From Anabaena sphaerica FACHB-251 (GTDB lineage Bacteria; Cyanobacteriota; Cyanobacteriia; Cyanobacteriales; Nostocaceae): a DNA stretch of 64,000 nucleotides. The notes below the pieces were generated by a model that was not told the DNA's origin, searched no databases, and worked only from the letters and a program-made list of their open reading frames with translations. Shown here piece after piece: positions 1 through 64,000 of the stretch (position 1 is the first letter of the stretch; each line of letters starts with the position of its first letter). The stretch is from NCBI RefSeq assembly GCF_014696825.1, contig NZ_JACJQU010000001.1:186001-250000 (forward strand), read 5' to 3'. Both the position numbers and the translations under genes were made by a program.

Positions 1-201
1 ATCCTGTCAATAAACAGATTTTTGAGTCTGATGCACCTTACTAATATGCCAGTTGCGTAAGTCCTGAATATAAAAGTTTTCAGGGGGTTTGGGTAAAGGA
101 TAAAGGTTTTATCTTCCTCTTTCCCCCTTAACCGACTAGTAGTGGGGTGGGCTTATGTCTAACCCCTATCTGAGTTTATTAATTACGAATTACGAATTAC
201 T
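1..201. other. Intergenic leader; possible tail of an off-window gene
   Basis: No complete gene is visible. Two plus-strand frames are open from the left edge, one ending at about 44 (...ESDAPY) and one at about 60 (...LTNMPVA). Either could be the C-terminal end of a gene lying to the left, but neither can be identified. The stretch just before 202 contains repeated ATTACGA-type short repeats, common in this genome. Confidence 0.3.
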
Positions 202-930
202 ATGATTGTTAATGCAACACAAAACGGTTGGGAAATCATTTATCATCGCGCTCATGCTTTGCTTGCTGCTCAACTAGCAGGACAATGGCAACGCAAAAAT
301 GCTCCCGCCAGGTTGTATGAAACTTTAGCGGCAATCTCCCATCATGATGATTTAGAAAAAGAGTGGGAGGAAGACAATCTGACAGCCGCAGGTGCGCCAA
401 TGGATTTTATGCTTAACCCAAATATAGATGTCGCCAAAATAGCTACTTTGGCAAAAAATGCTCATTACCGGGGTAGGTGGGTAGCTTTATTAATTTCTAA
501 GCACATTAGCCGTATAAATGAACCCAATCGTGGTCGGCTGGTAGAACTGGATAAATTTCTGGATGAGCAACTAAACCACCAACAGCATTTGCAGGAAGAA
601 TTAGGAATAGCGCCGGATCAGGTAGAGGCAGCTTATGCCTTTATGCAATGGTGTGATCGCTTGTCTTTGATTCTCTGTCAGCAAGAACTCCCCGCTGATG
701 AACGATGGCTAGAAATTAGTCCGGGACCTGATGGACAGCGTTATGATATTATGCAACGTCGCGATCATCTAGTCACTGTTCAACCCTGGCCTTTTGAAGA
801 TCAGCAATTTACAGTCAATGTCGAAGCCTGCAATTTGTCTCAGGTCAAGTTTGACCACAGTCAAGAACTATCTCAAGCTCTTCGCAAAGCTCCCATAAAT
901 GTACTGGAATGGACATTTGTTAAGAGTTAG
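202..930 (+). CDS. DUF3891 family protein
   Basis: A 242-residue soluble protein with no signal peptide or membrane segment. The N-terminal part (about residues 14-55) contains an alternating His/Asp pattern (YHRAHALLAAQLAG, then SHHDDLEKEW) that resembles the HD-like arrangement of DUF3891 proteins, suggesting metal binding. A second conserved-looking stretch is near residue 145 (AYAFMQWCDRLSLILCQ). The family is widespread in cyanobacteria but has no established reaction. It stands alone on the plus strand, with an ATG start directly after a short-repeat region. Family assignment is from recognition of the overall sequence; function is unknown. Confidence 0.7.
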   Translation: MIVNATQNGWEIIYHRAHALLAAQLAGQWQRKNAPARLYETLAAISHHDDLEKEWEEDNLTAAGAPMDFMLNPNIDVAKIATLAKNAHYRGRWVALLISKHISRINEPNRGRLVELDKFLDEQLNHQQHLQEELGIAPDQVEAAYAFMQWCDRLSLILCQQELPADERWLEISPGPDGQRYDIMQRRDHLVTVQPWPFEDQQFTVNVEACNLSQVKFDHSQELSQALRKAPINVLEWTFVKS

Positions 931-1055
931 AGCAGTTTTCACGTATTTGAACCACAATTATTAGACCTAACCCCCAGGAAATCAAAGCCTCCCTCCTACC
1001 AGGAGAGAGGTTTGCTTGTGGTCTATTTAGGGCTTGCTGAAAAAGTCTTGTCGTG

Positions 1056-1091
1056 GAGATAGGGAACAGGGAACAGGGAACAGGGAACAGT
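1056..1091. repeat. Heptamer tandem repeat (GGGAACA family)
   Basis: Four or so tandem copies of GGGAACA fill the gap after the DUF3891 gene. The same heptamer recurs at 12751, 17571 and 62454, and in inverse form near 55613. This is the short tandemly repeated repetitive (STRR) class typical of heterocystous cyanobacteria. Confidence 0.85.
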
Positions 1092-1130
1092 TTTAAGTGT
1101 TTAGTAGGGAATTGCGAAAGTCCTGTGGCT

Positions 1131-2327
1131 TTAATTTGCGGTTGACTTCGCTATTACCCCCAGTTGCAAACCTGGAGGAAAACTACCTTCTTGTTTAATC
1201 CGCTTAATTTCCGCTTCGGTGATTCGCAAATTTAACTTTTGTGCTAAACACTTGACAGTATCTCCCCTGTCAATCACACCAGCTACAGCACCTGCGGGAG
1301 AAAGTACCGTGATTTGAGGTAGTTGTTCGTTTTCCAGCTTGGTAATCACCTCTACCAAGGAAGTGGATTCGGTAACTGTGGGTATTGTATTTAGAGGGTG
1401 AACAATTTTCTGTACAGTTTCGGTTTCCCACTCACTTCTTTGAGTTGTCCGCAAATCATCAACTCTTACTAAACCCCGGTAACGTCCATCAGCAGCGGCA
1501 AAATAAACTTGTGGCGAGGATGTTTCTAAAAGATATAAGTCAGCAAACTCCCGTAATGTTTGGTTTGCATCAACTACCCGAAAATCACGAGTCATAGCAT
1601 CAGCAGCTACCAGTTTGAGTAGGGTTTCTTGTAATGTGGTGACGCTGTCGTAGCTGTTAGCGTTGCGAATCGCAAACCAACCTAATAACACAATCCACAA
1701 ACCTGTTACTAGTTCCCTGGTAAAGAAATCTATAGCAAATCCCAGAGCGATCGCCGCATAACCTAAAATCTGTCCAGCCCTGGCTGCCCAATGTACCGCT
1801 TGAAAGCGATCGCCTGTGAGTTTCCATAGTGCTGCTTTTAACACCTGTCCCCCGTCCAGAGGTAAACCGGGAATCAAGTTAAATAAAGCCACAACTAAGT
1901 TAATTCGCGCTAAATCCCTCACCATTACACCCAATAGCGTAGTATCAGAAATAACGTTATACCCTAGACTTAGCAGCACAAACAAGACTATACTTACCGC
2001 AGGACCAGCGATCGCTACTTGAAAAGCTTTACCTGGAGTTTTTGATTCTTCCTCTATCGCTGCAATGCCACCAAAGAAAAATAGCGTGATTGAGTTAACT
2101 TTAATTCCTTGAGACTGTGCCACCAAGCTGTGTCCCAACTCATGTAGCAGCACAGACGTAAACAACAGCAGTGCCATCCCTAGTCCAGCACTCCAAGCTG
2201 TAACATTCCCCCATTGTTGATAAGCTACCCCAAAATTCAAGGTTGCTAACGCCAAAATTACAAACCATAACGGGTCTAAAAACAGAGGAATGCCAAATAA
2301 AGATCCAATTTGCCAATTTTTTTGCAT
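1131..2327 (-). CDS. Site-2 protease family protein with C-terminal CBS domains
   Basis: Membrane-embedded zinc metalloprotease of family M50 (398 residues). The zinc-binding HELGHS motif lies at about residues 63-68, and the second conserved motif NLIPGLPLDGG at about 150-160 supplies the metal-ligating Asp. Five or six hydrophobic segments fill residues 12-220. The C-terminal part (about 240-370) looks like a pair of CBS domains (for example AADAMTRDFRVVDANQTL), which in relatives sense adenine nucleotides. Family members cleave transmembrane segments, often of anti-sigma factors; the substrate here is unknown. ATG start; the neighbours are unrelated by strand or spacing. Confidence 0.88.
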   Translation of the reverse strand: MQKNWQIGSLFGIPLFLDPLWFVILALATLNFGVAYQQWGNVTAWSAGLGMALLLFTSVLLHELGHSLVAQSQGIKVNSITLFFFGGIAAIEEESKTPGKAFQVAIAGPAVSIVLFVLLSLGYNVISDTTLLGVMVRDLARINLVVALFNLIPGLPLDGGQVLKAALWKLTGDRFQAVHWAARAGQILGYAAIALGFAIDFFTRELVTGLWIVLLGWFAIRNANSYDSVTTLQETLLKLVAADAMTRDFRVVDANQTLREFADLYLLETSSPQVYFAAADGRYRGLVRVDDLRTTQRSEWETETVQKIVHPLNTIPTVTESTSLVEVITKLENEQLPQITVLSPAGAVAGVIDRGDTVKCLAQKLNLRITEAEIKRIKQEGSFPPGLQLGVIAKSTAN

Positions 2328-2518
2328 TACATCAATTTATTTATCTAGTTTTTATACACTACGCATCTTTAAACACTAGTTTATGAATCACAACTAGCAA
2401 AGGTGCAATATGCTCTCTTTTCTAGAATAGACAATTAATTCCAGTTAAGGCGTTATAACATAGTTAATTTAGCTAAATTTTAGGTAAACAAAAAATAAAG
2501 CATCTCTTGTCTGCTCAT

Positions 2519-2553
2519 AAAGCACCTGACAAATTTGATTCACCAAGTGCTTT
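2519..2553. terminator. Hairpin downstream of psaK, likely terminator
   Basis: AAAGCAC at 2519-2525 pairs with GTGCTTT at 2547-2553, leaving a 21-base loop. It lies 11 bases past the stop of psaK (minus strand). A-run and T-run flanks could serve either strand. Confidence 0.45.
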
Positions 2554-2563
2554 TCTCCAGTCC

Positions 2564-2839
2564 CTATAAAACACCAATATTGGTCAAACCTAAAACCGCA
2601 GCCACACCGATAATATGACCAAAACTCATCGCTGCTAAGAATGTACCCACACTGGGATGATTGAATAATCTAGGGAAAGGTAAAGGCATTTTTTGGCCTA
2701 CATGAGGATAGCGAATAGACCAGCCAGCAAGGACAAGCATTAATAAACAACTGCCAATGATAATCGGTGTTCCTGTCCAGTTCCATGTGGTTCCAGTGTT
2801 AGGAACAGTGGCTTGAACTGCTAATAATATTGATGACAT
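2564..2839 (-). CDS. psaK: Photosystem I reaction center subunit PsaK
   Basis: A 91-residue thylakoid membrane protein with two hydrophobic segments, about residues 22-42 and 66-90. The second ends in [20 protein letters not shown], the family's C-terminal helix signature. PsaK sits at the edge of photosystem I and helps bind antenna chlorophyll and couple phycobilisomes. The N-terminal stretch before the first helix may include a cleaved presequence, as in other cyanobacterial PsaK. A second, divergent psaK lies directly upstream on the same strand (3088-3342) with a 248-base gap that contains a likely terminator, so the two are probably separate transcripts. Confidence 0.93.
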
Positions 2840-3016
2840 GATTGATGATTATCTCCTCTGGGTGAATCAGCGGATTAATCCCCATTTTGGGGATGATTTC
2901 CATCTCTAAAGACACTCATCTTTATCTTCTGTCTACTCAACCAAATAATTCTTCCCTCAAAAGGAGGGTATTGTAATTCGTTATTTGTAATTCGTAATTT
3001 AGAATACTAAGTATAG

Positions 3017-3050
3017 AAAAGCGGTAAGTAATTTGATTTTTACCTACCGC
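3017..3050 (-). terminator. Rho-independent terminator of the second psaK
   Basis: On the minus strand GCGGTA pairs with TACCGC (3021-3026 with 3045-3050) and is followed by four T. It begins 38 bases beyond the stop of the psaK copy at 3088-3342. Confidence 0.65.
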
Positions 3051-3087
3051 TGAATTTTTACTCTCTATGGCAAGAAAGTATTAAATT

Positions 3088-3342
3088 CTATAAACGACCA
3101 ATATTAGTCAGTCCCAAAACAATGCCAATACCAATCACATGGCCAAAAGCCATTGCACCGATAAATGCGGGGACAGTGACGGGAAGCACAGGCATTTGTG
3201 GACCAACCTTGGGGGCTTTACTGCCCAAAGTGAGTAAAAGTACAACTAAGCAGCTGGCACTGATGATGATTCCCACTGTAGGACTCCACTCAGGTGTTGC
3301 AGGAACGGTTGCAGCGGCTGCTAGTAAGATAGATGATAACAA
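3088..3342 (-). CDS. psaK: Photosystem I subunit PsaK, second copy
   Basis: An 84-residue PsaK paralogue. It has the same two-helix layout as its neighbour, with hydrophobic segments at about residues 22-42 and 58-82 and the terminal motif [19 protein letters not shown]. The loop between helices (SKAPKVGPQMPVLPVTVPAF) is shorter than in the copy at 2564-2839. Cyanobacteria often carry psaK1 and psaK2, one constitutive and one induced by high light; which is which cannot be decided here. The start codon is an ATG set among alanine-rich codons. Confidence 0.92.
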   Translation of the reverse strand: MLSSILLAAAATVPATPEWSPTVGIIISASCLVVLLLTLGSKAPKVGPQMPVLPVTVPAFIGAMAFGHVIGIGIVLGLTNIGRL

Positions 3343-3469
3343 GATGTATTCTCCTAGAATGAAAAAATGAATCTAAACCTACAAGATTATAAAATTACGT
3401 AGGAAAAAGCAAAAGTTTTTAGTCTAACTTAATGTAGTTTTGTGATTATTTTTAATTTCTCAAACTTAA

Positions 3470-4105
3470 ATGCGGGTTAAAATTTGCGGCATCACTCAAC
3501 CACAGCAGTCTCTAGCCATTGCATCTCTTGGTGCAACAGCACTGGGATTTATTTGCGTACCTACATCGCCTCGCTACGTTACTATAGAGCAAATTCAGGC
3601 AGCATTAGTACCATTGCCCAAAAATATTGATACAATAGGCGTTTTTGCAAACAGTAGCACTACACAAATCAGTGACACGGTAATTGCATCTAATTTAACT
3701 GGTGTGCAGTTACACGGAGATGAATCACCAGAATTTTGCTACCAATTGCGTCAATCTTTACCCGATGTAGAAATTATTAAAGCTTTGAGAGTCCGCAGTC
3801 TCGAACATCTACAAACAACAGCTAATTATATTGATTATGTAGATACCTTCTTACTCGATGCCTATCATCCTCAACAATTAGGGGGAACAGGTCAAACTTT
3901 AGATTGGCAAATGTTACAAGCATTTAGTCCTAGTCGTCCTTGGTTTTTAGCGGGAGGACTGACACCAGATAATATTATTTATGCACTAAATCAACTCCAT
4001 CCTCATGGTATTGATTTATCTAGTGGTGTGGAACTTTCACCAGGGGATAAAGATTTGGATAAGGTAGCTTTGTTGTTTGCAAGGTTAAATTCTGTGTTGA
4101 TGTGA
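3470..4105 (+). CDS. trpF: Phosphoribosylanthranilate isomerase
   Basis: A 211-residue TIM-barrel enzyme that converts N-(5-phosphoribosyl)anthranilate to the carboxyphenylamino-deoxyribulose phosphate in tryptophan synthesis. Visible signatures are VKICGIT at residues 3-9 (catalytic Cys), VQLHGDE near 80-86, the catalytic Asp in [15 protein letters not shown] near 127-141, and the phosphate-binding [11 protein letters not shown] near 160. Length matches the family. It is divergent from the psaK copy with a 127-base gap. No other trp gene adjoins it; trpB is at the far end of the window. Confidence 0.95.
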
Positions 4106-4616
4106 ATGAGGATTTACAGGATTTAAAGGATTTTTGTTAGTGATGATGTTTTGTAGTTTGTGAGGATAATTGATTAATTTTATTTGTCTGATAGCGTAGC
4201 GTGGCGTAAGCCATATCAGGATATCCAGGATTTGAGGATTTACAGGATGTTATTTATAGCTGTAGCCATAATAATTAGGACATGATTAGTCATGGAAACT
4301 TAAGAATAACAAGGGTTTTACTCTTGCCTTTTGCCTTAGAGGTTGTTTGAAAAGTATTAGATGAAACCAATAATCTTCAGTAACCTAACCCCCCTTCCCC
4401 CCTTCCCTACGAGGGAATGGGGGTTTCAAAGCCTCTCCCCGCGTCGGGGAGAGGTTTGGAGAGGGGTTTATTTATACATTCAAAACTTTTCAAACATCCT
4501 CTTATGCAATGATATAGTGTTTTCATAATGCGGTGCGATCGCCTAATAAAAAGACGCAATCGCTCACCCTCTGCTGTATTTTAAGGATGAGCGATAGTTA
4601 GAGCAAACCCTAATTC
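4106..4616. repeat. Repeat-rich intergenic region
   Basis: No gene is visible. Three dispersed repeats lie here. A palindromic GC-rich repeat at about 4170-4218 has an inverted copy at 11617-11663. A repeat of about 75 bases at 4255-4330 has an inverted copy at 40185-40268. A hairpin-rich element at 4380-4475 (CCCCTTCCC and GGGGAGAGG arms) is related to the MITE-like insert at 27215-27363 and to a fragment near 960-1015. Confidence 0.75.
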
Positions 4617-5324
4617 CTAAAAGAATGCTGGTTGATGACGAATCAAATTCAAGAATTCTTCACGGGTTTTTTGCTCATCTTGGAAAACACCCACCATAGA
4701 ACTGGTAACTGTCCAAGAACCAGGTTTTTGTACACCGCGCATGACCATACACATATGGCTGGCTTCCATGACAACAGCAACACCTTGAGGTTCGAGAATG
4801 GTCTGCACTGCTTCAGCGATTTGTCGAGTTAACCTTTCTTGGACTTGCAAGCGACGAGAATACATTTCTACAATTCGCGCCAGCTTACTTAAACCGACAA
4901 CTTTTTGATTAGGGATATAAGCAACGTGCGCTCTACCCATAAATGGCAGCATATGATGTTCGCACAGACTAAAGAAATTAATATCTCTAATTAGTACCAT
5001 CTCATTATGCCCTTCATCAAAAATGGCACCATTCACTAGTTCTTCTAGAGATTGGTTGTAGCCACCTGTAAGAAACATCATAGCCTCAGCTACGCGCTTG
5101 GGTGTTTTGAGTAGTCCTTCCCGTTCTGGATCTTCCCCAACACCGATCAGCATTGTCCGCACAGCTTCCATCATTTGCTCCATATTTTCCTCTGAGGGTG
5201 GACGCAAATTGGGTTGCTTGCCATCATGAGTATTGCGGTCAGGTCTGGTACTGATGGCTTGTGCTAAGTCAGTAATCAGAGGAGATTGTGAGCGATTGGA
5301 ACCGTTAGAACTAGCAATAGTCAT
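4617..5324 (-). CDS. folE: GTP cyclohydrolase I
   Basis: A 235-residue enzyme that turns GTP into 7,8-dihydroneopterin triphosphate, the first step to folate and pterins. The zinc-site motif [11 protein letters not shown] lies near residues 118-128; [20 protein letters not shown] (about 144-163) and the second zinc Cys in HMCMVMRGV (about 190) complete the family signature. The first 45 residues are a polar, probably disordered extension beyond the catalytic core. It lies 81 bases after a short-chain dehydrogenase on the same strand, so the two may be cotranscribed. Confidence 0.95.
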
Positions 5325-5405
5325 GGTATAAGTCTTGGTAATTGATAATTGGTAATTTGTAATTTGTAATTGGTCAGGAAAAAGATAAATGACTCAATTA
5401 CTAAT

Positions 5406-6131
5406 TTAAAGAACACCAGCATTAGACATCAGAGTTAATTCTTCAATAACTGCTTCTTGTGGTAACAAAGCAGTGTGCAGAATTGTCTGAGCCACTATTT
5501 CTGGAGTTAACATTTTGGAACGGTCAAAGTTAGCATGAACTGTTTCCGTGTCCCAAATTTCAGTATTTACAGAACCTGGACAAATTGCAGTTACACGAAT
5601 GCCGTGGCTTCGTTCCTCAAGAGCCAGGGTTTGAGAAAGAGCTAGTAAACCCGCTTTGCTAACGCAGTAGGCTCCCCAACCGGCAAAGGCTTGTTTGGCA
5701 GCGATGGAGGCAACGTTGATAATTGTGCCACTGCCTCTTTGCCGCATAACTGGCAAAATTCCCATCATGCAAACAAAGACGCTGGTGAGATTTAAATTAA
5801 TCACCTGCTGCCAATCTTCTAAGGGAGTCTCACTCAAATTGGCGGTGTATCCCATACCAGCATTGTTTACCAGAATGTCTATGTCGCCAAATTCATGGGC
5901 GATAGCCTGTATTTTGGCTTGTACTTGGGAAACACAACTTAGATCAACAGTGAAGGCTTTTGCTTCCACTCCTGTTTCTTTTGCTGCTGCTGCTACCCCC
6001 TCCAACTTATCCTCTGAACGGCTGACCAAGGCAACATCTATCCCCGCCTTTGCAAAGGCTAAAGCCGTTGCTTTGCCAATTCCACTGCTTGCACCGGTAA
6101 TTAAGGCGCGTCGTTTCTGCTCAAAACTCAT
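5406..6131 (-). CDS. Short-chain dehydrogenase/reductase (SDR)
   Basis: A classical SDR of 241 residues from the preferred ATG at 6131, which is preceded by GGAG five bases upstream; an in-frame ATG at 6167 would add 12 residues. The NAD(P)-binding TGASSGIG lies at about residues 12-19, NNAG near 90, and the catalytic Ser-Tyr-Lys as NVAS...YCVSK near 140-160. Such enzymes reduce or oxidise a carbonyl/alcohol with NADP(H). The position before folE suggests a role in pterin reduction, as in sepiapterin reductase, but FabG-like or general reductase activity is equally possible. The substrate is not shown by the sequence. Confidence 0.82.
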   Translation of the reverse strand: MSFEQKRRALITGASSGIGKATALAFAKAGIDVALVSRSEDKLEGVAAAAKETGVEAKAFTVDLSCVSQVQAKIQAIAHEFGDIDILVNNAGMGYTANLSETPLEDWQQVINLNLTSVFVCMMGILPVMRQRGSGTIINVASIAAKQAFAGWGAYCVSKAGLLALSQTLALEERSHGIRVTAICPGSVNTEIWDTETVHANFDRSKMLTPEIVAQTILHTALLPQEAVIEELTLMSNAGVL

Positions 6132-6167
6132 GGTGTCTCCAATTTTTTTGGCAGTGCTGTGAGTCAA

Positions 6168-6659
6168 ACAATTTTGGATTTTAGATTGGCGATTTTAGAT
6201 TGACTGCACCCAATCTTGGGTTACAGATTGGGGATTTTAGATTTGTTGTGCCTACAAGTGGCAGGGCTGAAACCGAAAAACAAATCCAAAATCCAAAATC
6301 CAAAATCCAAAATTTGCATGGTTACCAGCCACCCATAAATTAAATAATTCTCAAAATCAATTGTAAATAATTCTAAAAATCAATTGATTTTCTGCTGAAT
6401 ATTGCTAGAATTCCTTTTCAATATGGGTAGGTTGCCTATCATTAGCCTTACCAGTCAGGTAGAAAAACATCGACCTGGATTCTCAGGGTCTAAAATCAGG
6501 GCTGATTACTGAATACTATGCAAACTAGCCCATGAGATTGGGGTTGTTTGCTGAACACACAACACAAATGCCTATAGCTGCTCAGATTGTTAAGAATCTT
6601 TAAGCTTCCATAGGCAATTATAGCACTGTTGATGTGCTAATCAGTTATAGCTATTATTT
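6168..6659. other. Intergenic region upstream of the SDR gene
   Basis: 492 bases without a convincing gene. The part nearest the SDR has two ATTTTAGATT-type short repeats and a run of AATCCAAA heptamers near 6280-6314. The remainder is AT-rich and holds nothing recognised, though promoter elements for the SDR-folE pair would be expected here. Confidence 0.5.
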
Positions 6660-7640
6660 TTAGTGAGCAAGTTCGGTAAAGACACCAATTTTGCGGAATT
6701 TCTCATAGCGGAGTTGACGGCGTTCAGTGGGAGTTAAGCGGTTGAGTTCGTCTAAGTTATTCAACAACGCTTGTTTAAGATTAGTAGCTGCTGTCAAGGG
6801 GTCGGAATGAGCGCCACCGATGGGTTCAGCTAATATTTGGTCAATAATGCCCAAGTTTTTCAAGTCGTGGGAAATAATTTTTAAGGCCACGGCAGCTTGG
6901 GGGGCTTTACCAGCATCTTTCCACAAGATAGCGGCACAGGCTTCTGGGGTAGCAACTGTGTAAACAGAGTGTTCAAACATCAGTAGGCGATCGCCTACTC
7001 CAATACCTAATGCACCACCAGAACCACCTTCACCAATAACGGTGCAGAGAATTGGCACATCAAAGCAGAACATTTGCCGTAAATTGTAGGCGATCGCTTC
7101 ACCTTGTCCTTGATGTTCGGCTTCTATTCCTGCCCAAGCACCGGGAGTATCGATAAACGTGATAATCGGCATACTAAACTTGTTGGCGTGTTCCATTAAC
7201 CGTAGTGCCTTACGGTAGCCACCAGGTGCAGCCATACCAAAATTCCGGGCGACGTTATCTTTGGTATCCCGGCCTTTTTGATGCCCCAACATGACCACAG
7301 GTTGCCCACCCAAACGACCGACACCACCAACCAAAGCTGGATCATCTCCGCCACAGCGATCGCCATGTAACTCCATCCATTCATCACTAATCGCCTGGAT
7401 GTAATCTAGGGTGCTGGGACGGCGTGGATGTCGTGCTACTTGCAGTCGCTGAGATGGTGTTAGACTGCTGAAAATTTCCTCACGCAGCTGCATAGCCCTT
7501 GTTTCCAGTTGGCGAATTTGACCAGAAACATCTACACCATTTTCATCTGCAAGTTGGCGAATTTGGTCAATCCGTTTAGCCAGTTCTGCTAAAGGCTTTT
7601 CAAAATCCAACAGTAGCGGTTTGCGTTCAGTAGTTGCCAT
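6660..7640 (-). CDS. accA: Acetyl-CoA carboxylase, carboxyltransferase subunit alpha
   Basis: A 326-residue subunit of the multisubunit acetyl-CoA carboxylase, which forms malonyl-CoA for fatty acid synthesis. Family signatures include [18 protein letters not shown] near residue 65, [26 protein letters not shown] near 120-145, and the oxyanion-hole glycines [16 protein letters not shown] near 203-218. Length is typical. It lies 118 bases downstream of aar on the same strand, continuing the ado-aar-accA order that is common in cyanobacteria and ties precursor supply to the acyl-ACP pool. Confidence 0.96.
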
Positions 7641-7758
7641 AGTGACGGAATAGGTGACAGTTGACAGGTGACAGGTGACAGGGAATAGAGAATAGAGAAT
7701 AGGTACAAGTTGATTAATTTTCCCCAGTACCCAGTCTCCAGCCCCCAGTCCCCAGTTC

Positions 7759-8778
7759 CTAAACTAATAATGGTCTAAATCCATGTTTAATCGATACTTG
7801 ACCAATACGTTCCATTTTGTCTACGGTAATCTGATTGCGCCCCCAAGAAAAGTTTGTGTATAACTTCTCAAATTCCAGCAGCATAGATTCTGCAAAACAA
7901 GCAAACAACTGGCGTGCTGGAACATCCATATTGACAATTTTCATAATTTTCCAGTCAATATCCAGAGAATGCTCTACAATTCCACCATTTAATACATACA
8001 CACCTGGATGCTGAATTTTTGTTCCTAAGTTCTTAGGATAGCCACCATCAATCAATAGACAAGGTTGCTTCAGCACTGTGGGATCAATTTCTACACCTTT
8101 GGGCATACTGGCAACCCAAACTACAATATCTGCTTGGGGCAGTGCTTCCTGCAAGCCCATAATTTTACCACGTCCCAGTTCAGCTTGCAGTTCTTGGAGA
8201 CGTTCTTGGTTACGGGCTATCAGCAGTAGTTCTTGGACATCTGTTTTTTTATCTAGCCAGCGTGTAACTGCACTGCCAATATCTCCTGTAGCACCACACA
8301 CCGCCACAGTTGCTTTCGAGAGTTCTATTCCTAGTTGTTTAGAGGCTTCTTCCACCTGCCGACAGATAATGTAGGCTGTATGAGTGTTACCTGTGGTGAA
8401 GCGTTCAAAATCTAATGTGACGTTACGGACTTGACTAAACTGCTCTAAATTAAAGTTCTCAAAAATAATTGAGGAAAACCCACCTAAAGCTGTAATATCA
8501 ATGCCATGCTTTTGAGCATGAGCCATAGCGTTGAGGATTTTGCGTGTTGCCGCCTTAATGCGCCGATTTGCCAACATTTCTGGCAAAAAGCAAGATTCTA
8601 CATACCGGCCTTCAATTTTTTGACCTGTGATGCTGGTGACGGTGATGTGATCAACAATTTGCGGTGGTGCGCTACACCAAAAATCTAGCCCTTGGTCGGC
8701 ATATTCTGGGTATCCCAATTCTTGAGCTACGGATTGAGCGTGTTCTAAACTAGTCAGATGTCCAATTAGACCAAACAT
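7759..8778 (-). CDS. aar: Long-chain acyl-[acyl-carrier-protein] reductase
   Basis: A 339-residue enzyme that reduces fatty acyl-ACP with NADPH to a fatty aldehyde, the first step of cyanobacterial alkane synthesis. It starts with the typical [15 protein letters not shown] and has the nucleotide-binding motif [14 protein letters not shown] near residues 163-176. A Cys in [12 protein letters not shown] near 294 matches the position of the catalytic thioester-forming residue in the family. The gene for the partner oxygenase lies 205 bases upstream on the same strand. Soluble; length and start agree with homologues such as alr5284 of Nostoc PCC 7120 (from memory). Confidence 0.95.
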
Positions 8779-8937
8779 TAGTGATATATTAGGCGTGTGC
8801 TATGAAAAGCGTGGAATTAATAATCAGGAATTAATACCTAATTCTTAAAAATACTACATAAAGGGTCTAAATAATTCGTAATTTCTGAAAGGAGTCAGGA
8901 GTCAGGAGGTAGGAGGCAGAAGTCAGTATAGGAGTTT

Positions 8938-8981
8938 TCCCAGTCCCCAGTCCCCAGTCCCCAGTCCCCAGTCCCCAGTCT
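8938..8981. repeat. CCCCAGT heptamer repeat between ado and aar
   Basis: Five or six tandem CCCCAGT units end a few bases before the ado stop. Related, less regular units lie at 7725-7757 between aar and accA. These STRR tracts sit inside the putative transcription unit. Confidence 0.8.
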
Positions 8982-8983
8982 CC

Positions 8984-9673
8984 CTAGACGGTTGCCAGTC
9001 CGTAAGCAGAAAGACGCATGATGTCACGGGTGGTAAAGCCAATGTTACTTAAGGCTTCACCATATTGAATCATAAAATCTTCCACTAAAGCTTCTTTTTC
9101 CATTGCCAAGACGCGGGCATCATCAGCAACTTGGTTGAGCATTTGCCAAACAATAGGCAGATTGTGGCGATTTGCTTCTTCTAGTTCGGCTTTAGATTCG
9201 GTAAAGTTTTCTTTCAACCAAACTTCACCAAAATTGAGATGGCTGTATTCTTCTTTAACTACACCTTCAGTAATTTTACGAGCAAATTCATCGGCTACGG
9301 GAATGTAGATGTTATATGCAGCGATCGCAAAACATTCGATAATTAAAGCTTGAATCAGGAGGCAGGTAACAATTTTCCCTTCTGCGGCTGCGGTTTGGAA
9401 GTTTTGGTGCAGTCCAGAGAAAAACTCCTTTGCAAATTGCATATCTGGGGTGACTTTTAAATTGCGTCCACAAGCCTCAAATCCTTTCTTGTGGCGGCTT
9501 TCCATTTTCGAGAGCCGAATCAGTTCATCTGTGCTTTCCGGCAGCATTTTAGCCAATGTGATGTAATTCTCATGGGCTTCTTGTTCGCCTTCTATGACAA
9601 TTGCATTAATTCGACTATAAGCGTCTTTATATATGTCGCTCTGGAAATCAATTTGCTCAACAAGCTGTTGCAT
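8984..9673 (-). CDS. ado: Aldehyde deformylating oxygenase
   Basis: A 229-residue ferritin-like di-metal enzyme that converts fatty aldehydes from the acyl-ACP reductase into Cn-1 alkanes or alkenes plus formate. Metal ligands are visible: a Glu in [12 protein letters not shown] (about 30-35), the ExxH of [10 protein letters not shown] (about 56-66), a Glu in [13 protein letters not shown] (about 110-122), and the ExxH of [12 protein letters not shown] (about 138-149). Length is close to the usual 231. ATG start. It is the first gene of the ado-aar-accA series. Confidence 0.95.
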
Positions 9674-9933
9674 GGTATGTTTACTCCGTAACCCTGAATT
9701 ATTTGATACTGAAATTTAATTTACCCTCTAAATTTAGGGTAATGATCACTGTGGTTTAATTTAACTTAACAAGAAATTATGGTAATTAGATTAGTTTTTA
9801 CAAGGTAGCGACAAACTGGAGGTAAGCCACCTGCTACCAATGATAGAAATACATCCTTCTATGTTCCCCGTTTCCTGTTCCCTGTTTTCCATAGTCATAC
9901 TAAAAAAAGCCAATGCTTTTGGAGCCATAACCC

Positions 9934-10761
9934 ATGTCCGAACTAAATTGGAATTGGAAAAACGCGAATTTATGGAGCCTGGTACTGTTACTGCTAGGAG
10001 CATTCATCGTTTTACTGCCTTTGATAGTGGTCTTTCTCACATCCTTTAGTCCTGCGGGTACAACACCAGGAGTTATGGGACAAAATAACTGGACTTTAGC
10101 TAATTACCGCGAAGCTTGGGAAAGAGGGAAGTTCTTACTGGCTTTTGCTAATTCTACCTTGGTAGCGATCGCAGTTACGGCTTTTCAGATTATCACATCT
10201 GCTTTGGCTGGTTACGCCCTCGCTAGGCTGAAATTTCGCGGTAGACAAGCAATACTGCTGGTTGTATTGGCAACTTTGGTGATTCCCTTTCAATTATTGG
10301 TGATTCCCATTTTCCTGGTGTTGAAATGGGGACACCTGATAAATACTTACTGGGCGCTGATTTTACCAACTGCGGTCAACGGTTTTGGCATTTTTTTGTT
10401 ACGTCAATATTTCCAGACAATTCCCGTAGAATTGGAAGAAGCCGCAGCTATTGATGGAGCGAACCGACTGCAAATTTTGTGGCAGGTAATGTTACCTTTA
10501 GCACGTCCAGCTTTGGTAACGCTGTTTTTGTTCACCTTCATCGGTGAATGGAATGATTTATTTAAACCATTAGTATTTACCACTAGACCAGAGTTAAGAA
10601 CTGTACAGTTAGCTTTAGCAGAGTTTCAAGAACAATTTACCAACAATTGGCCGTTGATGATGGCGGCGGTGACAATTGCCACTGTACCTGTGATGGTGTT
10701 ATTTCTGATTGGTCAAAGGCAGTTTATTCGGGGTATTGCTGCGACGGGGATTAAAAATTAG
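9934..10761 (+). CDS. Carbohydrate ABC transporter permease (MalG-type)
   Basis: A 275-residue inner-membrane permease with six predicted helices (first at about residues 14-36, last at about 240-260). The EAA loop that docks the ATPase is clear at about residues 168-190 (ELEEAAAIDGANRLQILWQV...LPLARPAL). Such subunits pair with a MalF-type permease, a binding protein and an MsmK/UgpC-type ATPase to import sugars. None of these partners is in the window, so it is a lone permease gene, as often seen in cyanobacteria. The sugar is unknown. Confidence 0.88.
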   Translation: MSELNWNWKNANLWSLVLLLLGAFIVLLPLIVVFLTSFSPAGTTPGVMGQNNWTLANYREAWERGKFLLAFANSTLVAIAVTAFQIITSALAGYALARLKFRGRQAILLVVLATLVIPFQLLVIPIFLVLKWGHLINTYWALILPTAVNGFGIFLLRQYFQTIPVELEEAAAIDGANRLQILWQVMLPLARPALVTLFLFTFIGEWNDLFKPLVFTTRPELRTVQLALAEFQEQFTNNWPLMMAAVTIATVPVMVLFLIGQRQFIRGIAATGIKN

Positions 10762-10825
10762 CTGCTGGCTATTTTGATAAAATATTGATAATTATTCCCT
10801 ATTCCCTGTCACCTGCGCCATAGTT

Positions 10826-11584
10826 ATGTATCAAACTGATCCGCCGCGTTCTGCCAAGGAATTCCTACCAACAATGTATGATCTACCTAGTGAAAACCTA
10901 GAGGAACCCGGTTTACCAGACGAATTTCATATTTTACAACCTCAGTTACTACGGGAAACTTTTTTTCCTTCTAACTTCCCGGAAAATCAGGTATTTGTCG
11001 CTACAGACTTAAATCTTTATTATGATGTCCATCATCCGTTATGGTATAAACGCCCTGACTGGTTTGCTGTTGTTGGTGTATCAAGATTGTATGAACAACA
11101 AGAACTGCGTCTAAGTTATGTGATTTGGCAAGAAGGTGTTAATCCCTTTGTGGTGGTAGAATTTATTTCACCGGGAACAGAAAAAGAAGATTTGGGGAAA
11201 ACTTTACGAGACGCTAACCAACCTCCAACTAAGTGGGAAGTCTACGAACGAGTTTTAAGAGTACCTTATTATATAATTTTTGACCGCTACACTGATCAGT
11301 TAAGAGCATTTCAGTTACAGGGAAGTAGTTATTCGGAATTAGAAATAAATCAATTGCGTGTGTGGCTAAATGATATTCAATTAGGTTTAGGATTGTGGCA
11401 AGGTGTCTATCAAGGTATTGAACGGCAATGGTTACGCTGGTATGACGCTTTGGGTAACTGGGTACTGACACCTGAAGAACGGGAAAGAAAACAAGGGGAG
11501 CGAGAAAGACGACGTGCAGAAAGATTAGCAGAACAATTACGCGCTCTTGGCGTTGAACCTGATTTTGGTGATGATGAAGAATAG
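10826..11584 (+). CDS. Uma2 family (DUF820) putative endonuclease
   Basis: A 252-residue protein of the Uma2/DUF820 group, a PD-(D/E)XK nuclease-like fold greatly expanded in cyanobacteria. Visible core features are the Asp in YDVHHPLWYKRPDWFAVVGV near residues 66-85, the FVVVEFISPGTEKEDLGK motif near 110-127 (E, then K), and the following Tyr-rich segment. The C-terminal tail from about 215 is charged (EERERKQGERERRR) and probably coiled. Biological role is not established; a link to mobile DNA or defence is speculative. Confidence 0.85.
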   Translation: MYQTDPPRSAKEFLPTMYDLPSENLEEPGLPDEFHILQPQLLRETFFPSNFPENQVFVATDLNLYYDVHHPLWYKRPDWFAVVGVSRLYEQQELRLSYVIWQEGVNPFVVVEFISPGTEKEDLGKTLRDANQPPTKWEVYERVLRVPYYIIFDRYTDQLRAFQLQGSSYSELEINQLRVWLNDIQLGLGLWQGVYQGIERQWLRWYDALGNWVLTPEERERKQGERERRRAERLAEQLRALGVEPDFGDDEE

Positions 11585-11616
11585 GAGTTATATTCGTTAC
11601 ATTCATTTCCTCCTGT

Positions 11617-11663
11617 AAATCCTGATATGGCTTGCGCCACGCTACGCTATCAGACAAATAAAA
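11617..11663. repeat. Dispersed palindromic repeat
   Basis: An inverted, near-identical copy of the repeat at about 4170-4218. It contains the GCGTAGCGTGGCG core and TATCAGGA/ATTTTATTTG flanks. It separates the Uma2 gene from the XisH stump. Confidence 0.75.
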
Positions 11664-11690
11664 TAGAATACACGAAACAATAAAATATCT

Positions 11691-11795
11691 ATGTCAGCAA
11701 GAGATTTATTTCATCAAGCAGTTAGAACCGCATTAGAAAAAGAAGGATGGATAATTACAGATGATCCCTTAGAGGTAGAATTAGAGGAGATATAG
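11691..11795 (+). pseudogene. XisH N-terminal stump
   Basis: A 34-residue ORF beginning MSARDLFHQAVRTALEKEGW, followed by ITDDPLEVELEEI and a stop. The first 26 residues match the start of XisH (fdxN element excision controlling factor), which is normally about 135-140 residues. The PD-(D/E)XK-type core is missing; an internal deletion seems to have joined DDPL directly to a VELE-like segment before a stop. No XisI gene follows. Treated as a remnant. Confidence 0.75.
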
Positions 11796-12141
11796 TATTC
11801 CCTCCATACAAAATTTGACTAAACTTTTTAAGTAGTGCAGAACTTCTGTTGTATTTTAACCTTAGTTTTCTGCATTAATTTAATTATACAGATACAAAAA
11901 GCCAAATCCAAGTACCGAAAAAACTTACTTTTCTAAAGTTTGGAGAAGTTTGTACAAGTATTTGAATATCTATTTTCGCAGAAATGTTTAAGGATGAATT
12001 TCACCATCAGGCATCATCGCTGCGGTAAGCTTTGCGCCTCTGCGTCTCTGCGTGAAACAAAAAAAATCCACAATGTAAGGTAAACCACTCCAACCATACA
12101 AATAAAAACACTAAACTCAGATTTTGTCACCATCAGGAATT
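11796..12141. other. Intergenic region, no gene seen
   Basis: About 345 AT-rich bases. A stretch near 12030-12055 (GCGCCTCTGCGTCTCTGCGTG) is a dispersed sequence common in cyanobacterial intergenic regions. Nothing else was recognised. Confidence 0.5.
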
Positions 12142-12405
12142 ATGCAAAAGCTGGGTTTAGTTTTAATCATTGTCTCATTTTTACCCTGGTTGGCGATCGC
12201 CATAATTTTACCATTTCTGCCAATTTCCGTAGCCCAAAAAGCCCTGTTAGTACCAGCGTTATTGGTTTTCGCTGAAGTTCTATTTTGGTTGGGTGCGCTA
12301 CTGGTAGGTAAGGAAGTGGTGCAAAAATATCGACGTTATTTGAATTTTCGTTATTTGCGGATATTGTTCAAAAGATGGAAGCGGAAAAACAGAAAAAGAC
12401 TGTAA
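12142..12405 (+). CDS. Small two-helix membrane protein (transporter-suffix-like)
   Basis: An 87-residue protein from the ATG at 12142 (an in-frame TTG at 12124 would add six residues). Two hydrophobic helices lie at about residues 5-27 and 36-58, followed by a strongly basic tail (about 65-87, RRYLNFRYLRILFKRWKRKN). It resembles the short 'transporter suffix domain' proteins of cyanobacteria. It is likely an inner-membrane protein with a cytoplasmic basic tail; function unknown. It is followed 44 bases later by the pterin dehydratase gene. Confidence 0.65.
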   Translation: MQKLGLVLIIVSFLPWLAIAIILPFLPISVAQKALLVPALLVFAEVLFWLGALLVGKEVVQKYRRYLNFRYLRILFKRWKRKNRKRL

Positions 12406-12449
12406 TTGGATAGAATAAGTATTTAGAAATCTCTGTGTAAATTAAGAAA

Positions 12450-12743
12450 ATGGCAGCACACAAACTCAGCGAAACCGAACTACAACAAGCCCTCAATAGT
12501 TTACCAGGATGGCAAATTAAAGAAGGCAAATTATACAAAGAATACAAATTTAACTCGTTTGCTACAGCGTTGGGTTGGATGGTGACAGTAGGTGTTCACG
12601 CCGAAACAATGGGACATCACCCGGAATGGTTTAATGTTTACAGCACTGTTAGAGTGAATCTTGCTACCCATGACATCGGTAACGCTATCAGTAATTTAGA
12701 TGTCAAACTAGCGGAGAAAATGGATGAAATTTATAATTCGTAA
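12450..12743 (+). CDS. phhB: 4a-hydroxytetrahydrobiopterin dehydratase (pterin-4a-carbinolamine dehydratase)
   Basis: A 97-residue enzyme of the PCD/DCoH family, which dehydrates 4a-hydroxytetrahydropterin during cofactor recycling. The signature is HAETMGHHPEWFNVYSTVRV followed by LATHD at about residues 50-75, with the three active-site His residues present. Length is typical. In cyanobacteria without aromatic amino acid hydroxylases the role may be broader, for example in pterin or molybdopterin metabolism; folE and moaA are in this window but not adjacent. Confidence 0.92.
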   Translation: MAAHKLSETELQQALNSLPGWQIKEGKLYKEYKFNSFATALGWMVTVGVHAETMGHHPEWFNVYSTVRVNLATHDIGNAISNLDVKLAEKMDEIYNS

Positions 12744-12746
12744 ATA

Positions 12747-12843
12747 GGGAACAGGGAACAGGGAACAGGAATAAAAGATTATCCTCTGCTTCCTAGTTCC
12801 TAATGACTAATGACTAATGACTAATGACTAATGACTAATGACT
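12747..12843. repeat. Mixed STRR tract
   Basis: GGGAACA units at 12748-12768 and six or so CTAATGA heptamers at 12800-12843. The latter run into the stop codon of the following minus-strand gene. Confidence 0.85.
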
Positions 12844-13873
12844 AATTTGTTTCCTGAATCTGTAATCTAATATGATGTTCTGTTGCACCACTAAGTTTAA
12901 TTTCCATGACTTCCCCTCCCAGTGGTTCTATGCAACTGAGGAGCGATCGCAAATTGGGTGTACTTGCACCAGTATCAACATACAATCTATCAGCCAAGTT
13001 ACTGATTTTTTTCCAAGTCATGTATAACTTGGCTATACCTTGTTCCATTTGCGAGGCTTGATTTACCAAATCAGCAGCAATACTCAAACAGCCGATTCTT
13101 TGTGCTTCTTCTAATGCTGTTTCAATATCTACATTTTCCTCTGTTAGCGCCTGTACTTGGACAGCAGATTTGAGATATTTTGCTAGTTGTCTTGCTTCTG
13201 TGGTGGCCTGTTTGAGAGTATCTACATCAGGATTAGCCGCTATTTCCTTCTGTAAAACTTTCTGGTGTGCTTCGGGTAGTTTTTCCATTTCCTTGACCAG
13301 AGGGGCTATATAGCGAGCAGGAAGGCTATTATCTGCGGCTTTTTCCTTGACTGGTTCAGGTAATAAATCTGAGGACATCGCTGTCCATTCGTCGGTGAGT
13401 TGACGGACTTCTCTGCGGGTGATGCGATCGCCTTTTTGCGCTGCTTCACTCACCATTTGTTGCACTTCTGGGGCAGCTTTAGCGGTTTCTACAAAAGCGC
13501 GTTTACTAAAGTTATTAACGGTACTGGGGTCAAGTTTGCCATCTTCAATTAAGGTATCAGCACTGTTAGCTAGTTGAATCCAGGAGTAGGCTTGAGTTTT
13601 ACTAATTTCCCGTTCCTTCAACCATTTAAGGAAACCAGTACCTCTACCATCTCCGCCTTTTTTCTCTCTGTCGCGGATAGCGCGTAAAATGCGTCCTCGC
13701 CAAATTTCTGTTTGCAAATCAAAGCGATCGCATACTTGCCAAGCTACATCTAACTGCTGTAAAAAGTCAGACTCAGCAATTTGTTCATCTTCTGGATCTG
13801 GTAATTCAAAATCTAAGTCTACTGGCTGTTGCAGTGCAGCAGCAAGGTTATTCATAGAGTCGGTATCTTGCAC
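12842..13873 (-). CDS. Conserved cyanobacterial hypothetical protein
   Basis: A 343-residue soluble protein. Not assigned to a characterised family. Residues 40-125 (DFLQQLDVAWQVCDRF...WLKEREISKTQAYSWIQLAN) look helical with a helix-turn-helix flavour, resembling the replication/ParB-like 'DUF3102' style of domain. The middle (about 195-260) is a long charged helical stretch, probably coiled coil (KEMEKLPEAHQKVLQKEI). The C-terminal 80 residues may be a separate domain. An in-frame Met at residue 7 is an alternative start. Function unknown; DNA binding is only a guess from the N-terminal pattern. Confidence 0.6.
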   Translation of the reverse strand: MQDTDSMNNLAAALQQPVDLDFELPDPEDEQIAESDFLQQLDVAWQVCDRFDLQTEIWRGRILRAIRDREKKGGDGRGTGFLKWLKEREISKTQAYSWIQLANSADTLIEDGKLDPSTVNNFSKRAFVETAKAAPEVQQMVSEAAQKGDRITRREVRQLTDEWTAMSSDLLPEPVKEKAADNSLPARYIAPLVKEMEKLPEAHQKVLQKEIAANPDVDTLKQATTEARQLAKYLKSAVQVQALTEENVDIETALEEAQRIGCLSIAADLVNQASQMEQGIAKLYMTWKKISNLADRLYVDTGASTPNLRSLLSCIEPLGGEVMEIKLSGATEHHIRLQIQETN

Positions 13874-13999
13874 GATGGATAGCTGGTTGGTGTATGCGAT
13901 TAGCTGATTGTCGCAGATTCTGCGTATTTACACAGCATAGGCAACAATAAGCAGGTAAATATTATAGTTGAAAATTTTAAAATTAGATGAATGGGATTT

Positions 14000-15616
14000 T
14001 TAATCCAACTTGATGGACACACAATACCGATCACGTCCCGTTTTTTTAGCTTCATAGAGGGCTTCATCTGCGGCTTTAAGCAAAAGAGCCGGTGTCAGAT
14101 CAGCACTAGGAATGGTACTAGCAAGACCCAAACTCAAAGTAACCTGCTGACTGACTTCAGAAGACCCATGAGCAATAGCCAAAGCTTTTAATTGAGAACG
14201 AATTGCTTCTGCTATCTTCTGTGCCTCTTCCACATCAGTATCGGCTAAAATCACAGCAAATTCTTCTCCTCCATATCGAGCTACTAAATCAGTTGGTCTT
14301 GTGACACCTTGAGTCATCGCTTGAGCAACTTTTTTTAAACAAACGTCTCCCGCTTGATGTCCATAGGTGTCATTGTATCGCTTGAAAAAATCCACATCAC
14401 ACAAAATCAGGGACAAATAAGACTTTTCCCTCTCCATCCGTCTCCATTCTTGCTGAAGATACTCATCAAACCTGCGACGATTAGCAACTTGGGTAAGTCC
14501 ATCATAGTTAACAAGATACTGGAGAGCTTGATTATCTAGCTTGATTTTCCTATGTTCGCGCAAGGCTACAATTCCAGTGGTCGTTGCAAATAGAACTATT
14601 GGTGCAGCCACAGGTAGCCAATAATTGAGTTTTAGCATCAATAAACTGAAAACTACCCAAGCAATCGAAATAATACCCAGAAACCCTAATTTTTCTCTCG
14701 TTCGCCAGTGAGTGATAGTCCAACCTAAACCCGGACCCCCCAGCAACAATAACATTACCCATCCACCAGGGGGGAAAAGATCAAGAAAGTTATCTTGGAA
14801 AAAATTACTAATAATTGTGGCGTGTACACACACCCCGCCTGTAGGTGGCTCATAATCAAAGGGCGTGGTTAACACATCAATACCAGGAGCAGTAACTCCT
14901 ACCACCACTATTTTGTCTTTGAATTTCTCACGGGGGATTTTTTGCTGCACCACATCCACAAAGGAATAGTGATCAGGCATATCCTCAACTTTGCTGATCC
15001 AATTGATCCACAAAGAATTCTCTATATTTTTGAGAGGGGGAGTTTCAGCAAAGGTATTATAAGCTTCCAGCGCAGCTATTCCTAATGAGGGAATACCCTT
15101 GATTTGGCTCTCGACTCTGCGAAGCATACCATCCCCATCCTTATATTTCATCAGGATATGCCCGGTGGTGATGGCTGCTTGTTCAAGTTCTGGTCTGGGT
15201 TGCCACGGCTTTCCTTTATTATCCCAGGCTTGAGCCAATACCACTCTACCATGTTGCTCCATTGCCTTGACCAGCATGACATCATCAGGGCTTGGCTCAG
15301 AAAACATGATATCGAATACAGCGACGTTGGGCTGTGATTGGTCTAAGACATTTAATAACTCAATGTATCTTTGCCGTGACCAGGGAAACTGCCCAAACTG
15401 ATTTAAACTTTTATCATCTATGGTTATGAGTACAACGCGCTGATCCCAGTTGATAGTTCCCCGCATCCGAAATAGGTTGTTGTATATGATCCATTCCAGT
15501 GGTTGAAAAACTCCCAGGAAAAACAGCAAAGTAACTATTAACATTGCTATCCAACCAGGAAGCGATCGCCAAAAAAATTTACTCACATATTGAAGAAAAT
15601 ACAAAATAAGCGTCAC
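14000..15616 (-). CDS. CHASE2 sensor diguanylate cyclase
   Basis: A 538-residue membrane signalling protein. One membrane helix (about 18-38), an extracellular CHASE2 domain (about 40-290, with VVLITIDDKSLNQFGQFPWSR near 62-82 and VVVGVTAPGIDVLTTPF near 237), then three transmembrane helices (about 290-350) and a cytoplasmic GGDEF domain (about 375-535). The active-site motif is RYGGEEF near 455, so it should make cyclic di-GMP. An RxxD inhibitory site is not obvious. It lies eight bases after the FecR-domain gene, so the two form an operon; FecR-CHASE2 pairs recur in cyanobacteria, usually with adenylate cyclases or kinases. Confidence 0.9.
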   Translation of the reverse strand: MTLILYFLQYVSKFFWRSLPGWIAMLIVTLLFFLGVFQPLEWIIYNNLFRMRGTINWDQRVVLITIDDKSLNQFGQFPWSRQRYIELLNVLDQSQPNVAVFDIMFSEPSPDDVMLVKAMEQHGRVVLAQAWDNKGKPWQPRPELEQAAITTGHILMKYKDGDGMLRRVESQIKGIPSLGIAALEAYNTFAETPPLKNIENSLWINWISKVEDMPDHYSFVDVVQQKIPREKFKDKIVVVGVTAPGIDVLTTPFDYEPPTGGVCVHATIISNFFQDNFLDLFPPGGWVMLLLLGGPGLGWTITHWRTREKLGFLGIISIAWVVFSLLMLKLNYWLPVAAPIVLFATTTGIVALREHRKIKLDNQALQYLVNYDGLTQVANRRRFDEYLQQEWRRMEREKSYLSLILCDVDFFKRYNDTYGHQAGDVCLKKVAQAMTQGVTRPTDLVARYGGEEFAVILADTDVEEAQKIAEAIRSQLKALAIAHGSSEVSQQVTLSLGLASTIPSADLTPALLLKAADEALYEAKKTGRDRYCVSIKLD

Positions 15617-15624
15617 CTTCTACT

Positions 15625-16455
15625 TTAAGGAATCGCTAGTTCATAATCCTGCTTTTTACCTAAAGGTGTCGTCACAGTGACTGCAATGCGGCGATTAGCA
15701 GGAAGCGGCACTAAAATGTCAAATATGCCATTTTTATCCGTAGTTAGTGGTTGATTTTCTAGAATTACCAAGTTGACTGGATCAATTTTACCTGCAATTC
15801 GCCCCTGTTGATTTCCCTGGTCTACTAAATATCTCACGTCCAGACGGGTATCATTTCTTAAGGGCATCGGTGGTGATGGCGGTTCTCCGGGAATGACTAA
15901 GCTCTGAAAGCCTTTATTTACATACACTGTTTGCCCTTGAGCCGATGTTGCTACGCTCCCTGTGATAGTTGCTACCCCTGTTTTCCCACTCGGTTGCACA
16001 CTCACACCAAATTCTGTACCCCGCACTCCTGTAATTCCTGCTGGTGTTTCAATTTGCAATCTAGAATCTTGATGTGTAAAGGGTCGCAATTTCAGTTTTA
16101 CCTGTCCGCCTGTCACCTGTAAATGGGTGATGCGTCCACCGCTACCAGTGGCTTGCAGTTTCTGAATTTGCAGTTTTGTGTTTTCTGCGACTTGCACAAA
16201 TCCTATGCCTGTATCTAGTGACAACATGGTACTAGAATTTTTTCCTACGCTGATACTATCTCCTACATTTTCTAGTTTTGTACCTACGCGTGCAGGTTGG
16301 GAACTCTGTTGATGTTGATAGGTAACAGTCCCGGCAAGATTGCGAACTTGTAAGTAGCGGTTAATTTTTACCTGTAATTTATCCTGTGCTAATACTTGAC
16401 CGATTGTTAAGAGTCCAACCAAAAATAGACTCAGTAATAGCAAATATCTTTTCAT
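15625..16455 (-). CDS. FecR domain-containing exported protein
   Basis: A 276-residue exported protein with an N-terminal signal peptide (about residues 1-23, ending VLAQ). The FecR domain spans about 35-165: VGDSISVGKNSSTMLSLDTGIGFVQVAENT, then QVKLKLRPF and the typical ITGVRGTEFGV near 142. The C-terminal 80 residues are a beta-rich repeat-like segment. In iron uptake FecR is a membrane anti-sigma factor, but this version has no membrane helix or cytoplasmic part. It may bind cell-envelope ligands and pass a signal to the CHASE2 domain of the next gene. Confidence 0.85.
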   Translation of the reverse strand: MKRYLLLLSLFLVGLLTIGQVLAQDKLQVKINRYLQVRNLAGTVTYQHQQSSQPARVGTKLENVGDSISVGKNSSTMLSLDTGIGFVQVAENTKLQIQKLQATGSGGRITHLQVTGGQVKLKLRPFTHQDSRLQIETPAGITGVRGTEFGVSVQPSGKTGVATITGSVATSAQGQTVYVNKGFQSLVIPGEPPSPPMPLRNDTRLDVRYLVDQGNQQGRIAGKIDPVNLVILENQPLTTDKNGIFDILVPLPANRRIAVTVTTPLGKKQDYELAIP

Positions 16456-16576
16456 ACTGATTTCGCCGTAGATTACCTTTGTATCTTTGTATCTAACTTA
16501 CGCGATGATCCAGAAGTTTCCAAATGTTTCAGATACCCTAGAAGTTAGTCTCCGACGTTTTTAGCTAAAAATCACC

Positions 16577-17563
16577 ATGAACCAGGTAGACTATCTACGG
16601 ATTAGTTTAATTGATCGCTGTAATTTTCGTTGTCTGTACTGTATGCCAGAGGGAGCAGAATTAAACTATATCCTCAAGCAACAGTTGTTAACTGATCAAG
16701 AACTTCTCACTCTTATTCAAGAGGTATTTATTCCTGTTGGTTTTACCCGCTTTCGCTTGACTGGTGGAGAACCTCTACTCCGTCCTGGTGTGGTGGAGTT
16801 GGTAAAAAAAATTGCTCATCTTCCCCAAACTCAAGATTTAGCAATGACTACTAATGGGTTTTTATTAGCACCTATAGCTAAAAATCTCTATGATGCAGGT
16901 TTAAGAAGAATTAATATTAGTTTAGATTCTCTCGATTCAGATACTTTTGAGCAAATTATCGGGAAAAATGGGCGTGGACGTTGGCAGCAAGTTTGGGAAG
17001 GTATTCAAGCTGCATATAATGTGGGTTTTGACCCGTTAAAGTTAAATGTTGTGGTTATACCCGGCGTTAATGACCATGAAGTTTTAGACTTAGCCGCTTT
17101 AACCATTGACAAAAATTGGCACGTTCGGTTTATTGAGTTTATGCCTATTGGTAATGGTGAATTATTTGGCGATCGCGGTTGGATCTCTTCTGCTGATTTA
17201 CGCGATCGCATTCGTCAACGTTGGGGATTGACAGAATCGCAAGTTCGTGGTAATGGACCTGCGGATGTGTTTCAAATTCCGGGAGCGAAAGGAACACTCG
17301 GTTTTATCAGCCAGATGTCAGAATGTTTTTGCGATCGCTGTAATCGGGTACGCTTGAGTGCTGATGGTTGGCTACGTCCCTGCTTATTAAATGAAACTGG
17401 TCAAATTGATTTAAAATCTTGTTTACGGGCTGGTGTTAGCACTGCTCAATTACAAGAGCAAGTCAAGCAACTACTAGCAATTAAATCAGAAATTAACTTT
17501 AAACAACGCGACTCAGGTACTGTCGGCTCTTACACCCGTACCATGTCGCAAATTGGCGGATAG
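16577..17563 (+). CDS. moaA: GTP 3',8-cyclase MoaA
   Basis: A 328-residue radical-SAM enzyme that starts molybdenum cofactor synthesis by converting GTP into 3',8-cH2GTP. The N-terminal cluster motif CNFRCLYC lies at about residues 15-22, and the C-terminal cluster ligands are in [20 protein letters not shown] at about 253-272. It ends in Gly-Gly, needed in the family. It is divergent from the FecR gene with a 121-base shared upstream region. No other moa genes are in the window. Confidence 0.95.
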
Positions 17564-17570
17564 TCATTAG

Positions 17571-17685
<115 letters not shown>

Positions 17686-17686
17686 A

Positions 17687-18295
17687 TTACGCTTGACGTG
17701 AGTAGTATTCCACCACAAGCAGTTCATTAACTTGTAGTGCTACCCATTCTCTTTCAATCACACTGTTAACTTTGCCAGTCAATTTGTTTTTATCAAATTC
17801 TAGGTGATTGGGAAGGTTAGCTAAACCGGGATATTGCAAGTTAGATTCCACCAATTTCTTGGATGCTTCTCTATCCCTAACAGCAATTTCTTCACCAGGA
17901 CGGCACTGATAGCTGGCAATATCGACTACACGACCGTTAACTGTGACGTGGCCATGATTTACCAGTTGACGTGCTGCGGGAATGGTAGGAGCCATACCCA
18001 TCCGAAAAACTGTATTGTCTAAACGCATTTCTAGCAATTGCAGCAGGACTTGTCCGGTAGAACCAGTTACACGTCTAGCTTTACGCACGTAGCGCAGCAT
18101 TTGCTTTTCTGTCAAACCGTAGTTTAAGCGGAGTTTTTGCTTTTCCTCAAGACGGATAGCATACTCAGAACGTTTTTTCCGGTTTTGACCATGTTGGCCT
18201 GGCGCATAGGCACGTCTGGCACTTTTTCGAGTTAGGCCTGGTAGTTCGCCCAAGCGGCGGACAATTCTGAGGCGGGGACCTCTATATCGGGACAT
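17687..18295 (-). CDS. rpsD: 30S ribosomal protein S4
   Basis: A 202-residue primary 16S rRNA-binding protein of the small subunit. The N-terminal block [16 protein letters not shown] and the S4 RNA-binding domain (about 90-155, [32 protein letters not shown]) are clear. It is the cyanobacterial/plastid-like zinc-free form: the N-terminal Cys quartet of some S4 proteins is absent. Single-gene transcription unit as far as can be seen. Confidence 0.97.
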
Positions 18296-18799
18296 GAGTT
18301 TCCTTAATTTAATCCTGTTTAAACTTTACCCAAATTTTCTATTATGACATTCCTCGCAGTAATTAGCTAGAGGATTCTTGGTTAAATGATCTGTCTTGGG
18401 AAAGACTATCCTCAATTCCCGTGTGATCGCAGCAACTAAGGAGAGTGAAAATAGTCTCTCAAGACTTCATTTCTACTGTACTAGCTTTGAAGAGGACATT
18501 ACCCACAAAGTAGCACCAGCCAAGCTTTCAGGATTTGATCCTGCGTTTCCATGTGTCCCATGGTACGTTGAAAGTATTTCTTGGCAAAAGACTGACCTTT
18601 TCTAAGTTTAGTCAATGCTCATGCAACTTTGACTATAATTTGAGTCGTTTTCGCCACAGAATATCTAATATAGTTTAACCTGAAACAAAATTAATGAAGC
18701 TTGTGGGAATATTTACGGCGATGGCGACGAAATTCCCTGATTATAGAGGTGTTTAAGCAGATTCTAAGTTAGCATAACTTTGGTGTTTGGAGAATAGCT
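18296..18799. other. Long intergenic region between rpsD and the cysteine-repeat gene
   Basis: 504 bases. An open frame at 18396-18605 (69 codons) has no recognisable protein features and is not called. The section near 18420-18600 is less AT-rich than its surroundings and contains several short inverted repeats (for example TCCCATGGTACG), so a structured RNA or the rpsD leader is possible. No known RNA family was recognised. Confidence 0.4.
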
Positions 18800-19414
18800 A
18801 TGTTAAAACACAAAAAAGAAATAAGCAGTTTTCATAACCACAAAAGCAGTAATGGCTTGAGAATTTTCACAGCACCGATGATTGTGATGGCTGGATTATT
18901 CACAAATATCCTACCGAGTCAAGCTGTGATAGATTCTTATAGAAATAACTACCGTGCTTGTGCGGCTCAATTATTGAGTGCGGGAGTTACAGCAGAAGCA
19001 GCATCTCAAGGTTGTGCCACCGCCCTGCGACCAAGAGAGTTATCTACTTGTGTGGCTAAAATTAAAAAGCAGACAGAAATTACAGCAACTGATGCACTTT
19101 ATTCCTGTAGTCAAGCCCGTCGTCCAGAGGATTTAGCTACCTGTGTAGTGGGAATTAGTAAGAGTACTCAACAGGCAATTAACCAAGCGACTTTAACTTA
19201 CTGTGGACGCAGTTTGTTGCCCGTGACGTTTGCAGAGTGTGTGGTTGGTTTGCGTAAAGAAATTGATTTAACCCCAATTCAGTCTTTAGATACTTGTATC
19301 GATGCCAGTTACCGATCTATTAGTATTGGGGCTGGATCTACAACACCACCAGGATTTATTCCTCGTTTTGAGACTGTGCCTATGCCATCTACTCCCGACG
19401 GTAGCGTTAGGTAG
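18800..19414 (+). CDS. Exported cysteine-repeat protein upstream of hetR
   Basis: A 204-residue protein with a hydrophobic segment at about residues 25-42 preceded by basic residues, consistent with a signal peptide cleaved after about SQA (42-44). The mature part holds three to four degenerate repeats of about 35 residues, each of the form RPxxLxTCVxxIxKxTxIxxxxALxxCxxA, with paired cysteines (eight in all). This suggests a disulphide-bonded periplasmic or extracellular helical-repeat protein. A hypothetical gene occupies this place beside hetR in Nostoc PCC 7120 (alr2338, from memory). Function unknown. Confidence 0.7.
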   Translation: MLKHKKEISSFHNHKSSNGLRIFTAPMIVMAGLFTNILPSQAVIDSYRNNYRACAAQLLSAGVTAEAASQGCATALRPRELSTCVAKIKKQTEITATDALYSCSQARRPEDLATCVVGISKSTQQAINQATLTYCGRSLLPVTFAECVVGLRKEIDLTPIQSLDTCIDASYRSISIGAGSTTPPGFIPRFETVPMPSTPDGSVR

Positions 19415-19745
19415 TAGTTAAAATTCGCTGTAATTTAGCTGTAATGGACATGATTGTAGGGTTGGCAACGAGTCTACCCTACTAGTCAGATAAAACATGA
19501 CGGGTACAGGTAAGCATGGGGAATATAAGAGACACGGAAGACCTTCAAACCCTTTAAATTTACGGGCTACTACCACTATGTGAGAACTTTGCTTTCCACA
19601 CATATTAGCCACACTTATGGCGTGAATAAGGGTTAGGAAATATATTTTTACTGTTCCGAATCAAATTCCCTTTTCTTGGAGTACAAATAGTTTGGTTAAG
19701 GTTGTGCAAGCAAAAATTAGAAGATGACTTCTAACTTTTGTGGCG
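19415..19745. other. Convergent gap before hetR, no gene seen
   Basis: 331 bases between the convergent stops of the cysteine-repeat gene and hetR. A minus-strand open frame at 19418-19612 has no family features. No convincing terminator was seen. Confidence 0.4.
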
Positions 19746-21172
<1,427 letters not shown>

Positions 21173-23590
21173 TTAATTCTTAGCACTAGAAGATTTCACC
21201 TGATTTCGCATTTTTTCAAAGCTGACAGTTACTGCACCACCAGTTACTAATAAAACTCCCAGTATTTGGAGAAGATCCAATTTTTCCTGAATCATTAAAC
21301 CGGCAAAAATCACGGTTAAGACTGGGACAACAGCACCAATTATAGCGGAACGAGGTCCCCCTAATTTGCGAATGCCAAAATTGTTGAATAAATAGCCGCA
21401 AAGAGTGAGGACACCTAACATAAAAGCACTTAGAATCACTTCCAGTAAATTGGATGATCTAATGGCTAAACTCCAATTACTTGGTAAAGGTACTAATAAG
21501 CAAACAAGGCTTAATAGCAACATGGTGGCGAAGTTAATTAAAGCAAAAGAAACTGGATGCAGTTTCGGAGCGCATAACCTAGTAAGAATTACGTAAATAG
21601 CAAAAGCTATTCCGGACATAATTCCAGAAATAATTCCTAAAGAGGTATTACTAGTAGCAGCGGAATAACTACCCAAGATTAATAATTGACCAGAAAAAAT
21701 GCTAGAAATTGCACCAGCACTTAATAAGCTAGGACGCTCACGAAAGAGGAACCAAGCCAAGAGTCCAGTCATCATGGGATAGATAAAAAACAGCGCGATC
21801 GCCACTCCAGTTGTAACTTGACTAATGGCAATGTAAATCAGTACTTGGGACAAAAACAAAAAGCCGCCACTCACGACCGACAGCAGTAATACCTGTTTTG
21901 TGTTTGCTTTATTAGCAGCGGCATTTCTGCCTACTGAATCAAATAGATTTTGTAGGTCTTGCCAAACTGGGGGATGCAAAATAGGAGCTAAAAGTAACAT
22001 CAAAGGCACAACAACCAATAACCTGAGCATCAAGATTAAGAAAATATTGCCCAAGGTTGGTGAGATCAACTGCTGTGTCTGGAAGTCTCCCAGCAGATCA
22101 GAACCTTGATAGAACAGCGCCTTTACAACAACGTTGTAAAGGGATGACATCACCGTTGACAATACAACCAACAAAAAACCTACCTGAACTGGCGACCAGT
22201 TTGGGGAATTGCGTGATCTTTGCCGTCTGGGTGTTAGTTCCTGCTTTGGTGCTAGTGAGGGTGGGTATGCAGTTGATTTTGCTGGTGAAGAGTCAGGAAC
22301 AAGAACAGAAATTGGTTCTGGTGGACGTTCCTGAGTTGGTGATTCTGGTGTTGATTTTGCTGGTGAAGAGTCAGGAACAATCACAGAAATTGGTTCTGGT
22401 GGATGTTCCTGAGTTGGTGATTCTGGTGTTGATTTTGCTGGTGAAGAGTCAGGAACAATCACAGAAATTGGTTCTGGTCGATGTTCCTGAGTTGGTGATT
22501 CTGGTGTTGATTTTGCTGGTGAAGAGTCAGGAACAATCACAGAAATTGGTTCTGGTCGATGTTCCTGAGTTGGTGATTCTGGTGTTGATTTTGCTGGTGA
22601 AGAGTCAGGAACAATCACAGAAATTGGTTCTGGTCGATGTTCCTGAGTTGGTGATTCTGGTGTTGACTGTGTGGCTGAGGAGTCAGGAACAAGAATAGAA
22701 ATTGGTTCTGGTGGATTTTCCTGGGTTGGTGATTCTGGTGTTGACTGTGTTGGTGAGGATTCAGGAACAAGAACAGAAATTGACTCTGGTGGATTTTCCT
22801 GCGGTGGTGGTAATGTAACCACAGCTTCCGTTGATGAATTGTCGCTTTTCGGCAATTCCTGAGTAAGTAAAGAAATTGGTTGAGCGAGGATTCTTTCTGA
22901 GGATTTTTCCGAGAAACCGTTTTTGTGGGGTTCGGTTAGTTGCAATACTGTTGGCGCACCTCCAGTCACCATTTTCCGAGGATTGACTTCTGTGGTTTTG
23001 TCCAGTTCCCCTCGTAAACGATTCACAAATTCTGCTAATATCTCTTCCCCTTGCTGCTGTTGGTCGTACATTCGTAACAACTGCTGGGAAAGATGACTTT
23101 GATAATTGTTTAACTCTTGTTGCATTGAGCTAAAGGCAATTGTGACAGTATCATCCAGATTGTTCAACATCTGTCCGACATTTTCACTGATGTCAGTAGC
23201 TACTGTAGAATTGATTTCAGCAGACCTGAGCGCCACAAGGTCGGAAGATTCCCCTTCAATTGATTGGGTAGCTAAACTCTTGAGTGAAGATTGCAGTTGG
23301 GAAGATATATGCTTTGCCAAAACTTCCGCCAGCTGACGAATTAAAACTTGCTGTTCGGTAATTTGTCGGGCTTGCTGTAATTTTTCTTTTTCCTCTATCA
23401 GTCTTTGAATGTCATTGGCTAAACGGGTTTTCTCAGCCTCCAGCCGCTTTACATCGTCCTGTAAAGACCTAAGAACATTCTGTTGGAGATTTTCTAAATC
23501 TTCAACGATATCCCAGAGAGCATTTTCTGCTGCTCTCGATAGGTCGCCTCTGGTTCGTGGGTTCTCTGGTCGCTTCTCAAATCGCCCCAT
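21173..23590 (-). CDS. Fused coiled-coil / Pro-Ser repeat / EamA (DMT) transporter protein
   Basis: An 805-residue composite protein. Residues about 20-205 form a Glu/Gln-rich coiled coil (AENALWDIVEDLENLQQNV onward). Residues about 255-440 are a low-complexity linker with about seven copies of a 26-residue unit (core PEPISVIVPDSSPAKSTPES). Residues about 470-800 contain ten hydrophobic helices of an EamA drug/metabolite transporter (for example GVAIALFFIYPMMTGLLAWFLFRERPS, typical of the second repeat). EamA proteins are normally about 300 residues and lack such a cytoplasmic extension. The long arm suggests tethering or multimerisation, perhaps at a septum or cell pole. Substrate unknown. 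Confidence 0.8.
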   Translation of the reverse strand: MGRFEKRPENPRTRGDLSRAAENALWDIVEDLENLQQNVLRSLQDDVKRLEAEKTRLANDIQRLIEEKEKLQQARQITEQQVLIRQLAEVLAKHISSQLQSSLKSLATQSIEGESSDLVALRSAEINSTVATDISENVGQMLNNLDDTVTIAFSSMQQELNNYQSHLSQQLLRMYDQQQQGEEILAEFVNRLRGELDKTTEVNPRKMVTGGAPTVLQLTEPHKNGFSEKSSERILAQPISLLTQELPKSDNSSTEAVVTLPPPQENPPESISVLVPESSPTQSTPESPTQENPPEPISILVPDSSATQSTPESPTQEHRPEPISVIVPDSSPAKSTPESPTQEHRPEPISVIVPDSSPAKSTPESPTQEHRPEPISVIVPDSSPAKSTPESPTQEHPPEPISVIVPDSSPAKSTPESPTQERPPEPISVLVPDSSPAKSTAYPPSLAPKQELTPRRQRSRNSPNWSPVQVGFLLVVLSTVMSSLYNVVVKALFYQGSDLLGDFQTQQLISPTLGNIFLILMLRLLVVVPLMLLLAPILHPPVWQDLQNLFDSVGRNAAANKANTKQVLLLSVVSGGFLFLSQVLIYIAISQVTTGVAIALFFIYPMMTGLLAWFLFRERPSLLSAGAISSIFSGQLLILGSYSAATSNTSLGIISGIMSGIAFAIYVILTRLCAPKLHPVSFALINFATMLLLSLVCLLVPLPSNWSLAIRSSNLLEVILSAFMLGVLTLCGYLFNNFGIRKLGGPRSAIIGAVVPVLTVIFAGLMIQEKLDLLQILGVLLVTGGAVTVSFEKMRNQVKSSSAKN
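22255..22810. repeat. 78-bp tandem coding repeat
   Basis: Seven or so 78-base units encode the 26-residue repeats of the DMT fusion protein. The central copies are almost identical at DNA level (shared GATTTTGCTGGTGAAGAGTC on the plus strand), showing recent amplification; copy number is likely to vary among strains. Confidence 0.9.
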
Positions 23591-24094
23591 TAGTTTCTAA
23601 CCTCTAACACCTTGAAGATAAATCAGTTATCAGGTTTCAGTTTTCAGTTATCAGCCTAAAAACCGATAACTATTTACTGTTTACTGTTCACTGATAACTA
23701 TTCACTGTTTACTGTTCACTGTTTGCTGTTTACTGATAACTGATAACTGTTTCAAAGCCTTGCAAATTGGTAGGTTGTTAAAAACCAAATTTGTGCGAAA
23801 TGTAAATTGCGTGACAGTTTCCGTTGCTTTGGGGAATTAAAATATTGTTCTGGGAAAAATAGAAGATAATTTTATCTCCTGCTCAATATTCTAATAAATA
23901 GCCAGCAATTCTGCAAAAATATACTATTTAGGGGTAATTGCAGAAGATGGCGGTTTTTAATTGCATAGGATTCCCATTCAATGTGGGGGTAAAGCACCGA
24001 AACTTTGATTATAAAACAGTAATCTTACTTAATTTGTTAATCTAGAATGTATTACATTCAAATAATAAACAATAGGTAAGAATTTTCATAGCTT
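23591..24094. repeat. Intergenic region with CTGTTTA/CTGATAA heptamers
   Basis: 504 bases without a gene. An STRR tract at 23626-23752 mixes CAGTTAT, ACTGTTT and ACTGATA units over about 125 bases. The rest (23755-24094) is AT-rich and unremarkable; it should hold the promoter of the DMT gene. Confidence 0.75.
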
Positions 24095-25381
24095 TCAGTT
24101 GAAATTTAAGATGATCCGGATAATACTGAATATTAGTGCGCTGATTAAGGCACTAATGGGAACTGTAATTACCCAGGCTGCGGCGATTCCTTGGAGTGTT
24201 TGAAATTTAATTGATTTGAGGTTTTGCACCAGTCCAATACCCACTACACCACCAACGAGAGCATGAGAGGTGGATACAGGTAAACCTAAACGAGAAGCCA
24301 GTAAGATGGTGGTAGCGGTGGCTAGTTCGGCACAGAAGCCGCTACTGGGTTGTAAGGATATGATATTTTCGCCGATGGTAGCGATGACTTTTTTACCCCA
24401 GATTGCTAAACCTGCAACAATGCCAGCACCACCAAGAATCATAATCCATAGGGGGATGGTAATTCCATTGTTGGGGACGCTATGTGTTTGGTTGATGTAG
24501 GAAATTACGGCTAGGGGTGCGATCGCATTACCAACATCATTTGAACCATGTGCAAAGGCAACAAAGCAAGCACTGAGAATTTGAAAGCGTCCGAATACGT
24601 ATTCAATAGCAGATGCAGGGGAGCAGGGGAGCAGAGAAGCAGGGGAGAGAATGGCTTCTTTATGTTTTTTGGTTTTCTCTAATTGTCGCCAGCTATAGAT
24701 TGTCAGTCCTATTGCGGCTATTGCACCAGTAAAAATGGGGATATCGTGAGTGGGGATGTTTAAACCAATTTTTTCAGTTAGAAAGTTTGTCAGTGGTTGA
24801 GTTAAAGAAGGTAAAACAATTACACCAAATATACTCAGTAAAATTGTACTTAACCAGGGAATCCATTCTTTTAACTGCATTACTGGATTAGGTTGGTTTA
24901 AAATCCAACGTTGGATGAGGCTGTAAAAAAAAGCAGCGATAGTTGCACTAATAATTGGTGTTAATATCCAACCAATGGTAATTAATCCAATGGATGACCA
25001 ATCTATAGCATTTATTCCTAATGCTACCCAAGTAAAACCTGCGATCGCACCGACTACTGCATGAGATGATGAGACTGGTAAACTCATTGATGTGGCTATT
25101 TGTAGCCATACTCCGGCTGAGATAAGTACCGTCACCATTCCGAAAGCTAGGGTTTGGGGTGTAGCGATGAATAAGTCGGGGTTGGCAATTTTCGTTCCTA
25201 GTGTTTCTGTTACTCCATGTCCAAATAAGACCGCACCTGTAAATTCTAAGATTCCTGCAATAATGATTGCTTGTTTGAGGGTGACAGCTTTGGAACCGAC
25301 GGATGTTCCCATTGCGTTAGCAACGTCATTTGCACCCAGGTTAAAAGCAACGTAGAAGGCTAAGAAAGCGATTATAATCAT
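24095..25381 (-). CDS. Inorganic phosphate transporter, Pit family
   Basis: A 428-residue inner-membrane symporter with 10-12 hydrophobic helices. The duplicated PiT signatures are clear: FYVAFNLGANDVANAMGTSVGSKAVTLKQA near residues 8-37 (GANDVANA) and VAFAHGSNDVGNAIAPLAV near 272-290. The central cytoplasmic loop (about 233-262) contains ILSPASLLPCSPAS, encoded by an in-frame GC-rich short tandem repeat at about 24614-24652. The family moves phosphate with protons or sodium. No PHO-box-like tandem repeat was seen in the 85-base upstream gap. Confidence 0.93.
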   Translation of the reverse strand: MIIIAFLAFYVAFNLGANDVANAMGTSVGSKAVTLKQAIIIAGILEFTGAVLFGHGVTETLGTKIANPDLFIATPQTLAFGMVTVLISAGVWLQIATSMSLPVSSSHAVVGAIAGFTWVALGINAIDWSSIGLITIGWILTPIISATIAAFFYSLIQRWILNQPNPVMQLKEWIPWLSTILLSIFGVIVLPSLTQPLTNFLTEKIGLNIPTHDIPIFTGAIAAIGLTIYSWRQLEKTKKHKEAILSPASLLPCSPASAIEYVFGRFQILSACFVAFAHGSNDVGNAIAPLAVISYINQTHSVPNNGITIPLWIMILGGAGIVAGLAIWGKKVIATIGENIISLQPSSGFCAELATATTILLASRLGLPVSTSHALVGGVVGIGLVQNLKSIKFQTLQGIAAAWVITVPISALISALIFSIIRIILNFN

Positions 25382-25466
25382 AATTTAATTGTCAGAATCA
25401 GGATGTCCAGGATTTTAAGATGAACAGGATTCACCTAAAATCCTTTCCCTATTACCTATTACCCAT

Positions 25467-26513
25467 TTATGGATAAATTAAAATTTTATACGTTTCGGGC
25501 GTGGGTGCGATCGCTTGGTTTACAGCTTGTGATAAATTTTCTAAAGGATAGCGATCGCTAATCAAGGCTTTGACATCAATGCGACGATTAAAGACTATAT
25601 CCGCAGATAGACTTTGCAGACGGTAAGATGAACTATAACTACCCATTAAGTCTATTTCTCGACGATAAAGAATATTTGGGTTGATGGGAATTTCTAATTC
25701 ATCGGGAAACTCGGCGAAAAAGAGGATTTTTCCACCTTTGCGGGTACAGTCTAATGCTTGGAAGAAGGCTTTATCACTGGGTACTGCTAACAAGGTGACA
25801 TCAACACCCATTCCTCCAGTTAAAGCTTGAATTTTTGCGGGTAAATTAGGATCACGAGCATCAAAAGCTGCTTCTGCTCCCACATTTAAAGCTTTTTCAA
25901 TTCTAGATGGTAAGAGGTCTGTAGCGATCGCTCTTGCACCTAAATACTTCACCAACATAATAAACATTAACCCAATAGGACCAGCACCAGTTACTAATAC
26001 TGTTTGTCCTGGTGCAATTTGGGCTTTTTTAACGGCTTTTAAACAGCAGTTGGTCGGTTCAACAAAACTCGCTTCTTCAAAACTGATATTATCGGGGATG
26101 GGAATTAAGCCTCCATTCTGCACAATATGACCTGGTACTTTCACATACTCTGCAAAACCGCCACCACTGGCGTTAAAACCTGCGGTAGTGGAGATATTCT
26201 TATAAACATCGCACATGGAGAAATTATCATTTAAGCAGTAGGCGCAACGCATACATGGTATATGGTGCATCACCGCTACCCGTTGTCCTACTGTCCATCC
26301 TTTCACATTAGCACCTACAGATGCGATCGTTCCAGCGGTTTCGTGTCCAAATATGCGTGGTGGTTCATACAGGGGATAGCGAATCTTTTTAATATCTGAC
26401 TGACACAAACCCACAACCCGCACCTGTACTAGCACTTCATCCGCTTCTAGGGTAGGAACTGGGATTTCTTCGTAGGATAATTGATTTACGCCTCTAAATA
26501 CTTGTGCTTTCAC
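25467..26513 (-). CDS. Zinc-dependent alcohol dehydrogenase family protein
   Basis: A 348-residue medium-chain dehydrogenase. The catalytic-zinc region has GLCQSDIKKI (Cys near 37) and GHETAG (about 56-61). The structural-zinc Cys cluster is CMRCAYCLNDNFSMC at about 88-102. The NAD(P) site is VLVTGAGPIGLMF near 168-180. Overall it resembles sorbitol, threonine or galactitol-type dehydrogenases, but the substrate cannot be fixed. ATG start at 26513; followed upstream by decayed mobile-type genes. Confidence 0.88.
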   Translation of the reverse strand: MKAQVFRGVNQLSYEEIPVPTLEADEVLVQVRVVGLCQSDIKKIRYPLYEPPRIFGHETAGTIASVGANVKGWTVGQRVAVMHHIPCMRCAYCLNDNFSMCDVYKNISTTAGFNASGGGFAEYVKVPGHIVQNGGLIPIPDNISFEEASFVEPTNCCLKAVKKAQIAPGQTVLVTGAGPIGLMFIMLVKYLGARAIATDLLPSRIEKALNVGAEAAFDARDPNLPAKIQALTGGMGVDVTLLAVPSDKAFFQALDCTRKGGKILFFAEFPDELEIPINPNILYRREIDLMGSYSSSYRLQSLSADIVFNRRIDVKALISDRYPLENLSQAVNQAIAPTPETYKILIYP

Positions 26514-26564
26514 GTTGGTTTTTGATAATTCAACGTTACTAGATTTAACATTTTGTGGTGAACT

Positions 26565-26654
26565 TTAGGTTATGGAGGTGGTTTTTTTATTATTTCTGAT
26601 AACGAACTCAGCTGCTAATGTTGGCGGTAATTGTGCATCAATCCAAATTTTCAT
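26565..26654 (-). pseudogene. DUF5615-type (PIN-like) gene remnant
   Basis: A 29-codon ORF starting MKIWIDAQLPPTLAAEF, the typical N-terminus of DUF5615 PIN-like proteins (about 110-120 residues), usually the toxin-side partner of DUF433 antitoxins. After about residue 18 the reading frame leaves the family and soon stops. Its ATG overlaps the stop of the DUF433 remnant (ATGA), the normal coupling of such pairs. Confidence 0.7.
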
Positions 26655-26876
26655 GATGTTAATCTAACAAAATCAGTGCGTCTTGCTGCAAATATTAAAC
26701 AAGCCTGAATGTCCTCTATTTCTAAATCAGGAAAGTCTTCTAAAATTTCATTTATACTAACATTTTCTGCTAACATTTCTAAAATGTCGCTAACTCTAAT
26801 TCTCATTCCCCGAATGCAAGGACGACCTCCACATTGACCAGGTATTTGTGTGATTTTTCGTAATATTCAGTTAATA
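26651..26876 (-). pseudogene. DUF433 antitoxin remnant without a start codon
   Basis: A frame open from about 26876 to the TGA at 26651 encodes ITQIPGQCGGRPCIRGMRIR, then VSDILEMLAENVSINEILEDFPDLEIEDIQACLIF in two consecutive stretches, a clear DUF433 domain (GGRPCIRG signature). Upstream, the frame is closed by a TGA at the junction with XisI-like sequence and has no ATG/GTG/TTG in a sensible place. The domain itself looks intact, so recombination seems to have removed only the start. Confidence 0.75.
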
Positions 26877-26916
26877 TTTTTTTGATAATATTCCGGTATT
26901 GTTCTAGTTTATCCAT
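26803..26916 (-). pseudogene. XisI N-terminal stump joined out of frame to DUF433
   Basis: The ATG at 26916 opens MDKLEQYRNIIKKILTEYYE, which matches the start of XisI (fdxN element excision controlling factor). It overlaps the last codons of xisH (CAATGGATAAACTAG), the usual xisH-xisI coupling. After about 20 codons the sequence changes to DUF433 DNA read in the wrong frame and stops at 26803. XisI is normally about 110 residues. Confidence 0.75.
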
Positions 26917-27050
26917 TGCTGAATTTCCTCCTTTTCTGTATTAACAACTATTAACAGCAGGTGATTTTCCTGAATTACAGCTTGTACAGATTTTCGTTGA
27001 AAAAATTGGTTCTACCACTCCCCTTATAGAAAAGAATATTAATTTAATTA

Positions 27051-27138
27051 TTGTAGGTTGGGTTGAACGAAGTGAAACCCAACATTAGTGGGAGGATAGT
27101 AAGGGGTGTTGGGTTTCGTTCCTCAACCCAACCTACAA
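27051..27138. repeat. 88-bp palindromic repeat (MITE-like)
   Basis: Terminal arms TTGTAGGTTGGGTTGA and TCAACCCAACCTACAA enclose a short centre and continue imperfectly as (G)AAACCCAACA / TGTTGGGTTTC. A fragment of the same repeat (AACCCAACCTACAA) lies at 32763-32776. It sits inside xisH between two copies of a 44-bp xisH segment (26964-27007 and 27147-27190, one mismatch). Confidence 0.85.
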
Positions 27139-27214
27139 TAAATGTTATTTTCCTGAATTACAGCTTGTACAGATTTCCGTTGAAAAAATTTCTCATAGAC
27201 AACATCATCAATAG

Positions 27215-27363
27215 CTAAGTAAGTAACTTGGCACAATTAAATATAAAACCTCTCTCCAAACCTCTCCCCTACCAGGGGAGAGGCTTTGACTCCCCCTTCC
27301 CTAGTAGGGAAGGGGGATGGGGGGTTAGGTTTATATTATATTTTTTAACGCCCACTTACTTAG
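27215..27363. mobile_element. 149-bp MITE-like insertion in xisH
   Basis: Perfect 10-bp terminal inverted repeats, CTAAGTAAGT at 27215-27224 and ACTTACTTAG at 27354-27363. Similarity continues inwards (AAATATAAAACCTC against AAATATAATATAAACCTA on the other strand). The centre has two strong hairpins, CCTCTCCCC/GGGGAGAGG and CCCTTCCCTAG/CTAGGGAAGGG-like. There is no ORF. A related core lies at 4380-4475. Confidence 0.75.
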
Positions 27364-27644
27364 AGTTTATATTCTGGTTCAGTAAGTTGAATGAGATTCC
27401 GATATACTATATATTGTCCCAAGGCGTTATGAAAATCATACATCAGCGATTTGCTGACAAAACTTTTAATTTCCACAACTATTTTCTGTCCTTGACGTTC
27501 TGCGGCAATTGGTTTTTCTGCTGCTAGGTCTGCGTATAGTTCAGCATCTTCATATTTGATAATATAAGGGTCGTCTGTGATAGTCTAACGGTCTTTTATC
27601 AATGCGTTTTTGACTTCGTTATGGTAGATATCTTTGGCTGGCAT

Positions 27645-27825
27645 ATTGGCATTATTTAATTATACTCTAATTGTAGTTTCAGGTAAGGGAAATTAGCAAT
27701 TCTTGATTCTCAGTTAGCAGCAGCTAGTGGTTGTGGTGTTAGTTTGGTTATTTTTGATTAGGGTTGGTTAATGTATGGGTAGAGAATAGAAGGTAAATTG
27801 AGGGATGAGAATATTAAGTTATAAT
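27645..27825. other. Gap after the xisH promoter side, nothing seen
   Basis: AT-rich sequence between the xisH start and the convergent-side end of the protease gene. No ORF or repeat was recognised. Confidence 0.4.
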
Positions 27826-30423
27826 TTATTTAATAAATCCTGTAATTTTTTTCAATAATTCTTCTGCTTTTTGAGCATTTTGTGTATTACCTTGTTGTTG
27901 ATAGAGTTGTTTTGCAGCTTCTAAATCTTTAATCGCACCTTTTTTATCTCCTAATTCAGATTTAGCAAATCCCCGGTTGGTGTAGGCTTCGGCTAATTGA
28001 GGATTAATGGTGATAGCTTGAGTATAATCATCAATCGCACCTTTTTTATCTCCTAATTCATATTTACTATTTCCCCGGTTGTAGTGGGGCTCAGCAAATT
28101 GAGGACTAATGGTGATAGCTTGAGTATAATCATCAATCGCACCTTTTTTATCTCCTAAATCAAATTTAGCAATTCCCCTGCTGGTGTAGGCTTGGACATA
28201 TTGAGGATTAATGGTAATAGCTTGAGTATAATCATCAATCGCACCTTTTTTATCTCCTAATTCAGATTTAGCAATTCCCCTGCTGGTGTAGGCTTCGGCT
28301 AATTGAGGATTAATGGTGATAGCTTGAGTATAATCATCAATCGCACCTTTTTTATCTCCTGATTCAGATTTAGCATTTCCCCGGTTGTTGTAAGCTTCGG
28401 CTAATTGAGGATTAATGGTGATAGCTTGAGTATAATCATCAATCGCACCTTTTTTATCTCCTGATTCAGATTTAGCAATTCCCCGGTTGTTGTAGGCTAT
28501 GGCATATTGAGGATTAATAGTGATAGCTTGATTATAATCAGCGATCACTTCTTGATATTTTTTCAATTTACTAAATAGTTCTCCTCGCACTCCATATAGC
28601 AAAAAATCTTTTTCTTTGTCTTTTTCTGCTTCTAAAATTGCTTGATTAAGTGCTTCTACTCCATTTTTATATTGTTTTAATTGCTGAAAAATCAAACCCT
28701 TTAATAAATAGGAACGATAAAAAGTAGGTTGTTCTCTAATTGCTGTATTTATAGTATTTAAAGCTAAATCATATTTTTCTTGTCTGAACCAAATCAAAGC
28801 AGTATTGTAATAGGCTTCCCAAGAGTTGGGATCTTTGCTAACTGCACTTTCCATCGCTTTAATGGCATTTTCTGTATTACCAATTCGCCATAATTGAATA
28901 CCATAATTTAGCCACTGTTTTCCAGTACCATTCACAGAATCAGGTGCGGAAGAATAAGGCTGTACCAATAGTAAAATAACAGAAGTTTTATCTGCTGATT
29001 TAGGTTCATTATTAGCAACATTTAATTGAGGTTGAGGTAATTTCCATAAACCATCTTTTTGATAAAATAAAAAACTCTCAATAGACAAACCCAAGCTAAA
29101 TCCTAAAACATTCGTTTCTGAATAATTATGAATACCAACTAATCGCCCTTCTGTATCCCAAATACCACCCCCACTCATTCCCGGATAACCCGTATTAGTA
29201 TATGCTAATTCATATCCTCTAGTTTTAGCAAACGACTCTCTTACTGCTCCCGTATACATCAATCCTATTCCTATACTAAATAAAGAAGGATGATTTAACT
29301 CTTCCCCCTTCCAACCATAAAGAAAAACAAATTGTCCTTCTAACTCATAATCCCCCAAAGTAGCAACTTGATAAACCTGAGAACTACGAAACTGTAAAAC
29401 AGCCATATCCAGTCCATCTCTTTTGCGAATAGTCTGACTATCCACCTTATATACTTGTTTATCAGGTGCAACAACTTGATACTCCTGTTTATTTTCCACC
29501 ACATGAGCAGCAGTTAACACATAATAAATATCATTATCCTTAGCAATAATTACCCCGCTACCAATACCACTTTTAGCTTCAATTTTCACCGAAGACTGTT
29601 TAGAAATATCTAAAACCTTAGCCGGAATACCCCCAATTTTCCTAATTACCCTCTCAGGAAACAAAGCTAAATCAGGTGCAGCTTCATCAACTAAATTAAT
29701 CGCAATACCCCAACTATAATTACCCCATTCCTTTAAAGTTTTCTCATCAGGTTGTTCACCTTGTAAATAGCGAAAATCAGTTTGTAATACCGGGTGAGCA
29801 AGTTTACTATTTATCCCCACCAAATAACCTTTTTCATTAATAATTGCTCCCCCACTCATCCCCTGTTGAATATCATTATCATAAGCTATTTGCTGTCCTT
29901 TAATTAACGGCTGATTTAAAAATAATTTCGCTGTACCTTTGGTAGTTTGCAAATTACCTTTAACATATCCCCCAGCAAAAACCTTTTCCTCTGGTTTAAT
30001 ATTCTCTTCCCCTAAACCAGCAACTAAATAAGTGGTTTCACTGCTAAAAGTCAACTTAGCTAAATCATATAAATCATCTTTTTTATTATCTTGTCTATCT
30101 AATTTAGAAAATTCCACCTCATGAACTTGATTATCAGGAGTAACAACTTTCACCGATTTAGCATTTTCTATCACATGATAATTAGTGAGAACAGTATAAA
30201 AACCGTTTTGTTTTTTAATAATAGTTCCTGAAGCGGTTTCTCTGTCATCAACTAGAACTTTTACAGTAATTTCTTTTAAGACATTCTTTAATTCTGATTC
30301 TGATAATGTTCCTGGTTTGCGTGCAAATAGGGAAGAACTGCAACCTGTGATAATAATCGGAGAAGCGGGAAATAGGAGAATAAGGAATAATAATAATATA
30401 TGGGATAATTTGTGTAATTTCAT
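27826..30423 (-). CDS. Lipoprotein with two trypsin-like protease domains and TPR repeats
   Basis: An 865-residue exported protein. A signal peptide with lipobox (IIITGC, Cys near 28) anchors it to a membrane. Two S1-type protease domains follow. In the first (about 45-260) the triad is visible as NYHVIENA, DLAKLTF and GMSGGAIIN; in the second (about 270-460) as TAAHVVENK, DMAVLQF and GMSGGGIWD. Residues about 500-855 hold some ten TPR units, six of them near-identical 34-residue copies (core GDKKGAIDDYTQAITINPQ) from a 102-bp DNA repeat. Likely an envelope quality-control or scaffold protease. It lies with a COP23 lipoprotein and a kinase on the same strand. Confidence 0.85.
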   Translation of the reverse strand: MKLHKLSHILLLFLILLFPASPIIITGCSSSLFARKPGTLSESELKNVLKEITVKVLVDDRETASGTIIKKQNGFYTVLTNYHVIENAKSVKVVTPDNQVHEVEFSKLDRQDNKKDDLYDLAKLTFSSETTYLVAGLGEENIKPEEKVFAGGYVKGNLQTTKGTAKLFLNQPLIKGQQIAYDNDIQQGMSGGAIINEKGYLVGINSKLAHPVLQTDFRYLQGEQPDEKTLKEWGNYSWGIAINLVDEAAPDLALFPERVIRKIGGIPAKVLDISKQSSVKIEAKSGIGSGVIIAKDNDIYYVLTAAHVVENKQEYQVVAPDKQVYKVDSQTIRKRDGLDMAVLQFRSSQVYQVATLGDYELEGQFVFLYGWKGEELNHPSLFSIGIGLMYTGAVRESFAKTRGYELAYTNTGYPGMSGGGIWDTEGRLVGIHNYSETNVLGFSLGLSIESFLFYQKDGLWKLPQPQLNVANNEPKSADKTSVILLLVQPYSSAPDSVNGTGKQWLNYGIQLWRIGNTENAIKAMESAVSKDPNSWEAYYNTALIWFRQEKYDLALNTINTAIREQPTFYRSYLLKGLIFQQLKQYKNGVEALNQAILEAEKDKEKDFLLYGVRGELFSKLKKYQEVIADYNQAITINPQYAIAYNNRGIAKSESGDKKGAIDDYTQAITINPQLAEAYNNRGNAKSESGDKKGAIDDYTQAITINPQLAEAYTSRGIAKSELGDKKGAIDDYTQAITINPQYVQAYTSRGIAKFDLGDKKGAIDDYTQAITISPQFAEPHYNRGNSKYELGDKKGAIDDYTQAITINPQLAEAYTNRGFAKSELGDKKGAIKDLEAAKQLYQQQGNTQNAQKAEELLKKITGFIK

Positions 30424-30484
30424 AGATGCTACTCCTGATAATATGTAATTTGGTAATTGGTTAATTTTCGGTTTGTTTCATAAC

Positions 30485-30603
30485 CCGTTTGGGAATAAAT
30501 TCCCAGCCTAATAGCCCAAGTCCGTTAAAACGGACTAAAAAATTCTTCCATTCAGTCGGTTTCAACCGACTTTAGCTATGAGACAGGGAATTTATTCCCT
30601 GAC
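30485..30603. repeat. Pair of REP-like repeats in inverted orientation
   Basis: Two inverted units, 30490-30536 (GGGAATAAATTCCC ... AGTCCGTTAAAACGGACT) and 30554-30602 (AGTCGGTTTCAACCGACT ... GGGAATTTATTCCC). Each joins a GTCGGTT/AACCGAC hairpin to a GGGAATNNATTCCC palindrome. The same units flank the RAYT transposase at 46619-47122. The second unit overlaps the last codons of the COP23 gene. Confidence 0.88.
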
Positions 30604-31128
30604 TTTAAACACCTTGAAAATATCCACAGTACAAGTTAAATTAGCACCAGTTTGTCTTAGTTTTCCACAGGAATCATTTAGATATGCTCTAGAAGCATCA
30701 CCATTTAACACCGCAGTAAAAGCTTTTAATTCCACATCAGGATCATCTGCATCTAATAATGTTAAAATCAAAGTATGACAATCTTTTCCAGTTGTCGTAC
30801 ATAAAGATTTAAATCTTGTATTAGGATTATTTTCTGCTTCAGAATAACCCCAAGTTAAAGTTTTCAAAGTTCCATTATCATAAGCAGTTTGTAATTTCGG
30901 TGTTACTTCTTGACATCTCCGTTGAGGAGGAAAACCTGCTTTAACAAAATTCGTGCGTTTCCACACTATTAAATCTCGTGTTTTATCTTGGTGTTTAACT
31001 TCGGTTACATACTCTCCATCACTGTTTGTTTCACAGGAAAAAACGACTTCTTCAGGTTCTTTACATCCTGTTAAGATGATGTTTATAGTAAACAGACTGA
31101 TAAATAACAACCACTGATAACTTTTCAT
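30592..31128 (-). CDS. COP23 domain lipoprotein
   Basis: A 178-residue protein with a lipoprotein signal (IILTGC, Cys at 22). The mature domain matches the COP23 (circadian oscillating polypeptide) family: FSCETNSDGEYVT near 30, RCQEVTPKLQTAYDNGTL near 70-88, LCTTTGKDCHTLILTLLDADDP near 108-130. Four to six Cys probably form disulphides. COP23 was described as a membrane-bound, rhythmically expressed protein of a unicellular cyanobacterium; molecular role unknown. The last codons lie in a REP repeat, so the C-terminus may be altered. Confidence 0.8.
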   Translation of the reverse strand: MKSYQWLLFISLFTINIILTGCKEPEEVVFSCETNSDGEYVTEVKHQDKTRDLIVWKRTNFVKAGFPPQRRCQEVTPKLQTAYDNGTLKTLTWGYSEAENNPNTRFKSLCTTTGKDCHTLILTLLDADDPDVELKAFTAVLNGDASRAYLNDSCGKLRQTGANLTCTVDIFKVFKVRE

Positions 31129-31252
31129 AATCGCAATTGTGAGCGTATTAAATTATTATATGTAGTATAATATATATCACTTATGCCCTGTAATGGTATA
31201 AATTTTGTGTAAATATTTGTTTAAGGGTAAAGGTATAATAAAGTTCGTAATT

Positions 31253-31388
31253 TTTCTCGTTTTTCTCGTTCCCATACTCTGTATGGGAATGAATAATGGA
31301 AGACTCCGACTTCTGTTGTATTAGAGTCAGAGACTCTATCAAAGCATTCCCAGTCTGGAGACTGGGAACGAGAGAACGAGAGACGATA
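31253..31388. repeat. Inverted-repeat element between COP23 and kinase genes
   Basis: Arms TCTCGTTCCCATACTCTG and (on the other strand) TCTCGTTCCCAGTCTCCAG bound a centre with GACTCCGACTTC and GAGTCAGAGACTC segments. Each arm also holds its own hairpin (CCCATACTCTGTATGGG; CCCAGTCTGGAGACTGGG). MITE-like, no ORF. Confidence 0.75.
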
Positions 31389-31393
31389 GATGG

Positions 31394-32716
31394 TTACTTA
31401 ATATCAGTTATCCAAGCTTTAATAACATAATCTCCTAAAGCTGCATTTTCTGATTTAATTTTCAACTCATATTCACCTTTTTCTACCATAATAGTAGCCG
31501 TGAAATTATTGTCTTTGTTTGCAACATCTGTCACGGTCATAAAATTCTGATCATCTAATTTACGAATAGTGAAAATAGGATTGAAATCATTACTAACTAT
31601 TTCCACAGTTAAATATTGTTTCTTTTGACTTGTAAATTCATAAACCTCAAAAATTTTATCACTAGCTAATTCTTTTTGATCTGCTGTTGTTAATTGTCCT
31701 TGTTTTTCTTGACCATCTCCTATTAATGGATTGTCTGTATTTTTAGGTATTAACATTATCCCCATAACCACAACAACAGCTAAAACAAATCCCGTAATTA
31801 ATTTAATAGGAAGTTTGATTTTTGGTGGTGGAGGTGTTTTATTTGCTGTTAATGCTGTTAACGCTTCCTGAGCATTTTGAAAACGTTTTGTATAATCTTC
31901 ACAAATCATTTTATTTAAAAAATCAGCAAATTCAGGACTGACATTTGCTTTTGTTTGCCAATTTTTAGATAATGTGGGTGTAAAAGAAGGATCTTCTCCT
32001 GTGATGGCAAAAATTCCAATCATTCCGATTGAATAAATATCACTCGCAAAAGATACTAATCCTAATACAATTTCTGGTGCAATATACCCCGGTGTTCCTC
32101 CCAAAATAGAACAAATTTTTCTTCCTATAAATGTTATTTCTTTAACTAAACCAAAATCAATGATGACTAATTTATCATCTTCATTTTTGCGAATAATGTT
32201 CTCTGGTTTGATATCTCGATGAATGACTGCATAACCTTTGTTATTTTTAATGTTTTGGATATATTCAACAACTTCTAAAATTTCAGTCAATAAAGATTTA
32301 ACTTTATCTTCTGCTAATTTCTTTCCCCGTTGAATTTCTGCTGTTAAAGAATGTCCTTCTATATATTCTTGTGCATAAAATTCTTCTCCCAATTCTGTAA
32401 ACCGTTCATGAATGGTAGGAATTTGATGATATGTTTCTCCTAGTTTAGCTAATGCTTGAGTTTCTTTGGTAAAAAGTCGTAAATAGTTAGCCCAAACTTG
32501 ATTGATTTTCTCTTGTTGTTCTGCTATTGGTAAATATTCAATCTTTAAACTTGCAGGTGTCGGTTTTTTAAGTTGTTTTAAGACTAAAATTCTTTGGTTG
32601 GGATGATTTCGATCTTTAACTTTATAGGTAATACCAAATCCGGTTTTAGTAGATAAAATATCTATGATTTGATAACGATCACGGAGAATAGCACCAATGG
32701 GTAATATGTTATTCAT
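31394..32716 (-). CDS. Ser/Thr protein kinase with membrane anchor and extracellular PPC-like domain
   Basis: A 440-residue Hanks-type kinase. The N-lobe has an atypical glycine loop (LSTKTGFGITYKV, about 20-32) and the Lys of LVLKQL near 47. The catalytic loop is HRDIKPENI near 166-174 and the metal motif DFG near 186. APE-like APEIVLG follows. One transmembrane helix lies at about 306-326. The outer 100 residues resemble a PPC (bacterial pre-peptidase C-terminal) beta domain: YEFTSQKKQYLTVEIVSN ... KGEYELKIKSE. Outer-domain sensing coupled to inner phosphorylation is likely. Substrates are unknown. Confidence 0.87.
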   Translation of the reverse strand: MNNILPIGAILRDRYQIIDILSTKTGFGITYKVKDRNHPNQRILVLKQLKKPTPASLKIEYLPIAEQQEKINQVWANYLRLFTKETQALAKLGETYHQIPTIHERFTELGEEFYAQEYIEGHSLTAEIQRGKKLAEDKVKSLLTEILEVVEYIQNIKNNKGYAVIHRDIKPENIIRKNEDDKLVIIDFGLVKEITFIGRKICSILGGTPGYIAPEIVLGLVSFASDIYSIGMIGIFAITGEDPSFTPTLSKNWQTKANVSPEFADFLNKMICEDYTKRFQNAQEALTALTANKTPPPPKIKLPIKLITGFVLAVVVVMGIMLIPKNTDNPLIGDGQEKQGQLTTADQKELASDKIFEVYEFTSQKKQYLTVEIVSNDFNPIFTIRKLDDQNFMTVTDVANKDNNFTATIMVEKGEYELKIKSENAALGDYVIKAWITDIK

Positions 32717-32837
32717 ATTTATTGCTAAAGTTTTTATTGATTTTTGAGTTGCGCTGTTGCTTAACCCAACCTACAATTTTGAGAAGATTCTCAATTTTGT
32801 TGTATTATAAATTGCCTTTTACTTAATATTGATTGAT

Positions 32838-34580
32838 ATGAATGAAACCTATACAACCGATGTCCTAGTTGTCGGAGGAGGAACAGGTGGAACTGCGGCC
32901 GCTATCCAAGCAGCACGCAGGGGCGCTAAAACTATCCTCGTAAGCGAATTTTCCTGGTTAGGTGGAATGTTAACATCCGCTGGCGTAGCTGCGCCTGATG
33001 GCAATGAATTACAATCGTTTCAAACAGGTTTATGGGGAGCATTTATACAAGAATTACGCCAACGACAACCAGGAGGACTAGATAATAGTTGGGTGAGCTT
33101 TTTTAGTTATGATCCGCGTATAGGTGCAGAAATTTTTGCAGACTGGGTACAGGAATTACCTAATTTACAATGGATATCAGGAAAAATCCCTTTAGAAGTC
33201 TTGCGTCAAGGCGACTGTATTACAGGTGTACACTTTGCAGATTTCACAGTCAACGCCAAAATTATTCTTGATGGTACAGAATTAGGTGATTTATTAGCTT
33301 TAGGGGAAGTACCTTACCGTTGGGGTTGGGAACTAAAATCAGAGTGGGGAGAACCCAGCGCCCCAGCAAGTTTTAACTCGCTTACCGAACAATACCCTGT
33401 TCAAGCGCCGACTTGGGTAGTGGTAATGGAAGACTTTGGGGAAAATGTCGCCCCAAAGATTTCACCTGCTCCCAATTATGATCCATCCTTGTTTACAGGG
33501 GCTTGGGATGATTATGGGGCAGAAAAATTTTTAAACTATGGACGTTTGCCTGCAAATCGGTTTATGATCAACTGGCCTATTTGTGGCAATGACTACGGCC
33601 AAGATGCCGGGCGTTTGATAAAGTCAAATATAGCAAGACGTGAGTTTACCCAAGAATGTTTCTGGCATAGTCAAAACTTTGCCCATTTTATCCAAACTCA
33701 CCTTGGTAGACGCTACGGTTTAGCACAAGGAGTTTTTCCTAGTCTCTCTCCAGCTTTTGCACTTCATCCCTATTTTCGGGAAAGTCGCCGCTTAGAGGGA
33801 CTCATTACTGTCTGTGAGCAGGATATCCTGCCGTTAGCAGGTGGTAGAGTTGCAGCTAAGTTTGAAGATGCGATCGCAGTTGGTAACTACGCCAATGACC
33901 ATCATTATCCTGGTGTCAAGTTCTCACTGCAACCCAAATCTATTCGCTGGGGAGGACGTTGGACTGGAACACCCTTTACCATTCCCTATCGTTGTCTGAT
34001 TCCTAAGTCTACAGATGGTTTGCTGGTGTGTGAGAAAAATATTTCTGTGTCCCATATTGCTAATGGGGCTACCAGACTGCAACCAGTAGTCATGGGTATT
34101 GGTCAAGCCGCAGGTATGGCGGCTGCTCTATGTTGTGAGCTAAATTGTCAGCCCAGGGATTTGCCCGTGAGGATGCTGCAAACAGCTTTATTAACGGATG
34201 AGCGATCGCCTACAGCAATTGTTCCCTTGTTCAATTTACCAATCAATCATCCAGAGTGGTTAAACTGGCAAATTCGTTATTTAAACAACCCAGAAACTTA
34301 TCCCACAAGTGGAAATTGCCCATGTTTATCGATTGATCAGTGTGATTACTCTAATCTTGATTGTTTCATAGGAATTTTTAATCGCCTAGACCTACAAGAT
34401 TACAGATTTACTATCACAAACTCAACTGAATTATCACCGCTAACTTGGCAGATTGTGACTTTGGGATCTTCTGTTGATGAGCAATTGCAATTCCTGACCC
34501 AAAAACAAAAGCTCGCTGTCTGGGGTCGTCCAAATTCATCTGGTAACTGGCTACTTGTCGAACATATCGACGAAGTATAA
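32838..34580 (+). CDS. FAD-dependent oxidoreductase
   Basis: A 580-residue flavoprotein from the ATG at 32838 (a TTG three codons upstream is an alternative). The dinucleotide-binding motif VLVVGGGTGGTAAAIQAA is at about residues 9-26. The overall pattern (SWLGGMLTSAGVAAPDGNE near 41, ILDGTELGDLLALGE near 142) fits the FAD_oxidored/PF12831 group of putative dehydrogenases. No signal peptide. The substrate is unknown. It precedes patX by 107 bases on the same strand, but patX has its own promoter-like motif in that gap. Confidence 0.85.
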   Translation: MNETYTTDVLVVGGGTGGTAAAIQAARRGAKTILVSEFSWLGGMLTSAGVAAPDGNELQSFQTGLWGAFIQELRQRQPGGLDNSWVSFFSYDPRIGAEIFADWVQELPNLQWISGKIPLEVLRQGDCITGVHFADFTVNAKIILDGTELGDLLALGEVPYRWGWELKSEWGEPSAPASFNSLTEQYPVQAPTWVVVMEDFGENVAPKISPAPNYDPSLFTGAWDDYGAEKFLNYGRLPANRFMINWPICGNDYGQDAGRLIKSNIARREFTQECFWHSQNFAHFIQTHLGRRYGLAQGVFPSLSPAFALHPYFRESRRLEGLITVCEQDILPLAGGRVAAKFEDAIAVGNYANDHHYPGVKFSLQPKSIRWGGRWTGTPFTIPYRCLIPKSTDGLLVCEKNISVSHIANGATRLQPVVMGIGQAAGMAAALCCELNCQPRDLPVRMLQTALLTDERSPTAIVPLFNLPINHPEWLNWQIRYLNNPETYPTSGNCPCLSIDQCDYSNLDCFIGIFNRLDLQDYRFTITNSTELSPLTWQIVTLGSSVDEQLQFLTQKQKLAVWGRPNSSGNWLLVEHIDEV

Positions 34581-34624
34581 AATTGATTTTTTTGCAGTTA
34601 AATACAATACTTTTTTATAAATTG

Positions 34625-34630
34625 TCCGGA
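34625..34630 (+). promoter_or_regulatory. TCCGGA motif upstream of patX
   Basis: The hexamer TCCGGA lies 57 bases before the patX ATG. In Nostoc PCC 7120 TCCGGA near -35 marks a class of heterocyst-specific, HetR-dependent start sites (the DIF promoters, including nsiR1). A possible -10 (TAAGTAT or TATCAG) lies 17-20 bases downstream. The match is exact but the motif is short and palindromic. Confidence 0.6.
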
Positions 34631-34687
34631 TCATTAGATAAAAGCTAAGTATCAGTGAAGTAGAGAGTTCTAAAATAGACATCTACT

Positions 34688-34924
34688 ATGCGTGCTGCCA
34701 TTTCACTTTTAGTATCGAGTCTGGTATTCGGCTCCTTAGCTTTTAACTACGAAGCAGAGTTCACTAGCCTTTCCCGGTTGCTGATTGCTAATTCTGGTTC
34801 AGGAGATCTGCTTGCAGACAATTCCAAACCCGGTCCAAACCAACCAGAACAGCCAGCGCCTCATCGCGGTAGTGGACGTAAAGAGTCAATGGAGTTTTTC
34901 AGCAATATCCATTCTCTTGTTTAA
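34688..34924 (+). CDS. patX: PatX, RGSGR-containing heterocyst inhibitor precursor
   Basis: A 78-residue exported precursor. The N-terminal 19 residues (MRAAISLLVSSLVFGSLAF) look like a signal peptide. A Pro/Asn/Gln-rich linker leads to HRGSGR at residues 59-64, followed by a 14-residue tail. RGSGR is the pentapeptide of PatS that binds HetR and targets it for inactivation; PatX proteins carry it as HRGSGR inside a signal-peptide precursor and are widespread in filamentous cyanobacteria. It is preceded by a TCCGGA motif and followed by a 64-bp tandem repeat array. hetR is 14 kb away on the other strand. Confidence 0.93.
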   Translation: MRAAISLLVSSLVFGSLAFNYEAEFTSLSRLLIANSGSGDLLADNSKPGPNQPEQPAPHRGSGRKESMEFFSNIHSLV

Positions 34925-34962
34925 CAACTGTAGCTTCAGACCGCTTGTAGGAGAATTCATTG

Positions 34963-35185
34963 CCAGTAAAGCAATTAAGTTATGGAATGACTGGGTGTTT
35001 ATCGTCCTTTACACAAGTTGTAGAACAGAGACAGTTAAAGCACTACATCGCTCATCCACAGTTCCAGATTTTATTTTCTTTGACAGAGATATAAACAGTT
35101 AAACCACTACATAACTCAGTCATCGTTTCAGACTTTATCTTCTCTGACAAAGACACAAACAGTTAAAGCACTACACAACTTCACA
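34963..35185 (+). repeat. 64-bp tandem direct repeats after patX
   Basis: Two full units begin at 35031 and 35095 with ACAGTTAAA(G/C)CACTACAT and are about three quarters identical by eye. A third, truncated unit begins at 35159 (26 matching bases), and a degenerate unit starts near 34963. Period 64. Conserved parts include CCAG(A)TTTTAT and CTGACA(A/G)AGA. No ORF spans them. They are positioned like a repeat-encoded small RNA, comparable in unit length to NsiR1, but sequence identity with NsiR1 could not be checked. Confidence 0.8.
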
Positions 35186-35951
35186 AATCAGCAACGGTTG
35201 AGCATTTCCTCAAAACATCCGGTAATTGTGGTTAACCTGGCGTATATTGGTAACTTATTGACTCATATACGTACTAATCTAGCTTTCTTCAAATGCTTTT
35301 GTATTGCATTGAGTTTCTACAGGTTGAAGAGGCAAGCTGAAAAACCAGGTGAGTAGTCCTGAGTTGACACAAATATTGACAACCTTATCCAATCATGGTC
35401 AAGCATATACAAAACTACGAGTATGCCTTATGTATAGAGCTTGTCATGTTAGCAACAAAATGTTTTTCTTGTTGCTCATAATGGATTAAAATCCATCAAT
35501 TAATTGCTTGCGTTTGGCTAAAGCGTGTTCGCGCAGCGTTCGCTTTGCGAATATGCTTATGGAGGGATAACCGCTCCCATGCTCCCGTTGAAGTAAGAAG
35601 TAAAGGTCTAGACTCGTCTAGGGTTTATATAGCAGAATAGGACTGTTATTTCTGTGATGAAACCGTTAAATTTGGTGTGATACCAAGCTCGTTGGAATAT
35701 TTAGTATTGTTTGAGATTCATGGAACAGCCTATTAGTGTAGGGGCAGGTTCAGGCATCTGTTAAAAGTAGTGGATACGATGTTTGTTCCTGCCTCTACTG
35801 TTAATCCACAATCTCAAATCCAAATTGGTCTGATGGACTGTTAACGGTTATGCCACTGAAGGCAATAAGATTTCTGCATTATATTAAGCTGGTTTTTGAC
35901 ACTCCCCGGTCTAAAGACGCGGGGATTCTACATTCATAGACTCAAGGGTTT
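35186..35951. other. Long non-coding region downstream of the patX repeats
   Basis: About 765 bases with no gene. It contains a TCCGGT near-motif at 35218-35223; a GC-rich palindromic repeat at 35520-35555 (GTTCGCGCAGCGTTCGC); an inverted repeat at 35710-35818 with outer arms TTTGAGATT/AATCTCAAA and inner arms near GTAGGGGCAGG/CCTGCCTCTAC; and a CCCCG(G)/CGGGG hairpin at 35895-35930 like those at IS200/IS605 ends. hetF is not present here. Confidence 0.55.
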
Positions 35952-37010
35952 TCAGCCTTCTTTCTTATAAGCAATAAAATATTTGCTCAGAAAGTGGACT
36001 TGTATCTCTATGTCTTGAAAGCCCACTTTCTCTAATCGCTCTACCAAGTCATCAGCAATGTAATGTCTGTAGTATGGTTCATGGAACATCTTGGGGAAGC
36101 CATCCATCATATCAGCTAAGTCAGGTGAATCATTCATTTGAATCGAATCACAGATAATTAAAACTCCTCCTGGTTTGGTGACTCGGAAGCATTGCTCAAT
36201 AACTGTCTGACGTACTGAAGCTGGTAACTCATGAAAAAGAAAAACAGAAGTTACAGCATGAAAATAATTATCTAGATAAGGTAATTCTTCGGCATTAGCT
36301 TGCAAAAGCTGCGGCAATTCGCCCGGATTTTGACACAATAGTTGATTAGCCTTACGCAAATAAGCTGGCGATAAATCTGTACCAAATAAAGACGCTTGAG
36401 GCATAGCTGCTCTTATCAACTTCAATGTAGCTCCTGTGCCACAAGCTACATCCAAAATGCGGAGTTGTCTTGGGGGAAGTCCCTGGAATTTTTGCAGTCC
36501 ATGTTTAAGGGGAGCCAGAATCCGCCGTCTCATAGGATTGGCTGCACCACCAAAGAGAATTTCTACCTGTAAGTCATACAAGTTTGCTGACAGGTCGCTC
36601 AAATAACCATCAGTTTGGTGATGGAAGTTCTGCAAATAATAGTTGGGATAACCCTCTTGATATGTTTCTGGGGAAAAATCTTGATATCTATTTTGTGTGA
36701 TTCGTTCCCACATCTGGGGTAAATCTAGACAAAGCATTGGATAGTAACGAAAAAAGTCTTCCCAGGAGTTATCAAATAATAAACTTTGGGGATATATTTG
36801 TTTTTGGGCATCCTGCCAATCTGCCTCTAGCAGCTGATTTAACCTGTTTTGTAGTTTGACAATCACCTCTGGAGAGGCGTTGCTCATTTGAACTACTGTG
36901 GGGTGGACTAGGTTTCTTAACTGTGAACTGAGGATTTTGTGAGCCAGGCCAAAGTAATTTTTGCTCTGTTGAAAGGTTTGATAAGTCAGCTTTGTTAAGT
37001 TATCCAGCAT
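35952..37010 (-). CDS. Class I SAM-dependent methyltransferase
   Basis: A 352-residue protein with a C-terminal methyltransferase domain (about 180-345). Motif I is ILDVACGTGATLKLI near residues 187-201, followed by GTDLSPAYLRKA near 212 and the post-I region QANAEELPYLDNYFHAV near 237. The N-terminal 170 residues are a helical extension of no assigned family. The ubiE-like motif pattern suggests a small-molecule substrate, but which one is unknown. ATG start. Confidence 0.85.
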   Translation of the reverse strand: MLDNLTKLTYQTFQQSKNYFGLAHKILSSQLRNLVHPTVVQMSNASPEVIVKLQNRLNQLLEADWQDAQKQIYPQSLLFDNSWEDFFRYYPMLCLDLPQMWERITQNRYQDFSPETYQEGYPNYYLQNFHHQTDGYLSDLSANLYDLQVEILFGGAANPMRRRILAPLKHGLQKFQGLPPRQLRILDVACGTGATLKLIRAAMPQASLFGTDLSPAYLRKANQLLCQNPGELPQLLQANAEELPYLDNYFHAVTSVFLFHELPASVRQTVIEQCFRVTKPGGVLIICDSIQMNDSPDLADMMDGFPKMFHEPYYRHYIADDLVERLEKVGFQDIEIQVHFLSKYFIAYKKEG

Positions 37011-37240
37011 AAATAATAGGTGAAGTTTTATTGACTTTAATTATTTTATGTAACTAAAAGTCATAAATAAAGGTTTTTCTGAAAAAGCTACTCCTTTGGA
37101 CTTATTTCCCAAGGGAAGATGAAGCGCAGGCAAGAAGGGATTTGACATCTGTAGCCGGAGGGGTCTCTTCTGGCTTGGGTAGCAATTTCCAGGGTTGGCG
37201 ATCGCTCATTTATAAATTTTTGTAACAAAATTGTAATTCC
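37011..37240. other. Divergent intergenic region before gifA
   Basis: No gene. The segment nearest the methyltransferase is AT-rich; 37100-37205 is more GC-rich and ends in a GGCGATCGCTC HIP1-type site. The NtcA site of gifA follows. Confidence 0.45.
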
Positions 37241-37254
37241 GTAGTGTATGATAC
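37241..37254 (+). promoter_or_regulatory. NtcA-binding site upstream of gifA
   Basis: GTA-GTGTATGA-TAC, a perfect GTA-N8-TAC palindrome, lies 77 bases before the likely gifA start. gif genes are repressed by NtcA under nitrogen limitation; a TATGAT -10-like sequence overlaps the site, consistent with promoter occlusion. Confidence 0.8.
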
Positions 37255-37331
37255 AGAATTATGGCTATTATGAATATGTGAAGCAAAAAAGTTAATCAAC
37301 TATTACTAAAAAACTAGAGAGGATGGTAAGT

Positions 37332-37532
37332 ATGTCTATTCAAGAAAAATCTCGTGCGTTAATGGTACGTCAACATCAGCAAGTTAAGAACCGTCAACAA
37401 TCAATGCTGATGCGTGCTACACAGGAATTAGGTCTTCCCCAAGAACTATGCCACTACTGGAACCCCATTCAAGGGAAGATAGATCCTACTACACAAACGC
37501 TTTATAGCAGCAGTCATGCTTCCATGAGCTAA
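37332..37532 (+). CDS. gifA: Glutamine synthetase inactivating factor IF7
   Basis: A small basic protein that binds and inhibits type I glutamine synthetase when ammonium is plentiful. From the ATG at 37332 it has 66 residues; AGAGAGG lies nine bases upstream, whereas the ATG at 37323 is too close to it. The family pattern is clear: ALMVRQHQQVKNRQQSMLMR near residues 9-28, rich in the Arg residues that contact GS. The C-terminal half carries WNPIQGKIDP. It is convergent with glnA, its target, as in Nostoc PCC 7120. Confidence 0.9.
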   Translation: MSIQEKSRALMVRQHQQVKNRQQSMLMRATQELGLPQELCHYWNPIQGKIDPTTQTLYSSSHASMS

Positions 37533-37623
37533 GAGTCCAGATGGATAGATTCTGAAGGAATATCTGAATAATAGTAAATATCCCAACTTGTTCTAATTCT
37601 ATTTTTTAGCCAAATTGAAAACT

Positions 37624-37649
37624 AAAAAAAGCCACCCCAAAGGGTGGCT
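37624..37649 (-). terminator. Rho-independent terminator of glnA
   Basis: On the minus strand AGCCACCC-TTTG-GGGTGGCT is followed by seven T. It starts about 100 bases past the glnA stop and would also face gifA transcripts coming from the other side. Confidence 0.85.
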
Positions 37650-37749
37650 AAAAATTGACTTAATTGGAATATTAAGTATTAAGGGGTACAACAAGGTTGT
37701 ACTCCTTTTGCGTTTGATATCCAGACGAAAACCCCTATACTGCTTGCAA

Positions 37750-39165
37750 TTAGCAATCGTAATAGAGGAAAAATTCGTAAGGATGGGGACGCAACTGCAT
37801 CTGCTTAACTTCGTTAGCCAGTTTGTAGTCAATCCAGTTTTGAATGAAATCTTCTGAGAATACGCCAGTTTCGGTTAAGAAAGCATGGTCATTTTCCAGT
37901 GCTTCTAAAGCCAATTCCAAAGAACCTGGAGTAGAAGGAATCTTAGCTAGTTCCTCTGGAGAAAGTTCATAGATATTCTTATCTAAAGGTTCACCAGGAT
38001 GGATTTTGTTCTTGATACCATCAATACCAGCGCAAAGCATAGCAGCAAACGCTAAGTAGGGGTTAGAAGTCGCATCTGGACAACGGAACTCTAACCGCTT
38101 GGCTTTGGGGTTATTACCAGACAGAGGAATCCGCACAGAAGCAGAACGGTTCCCTTGGGAGTAAGCCAAGTTTACTGGTGCTTCATAACCAGGTACTAAA
38201 CGCTTGTAAGAGTTTGTAGTGGGGTTGGTGATTGCTAACAATGCTGGAGCGTGTTTGAGAATACCACCAATGTAGTATAGTCCCATTTCACTCATACCAG
38301 CGTACTTGTCACCAGCAAATAAAGGCTGACCGCCTTTCCAAATAGATTGGTGACAGTGCATACCGGAACCGTTATCACCAAAAATTGGTTTTGGCATGAA
38401 AGTAACGGTTTTGCCGTACTTTCTAGCAACGTTTTTGATGACGTATTTGTAGGTCATTAGCCAGTCTGCTGCTTCGATGAGTTTACCAAAGCGGAAACCG
38501 AGTTCGCATTGACCACCAGTAGCAACTTCGTGGTGTTGCTTTTCAATAGGTACGCCACAGTCTTTCATAGTTAGCAGCATTTCTGTCCGCATATCTTGAA
38601 AGCTATCCGTTGGTGGAACTGGGAAGTAACCTTCTTTGAAGCGGGTTTTGTAGCCCAGGTTGGGGCCTTCCTCTCTACCAGTATTCCAACGACCTTCTAC
38701 AGAATCTACGTAGTAGTAACCTGAGTTGGCGGTTTGGTCGTAGCGAACATCATCAAAGATGAAGAATTCAGCTTCTGGACCAAAGAAAGCTGTGTCACCA
38801 AGTCCTGTAGAAGCAAGGTAGTCTATTGCTTTTTGAGCAATTACACGGGGGCAACGGTTATACCATTCGCCTGTGCGTGGTTCTTTAATGCTACAAATAA
38901 TACTTAGAGTTGGCTCTTTCATGAAGGGGTCGATCCAAGCTGTGTTTGGATCTAACACCATTGTCATGTCTGATTCTTCGATGCCTTTCCAACCCCGAAT
39001 GCTGGAACCGTCGAAAGGAACACCATCAGTGAATGAACTTTCATCGATTTGGTCCTGGTACATGGTCAAATGTTGCCAAGTCCCTGGTGTATCAATGAAT
39101 TTCAGATCAATCATCTGAATGTTTTTGTCTTGAATCATTTTCAAGACTTCTTTTGGGGTTGTCAT
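37750..39165 (-). CDS. glnA: Glutamine synthetase, type I
   Basis: A 471-residue enzyme that condenses ammonia with glutamate, the entry point of nitrogen in cyanobacteria and in heterocysts. Signatures include [17 protein letters not shown] near 50-66, [19 protein letters not shown] near 258-276 (ATP site), and the late [20 protein letters not shown] block near 355-374. The usual adenylylation-site region is replaced by [10 protein letters not shown] near 398-407, in line with control by IF proteins rather than adenylylation. NtcA-type promoter upstream, terminator downstream, gifA convergent. Confidence 0.98.
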
Positions 39166-39266
39166 TGTTACTCCTTATGTACCCATTTTCCTAAAATAAA
39201 ACCAGACTTTGCCACAATATCCTCACTCTGCGGCGCTAACCCAAGTTGTGACACACCACCAGGAAT

Positions 39267-39309
39267 ATCGTAAATAGTTGACTTGAGGCAAGTTTGTGGT
39301 TTTTGTTAC
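39267..39309 (-). promoter_or_regulatory. NtcA-activated promoter of glnA
   Basis: On the minus strand GTA-ACAAAAAC-CAC (39296-39309, one change from GTA-N8-TAC) is followed after 23 bases by TACGAT, fitting the TAN3T -10 box of NtcA-activated promoters. It lies about 100 bases upstream of the glnA start. Confidence 0.75.
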
Positions 39310-39531
39310 AGATCGTCTGGATTACAGGTTATATTAACCTTTCTTTCTTAATCTGCACAAAACAAGAAACTTCATCTTAACGGGGTCAACTTTGGCATAG
39401 AATCCTTAAGTAGTGGTATGGATGGTTTTGTGCCGTATCTATTTTATGTGAATGGCACAAAATTCTACTGGTGCATGAGTGCAACCAAATTAATATCAAA
39501 TCATAGATAGTAACGATTGGGAGAAACCGGA

Positions 39532-40041
39532 ATGCGCGATGCAGTTACAACTTTAATTAAGAATTATGACGTAGCCGGAAAATATTTTGACCGGAATGCG
39601 ATTGATAGCCTCAAGTCTTACTTTGAAACTGGTACGGCAAGAGTGCAAGCGGCAGCTGCAATTAATTCTAATGCGGCAGCTATTGTTAAGCAAGCTGGTT
39701 CTAAGTTGTTTGAAGAACTACCAGAATTGATTCGTCCTGGTGGCAATGCTTATACAACTCGTCGTTATGCAGCTTGTTTGCGTGATATGGACTATTATCT
39801 ACGCTATGCTACTTATGCGCTGGTTGCAGCCAATATGAATGTGTTGGATGAGCGTGTATTGCAAGGCTTACGGGAAACTTACAATTCTTTGGGAGTACCT
39901 ATTAGCCCTACTGTGCGCGGTATCCAGATTATGAAGGATATTGCTAGGGAACAAGCAGCGGCTGCGGGGATTACTAATACTGCTTTTGTGGATGAGCCTT
40001 TTGATTATATGACTCGTGAATTGAGCGAACAGGATGTTTAA
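39532..40041 (+). CDS. apcF: Allophycocyanin beta-18 subunit
   Basis: A 169-residue phycobiliprotein of the phycobilisome core. The true start is the ATG at 39532 (MRDAVTTLIKNYD), with GGGAG upstream. The chromophore-binding Cys is in RRYAACLRDMDYYLRYATYAL near residue 81, and the preceding PGGNAYTTRRY holds the usually methylated Asn. It is closer to ApcF than to ApcB by its N-terminus and the ...DEPFDYMTRELSEQDV end. ApcF replaces one beta subunit in the core trimer containing the linker ApcE. Divergent from glnA. Confidence 0.92.
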   Translation: MRDAVTTLIKNYDVAGKYFDRNAIDSLKSYFETGTARVQAAAAINSNAAAIVKQAGSKLFEELPELIRPGGNAYTTRRYAACLRDMDYYLRYATYALVAANMNVLDERVLQGLRETYNSLGVPISPTVRGIQIMKDIAREQAAAAGITNTAFVDEPFDYMTRELSEQDV

Positions 40042-40117
40042 CTAGATTTGTTGGCGAAGCGATTATAAATCGCGTCTACACAAACAAAGTCCTCATTGAG
40101 TGGGACTAATTTATGAG

Positions 40118-40156
40118 CGCACTTTGGCTGTTTGGGCAAGGTGCGTTTACTTTTTC
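40118..40156 (+). terminator. Rho-independent terminator of apcF
   Basis: CGCACTTTG at 40118-40126 pairs with CAAGGTGCG at 40137-40145, followed by TTTACTTTTT. It lies 77 bases after the apcF stop. Confidence 0.65.
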
Positions 40157-40182
40157 TAATCCCAAATATAGCAGAAGGCAAG

Positions 40183-40268
40183 AGGCAATCTTGCTCTCAT
40201 GCAAGAGTAAAACCCTTGTTATTCTTTGGTTTCAAGGACTAATCATGTCCTAATTATCCTGGCTACAG
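40183..40268. repeat. Dispersed repeat, inverted relative to 4255-4330
   Basis: About 75 bases matching the reverse complement of the repeat at 4255-4330 (shared GTAAAACCCTTGTTATTCTT and GACTAATCATGTCCTAATTA in this orientation). No ORF or obvious terminal repeats. Confidence 0.8.
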
Positions 40269-40322
40269 CTATATGAGTTCAGCTGAAGATGTGTTCTCCA
40301 TTTACTTGCTCCCGTGGTGTAA

Positions 40323-41219
40323 TTATCCGAACTTAATATTATTTGGGAAAGTAACATTCTTTAAAATATTCATGGGTCCTATATTTTTAAGTAGTTGCAA
40401 TTGTTCAGTATTCCGCACCAGCAAAGCACCAGCAAACCCCAAAGAATTGATAGAAATTGACTCAAATTCTTCATGAGAACGGGGTACAATCAACATCCAA
40501 TCTCGCGTAGCTAAAAGATTATAAGCCCTAGATTGTTTATGATTATCAACAGCCCCAATACCAACTGCCTCCAGTAAAGCATGATATTTTTCTAAAGTTA
40601 CTATGGTGCTTTCTTCCATTTGAAGAGTTGTGAAAGCGTGTAAAAAAGGAAGTTCGGGTATAGATGCGATCGCATCTGAAAAATTTACATCTTTTATTAA
40701 TGGTGTAATAGGAATCTCTTGACCAGAAAGAGGGACAATTTGTAAATGTTTATGTCGCTGACTCGCACCGGCAAGTTTACCGCCATTGTAAAATACTAAA
40801 CCATCAAAATCAGCTAAAATTGCCCACATTGCGGCCAAATCTTCTAAAGTAAGTAAGCTTTCTTGTTCTTCAAAAGCGCGGGTAATAATTAGTAGATGAT
40901 AATCTACAACATTGAATTTATTTAAAATGCACAGATGAGTATCAGAAATATCGGCAACAAATAAATCTTCTTCATAAGGCAAAAAAGGATTAAACTCTTT
41001 ACCAGTTGCGGCAGTTTGTTTTTCTTGTTTTTCCTTAGCTGCTTTCTTACGGTTTAAGTTAGATAAGATCCGCACCAAGAATTTAACCCCATCCTGTTCG
41101 ACAAATTCAAATTCCGTCGGGATAGATTTTAGCGCCCCGCATTCTAAAGCGTGTTCAGTCGTTTGTTTGACTTTGGTCCATAATGTTCCTGGTTCGAGTA
41201 ATATTTTCTCCTGTTTCAT
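40323..41219 (-). CDS. Ap4A phosphorylase-like nucleotidyltransferase (HIT superfamily)
   Basis: A 298-residue protein from the ATG at 41219 (MKQEKILLEPGTL); an upstream ATG at 41264 would add 15 residues that do not look conserved. The catalytic motif RHKHLQIVPL (HxHxQ with a following Val) lies near residue 155, and FNPFLPYEEDLFVADIS and HLCILNKFNVVDYHLLIITR near 80-120 match ATP adenylyltransferase / diadenosine tetraphosphate phosphorylase. Such enzymes split Ap4A into ATP or ADP plus nucleotide. Cytoplasmic; single gene. Confidence 0.88.
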   Translation of the reverse strand: MKQEKILLEPGTLWTKVKQTTEHALECGALKSIPTEFEFVEQDGVKFLVRILSNLNRKKAAKEKQEKQTAATGKEFNPFLPYEEDLFVADISDTHLCILNKFNVVDYHLLIITRAFEEQESLLTLEDLAAMWAILADFDGLVFYNGGKLAGASQRHKHLQIVPLSGQEIPITPLIKDVNFSDAIASIPELPFLHAFTTLQMEESTIVTLEKYHALLEAVGIGAVDNHKQSRAYNLLATRDWMLIVPRSHEEFESISINSLGFAGALLVRNTEQLQLLKNIGPMNILKNVTFPNNIKFG

Positions 41220-41280
41220 CTGTGTTGATCGTGGCGGTGCTAAAATATTATATAGTAATCTCAATCATTAAATAACAAGC

Positions 41281-41307
41281 TCCCCGACTTCTCTAAGAAG
41301 TCGGGGA
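41281..41307. terminator. Strong GC-rich hairpin (dispersed type)
   Basis: TCCCCGACTTCT pairs with AGAAGTCGGGGA around a short loop. It lies upstream of the Ap4A phosphorylase-like gene and downstream of the DUF2267 gene (both minus strand). Related CCCCG/CGGGG hairpins occur near 35900 and 52740, so it may be a dispersed repeat acting as a terminator. Confidence 0.5.
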
Positions 41308-41427
41308 TCTGAGGTTAGTACAAACTTAAACTATTTAGCTTATTTATTCGCCACACTCAAAATGTGTTTTGGTAACACTCAATAGGGGTTAATTAACGCT
41401 TAAAATCTCCCCTCTGCGTTTAATGAA

Positions 41428-41892
41428 TTAAGTACGCACTGTTTCCGGCCAAAGTTCTCGCAATGCAGGTGGCATCATGTGAACAACGTCTTCAATTTCT
41501 CCTTGGGAAACTCGTTGAGCCATAATTTTGAAGACAGAACGCACCAAAGTTTCAGGATCAATATCAGCATTAACGTTGCGGAAGTAATCACGGATATGCT
41601 GTAAAAATTCCTCCTTTGTTCTATCTTTGGTCGGTGTTGCACCTGGTCGCCAATTTTCGTAGTAAAATCCACCTAAAAGAATGGGTAATTGCGCCCCTAA
41701 TTGGGCAGCTTCTTCTACAGTCAAGCGTTACCTTTGGTCAGCGTAGCTATCGCGCAGTGCGTGTAATGTAGCTCGCAACCCTTGAAAAACTTGGTGTTTA
41801 TTTTCCCAACCTAATTCTTTTGCTAACTCATTAATCCAAGGAATTGTTTTCTGTACAGTAGCATCAAAGGTATCTAATCCTGTCATTGTCAT
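41428..41892 (-). pseudogene. DUF2267 gene interrupted by an in-frame stop in a short insertion
   Basis: The natural ATG at 41892 opens MTMTGLDTFDATVQKTIPWI and runs 54 codons to ...ATLHALRDSYADQR, then TAA (41728-41730). The same frame continues as RLTVEEAAQLGAQLPILLGGFYYENWRP to the end. DUF2267 proteins normally read LHALRDRLxVEEAxQLGAQLP, so about 21 bases (SYADQR-stop) appear inserted within the conserved motif. The downstream part could be started from the TTG at 41724 (98 residues). Either two fragments are made or the gene is dead. Confidence 0.8.
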
Positions 41893-42296
41893 AATTATTT
41901 CTCCTGTCTTTGTGCTGCAATTGCTTGATAATTTATCTCAAAAAAACCGTTTACTAAGTTAAGTCAACATAAGCAAACATAAAACTATGAGGAGCATAGA
42001 TACCCGACTTTTTTGATAATTAGAGTATCCAATTCTTACGTTGTTTAGGTTGAGTTACTGATTCAACTTAACTATAAAAAACTGAAAATTTTCTAACTTC
42101 TAACTAATGGAACATAATGTTTTATTTACTCCTCTATCTACTAGGAGATTAAGAAGATTTTTTAAATTATTTTTAAGTTCAAAACCAGCCAAGTTTTGAA
42201 CTCTCTGTAATATAAAATACTCCGTTGTCCGACTAAATACCCAGCACTACTGATGTAGTTTAAGTTAAACTAATGGCAGTGTGTGAGGATAAAAAT
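41893..42296. other. Divergent intergenic region, no gene seen
   Basis: About 400 AT-rich bases between the divergent DUF2267 and CapA genes. No ORF or repeat was recognised. GAGGA at 42285-42289 is the ribosome-binding site that favours the CapA start at 42297. Confidence 0.5.
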
Positions 42297-43451
42297 ATGA
42301 CAAATCGCAACCAAATAGAAATAGTTGCATTGAGTTTTCTGAGTGTGTGCTTTTGTCTGGGTATGAGTTTAGGAGTAACTATTAGATTTGGCAGAATACA
42401 GGAATCAAATGCAACTGCGACAGAGATTCCCCCATTTTCGCCCGATTCTATACCCAGCTTGGGAGATGAAGAACAAACAATCACTATTAAAGCTGTTGGG
42501 GATATTATTCCTGGTACTAATTTTCCTGACCATAGATTGCCAGGGAATCCTAATCAATTACTACCCCAGTCAGTTAGATCTTACTTACAAGAAGCAGATA
42601 TTTTATTTGGTAATTTTGAAAGTAGCTTAACTAACCATCCCTACAGTGCAAAAGATATCAGTCGCGGACAAACTTTTGCTTTTCGTTCTCCTCCAGCTTA
42701 TGCCCAATTATTTGCCGAAGCAGGTTTTGATGTCTTGAACATAGCCAACAACCACACAATGGATTTTGGTATAGTTGGATTTAAAGATACTGTCAAAAAT
42801 TTAGAAGCTGCGGGTATTAAAACATTAGGTCATAAAAATCAAATTCTCTATTTAGAAGCTAATCAAATTCCTATTGCTATGATTGGCTTTACAACTTATG
42901 ACTTATATAATTCTGTTCATAACTTAGAAGCTGCTCAAGCCCTAGTAAAAGAAGCTAAAAACAACGCCAAAATCGTGATCGTGTCGATGCAAGTAGGAGC
43001 AGAAGGAACCAGTGCTTTACACGTCAAAGATAAAACAGAATATTTCTATGGTGAAAACCGGGGTAACTCCTTAAAATTTGCCCGGATAATGATTGATACA
43101 GGGGCAGATTTGATTTTAGGACATGGACCTCATGTTCCGAGAGCGATGGAGGTTTACAAAGGTAAAATCATTGCTTATTCATTAGGTAATTTTTTAGGAT
43201 ACCGAACTTTAGCAACTAATGCCCAAACAGCTTACTCAATGATTTTAGAAGTCAAAATCAACTCAGAAGGTAAGTTAGTATCTAGTAAAATTATCCCCGT
43301 GCATTTAAATCGGCAAGGCATCCCACAAATCGATCAATATTTTCGCACTGTGGGATTACTGCGTTATTTAAATAATCATGATTTTCCTGATAGTAACCTG
43401 GCAATTAATAACAAGGGAGAAATTGTTGTTTTAAATCAAGAAACAGATTGA
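42297..43451 (+). CDS. CapA family protein (PGA_cap metallophosphoesterase-like)
   Basis: A 384-residue protein from the ATG at 42297, which has GAGGA seven bases upstream (the ATG at 42273 would add eight). One N-terminal hydrophobic segment (about 9-30) anchors or exports it. The CapA domain is clear: AVGDIIPGTNFPD near 65, GNFESSLT near 105, NIANNHTMDFG near 152, and LGHGPHVPRAMEVYKGKIIAYSLGNF near 280-305. In Bacillus, CapA takes part in poly-gamma-glutamate export; in cyanobacteria the role is not known. Tail-to-tail with a kinase gene, with a single base between stops. Confidence 0.88.
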   Translation: MTNRNQIEIVALSFLSVCFCLGMSLGVTIRFGRIQESNATATEIPPFSPDSIPSLGDEEQTITIKAVGDIIPGTNFPDHRLPGNPNQLLPQSVRSYLQEADILFGNFESSLTNHPYSAKDISRGQTFAFRSPPAYAQLFAEAGFDVLNIANNHTMDFGIVGFKDTVKNLEAAGIKTLGHKNQILYLEANQIPIAMIGFTTYDLYNSVHNLEAAQALVKEAKNNAKIVIVSMQVGAEGTSALHVKDKTEYFYGENRGNSLKFARIMIDTGADLILGHGPHVPRAMEVYKGKIIAYSLGNFLGYRTLATNAQTAYSMILEVKINSEGKLVSSKIIPVHLNRQGIPQIDQYFRTVGLLRYLNNHDFPDSNLAINNKGEIVVLNQETD

Positions 43452-43452
43452 G

Positions 43453-45105
43453 CTAATTACTTTCATTTTCTGATTTTTCCAAAGACTTCTCTTCTTTTTG
43501 AGATTGACTTTCAGCAGGTGCATTTGACTTTGTTTCTTGTGTTGGTACAACCACAGCCGAAGAATCTGTACTCTGAGATTGCTTCGGTGGTGTTGCGGGT
43601 ATAACCACAGAATTTTTAGGTTGTGGTGGTGCTGCTGGTATAACTACAGGTGCTTCTGATTTTTCAGGTTGGGGTAAGCCGTTCTTCTCAACAACAGGAG
43701 GTGAGATATTTTCTGGGGATGGGGTAGGTTGAGGAGTTGATTTAGCTTCCTGTAGCTTCTCAACTAATGATGGTGTGGGAGTAAGCACAGGCGTAGATGT
43801 GGTTCGCTTATTTTTGCGTTGTGGGAGTTCTGAAGAGTTATCTGGAGGTGAATCTTGTTCAGAAACGCGATCGCTAGTAGGAGTTGGTTCTGGGGAAAAA
43901 CGACGTTTGCGCTTACGTCTTTCTGAAGTAGAAAATGATGCAGATTTAGGGGAAGAGTAGGTTGAATTTTCTTGACTTTGAGGTGATGGTGTAGTTTCAA
44001 CTACAGGTTGTGGTGTAGTAGGTTCTTCAACAAGTGGCTTGGGGGCTAACTGTGACTGAGATTTCGGCAATATTCTCGTGACGCTAAACCCTGCTGTTAC
44101 AGCAACAAAAGCTACACCTATGCTAATAAATGCCTTCGATGAGCCGATTTTCTTTGATAGTGCTGTAACTTTTCCTACTGATGATGGTATGGTAGCAGGA
44201 ATCGAAACAGGTTGTTTTTGCCGATTTTCTGACTCTAAGACTGATAAATCTATCGTCGGTGCTGGTTGAGTGGGTAATTGCGGTGTCATATCGAAACCAC
44301 TTCCCGGTAATAATTGCAGCCATTCTGCTACTGTAGGTGGACGAAACCGAGACTCCACAGCCATACCACGCATGACTGCTTGATTAATAGCTGCACTGAG
44401 ATGGGGTTGCAGTTCACGGGGAGATGGCATTGGTTCTCTATCCCTTAACAACGCCGGTATGGGAACTTGTCCTGTTAACAGTGCATACAAAGTTGCAGCT
44501 AAACCATAAACATCGGTAGCTGTGGTGCGCGGTGCTTGGGTTAAATACTGTTCAATAGGTGCATAACCCTCACTCACTAACCCTGTGTGAGTTTGTCTAA
44601 CACCGCTGTTAAATTCTCTAGCTATGCCAAAATCAATCAGCACTACTTCCTGAGTTCCTTGGCGGAGGATAATATTATCAGGTTTAATATCTCGGTGCAG
44701 CAAACCGTTGTTATGTACTACCTGCAATGCTGCCCCAATTTGGCGGATATAATGTATTGCTGTCTCTTCTGATAAAGGTATTCCTGGTAACACAAAGGCT
44801 TGGCCTAAAGTTTCCCCTGGAATATATTCCATCACCATGTAAGGTAGACTATTTTCTACAAAAAAGTCACTAACTCGGACAATGTTGGGATGGACACAAG
44901 CAGCTAATCTTCTGGCTTCATCTTGAAATTGACGCTCGAATTTAGGAAAATCAGAATGTTGTCTTAGCCGTTCATTGATAGTTTTCATCACTACTTCTTG
45001 ACCCAAGTAATGATGCGTAGCTTTGAAGGTAATACCAAATCCACCTCTCCCTATTTCTTGGATAATGGTATATTTTCCACTCTGCAAAATTGTACCTGTT
45101 AACAT
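43453..45105 (-). CDS. Ser/Thr protein kinase with Pro/Ser-rich outer tail
   Basis: A 550-residue Hanks-type kinase. Glycine loop [12 protein letters not shown] near 18-29, Lys in VVMKTI near 40, catalytic HRDIKPDNI near 140-148, DFG near 160, and GYAPIEQY near 187 typical of the cyanobacterial branch. A transmembrane helix lies at about 323-345. The remaining 200 residues are low complexity (Pro, Ser, Thr, Gln, Glu) with a basic patch ERRKRKRRF near 397. The tail probably extends into the periplasm or cell wall. Confidence 0.88.
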
Positions 45106-45488
45106 AGGGATTCTTGAGTCCTAATTGAGCAGCTGACACTCCCATCAATGGTTTTGTCTTTATCAGTCTAGAACTTTTTTGTGGTTTGGGGTTGAGGAGT
45201 TATTTGGTGGATAGTAGAGAGGGAGTGTTTGAACAGGATAATACAGAAGTTGAGGAACTGACAAGGAAGTTGAAGCGGATGTGGATACTATACCTGATGA
45301 TGAGGTGGTAGTGAAGCTTCAATTTGAGGAGTTTACTGACCAACGCCTGTATAATATAATGCGAATCAGGTTAACATTTTAAGGGTTGTGCAAAATTTGT
45401 TTTGACCAAAGCGGAGGTTAGAGGTGGCTGATTTGTTGGCGTTTACGGAATTGTTGGCGGCTTAAAATTTATTTAATAGGTGATTAAG
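45106..45488. other. Intergenic region with a possible gene remnant
   Basis: About 380 bases. A plus-strand frame at about 45255-45380 reads DVDTIPDDEVVVKLQFEEFT then DQRLYNIMRIRLTF and stops; it has no start codon and may be a decayed gene end. Another short piece near 45425-45465 reads ADLLAFTELLAA. Neither is recognisable. Confidence 0.3.
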
Positions 45489-46333
45489 ATGAATGAATTA
45501 CAACAGATATTAAATGAACGTCGAGAAAAATTAGTTGAGGATATCATTGTTTTATCTAGGGACAAAATTGATACTTTAGATATAATATTGACCTCTACCC
45601 AATTCTTTCAGTATTCGATTGAGAGAACAGAAGTTAATTTAAGTGAACAGTCCCCAGTTGATAACTATAATATAGATAATTTATCTGCAACAGCTTTTTT
45701 AATACTAGATAAATTTGTAGAATTTAATGATTCTGAATTGCATAGGATTAGTTTTCCAGAGCATAAAAATTTATTTGCGTTTATATATCATCAGTTATTT
45801 ATTAGCATAATAGCTAATTTAGATGATTACTTTTCACAGCTTTTATTATTAATTCTGCAAGCATATCCAGAAAAACTTGGTGAGAAAAAAATATTTCAAG
45901 TTAAATTTAATGATGTAATTACTCTATTGGGAACAGGAAAAGACAAAATTATTATCAGATCAATGGATGAGCAAATAGTTTCTAATGTAAGGACTTTGAT
46001 GCAAAAAAACCTTTTGATTATCTTACCGAACTTCTTAAATATTTAGGAGATTCAAAATTAATTAGATTAGAAAAATTAACTTATTGTGAAATGTGTTTAC
46101 GGCGTAATGCTGGTGTACATTGTGGATGGTCTGGGAATCAAGAATACAACCTTAAAATTCAAGAACTTATCAAAGGTGATGAAGGTAATAACTTAAATTT
46201 CTCATTGAAAGAGAGAGATTTTCTAGGATTTGATTACGAATATTTTATTAATTCTTATAAGACTTCTAAAAAAATCATAACTGAATTAAAGACATATTGC
46301 GAAACAAAATTTACACAACAAGATTCTAATTAA
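45489..46333 (+). pseudogene. HEPN-type protein gene split by a frameshift
   Basis: The ATG at 45489 (MNELQQILNERREKL) opens a helical protein that stops at 46046. The downstream frame, open from about 45981 to 46333, continues naturally as KPFDYLTELLKYLGDSKLIR ... EMCLRRNAGVHCGWSGNQEY. Adding one A in the seven-A run at 46003-46009 would join them into about 280 residues. RNAGVH fits the RNxxxH motif of HEPN domains, many of which are RNases in defence or toxin systems. AT-rich compared with its neighbours. Family assignment rests on the motif and helical character only. Confidence 0.6.
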
Positions 46334-46365
46334 AATCCTGCTGACAGACTCCGAATTGAATTTAG

Positions 46366-46414
46366 CCAGGGAATAAATTCCCTGTCTAATAGCTAAAGTC
46401 GGTTAAAACCGACT
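46366..46414. repeat. REP unit 5' of the RAYT gene
   Basis: CCAGGGAATAAATTCCCTG, then CTAATAGCTAAAGTCGGTT and AAAACCGACT. It combines a GGGAAT palindrome and a GTCGGTT/AACCGAC hairpin, in the opposite orientation to the unit after the gene. Confidence 0.88.
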
Positions 46415-46510
46415 AGTTGGGTTTTTATGTTATTCTTTTTTGATTTTTGGCTAATAATGGCAATTTTGTTTTTTAATTTAATTTAATTCAATTGTTTGGT
46501 AATATAATGT

Positions 46511-46560
46511 GAGTCCGTTTAAACGGACTTGAGCTTTGAGACTCTTAATTTATTCCCTGG
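46511..46560. repeat. Second REP unit 5' of the RAYT gene
   Basis: AGTCCGTTTAAACGGACT, then TGAGCTTTGAGAC and a weaker AATTTATTCCCTGG half. Orientation is the same as the unit after the gene. It resembles the AGTCCG variant at 30520-30536. Confidence 0.85.
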
Positions 46561-46618
46561 CTGAATTATTTGGCTTATTGACAATTAGACATTTATTGTT
46601 ATTCTTTTAAAATTCATT

Positions 46619-47122
46619 ATGGCTTTATGAAGATTGTATTATCATATTGTTTGGGCTACCAAAAAACGCGAGCCTTTAATTACTAATGATATTGAAGATA
46701 AATTCTATGGTTATTTAATTGGTAAAGCGGCTCATTTAGGGTGTGTTATTCATGCTATTGGAGGAATAGAAGACCATATTCATTTTGTGGTTTCCATTCT
46801 TCCTAAATTATCTATTGCTGAATTCGTGAAAACTTTAAAAGGCAGTAGCGCCTATCATTATAATCATTCTTTAAGTAAAATACAACAACAATTTAGTTGG
46901 CAAGAAGAATATGGTGTATTTTCTTTAGGTGGTAAGCAATTACAGGAAGCCATTGATTATGTGAATAATCAAAAACTACATCATTTAAATAAAACTACAA
47001 TCCCATTATTAGAACAAGAAACAGATTTAGATCAACCACCTCAAACTCCAACAAAACCAGGAAATAAATTTCCCAATTCAAAACCAAAATCCGTTAAAAC
47101 AAATCAAAGAAATCAACCATAG
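46619..47122 (+). mobile_element. REP-associated tyrosine transposase (RAYT, IS200/IS605-like), with early stop
   Basis: The protein region LYYHIVWATKKREPLI ... GCVIHAIGGIEDHIHFVVSI ... EYGVFSLGGKQLQEAIDYVNNQKLHH carries the HxH pair (HIHF) and the nucleophilic Tyr (near residue 125) of Y1 HuH transposases. The natural start is the ATG at 46619 (ATG GCT TTA TGA), where TGA replaces the Trp codon usual in MALWR. Translation could only start at the TTG at 46634 (162 residues). The C-terminal tail (about 135-162) is read out of a REP-like sequence. REP units flank the gene on both sides. RAYTs are single-copy domesticated transposases that move REPs. Confidence 0.85.
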
Positions 47123-47170
47123 TCGGTTTTAACCGACTTTAGCTATGAGACAGGGAATTTATTCCCTGGA
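47120..47170. repeat. REP unit 3' of the RAYT gene
   Basis: TAGTCGGTTTTAACCGACT followed by TTAGCTATGAGACAGGGAAT and TTATTCCCTGG. It is nearly identical to 30554-30602. The RAYT stop codon overlaps its first bases. Confidence 0.9.
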
Positions 47171-47213
47171 ATTCTATTATTCCCTGGCTTTTAATACAAT
47201 AAAAATTTATTAG

Positions 47214-47295
47214 TGGGCGGGAGGAGAATCGAACTCCTATACCTTTCGGTGCCGCATTTTGAGTGCGGTGCGTCTACCAATTCCGCCACCCGCCC
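47214..47295 (-). tRNA. tRNA-Leu (anticodon CAA)
   Basis: An 82-base class II tRNA. The acceptor stem GGGCGGG pairs with CCCGCCC (47289-47295 with 47215-47221). D-loop region GGCGGAATTGGTAGACGC; anticodon stem CCGCA-CTCAAAA-TGCGG gives CAA at 34-36; the variable arm TGCCGAAAGGTA and T-arm GGAGTTCGATTCTCC are intact. CCA is not encoded. The nearby 5' side faces the RAYT/REP unit. Confidence 0.95.
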
Positions 47296-47373
47296 TTGTG
47301 GATGGCACTTCATTAGTATAACCTATTTTTTTGATTTTGCAACCAGGATTATTGATTTATTTACAAATTTTTT

Positions 47374-48465
47374 TCAGGTCTGTCTAACCAAACTAGAATC
47401 AATATCTTCTAGACTAGCACAGCCGCCCAGAGCCATTGCTGTAATTAGTTCCTCTTTGAGAAGGGAGATAACGTCAGCTACTCCAGCTTGTCCAGATACC
47501 GCTAAACCCCATAGGACAGGACGACCTATAAGAATCGCTTTTGCTCCTAATGCTAAGGCTTTGAGGATATCTGTACCCCGACGGATACCGCCATCTAACA
47601 AGACTTCTGCTCTACCGTCAACTGCTGTTACTATTTCCGGTAAGGCATCTAAAGAAGCGATCGCCCCATCTAATTGTCTACCACCATGATTAGAAACCAC
47701 AATCCCCTGAGCGCCATATTCTACAGCCCGCAGCGCATCATCACCCCGCAAAATCCCTTTCAAAACTAACGGTAGCGGACTAAGAGATTGTAGCCATTCT
47801 AAATCTTTCCAAGTCAGAGCCGGGTTAATTTGTTGAGCAAAATAGGTTAATAACCCAGACTCCCCCTGTCCCTGGGGAATATCTAACCCTGATATTTTGG
47901 TTAAATTAGCAGGATGCAAACCAGCAGGTAAGGTAAATTCATTGCGTTGATCTCGCTCTCGCTTTCCCAACACTGGCGCATCTACAGTTAAACATAGTGC
48001 TTTGTAACCTGCTGCATAAGCTCTTTCTACCAAAGCACGAGTTAAACCCCGATCTTTGTGAATGTAAAGCTGAAACCATTTTAAACCATCGGAGACCGTT
48101 GCCACTTCTTCTAAACTCCTAGTAGCCAGGGTACTCAACACCATACCTACACCTGCTGAAGCCGCAGATGAGGCTGTAGCAATTTCCCCATCTGGATGCG
48201 CGAGACATTGAAAAGCCATTGGTGCAATCATCAGAGGTAACTGCAAAGATGCACCTAAAACTTTGGTTGTCAGGTTGATTTCACTGACATCAACTAGCAT
48301 CTTAGGGCGCAGTTTCACTCGTATAAAAGCAGCGCGATTATCCCGCAGGGTGATTTCATCCCACGCACCACTACTGTAATAATCAAACGCCATTTTTGGT
48401 AGATGGGCTTTTGCTAACTGCTCATATTCAAATAAGTTAATTAATATTTGGGTGTTAGTTATCAT
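47374..48465 (-). CDS. FMN-dependent alpha-hydroxy acid oxidase (lactate-oxidase-like)
   Basis: A 363-residue TIM-barrel flavoprotein. Family signatures are FDYYSSGAWDEITLRDN near 27-43, LPLMIAPMAFQCLAHPDGE near 76, the catalytic SNHGGRQLDGAIASLDALPE near 255-274 (active His), and the FMN-phosphate site DGGIRRGTDILKALALGAKAILIGRP near 290-316. Relatives in Nostoc oxidise L-lactate, whereas plant homologues oxidise glycolate; the residues that decide cannot be judged by eye. Ends 79 bases from the tRNA gene. Confidence 0.9.
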   Translation of the reverse strand: MITNTQILINLFEYEQLAKAHLPKMAFDYYSSGAWDEITLRDNRAAFIRVKLRPKMLVDVSEINLTTKVLGASLQLPLMIAPMAFQCLAHPDGEIATASSAASAGVGMVLSTLATRSLEEVATVSDGLKWFQLYIHKDRGLTRALVERAYAAGYKALCLTVDAPVLGKRERDQRNEFTLPAGLHPANLTKISGLDIPQGQGESGLLTYFAQQINPALTWKDLEWLQSLSPLPLVLKGILRGDDALRAVEYGAQGIVVSNHGGRQLDGAIASLDALPEIVTAVDGRAEVLLDGGIRRGTDILKALALGAKAILIGRPVLWGLAVSGQAGVADVISLLKEELITAMALGGCASLEDIDSSLVRQT

Positions 48466-48488
48466 ATCTGTTTGGGTTGGTAATGGGT

Positions 48489-48632
48489 AATGGGTAATTG
48501 GGGATTGGGGATTGGGGATTGGGGATTAGGAAAGAATTTTCTCCTCTGCTCCCCTGCTCCTCTGCTCCCCTGCTCCTCTGCTCCCCTGCTCCTCTGCTCC
48601 CCTGCTCCCCTGCTCCCCTGCTCCCCTACCTC
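48489..48632. repeat. Tandem GGGATTG and CTCCCCTG repeats
   Basis: About four GGGATTG(G) units at 48498-48527, then about eleven CTCC(C/T)CTG-type octamers over 48541-48628. They fill the gap between the oxidase and metalloprotease genes. Confidence 0.88.
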
Positions 48633-48643
48633 TTCACTGTCAC

Positions 48644-51481
48644 CTAATTTCCCTGCAATGGAGCATTTAAAGTTTTTTCAATGCGATCGCGGGTTTCTAG
48701 TAAATGGGCTTTGGTATATTCATCATCAGACTTCACCCGTCTAAGTTGTTGGTCTAATTGTTTGAGTTTATACCATGATAAGGTGCGAGCATCTTCTGGG
48801 ACATCTACTTTTCGTAATACCATCGCCGTTAAGAAATTCACATATTGTCGTTGTAAACCTCTACGCAAACTAGAAATTTCTAATTTGCCTTTTGGTTGTA
48901 AAACTTCTGTCCAAATTCCGGTTTGTAAAGTAGTAAATAACTCAGGCATAGTCAATGCTTTTCCGGGTTCGCTTTTGAGTTCAATATCCTTCATACGAGA
49001 AAGGCGATCGCTGGAAAGTAAATCACTCAAAACAGCACTCTGCACAAACAACACCAAATCATGAATTGGGTAATCCAAACGCCCCGTTTTCGGCGTACTA
49101 CCCCAGTGTCGCCAACGGGATGGTGCTAATTTATTCAGTAGTTCTGGTGAGAAATTCATCGCATCTTCAGCAAACACATACTCTTGCAATGTCGCTAATG
49201 CCTGTCTTTGTTGTTCCACTGGAACTGCTACAAATGGTAATCTTCCTTTGTTTTCACCAGGATTGACTCTGTAAAAAGACTGCCCACCAATGTATTTAAT
49301 CGTGTAGTTTAATTGTTGTAAATAATTACCAAATATGGTACTAAACTGTTCACTTAAATCACTGTAATTCTCCCCAGACATTGAATAAGCATGATTTAAA
49401 CTTTTCCACATCACACGGGAATTATCCAACTGCCATCGAGAATAAATTAGCACATTACCGCTATTATCCCAAGGTGCAGATGTAGGATCAATCTCAGATG
49501 TATCTTCATCAGGGGAATAACTCAACTCTGGTTTTTCCGATTGTTTAGCTATTTCTGCTAAAAATGGCTTTTCTGCGATCGCACTTTTTGCCCCAGAAGG
49601 AGTATAACCATACTGTATTGCCCAAACATCATAACTTCCCACCTGACTAGGAAAATAATCTCCCTGGACTGTACCACGAGGGGCTATATTGGGAGGAACA
49701 TAATCCATTACCGAAGCAGTCAAACCTTTAGTACGAGTGATTTCTAGATTATTCATCTCCTCTGGTTGTAAGAGGTTACTCCCACGAAAATTATGCCGCA
49801 AACCTAAAGTATGACCAACTTCATGAGCAATAATTAAACGCAAATATTGATGAATATAATCTTGCACTTGCTCTTTACTAGGAGTAGTATTTGATAACAT
49901 TGACATTGCCAATGAACCAAAAGCAAATTGATTAGCAGATTCTATCCCATAGCATAAATCATACTCTCCTGCTAGTTTGGATATATTACCCATTAAGCCT
50001 TTAGGATTTTTATCACCTTTACTACAAAGGGGGCGATTTTGCATCAATGCTGATAGGGAAGTAGGAGTTTTTGTTTGGTTGGGCAAAACAATTTGACGAT
50101 ACTCATTTTTTAACGCTCTGACAAAACTAGCATCTACCAAAATATCCGCATCCAAAATTTCTCCATTCAAAGGATTCACACGGGATGGACCAAGCGCAAA
50201 ATAACCATCTACAGTATTAATCCAGCGAATTGTATTATACCTAATATCCGCCGCATCCCATGTAGCATTATTTGGCATTTGTTTGACTTCAATCGCATCC
50301 TTGAATCCCGCTTTCAAAAAAGCTTGATTCCACATTAATACGCCTTCTTTAATAGCATCACGATATTCAAAAGGTACAGCGTTATCAATCCAGAAAACAA
50401 TCGGCTTTTTTGGAGGAGAAATTGCAGCGTTAGGATCTTGTTTTTCCAAATTCCAGCGATTAATGTAACGCACAAAAAGATCATTTCGATCATTTATAGA
50501 TAAATCTTGATATGCAGTCAGGAAATATCCCACTCGCTCATCTGCCAAGCGCGGTTGATAATTATTTTTTGGCAGTTGGGAAAGGCTATAATGAAGCCGT
50601 ATAGTAAAGCCACGACTATCAGCCAGCGTATTTAAACTCGGATTTTGGCTATCGCCAGCACTGTTAGCAAAATTAAAAATAGATTCAATTTCTAAATTGT
50701 TGGGAAAAACTTTTGCATTACCAAAATAGGGTTGATCTGGACTTGCTGCTAATTCTAAACTTGCAGATAAGCCAGCTAAGTCTGTCAGCAGTAAATCACC
50801 TAAATCGATGAGGATGGTTTGGCGTTGCGGATGAATACTTTTAATAGGAAGATTGTAAAGAACAGAATCACTAAAAGACCGATTCAGTGAGCGTGTTTGG
50901 GGATCTCCTTCACGAGTCCGAAAATTCACATTACGAACCACAAATTGCAAGTTTTTATCTATGCGTTGGAAATAAAACAAAAAATCTTGCAATGGCAGTC
51001 CACTATAAATTCCTCGTTCACCAATGCCAGATTCTAAGGTGGCTGTAGCTAAGAAATTTTTCTGTAGTTGCTCTGGCTTAATTTCTAAATAGATTTTATT
51101 AGTCTCTTTCTGGCGATAAAGAGTAAATAGACCCTCTAGTTTTTGACTATCTTTAACAACATCATCAAATGGTTCTAAATCATCTGTTTTAGATGGTTTA
51201 GTGCTAAATCCTGTTTTTTTTGCTGGCTTATTGGCAGTTTGAGCAAGTTGTAACAAAGGTTGCTGTCTGGCTTTTTTTGGCTCTGGCACCACCCACATAA
51301 AAGGTTGTTTTTGTACCTGTTTATTCTGATTGATTATCCATAGTTGCGATGATGGTAACGTTGTTTGAGGTGAAGTTACCAAATTTTCCTTTGCTTTTGT
51401 CTCTAATGACTGGGCGCAAGCAGTTCCCATACCTAAAAACAAACCGTGTAACAAAACGATATAAAAAGTTAATTTTTTCAT
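48644..51481 (-). CDS. Large zinc-dependent metalloprotease (DUF5117/DUF4953 type)
   Basis: A 945-residue exported protein from the ATG at 51481, preceded by AGGG; an ATG at 51526 would add 15 residues that break the signal peptide. The signal peptide (MKKLTFYIVLLHGLFLGMG) ends near a possible lipobox (GTAC). The catalytic site is IIAHEVGHTLGLRHNFRGS near residue 565, the metzincin HExxHxxGxxH form, followed by ASVMDYVPPN (Met-turn) near 605. The N-terminal DUF5118/DUF5117-like region covers about 100-370. Probably a periplasmic or outer-surface protease; substrate unknown. Confidence 0.85.
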   Translation of the reverse strand: MKKLTFYIVLLHGLFLGMGTACAQSLETKAKENLVTSPQTTLPSSQLWIINQNKQVQKQPFMWVVPEPKKARQQPLLQLAQTANKPAKKTGFSTKPSKTDDLEPFDDVVKDSQKLEGLFTLYRQKETNKIYLEIKPEQLQKNFLATATLESGIGERGIYSGLPLQDFLFYFQRIDKNLQFVVRNVNFRTREGDPQTRSLNRSFSDSVLYNLPIKSIHPQRQTILIDLGDLLLTDLAGLSASLELAASPDQPYFGNAKVFPNNLEIESIFNFANSAGDSQNPSLNTLADSRGFTIRLHYSLSQLPKNNYQPRLADERVGYFLTAYQDLSINDRNDLFVRYINRWNLEKQDPNAAISPPKKPIVFWIDNAVPFEYRDAIKEGVLMWNQAFLKAGFKDAIEVKQMPNNATWDAADIRYNTIRWINTVDGYFALGPSRVNPLNGEILDADILVDASFVRALKNEYRQIVLPNQTKTPTSLSALMQNRPLCSKGDKNPKGLMGNISKLAGEYDLCYGIESANQFAFGSLAMSMLSNTTPSKEQVQDYIHQYLRLIIAHEVGHTLGLRHNFRGSNLLQPEEMNNLEITRTKGLTASVMDYVPPNIAPRGTVQGDYFPSQVGSYDVWAIQYGYTPSGAKSAIAEKPFLAEIAKQSEKPELSYSPDEDTSEIDPTSAPWDNSGNVLIYSRWQLDNSRVMWKSLNHAYSMSGENYSDLSEQFSTIFGNYLQQLNYTIKYIGGQSFYRVNPGENKGRLPFVAVPVEQQRQALATLQEYVFAEDAMNFSPELLNKLAPSRWRHWGSTPKTGRLDYPIHDLVLFVQSAVLSDLLSSDRLSRMKDIELKSEPGKALTMPELFTTLQTGIWTEVLQPKGKLEISSLRRGLQRQYVNFLTAMVLRKVDVPEDARTLSWYKLKQLDQQLRRVKSDDEYTKAHLLETRDRIEKTLNAPLQGN

Positions 51482-51864
51482 CCTAGATCCCTGATAACTA
51501 TTGATTCTTTTTAGGACAGCAAGCAATACTAACTACACTAGGTTTTGAACCTGGAAATTGTCAATTGGTTTGGGAAAAAGTTATTGGGTTTAAGGGTAAA
51601 GGTTTTTTATTTCCTTTTCCCCCTGTCCCTTATCCCCTTCAGCGACAAATATTGATTGCTGTAGTATAAAACTAAGGTACTTAAAAGTAGATTTACCTAA
51701 ACCAAAATAAATAAATGTCTGCCAACTCAAATTGTGCAGCTATACAAGTCAAGTTTGCAACCACAAACCGAAATTAATCCAATTAAAATCAATTACGTTG
51801 AAGTTGCTAATTTTACATTTTAATATCTGAGTCTGGACTTATAACCTCCTGGAAATTCTTGCTT
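51482..51864. other. Intergenic region, no gene seen
   Basis: About 380 AT-rich bases between the metalloprotease start and the NblR-type gene. A pyrimidine-rich stretch (51605-51650, CCTTTTCCCCCTGTCCCTTATCCCC) is a frequent intergenic motif here. Confidence 0.4.
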
Positions 51865-52572
51865 TCAGGATTCTCTCAACACATATCCTACACCGCGTAC
51901 CGTTTGAATTAAGCGTTTTTGCCCTTCCTCTTCAATTTTCAAACGCAAGTAGCGAATGTATACTTCTATCACATTTGACTCACCCAGAAAATCATAACCC
52001 CAGACATTTTCTAAGATTTGTTCACGGGTTAATACTTCGCGGGGATGTTCCATAAAAAACTTTAATAGTTCAAATTCCTTCATTGTCAAGTCGATGCCTC
52101 TACTATTATAGATAGCGCGACGGATGCTGATATCTAGCACCAAATCCCCAAAGCGCAACTGTTCGTTAGTATCGACATCAGGTTTAAGGTATAGACGAAT
52201 TAGCTTCAAAAAATCTTCGGCGCGATAAGGTTTGAGAATATAATCATCAGCACCGGCTTCTAGACAAGCTACACGATCATCAACTGTATCTCTTGCCATT
52301 AAAATCAATACAGGGGAACAATAGCCAATGGTGCGAATATTTCTGCACAAAGACAGTCCTGATTCTCCCGTCAGCATCCGGTCTACAACTATTAAAGCAG
52401 GTTGGCGATGGCTTTGCCCGCTGGAGGCATCGCGGCATTGTTGCAAACCACTGGCCGCATCATGAGCCACAATTGCATCATAGCCAGCTTCTTGCAAATC
52501 AAAAGCCAATTGATTGGCTAAAGTATCATCGGGTTCAATCACCAGAACGCAGGAACTGTGAGAAGGTATCAT
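51865..52572 (-). CDS. nblR: OmpR-family response regulator, NblR-like
   Basis: A 235-residue regulator with a receiver domain (about 10-130) and an OmpR winged helix (about 137-233, ending VRGVGYVLRES). The receiver starts VLVIEPDD (acidic pocket), has VVDRM for the phosphoacceptor region (Asp near 63) and LKPY near 117. The opening CVLVIEPDDTLANQLAFDLQEAGYDA is like NblR, the regulator of phycobilisome degradation under nutrient stress. Residues near 48-58 (RDASSGQSHRQ) are encoded by a small palindromic repeat that lengthens the loop before beta-3. NblR identity is by recollection. Confidence 0.75.
   Translation of the reverse strand: MIPSHSSCVLVIEPDDTLANQLAFDLQEAGYDAIVAHDAASGLQQCRDASSGQSHRQPALIVVDRMLTGESGLSLCRNIRTIGYCSPVLILMARDTVDDRVACLEAGADDYILKPYRAEDFLKLIRLYLKPDVDTNEQLRFGDLVLDISIRRAIYNSRGIDLTMKEFELLKFFMEHPREVLTREQILENVWGYDFLGESNVIEVYIRYLRLKIEEEGQKRLIQTVRGVGYVLRES
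52404..52433. repeat. Palindromic repeat inside the nblR-like gene
   Basis: GGCGATGGC (52404-52412) pairs with GGCATCGC (52426-52433) in an imperfect palindrome within coding DNA, encoding ASSGQSHR. HIP-type GCGAT ends suggest a short dispersed repeat. Confidence 0.55.
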
Positions 52573-52939
52573 ATCAATTGGTAATTGGTAATTTGTAGTT
52601 GGTGAAAACTATCTCCTATGAGTTATAACCTGTTACCGTGTTCTTGACATTCCCCACCATACTAACTCAAGTTACTAATTTTCCGGTTACACTTGTATAG
52701 AAATTGATATATTTTTCATGCCATACCTTCAGTATGGTCGGGGATTTCAACAATTACAAAGGAGGCAGGAGGGAAGTAGTATGAATTAAAACTTTAGTGG
52801 CTAGTAACGGTACATAGCAGACATCATGAGAAACAGGATATTTCGCAGGTGTCCATTTACCTTCGACAACAGCATTACAGACATACAGAGGATATAGATT
52901 TAATTTTAGATAATTTGACAGCTTTAGTAATAGTCAATG
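52573..52939. other. Intergenic region, no gene seen
   Basis: About 365 bases. It holds a hairpin pair CCATACCTTCAGTATGG (52720-52737) next to CGGGGAT, similar to dispersed IS-end-like hairpins elsewhere. Nothing else was recognised. Confidence 0.4.
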
Positions 52940-53092
52940 ATGGAGCGATTTCAGCATCTACATATAAATAAACCCAAAAAAGGCGGCTATGGTACTAAAA
53001 TTATGGATACTATAGCCGATAAAATTCTCAATGGTACATGGGAAATATCAACTTTGCCTAATGGAGAAGTGCGAGTCACACCCCTCTCATAA
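52940..53092 (+). CDS. Possible 50-residue ORF or gene remnant
   Basis: ATG at 52940, open for 50 codons to the TAA at 53090, which abuts the convergent nadK stop. It contains KPKKGGYGTKIMDTIADKIL and NGTWEISTLPNGEVRVTPLS. The GGYGTKIM pattern and ending recall the last part of a GHKL ATPase domain of a sensor kinase, so it may be the tail of a lost kinase gene. No ribosome-binding site stands out. Confidence 0.35.
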   Translation: MERFQHLHINKPKKGGYGTKIMDTIADKILNGTWEISTLPNGEVRVTPLS

Positions 53093-54016
53093 TTATGGCA
53101 ATTCTACAGAATTGGGTTTAGCAATATGCGGCAGTCCCCAACCTAATTTTTCCCGTAAAACGCGGAAAAACTCTGGAGATTGTAAGCGAATAAATTTAGC
53201 AGTGTATGGCGATCGCTCCAAGTATACCCGATCCTCTGACAACACATAACACCCACCATTTCCATCTACCACCATTACCAACCGGGGGATGTTAACTGGA
53301 TAGATATTAACTGGTTCATTATTGGGGAACACCAAAGCCCTAGAAGCCAGAGAATGGGGACAAATTGGTACTAGCTGCAACACAGGTACACCAGGGGTAA
53401 TTACAGGTCCTCCCGCACTTAATGAATAAGCAGTTGAACCCGTTGGAGTAGAAACAATTACACCATCCGCCGCAATATCCACTGCTGCATGATGACCAAT
53501 TTCAATTTCAAAATGGCACATCGAGGTCAATGGTTCCCGATGTAGCACCATTTCATTTAAACACAGAGCCTCCCATAATACCGCATCTCCCCGTAGAACT
53601 TTGACGGTGAGCATAACTCGTTCTTCGATTTCATACTCACCTGCCATTACCTGTTCTAGGGCTTGGGGCAGTTGGTTCAGGTAAGCTTCCGTCAAAAATC
53701 CCATGTGACCAGTATTCACAGTTAACAATGGTATGCCACAGGGGGCAACTTGACGAGACGCTGCTAACACAGTGCCGTCTCCCCCTAATACCACTGCAAA
53801 CTCCATGTCTGAATCAAAACCAGGGGGTGTGAGAGCTTCTACTGGGGTGCGGCATACAGGACTATCAGGATTTGAGTAGCCTAGTATACCACCGATACTT
53901 GCTGTCACACATACATCCCAACCAGCAGCGGTTAGCTGGTCTTTCAGTTCGGTAGCGACTCGACCCGCTACCGGTTTAACGTCGTTGTAGATAATGCCTG
54001 CTTTCGGCACATTCAA
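53093..54016 (-). CDS. nadK: NAD(+) kinase
   Basis: A 307-residue enzyme that phosphorylates NAD to NADP. The family motifs are [12 protein letters not shown] near residues 78-89, [12 protein letters not shown] near 100, and the NE-short plus [17 protein letters not shown] near 190-206. The longer N-terminus and size fit one of the two NAD kinase types of cyanobacteria. Cytoplasmic. It lies 77 bases after the ycf39-like gene on the same strand. Confidence 0.95.
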
Positions 54017-54093
54017 ATATCCAAGTTTAGGCGATGCTTGATCTTTAGTAATGGTTACACATTTTTGACTAATCTAGTCATTTGTCTGGAATT

Positions 54094-55092
54094 TTATTGA
54101 CTATTAACTTTTGAAGACTGTTTAAAAGGTGTCTTTTTATTTTTCTGTTTTTTGGTCTTATTTTTCTCGTAGTCTAACTCTTTCAGCTTTTTCATAATCC
54201 GGCTGAAGTATTCTTGCAGGTAATTTTCTACAGTAGCTGTTTGTTGTTTATCTAAGCCAAACACTGTGTATACTTCGTCCATTGGCGCATTTAAGGCTTT
54301 ACCACTAGCTAATACCTCTGTAAAAGCTAGTCTGTCAGCCACATTCCATCCCCACTGAAAGCACCGGAGTAACCCTTGTACACCACGCAGTAAGCCGATA
54401 GGCATCCGTGTTACTCTCGCATCTTTCCCAGATAAGCGTTCACAAATATTAATTATTTCTTCTGCACTCCACGCACGAGTACCAACAACGGGGAAAGTTT
54501 GTTTTTGGGTTTCTGGTACACTCAAAGCGCGAAGCGCAAATTTAGCAATATCTTGAGTATCCATATAAGCAACTGGGGAAGAAGCACCCGTTACCCACAC
54601 TGGCTGATTTTCCAAAATAGGTATGCCATATTGACCAATTAAGCCTTGCATAAACCCAGCCAAACGTAAAATTGTATAGTTTAAGCCGGACTCAGCTAAA
54701 AATAATTCTGTACATCGCTTAATTTCCATCAGCGGTACATTGGGATATTTATCAGCGTCGAGAATTGAAAAGAAAATAAAACGCTCTACACCAGCAGCTT
54801 TAGCAGCTTGAATTAACGCTACCTTGCCATCCCAATCTACCTGTTTAATAGTTAATGAATCTGTAGCGCGAGATGTGGAAGCATCTATGACTTGTGTTAC
54901 ACCTGCTAACGCTGCTTCTAGGGTTTGGGGATAACACAAGTCTCCTCTCACCAGTTCTGCACCCCATTCTTTGAGAAATGCAGCTTTTTTAGGACTCCGA
55001 ACCAGACAGCGTACTTTATACCCTTCATCGATAGCACGACGAGCCACTTGTCTTCCTAAGGTGCCAGTGGCACCGACGATTAATAATGTCAT
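54094..55092 (-). CDS. ycf39: Ycf39-like atypical SDR (NAD(P)-binding, NmrA family)
   Basis: A 332-residue protein with the N-terminal NAD(P) motif LLIVGATGTLGRQVARRAI at about residues 3-21 and no catalytic Tyr-Lys pair, as in atypical SDRs. The pattern VRCLVRSPKKAAFLKEWGAELVRGDL near 27-52 is typical of Ycf39, which works with HliD in photosystem II reaction-centre assembly and pigment delivery. The C-terminus has a Lys-rich tail (about 308-332, KNKTKKQKNKK) beyond the usual end. petM lies upstream on the same strand. Confidence 0.87.
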   Translation of the reverse strand: MTLLIVGATGTLGRQVARRAIDEGYKVRCLVRSPKKAAFLKEWGAELVRGDLCYPQTLEAALAGVTQVIDASTSRATDSLTIKQVDWDGKVALIQAAKAAGVERFIFFSILDADKYPNVPLMEIKRCTELFLAESGLNYTILRLAGFMQGLIGQYGIPILENQPVWVTGASSPVAYMDTQDIAKFALRALSVPETQKQTFPVVGTRAWSAEEIINICERLSGKDARVTRMPIGLLRGVQGLLRCFQWGWNVADRLAFTEVLASGKALNAPMDEVYTVFGLDKQQTATVENYLQEYFSRIMKKLKELDYEKNKTKKQKNKKTPFKQSSKVNSQ

Positions 55093-55169
55093 GAGGGTCT
55101 TTATAAATTTTAATGTTTTATGATAAAAATCTTAACAGAATTAGTTATAGAAATAAAACTTTACATTTT

Positions 55170-55282
55170 TTTAATGGGACTGGGGACTGGGGACTGGGGG
55201 ACTGGGGATCGGGGAATAGATATTAAAGTTATTCTCCTCTGCCCCTCTGCCCCTCTGCCCCTCTGCTCCCCTGCTCCCCTGC
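55170..55282. repeat. STRR tracts between ycf39 and petM
   Basis: GGGGACT units near 55176-55210 and CCCCTCTG/CTCCCCTG units near 55236-55281, ending just before the petM stop. Confidence 0.85.
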
Positions 55283-55387
55283 TTATTCTTCTGCGCCTTG
55301 AATTTTTAGCAATAATGCGCCCAAAGCCCAACCTACGAAGATTAAGCCGAAAGACAACATAGCTGCATTTAAGATTTCGCCGCCCAT
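55283..55387 (-). CDS. petM: Cytochrome b6-f complex subunit 7 (PetM)
   Basis: A 34-residue single-helix membrane protein. It begins [20 protein letters not shown] and ends [12 protein letters not shown], matching PetM over its full length. PetM is a small peripheral helix of the cytochrome b6f complex, which links the photosystems. The ATG is at 55387. It lies about 190 bases upstream of the ycf39-like gene on the same strand. Confidence 0.96.
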
Positions 55388-55654
55388 TTGCTGTGATTCT
55401 CCTATGTGAAGTAAATGGTTTGTGGATGTTTCCCGTTTATGAGACTGCTTAAATTAACTTGATCTCTCAAATCTCATTTTTGCTGGTCTGCTAACTTGGG
55501 TAAACTAGGTCTTCAACTATCTTGAGGATTAGACCTGTCTCAATAATTCTAAAATAGTTTAGCAGCTAATTGAAATCGGGATCGGGTAAGTAGCGATGTG
55601 GCTTAATTAACTGTTTTCCCTGTTCCCTGTTCCCTATTCCCTATTCCCTGACTC
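55388..55654. other. Divergent region between petM and pdxA
   Basis: 267 bases. It ends with a CCCTGTTCCCTGTTCCCTATT heptamer tract (about 55613-55650) directly before the pdxA start, so pdxA lacks an obvious Shine-Dalgarno sequence. Confidence 0.5.
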
Positions 55655-56701
55655 ATGACTAATACTAATCAACGTCCACGTTTAGCACTGACACTGGGAG
55701 ATCCCGCAGGAATTGGATCAGAAGTAATTTTAAAGGCTTTAGCAGATTCGGAAGTTATCCAAAACATTGATGTTGTCGTAGTGGGTAGTCGGGATTTACT
55801 CACTAGGACTTATAAAAATCTAACATATAATACCGAAAATTTGCCCGCTTTGGCAAATCCATCTGAGTTGACGGTGATTGATGTTGATGTGCCAGACTCA
55901 GGTGAGATTATTACCGGGTTAGGTAATGCGGTTAGTGGTGCGGCGAGTTTTGCTTATATGGAATATGCCATAGCGCAGACTTTAGCGGGTGATTTTGATG
56001 GTATTGTCACAGCACCCATCGCTAAATCTGCTTGGAAAGCCGCAGGACATGAATATCCTGGACAAACAGAACTTCTAGCTGAGAAAGCTGGTGTTGAGCG
56101 GTTTGGAATGTTATTTGTAGCGCGATCGCCTTTTACTGGTTGGACTCTGCGGGCTTTGCTTGCTACCACACATATACCTTTATGTCAAGTATCTCAAACC
56201 TTAACACCGCAATTATTAACAAAGAAACTTGATTTATTAGAAGAATGTTTACAAAGAGATTTTGGGATTAATAATGGGAGAATTGCGATCGCAGGTTTAA
56301 ATCCCCACAGTGGAGAAATGGGACAATTAGGAAGAGAAGAAGTAGATTGGTTAATTCCCTGGTTAGAGTCAGAACGGCAAAAACGTCCCCATTTACAACT
56401 AGAAGGACCCATACCACCAGATACAATGTGGGTTAAACCTGGTCAAGCTTGGTATGGTAATTCTGACATCAAAAATCCCGCTGATGCTTACTTAGCACTT
56501 TATCATGATCAGGGTTTAATTCCGGTCAAGTTAATGGCTTTTGATCGGGCTGTAAATACTACCATTGGTTTACCATTTGTGCGAACTTCGCCGGATCATG
56601 GTACAGCTTTTGATATTGCGGGAAAGGGAATTGCTGATGCAACCAGCATGAAAGCTGCAATTCAGTTAGCGGTGGAGTTGGTGAAGCAGCGTTATAGCTA
56701 G
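55655..56701 (+). CDS. pdxA: 4-hydroxythreonine-4-phosphate dehydrogenase
   Basis: A 348-residue enzyme of pyridoxal-phosphate synthesis by the DXP-dependent route, oxidising 4-hydroxythreonine-4-phosphate. It starts with [20 protein letters not shown] at about residues 10-29. The metal-binding His residues are in [10 protein letters not shown] near 136, [18 protein letters not shown] near 212-229, and [16 protein letters not shown] near 284-299; [23 protein letters not shown] follows. Length is typical. Confidence 0.95.
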
Positions 56702-56742
56702 GTTGTAGGCCAAAGAATATTGGGAAGATTATCGGAGTCGAG

Positions 56743-57042
56743 ATGATGCCTAAAAGTACAAGTTATCATGCAAAATTAATTCAAGACTTACAAAGTCCAC
56801 TAGAAGCAGCAGCTTATATTGAAGTAGTTATAGAAGAAGGCGATCCGAAAATGTTAAATAAGGCGCTCAAAAATGTAATTGAGGCGCAAGGTGGAATTGA
56901 TAAACTTTCAAAACCTGTACAGCAATCTTATGAGAACCTAGCCCAGAAATTATCTGAGCAAGGAGAAATTGAATTTTATTGTTTAAGTACCTTTTTAGAT
57001 GCTTTAGGATTACAGTTAGCAGTAACAGTTAAGTCTGCTTAA
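56743..57042 (+). CDS. HigA-like addiction-module antidote protein, without toxin
   Basis: A 99-residue protein that fits the 'probable addiction module antidote' family: SPLEAAAYIEVVIEEGDPKMLNKALKNVIEAQG near residues 17-49, then a helix-turn-helix-like part ending FLDALGLQLAV near 85-95. Such proteins usually follow a RelE/HigB-type toxin gene. Here the upstream gene is pdxA and the downstream gene is a convergent nuclease family protein, so no partner is visible. It may act as a stand-alone regulator or be a relic. Confidence 0.7.
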   Translation: MMPKSTSYHAKLIQDLQSPLEAAAYIEVVIEEGDPKMLNKALKNVIEAQGGIDKLSKPVQQSYENLAQKLSEQGEIEFYCLSTFLDALGLQLAVTVKSA

Positions 57043-57069
57043 TTTTTGATGATTAATTCTCATTACCTA

Positions 57070-57840
57070 TTACCTATTCTCTACGCTTAATTTAACAATC
57101 ACAGGAAAATGGTCAGAAGGCCAAACACCTTCCCACTGTTCACGGTCAATAATTACCTGTTCAACTTGAAAACGGCGATCGCAATATATCGTATCTATCG
57201 CATCCCACGCTTCACCTGTAAACTCATGAAAAGTTTTTTGTTCCTCTAAAGGAAAAGTTGCTAAAGCATCTTGTATTTTGTGATTATCGGCTAAAATCAT
57301 CCGCGCTAAGGTTCTGGGATTAGCGTTAAAATCTCCCGTTAGCAGTAGGTAATCTTCTGAAGGAAATTCCATTAAACGTAAACTAACCAAAGCTGCACCT
57401 AACTCTCTAGCTTTAGCATTTTCATGGTCTAAATGAGTATTAACAATAGTTAGAGAAATACTAGAATTACCAACTACAAAATTAGCCCAAGTTGCCATGC
57501 GTGGTAAACGGGTTTCCCAAGTAATGCTACCAGGAATTTCCGGGGTATCGCTGAGATAAAAATCTTGGGTTTTTTGAAGTTGCAAACGTTGGGTATTGTA
57601 GAAAATTGCACAGTGTTCACCGTCTCCTGTACCAGTGCGATCGCCCCCAATAAATTTATATTCTGGTATAAGTGTTTGTAAATCCCTGAGTTGATGGGGT
57701 TTACCTTCCTGCGTACCCAGTAAATCAGGTTGGTAGTGTTGAATAACAGATGCGATCGCTCCGACACGCTTTTCCCACTGACCCATCCCTGGATCTGGTT
57801 TGTCGTAGCGGAGGTTAAAACTCATGACGGTGATTTTCAT
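57070..57840 (-). CDS. Endonuclease/exonuclease/phosphatase (EEP) family protein
   Basis: A 256-residue protein from the ATG at 57840 (AGAG upstream; ATG at 57861 would add seven residues). EEP motifs: MSFNLRYD near the start, QEGKPHQLRDL near 45, TGDFNANP near 170, and the terminal WPSDHFPVIVKL. The family cleaves phosphodiester bonds in nucleic acids, lipids or sugar phosphates; the local pattern (FNLRYDKPDPGMGQWEKR) is like the bacterial 'endonuclease/exonuclease/phosphatase' type of unknown substrate. No signal peptide. Confidence 0.88.
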   Translation of the reverse strand: MKITVMSFNLRYDKPDPGMGQWEKRVGAIASVIQHYQPDLLGTQEGKPHQLRDLQTLIPEYKFIGGDRTGTGDGEHCAIFYNTQRLQLQKTQDFYLSDTPEIPGSITWETRLPRMATWANFVVGNSSISLTIVNTHLDHENAKARELGAALVSLRLMEFPSEDYLLLTGDFNANPRTLARMILADNHKIQDALATFPLEEQKTFHEFTGEAWDAIDTIYCDRRFQVEQVIIDREQWEGVWPSDHFPVIVKLSVENR

Positions 57841-58226
57841 TAATCTCTTTAATTTAATCAATCTTCAGAAGAATATATATAGTGAGTCTATATTTTATAG
57901 TTCTGGAATAACTTAATTAGCGATACTTGAACAAAAATCTCAAATTTATAGCCATGGACAGGGTGGTTAGGACATCAATTGATAATGAAACTCCCACTAC
58001 AAAAGGGTTTTATTCCTGACTCCTGCTATATCATCAAAAATCCCAAATTGGTATGAGGCTTGAGTAGATACAAATTCCCTGACCAGCTTTAGCTTCAATA
58101 ATCCAACTTCACACGAACTAAGTGATCAAGCCTCAGTAAAATTCTTTGGTAAATTCAACCTTACAACCCAGTTGTTAAATGAGACACTGATTCATATTTT
58201 AATGAATTGTTTTTGCTATCGAGACT
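57841..58226. other. Intergenic region, no gene seen
   Basis: About 385 AT-rich bases between the nuclease-like gene and the response regulator. No ORF, hairpin or repeat stands out. Confidence 0.45.
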
Positions 58227-58943
58227 TTAAACTTTGCTACCTTCGGGAGGTTCAAACTTATAACCATAGCCACGCACCGTTTTAATAAATTCTGGTGTAC
58301 TAGAATCAACTTCCATTTTTTTACGCAGTTGACCAATATGCACATCTACAACTCGTCCGTCTCCTACATAGTCACAACCCCAAATTTTTTGGATCAGTTG
58401 AGGACGACTCCAGGCTTGACCAGGATGGCTGGCTAAAAAATGTAAGATATTAAACTCTAAGGCAGTTAAAGCCAAAGGTTTCTCATTCAGTGTCACCTCT
58501 CTACCTTCTGGGTTAATTGCTAATTGTTTAAAGATCAGACGTTGTGATTGCGTAGGATGGATATAACGTATGCGTCTCAAAAGAGCTTCGACTCTGACTT
58601 CCACTTCTGCCAAGCTAAATGGTTTAGTCATGAAATCATCTGCACCTGCGGCCAGAACTCTAATTTTATCAGCTTCATCATTCCGGCTAGTGAGTATCAA
58701 AACTAAAACATTGGTGCGACTTTGCATTTCTTGACAAAGTTTATAGCCGTTGGCATCTGGCAAATTCCAATCCAGAATTACCAAAGCCGGATTGAATTGC
58801 TCAAATAATGCCATAGCACTTTTACCGTCTGCGGCCGATTCTATTTGGTATTTTCGACTCAGAAATCGGTAGACGAGATTTCTCACACTGAAATCGTCAT
58901 CTACAATCATAATTTTGGGAATCGTCATGGGAAGCTTATCCAT
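58227..58943 (-). CDS. OmpR-family response regulator
   Basis: A 238-residue transcription factor (a second ATG at 58928 is possible). Receiver at about 9-125 (IMIVDDD, phosphoacceptor Asp in LVILDWNLPD near 58, TSR near 87, KPFSLAEVEVRV near 109). The winged helix covers about 137-232 with the recognition segment VVDVHIGQLRKKM near 202 and TVRGYGYKFEPP at the end. All active-site residues are present. Its kinase is not in the window. It may be one of the nitrogen- or light-responsive cyanobacterial regulators, but the sequence does not decide. Confidence 0.9.
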   Translation of the reverse strand: MDKLPMTIPKIMIVDDDFSVRNLVYRFLSRKYQIESAADGKSAMALFEQFNPALVILDWNLPDANGYKLCQEMQSRTNVLVLILTSRNDEADKIRVLAAGADDFMTKPFSLAEVEVRVEALLRRIRYIHPTQSQRLIFKQLAINPEGREVTLNEKPLALTALEFNILHFLASHPGQAWSRPQLIQKIWGCDYVGDGRVVDVHIGQLRKKMEVDSSTPEFIKTVRGYGYKFEPPEGSKV

Positions 58944-59564
58944 AGTCCAATGCAGTCTATTGATTGATTTGGCGATTTTCTGTAGCGACCGATGGTTTTA
59001 GATGTTGTTTGTGAGGAGTCTATTAGCTCCTAGTTAACTCAGTAGAAACTATGCTGTCGTCTGGGTATACACTTAATTTTCCTAGAAGTTTAAGCAAACT
59101 TCATAATAATCCTTCTAAATGGTATCGGTAATGTATGATTTTGGTATTTTTTAGAAAAATATTGGTATAAAAAGTAAGTCGCTAGTTATAAATAGGTAAA
59201 GATTCAGGATTGAGGAGTTAGGAGTCTCAATTGTAACGCTCAATTCCATCTCGTGTGGCTTTATCAGCCTCTATAAAAGTCGGAAATGATTCTGGCGAGA
59301 TATTTTGTGCTACTAAATCTCCCACTACTTGCTCAAGATTTTAATCTAGATTTTGAGCAAATGCAGTCATCAAAAGCCGTACTGAAAAAGATGCTTTTGA
59401 AGCACCAATAAAATCGTCAAATAGTAGGCTTAAATATATCTGAAGATAGATTTTATTACCCAATATTTTTCAGGCAAATCTTCAAAGCTTCATACTTAAG
59501 AAAGACCAATTAACTTTATTTTTTTTGTTAGTTTATTGTTGATGTAATTCGGGTAAGAAGAGTT
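58944..59564. other. Long intergenic region, gene remnant within
   Basis: About 620 bases. The first 240 bases up to 59190 hold nothing recognised; the stretch 59227-59440 looks like decayed coding DNA (separate entry). Confidence 0.45.
59227..59442 (-). pseudogene. Decayed short gene with in-frame stop
   Basis: On the minus strand one frame reads YLSLLFDDFIGASKASFSVR then LLMTAFAQNLD, a TAA (59341-59343), and continues NLEQVVGDLVAQNISPESFP then TFIEADKATRDGIERYN to a stop at 59227. The two halves look like one protein-like sequence. No family was recognised. Confidence 0.35.
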
Positions 59565-60014
59565 ATGACTAATAATCTAGTGGGTGGTATTATCCCTTCA
59601 CAGCCACCAATAGAAGCTGAATCTGATGTTCATGCAGTTAAATCTCGTCTGGAATGGGGCGAACCAGCATTTACAATTTTGGATGTACGCGATCGCTCAA
59701 GCTACAACCAAGGTCATATTATGGGAGCAATGCCTATGCCCATAGATGAACTCACAGACCGTGCAGTGAATTCTTTAGAAAAAAGCCGTGATATTTACGT
59801 TTACGGTACAAACGAGGGAGAAAGTTCTCAAGCTGCCCAAAAACTGCGTTCGGCTGGATTTGAACACGTATCTAAACTCAAAGGTGGTCTTGGGGCATGG
59901 AAAGCTATTGGTGGACCAACAGAAGGCATTATTGAATCAAGAACTCCCGCAGGTGCAGATGACTACAATGTTGTCTCTCGGATGCAAAATCACTTAGAAA
60001 ATCAGCAGAAGTGA
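59565..60014 (+). CDS. Rhodanese-like domain protein lacking the catalytic cysteine
   Basis: A 149-residue single-domain protein. The rhodanese fold is visible as FTILDVRDRSSYNQGHIMGAMPMP near residues 35-58 and the strand IYVYGTNEGESSQAAQKLRSAGF near 86-108. Active rhodaneses have Cys at the start of the active-site loop (YC..G.RS); here the position is Gly/Thr and no Cys occurs nearby, so sulphur transfer is unlikely and a binding or regulatory role is inferred. ATG start. The following gene on the other strand is RNase D-like. Confidence 0.82.
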   Translation: MTNNLVGGIIPSQPPIEAESDVHAVKSRLEWGEPAFTILDVRDRSSYNQGHIMGAMPMPIDELTDRAVNSLEKSRDIYVYGTNEGESSQAAQKLRSAGFEHVSKLKGGLGAWKAIGGPTEGIIESRTPAGADDYNVVSRMQNHLENQQK

Positions 60015-60082
60015 CCGGGGGGGATTGGGGACAGGTGAGAGGGAACAGAGGAGAAAATAAATAATTAATTACCAATTGCTTC

Positions 60083-60715
60083 TCAGTGTTCAAATAAATC
60101 TTTGAATTGTAATAAATCCAAAGAAACCAATGTTGGTAGAACTTGAAAGCATTCTTGAGCTAGTTGCCAACGTCCTTCTCTTTGCAACATTTGAGTGAGC
60201 TTTTGTTGTATGCTCAGTAAGTAGCGCACATCATTAGCAGCGTAACTTAGTTGAGCTTCAGATAAATTAACCGCGTTACCCCAATCAGAACTTTGGGAGC
60301 TTTTATCTAGTTCTACTTGCTCTAATTCCTGTACTACATCTTTCAAACCATGACGATTGGTGTAGGTACGGGCTAATTTACTGGCAATTTTGGTACAAAA
60401 AACAGGCTGAACCTGAATTTCCAGATTGTGACGTAAGGTAGCAACATCAAACCGCGCAAAGTGAAATACTTTGAGGATGTGAGTTGCTTCCAAGAGTTGT
60501 TTTAAGTTGGGAGCTTCTGTTTGTCCTTTAGCGATGCGGATAGCTGTGACTTTTCCCTCTGGGTTGCACAACTGAACCAGACACAAGCGATCGCGCTGAG
60601 GTAATAATCCCATCGTTTCGGTGTCAACAGCAAGAGCTTCTGATTTTAAATACTCCGAGAGGGTAGCCGCATCTAAATCGCGATCGCTCACCTGAAAATC
60701 ATGTAATGTCATCAA
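60083..60715 (-). CDS. Ribonuclease D-type 3'-5' exonuclease
   Basis: A 210-residue DEDDy exonuclease. Motifs: ALAVDTETMGLLPQRDRLCLVQL near residues 28-50 (D,E), KVFHFARFDVATLRHN near 83-98 (D), and LSYAANDVRYLLSI near 157-170 (Y,D). It lacks the HRDC domain of E. coli RNase D and so is the short cyanobacterial form. It would act on structured RNA 3' ends. Soluble; ATG start. Confidence 0.9.
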   Translation of the reverse strand: MMTLHDFQVSDRDLDAATLSEYLKSEALAVDTETMGLLPQRDRLCLVQLCNPEGKVTAIRIAKGQTEAPNLKQLLEATHILKVFHFARFDVATLRHNLEIQVQPVFCTKIASKLARTYTNRHGLKDVVQELEQVELDKSSQSSDWGNAVNLSEAQLSYAANDVRYLLSIQQKLTQMLQREGRWQLAQECFQVLPTLVSLDLLQFKDLFEH

Positions 60716-60811
60716 TCCTTCCCAAATAAATTCTAGTGTCTATCAGTTAAATCACTGTATTAGACACTAAATTATTATTGTCCAAATTGTGCAAAAAATC
60801 AGTAAAAAAAT

Positions 60812-61357
60812 CTATCTGGTGTTGATAAATATTTGTGTGAGATAAACTTCACCTTTAGCATTAGTGGCCACTCCCACCCCTGTCAGCTTATATTTTCCTT
60901 GAATATTCTTCAAATGTCCAGGACTGTTGAGCCAACCAATAACAGCTTGCTTTGCCGGCTCGTTATATCCAACATTGAAAGCCACATTTTCTGCCGCACT
61001 GTTATACTTAAGAGGGATGGCTTTAACTCGTTGTTCAAAGCCATGATGACTAAACTTAACTACACCATTAGCCATGTTTTGACTGTGAATCCTTGCTTGC
61101 TGAGTTATACTTGCATTTAAGGTTAACTTTGATAATCCTTGAGAAGCGCGATATTGATTAATTTGCTCAAAAACTAATTTTTCTAAAGTAGTATTTTCAG
61201 AACCAAAATTCGACATAGCTGCCTGGCTAGAAGTATTCAATGACTGGGTGTGAGCGATTTTTTTTGTAGAATTCTTACCGGGAACCGGAACAGTCATCAA
61301 TCCACTAGCAAGGACAAGCACACTTAAAGCCATGCCAAAAGCAGTTTGTCGGAACAT
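60812..61357 (-). CDS. CAP domain-containing exported protein (copy 1)
   Basis: A 181-residue secreted protein with a signal peptide (MFRQTAFGMALSVLVLASGL, cleavage near 25-30). The CAP/SCP domain begins at about residue 60: LVFEQINQYRASQGLSKLTLN, then ARIHSQNMANGVVKFSHHGF (His near 103), AENVAFNVGYNEPAKQAVIGWLNSPGHLKNIQG (Glu, then GH near 147). The CAP cavity residues are present, so a lipid/small-molecule-binding or hydrolytic role is possible. A paralogue lies directly upstream at 61888-62403. Confidence 0.9.
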   Translation of the reverse strand: MFRQTAFGMALSVLVLASGLMTVPVPGKNSTKKIAHTQSLNTSSQAAMSNFGSENTTLEKLVFEQINQYRASQGLSKLTLNASITQQARIHSQNMANGVVKFSHHGFEQRVKAIPLKYNSAAENVAFNVGYNEPAKQAVIGWLNSPGHLKNIQGKYKLTGVGVATNAKGEVYLTQIFINTR

Positions 61358-61887
61358 AGAGAATTAGGTAGTGTATGGATTTATTAGACATATACTCTAT
61401 CTTCTGATGATCAGAATAAGTACCAGGATACTGTCAAGTATTTGTGAACTGAAGAATTACAGCAGGAGTCAGTAGAGACTTTCCAGGGGAACGTCTGTAC
61501 AGGAGTCAGAATGTTCGATAAATTGGTATCAGAATGATAAAACTTAGACACAAAAGGTCTTTCGACTCTGCCACCTGTTACTTTTCTTCTGTCACCTTCT
61601 ATAATTCAGACTTCCGAGTTCACTTTCCTGAAAATGACATTTTCTTTTCCGGAAAATCTGCCAATTTGATAACTAAAAAAAATGCAGTATCCAGTATATG
61701 CCTATGGTAGATGCCTCACCTCATTGAATGTTATTGTCACTACATTTTTAATCAAAAAAATATATAAAAAATAGTATCCACTGACAGATGTCAAAATAAT
61801 TCGTAATTGATAATTCATAATTCGTAATTGCAATTAGTGTGGACTTGCACTCTCTTGAATTACGAATTACAAATTAGTATTTAAAAC
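61358..61887. other. Intergenic region between the two CAP genes
   Basis: About 530 AT-rich bases without a gene. A perfect 12-bp palindrome TTTTCCGGAAAA lies at 61645-61656 (contains TCCGGA). The end near 61800-61870 has AATTCGTAATT-type short repeats. Confidence 0.5.
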
Positions 61888-62403
61888 CTATCTTGAGAGC
61901 AGAAAAATTTGTGTGAAATAAATTTCTCCTCTGCCATTACTCGCTACACCAATCCCAGTGAGGTTATAATTACCTTGAATGTTGGCCAGATGTCCTGAAC
62001 TCCTGAGCCAGCTTTGAACAGCGGTAGTAGCGGGGTCTTGAGATCCCTGGTTGTAGGCCACATTTTCTGCTACTTTGCTGAAAGGAATACCAATCGCTGT
62101 GACTCGTGCTTGAAATCCATCATGACTAAAAGCAACTTTACCACTAGCCATGTTTTGACTGTGAATTCTAGCTTGATTATCAATACTAGAATTACGAGTT
62201 AGTGCGGGTAAATTTTGGGAAGCGCGATACTGATTAATTTGATTGAAAACAGAGGTTTCTATGGCAGCAGTGTCAAGGGTATTTTGTGTGACTTTGTAGC
62301 TACCATTGGGTACAAAAAATGTACTGGGAGCAGAAATAGCTGTTGTAGCACTGACTAAAACCAAGAAACCTGCACCAATAGCGGAAATAGTGTTTCTCAA
62401 CAT
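61888..62403 (-). CDS. CAP domain-containing exported protein (copy 2)
   Basis: A 171-residue paralogue of the protein at 60812-61357. Signal peptide MLRNTISAIGAGFLVLVSATT (cleavage near 24-26); CAP domain from about residue 50: VFNQINQYRASQNLPALTRN, ARIHSQNMASGKVAFSHDGF, VAENVAYNQGSQDPATTAVQ, then WLRSSGHLANIQGNYNLTGIGV. About half the domain residues are identical to copy 1. The pair suggests a local duplication; expression may differ because each has its own upstream region. Confidence 0.9.
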   Translation of the reverse strand: MLRNTISAIGAGFLVLVSATTAISAPSTFFVPNGSYKVTQNTLDTAAIETSVFNQINQYRASQNLPALTRNSSIDNQARIHSQNMASGKVAFSHDGFQARVTAIGIPFSKVAENVAYNQGSQDPATTAVQSWLRSSGHLANIQGNYNLTGIGVASNGRGEIYFTQIFLLSR

Positions 62404-62876
62404 GATTGATGATCAACCGCTCTACAAAATTTCCTCAAACTTACAAAAAAAGGGAACAGGGAACAGGGAACAGGGAACAGATAAGAAACAAAAGTTGCTG
62501 AGTTTAAAGCTCAGTCAAAAAAAAGATGTATTTTGAGATGACGAGCAACGAAAAAAAACAGTGTCATTATTTCAATCTCATGTTTAAAAACATGAGTTTT
62601 TTCTGTTAAGAGTTGCCCGTTCCCTGTTCCCTCGGAACTAAAAGAGTGAAATTAGCTTCCTGCTTCAGTTTAAGAGCGACTGCGCTTGCTTAATTCACAG
62701 GCTTTAGGATCGGATAGAGCCTACCCTATCTTTATTTCTACCTTTTTTTCTGATAATTGAAGGCTTGGTTATCGCCTATTTTTCCGAGCTAAAACTCTTA
62801 ACTTAGCTAGTCAAGCTAAATTTTGGGCAGAGTTTGGCTAAGTTTTGGTAAATTTGAGGATATTTTTGATTACTCT
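62404..62876. other. Intergenic region before trpB end
   Basis: About 470 bases without a protein gene. It has a GGGAACA heptamer tract (62452-62480) and a strong terminator-like hairpin (62577-62602, separate entry). Confidence 0.5.
62577..62602 (+). terminator. Rho-independent terminator with no annotated gene upstream
   Basis: CTCATGTTT-AA-AAACATGAG (62577-62596) is followed by six T on the plus strand. The only upstream genes are on the minus strand, so it would end an unannotated plus-strand transcript starting between about 62405 and 62570. Confidence 0.65.
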
Positions 62877-62878
62877 CG

Positions 62879-64000
62879 TCAGCCCTGAATTAAGAACTTA
62901 GCGGCTGTTTGCACATCCTTGTCACCTCTACCAGAACAGTTAATAATGATACGAGGACTGCCAGTGAGTTGAGGACACAAAGTTTCTAGATAGGCGATCG
63001 CATGAGATGTTTCCAATGCTGGTATAATTCCCTCTAGCCTAGATAAGCGTTGAAATGCCTCTAAAGCCTCACCATCTGTCACACTATAATATTCAGCCCG
63101 GCCGTTATCCTTCATGTAGCTGTGTTCTGGACCAACACCAGGATAATCTAAACCTGCACTAATTGAGTGAGGCTCAATCACTTGTCCGTCCTCATCTTGT
63201 AACAGATAACTCATGGCTCCATGCAATACACCAACTTGTCCTTTTGTGAGAGTGGCCGCGTGTTTGCCAGTATTCACACCTTCACCAGCAGCTTCCACAC
63301 CAATTAACCGCACAGATGGCTCTTTGACAAACTCGTGAAATAATCCCATTGCATTGGAACCACCACCCACACAAGCCATGAGAATATCAGGTAAACCGCC
63401 CCATTTTTCCATTGCTTGAGCGCGAGTTTCTTCACCGATAATAGCATGAAAATCCCTTACCATCATCGGGTAAGGATGGGGACCAGCGACAGAACCCAGG
63501 ATGTAATGAGTGCTTTCTACATTTGTCACCCAGTCGCGGATGGCTTCAGAAGTGGCATCTTTGAGAGTTCCCGTACCCGCCGACACAGGACGAACTTCTG
63601 CCCCCATCAGCCGCATTCTAAACACATTTAAAGCTTGGCGTTCCATGTCGTGAACACCCATGTAAATAATACATTGCAAGCCAAAACGAGCGCAAACAGT
63701 TGCTGTCGCTACGCCATGTTGTCCTGCACCAGTTTCGGCAATGATGCGCTGTTTACCCATGCGCTTGGCTAATAATACTTGACCAAGGGCATTATTAATT
63801 TTATGAGCGCCAGTATGATTTAAGTCTTCACGTTTTAAGTAAATTTGCGTCCCTGTGCCATCTGGACGGGCATAATGGGCTGTGAGGCGTTCGGCAAAGT
63901 ATAAAGGAGTGGCACGTCCTACGTAATCACGCAGTAAACCTTGTAATTCTGCCTGGAAACTAGGATCATTGCGGTATTGCTGATAAGCTGTTTCTAGTTC
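62879..64000 (-). CDS. trpB: Tryptophan synthase beta subunit, partial (cut by window edge)
   Basis: The reading frame is open from the right edge to the stop at 62879 (374 codons), missing about 35-40 N-terminal residues. It makes tryptophan from indole and serine. Signatures: [20 protein letters not shown] (PLP Lys) near 63830, [20 protein letters not shown] near 63730, [13 protein letters not shown] (phosphate-binding glycines) near 63350, and the closing [19 protein letters not shown]. An internal ATG at 63760 is not the start. trpF is at the other end of the window; no trpA is visible. Confidence 0.96.

Follow-up and report, generated by a model that had tools for sequence, protein, structure and literature searches.

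PatX belongs to the inhibitors that set the spacing of heterocysts, the nitrogen-fixing cells in cyanobacterial filaments, and the control of patX has so far been studied through its promoter, its peptide, and its peptidase. Yfr1 is a stand-alone small RNA gene with a terminator and an unpaired conserved core. Tandem copies of a small RNA are known in the heterocyst pathway from NsiR1 (PMC9045159), and ApcZ is a small RNA derived from the 3' end of the apcABC operon, whose promoter lies within apcC and whose target is known (PMC8136909).

Here we analyze tandem repeats that lie directly 3' of patX in Anabaena sphaerica FACHB-251, within a stretch of 64,000 nucleotides (hereafter the window). 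On comparative sequence grounds, the repeats are a tandem amplification of a previously undescribed patX-downstream element. No title or abstract dealing with such a patX 3' element was found in the open literature, where the patX papers were covered by term only.

The patX Locus and Its Tandem Array

In an alignment of PatX with 22 relatives, the pattern MR...S...RGSGR is invariant, and 211 of the 218 genomes of the family have a match to a PatX profile. An upstream TCCGGA (the DIF1 box) is present in 133 of 135 distinct patX loci, usually 63 nt before the start codon. Of the 135 distinct loci, 104 have a GTAN8TAC sequence 5' of this box, and 90 of these 104 place it exactly at position -91 relative to the start codon; the window carries a GTT variant (Table 1). 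A 105-aa frame (34785-35102) was rejected as a gene, as it overlaps patX in another frame and is without support. Near patX, a gene for a GifA-like product (glutamine synthetase inactivating factor; 37323-37532, + strand) adjoins glnA (37750-39165, - strand).

Table 1. Positions of patX, its upstream sites, and the downstream repeats in the window
Feature	Position	Strand	Description and basis
GTTN8TAC, relaxed NtcA-type site 5' of the patX DIF1 box	34597-34610	+	Sequence
DIF1 box TCCGGA of the patX promoter	34625-34630		Sequence
patX	34688-34924	+	ORF of 78 aa with PHRGSGR motif and a signal-like N-terminus
Conserved block 3' of patX, ahead of the first copy	34963-35030	+	Not a repeat unit
Repeat unit 1	35031-35094	+	Core ACAGTTAAAGCACTACA at 35031-35047; repeat search, TRF, element profile, exact-core search
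Repeat unit 2	35095-35158	+	Core ACAGTTAAACCACTACA at 35095-35111; TCTTTGACAGAGATATAA before it at 35077-35094; same searches as for unit 1
Repeat unit 3	35159-35222	+	Core ACAGTTAAAGCACTACA at 35159-35175; kept to ~35180, diverged beyond; same searches as for unit 1
TCCGGT, single-base variant of DIF1 (TCCGGA)	35218-35223		Past the array; sequence

A sequence-only reading of the window had reported a 64-bp, non-coding tandem array directly 3' of patX, and this was borne out by TRF, a repeat search, and shuffling. TRF delimits 35031-35180 with a period of 64, 2.3 copies, and a score of 195. In the repeat search, two 64-nt segments are 78% identical, and a 23-nt core occurs three times at spacings of 64 and 64. 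The best self-match of 34925-35400 scores 46, whereas none of 500 dinucleotide shuffles exceeds 13.5. The array is judged not to code, because its 64-bp period is not a multiple of three and single-base indels are common.

The extent of the array had to be revised. It had been said to start 39 bases after the patX stop and to hold two full, one truncated, and one degenerate unit; its first copy in fact starts 106 bases past the stop, and there are three copies, the third of which diverges. The supposed fourth, degenerate unit at 34963 is rejected, given that this segment has no match to the element profile and that its likeness to the unit is marginal (43 of 1,000 shuffles are as good). By eye, the same segment matches another conserved block, found ahead of the element in species with one copy.

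The TCCGGT pointed out just past the array is present, as a variant and not an exact DIF1 box. Since it is located after the array, it cannot drive it. By eye, it is part of a ACATCCGGTAATT stretch common to some close relatives. A TATATT follows it 19 bases on, and 35218-35250, partly common to close relatives, may contain a weak DIF1-like promoter.

Comparison with NsiR1

The sequence-only reading had proposed a kinship with NsiR1, a HetR-dependent RNA of ~60 nt, noting that hetF is absent; this is true of the window, not of the genome. A CHAT-domain search with inspection of the loci places hetF on contig C13, where seven matches to the Rfam model of NsiR1 (RF02399; 63-71 bits) lie upstream of it (L229:2800-3784). 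These copies are mostly spaced 133-138 bp apart (~135), with one larger gap, and each is preceded by TCCGGA at ~36 nt and ends in a G/C-rich stem with a T run.

With these seven matches in the same genome as a positive control, the patX array has no RF02399 match at E-values up to 10 in 34500-36000. The patX repeats show no similarity to the hetF array above that of shuffles (39 of 300 score as high). No unit contains a TCCGGA box, and a simple consensus scan of the + strand from the patX stop to the array end, and on to 36000, detects nothing terminator-like. The patX array lies on contig C1 and hence not upstream of hetF, from which NsiR1 diverges. We therefore reject the patX repeats as NsiR1, there being no covariance-model match, DIF1 box, terminator, or hetF neighborhood. 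A search by the spacing of exact TCCGGA boxes returned only unrelated repeats, and not NsiR1. Separately, 76-bp tandem repeats with TCCGGA in each lie between hydrogenase/NADH dehydrogenase subunit-like genes and not beside hetF (L188; G103:C1:4261434-4261819).

Conservation and Distribution of the Element

The DNA 3' of patX was read in 197 loci, 135 of them distinct. An element profile finds at least one copy in 79 of the 135 distinct loci: 44 loci have a single copy, 15 have two, 18 have three, and two have five. As this profile was seeded from the same patX loci, its E-values are not independent, and the genome-wide searches described below are the better test. All copies are on the plus strand, and the first begins 65-157 nt past the patX stop (median 90). 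A single copy is found in Nostoc, Desmonostoc, Komarekiella, and Fischerella; the number is two to five in Anabaena, Dolichospermum, Aphanizomenon, Sphaerospermopsis, and Cylindrospermum. Each 64-bp unit of Cylindrospermum can be seen to hold a whole element of the single-copy type, which runs from a short hairpin-like stretch past the core to GTATTTCATC. In 56 of the 135 loci the element is either absent or unrecognizable, among them a group (L196-L200) that we infer to be near PCC 7120, the model strain; remnants such as CTCTTTAGCACAAGTACA are visible by eye in that group and score no match to the profile.

The sequence-only reading had also entertained a patX-linked repeat or a separate family, and both are supported by the conservation of the unit 3' of patX in relatives. 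It had held that a lack of such conservation would speak against its proposals, an objection that falls away because the unit is conserved there.

The core has the consensus ATAnACAGTTAMAGCACTACA. Among 92 copies taken from loci with several copies, the most frequent base per column has an average share of 0.86 within the 18-base core versus 0.57 outside it, and the best 18-column window reaches 0.88, compared to at most 0.83 in 5,000 column permutations. In Dolichospermum the regular spacing of copies is lost and the cores are kept. The copies are thus kept individually, since cores are conserved while spacers drift and Dolichospermum cores survive the loss of spacing, which argues against neutral slippage. 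A reading of the core as an NtcA site was rejected: the core has GTT N7 TAC, a spacing one base short.

In a tree of the FAD-type protein encoded upstream of patX, a branch with support 99/92 separates 30 multi-copy rows and the single-copy genome G013 from all 54 single-copy or element-free rows. This is consistent with a single amplification followed by one reduction, a direction of change that we infer, because the midpoint root served for drawing only. Two small-genome relatives have a single copy (L004 and L162, from G013 and G207), with G013 inside the multi-copy branch.

The element is closely tied to patX. In seven genomes searched, the exact core occurs only at patX; matches with two mismatches away from patX are few, and the five inspected are all in coding sequence. 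Across 18 genomes, a sequence-only covariance model gives E < 0.002 at patX alone, with the best place elsewhere at E 0.006; as the model was built from these loci, its informative part is the absence elsewhere. A query with the Nostoc element returns one strong place per genome in all eight Nostoc genomes, and genome-wide multiplicity of the kind seen in dispersed cyanobacterial repeats was not found, the element being confined to patX in the genomes searched. The orientation of the element relative to patX is always the same. The gene 3' of patX varies (a convergent methyltransferase, a same-direction Pit-like permease, glutamine synthetase, and others), and the element stays with patX despite these changes. 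Upstream, the FAD-type gene is kept in nearly all loci.

RNA Folding and Strand Composition

RNAalifold leaves the single-copy element, the repeat units, and the extended element without predicted pairs, and single units fold no better than shuffles. Two stems drawn by hand before the single-copy element have weak and mixed pair support. The first 250 nt past patX consist of 32% A, 21% C, 17% G, and 30% T. C exceeds G in 113 of 129 loci over the first 250 nt, versus 62 of 129 at 400-650 nt downstream. This G-poor composition would fit an unpaired RNA on the patX strand, short of proof of transcription.

Possible Functions of the Array

The lack of a fold together with the G-poor patX strand leads us to favor a single-stranded binding-site element in the patX 3' UTR. 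Also in its favor are the plus-strand position of the element shortly after patX, its confinement to patX in the genomes searched, its persistence across changes of the 3' neighbor, the constraint on the cores, and the lack of terminator-like sites ahead of the array end in the consensus scan. The 56 loci without a recognizable copy and the weak pair support of the stems count against it. As a tentative reading that we consider quite possible, the array would be a putative unstructured binding-site element in the patX mRNA, multiplied in one lineage. Transcription of patX from its DIF1 promoter would run on through the array, and a trans-acting factor, either an RNA-binding protein or a small RNA, would recognize the unpaired, G-poor core as single-stranded RNA. 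That factor may set how stable the patX messenger is, how well it is translated, or where it is located in the differentiating cell, and two to five copies would offer more binding sites and so stronger control.

Cutting of the patX transcript between the repeats would instead yield ~64-nt small RNAs derived from the 3' UTR, whose unpaired core would pair with target mRNAs; a diffusing peptide and a cell-bound RNA would then both come from one transcript. The conserved core could be a seed, a short hairpin-like and then A/U-rich stretch lies ahead of several copies, and there are precedents both for 3'-end-derived small RNAs in cyanobacteria (ApcZ, PMC8136909) and for tandem small RNA copies in this pathway (NsiR1, PMC9045159). 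We nevertheless consider such RNAs unlikely, as the array ends without a terminator in the simple consensus scan, as complementarity of the core to the patX mRNA and to the glnA, gifA, FAD-gene, and methyltransferase leaders is not above that of shuffles, and as the five near-matches inspected elsewhere are coding sequence. A linear conserved motif with variable copy spacing and no conserved RNA structure would suit sites in DNA just as well, each core binding a transcription factor that acts on patX or on antisense transcription from downstream. What makes this doubtful is that the copies occur in one orientation only and always past the patX stop, that G is lost in a strand-specific manner, and that the exact core is found nowhere else in the genomes searched, which is unusual for a multi-target regulator.

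An NsiR1-like architecture, in which an independent small RNA has its own promoter in or before the array, would draw on the TTTACA-like and TATATA-like stretches that flank the single-copy element in Nostoc. In the window, however, the TATA stretch ahead of the core is absent from units 1 and 3, the TTTACA stretch is absent from units 2-3, a promoter scan finds no promoter on the + strand at the array, and the units are devoid of DIF1 boxes, so that we hold an independent RNA to be very unlikely. Variation of copy number and spacing among relatives is what functionless repeats, made by neutral slippage or recombination, might be expected to show; yet the single-copy element is conserved across genera, cores are fixed where spacers diverge, and multiple copies occur in only one branch of the tree, where 30 of the 31 rows keep them, and it is hard to credit that the array is neutral. 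A further, rather improbable idea is that the patX transcript carries two signals, the diffusing inhibitory peptide and a repeat-dosed tail RNA that would act only inside the producing cell, for instance by protecting it from its own inhibitor.

If the conserved element in the patX tail is a real control, it represents an unstudied layer over a patterning signal. The group taken as close to PCC 7120 has no recognizable copy, which could explain why the element was missed. Because copy number differs between lineages, its effect on heterocyst spacing is open to comparative test.

Relation to Known Systems

The STRR, LTRR, and HIP1 repeats are dispersed in many copies over the genome, whereas the patX element is confined to patX. 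NsiR1 shares with the patX array its tandem repeats in non-coding DNA by a heterocyst-control gene and a similar transcript-sized unit. The two differ in that NsiR1 copies have their own DIF1 box and terminator beside hetF, while the patX repeats are without both and have no sequence match to NsiR1; array spacing in this genome is ~135 bp for NsiR1 versus 64 bp for the patX repeats. Like the patX element, Yfr1 has a short, strongly conserved, unpaired C/A-rich core, but it stands alone with a terminator, has another core, and has no link to patX. ApcZ has a promoter inside apcC and a target, whereas the patX copies are in tandem, without a terminator or promoter found by scan; as in ApcZ, the patX element sits 3' of a protein-coding gene to which it belongs and whose strand it shares.
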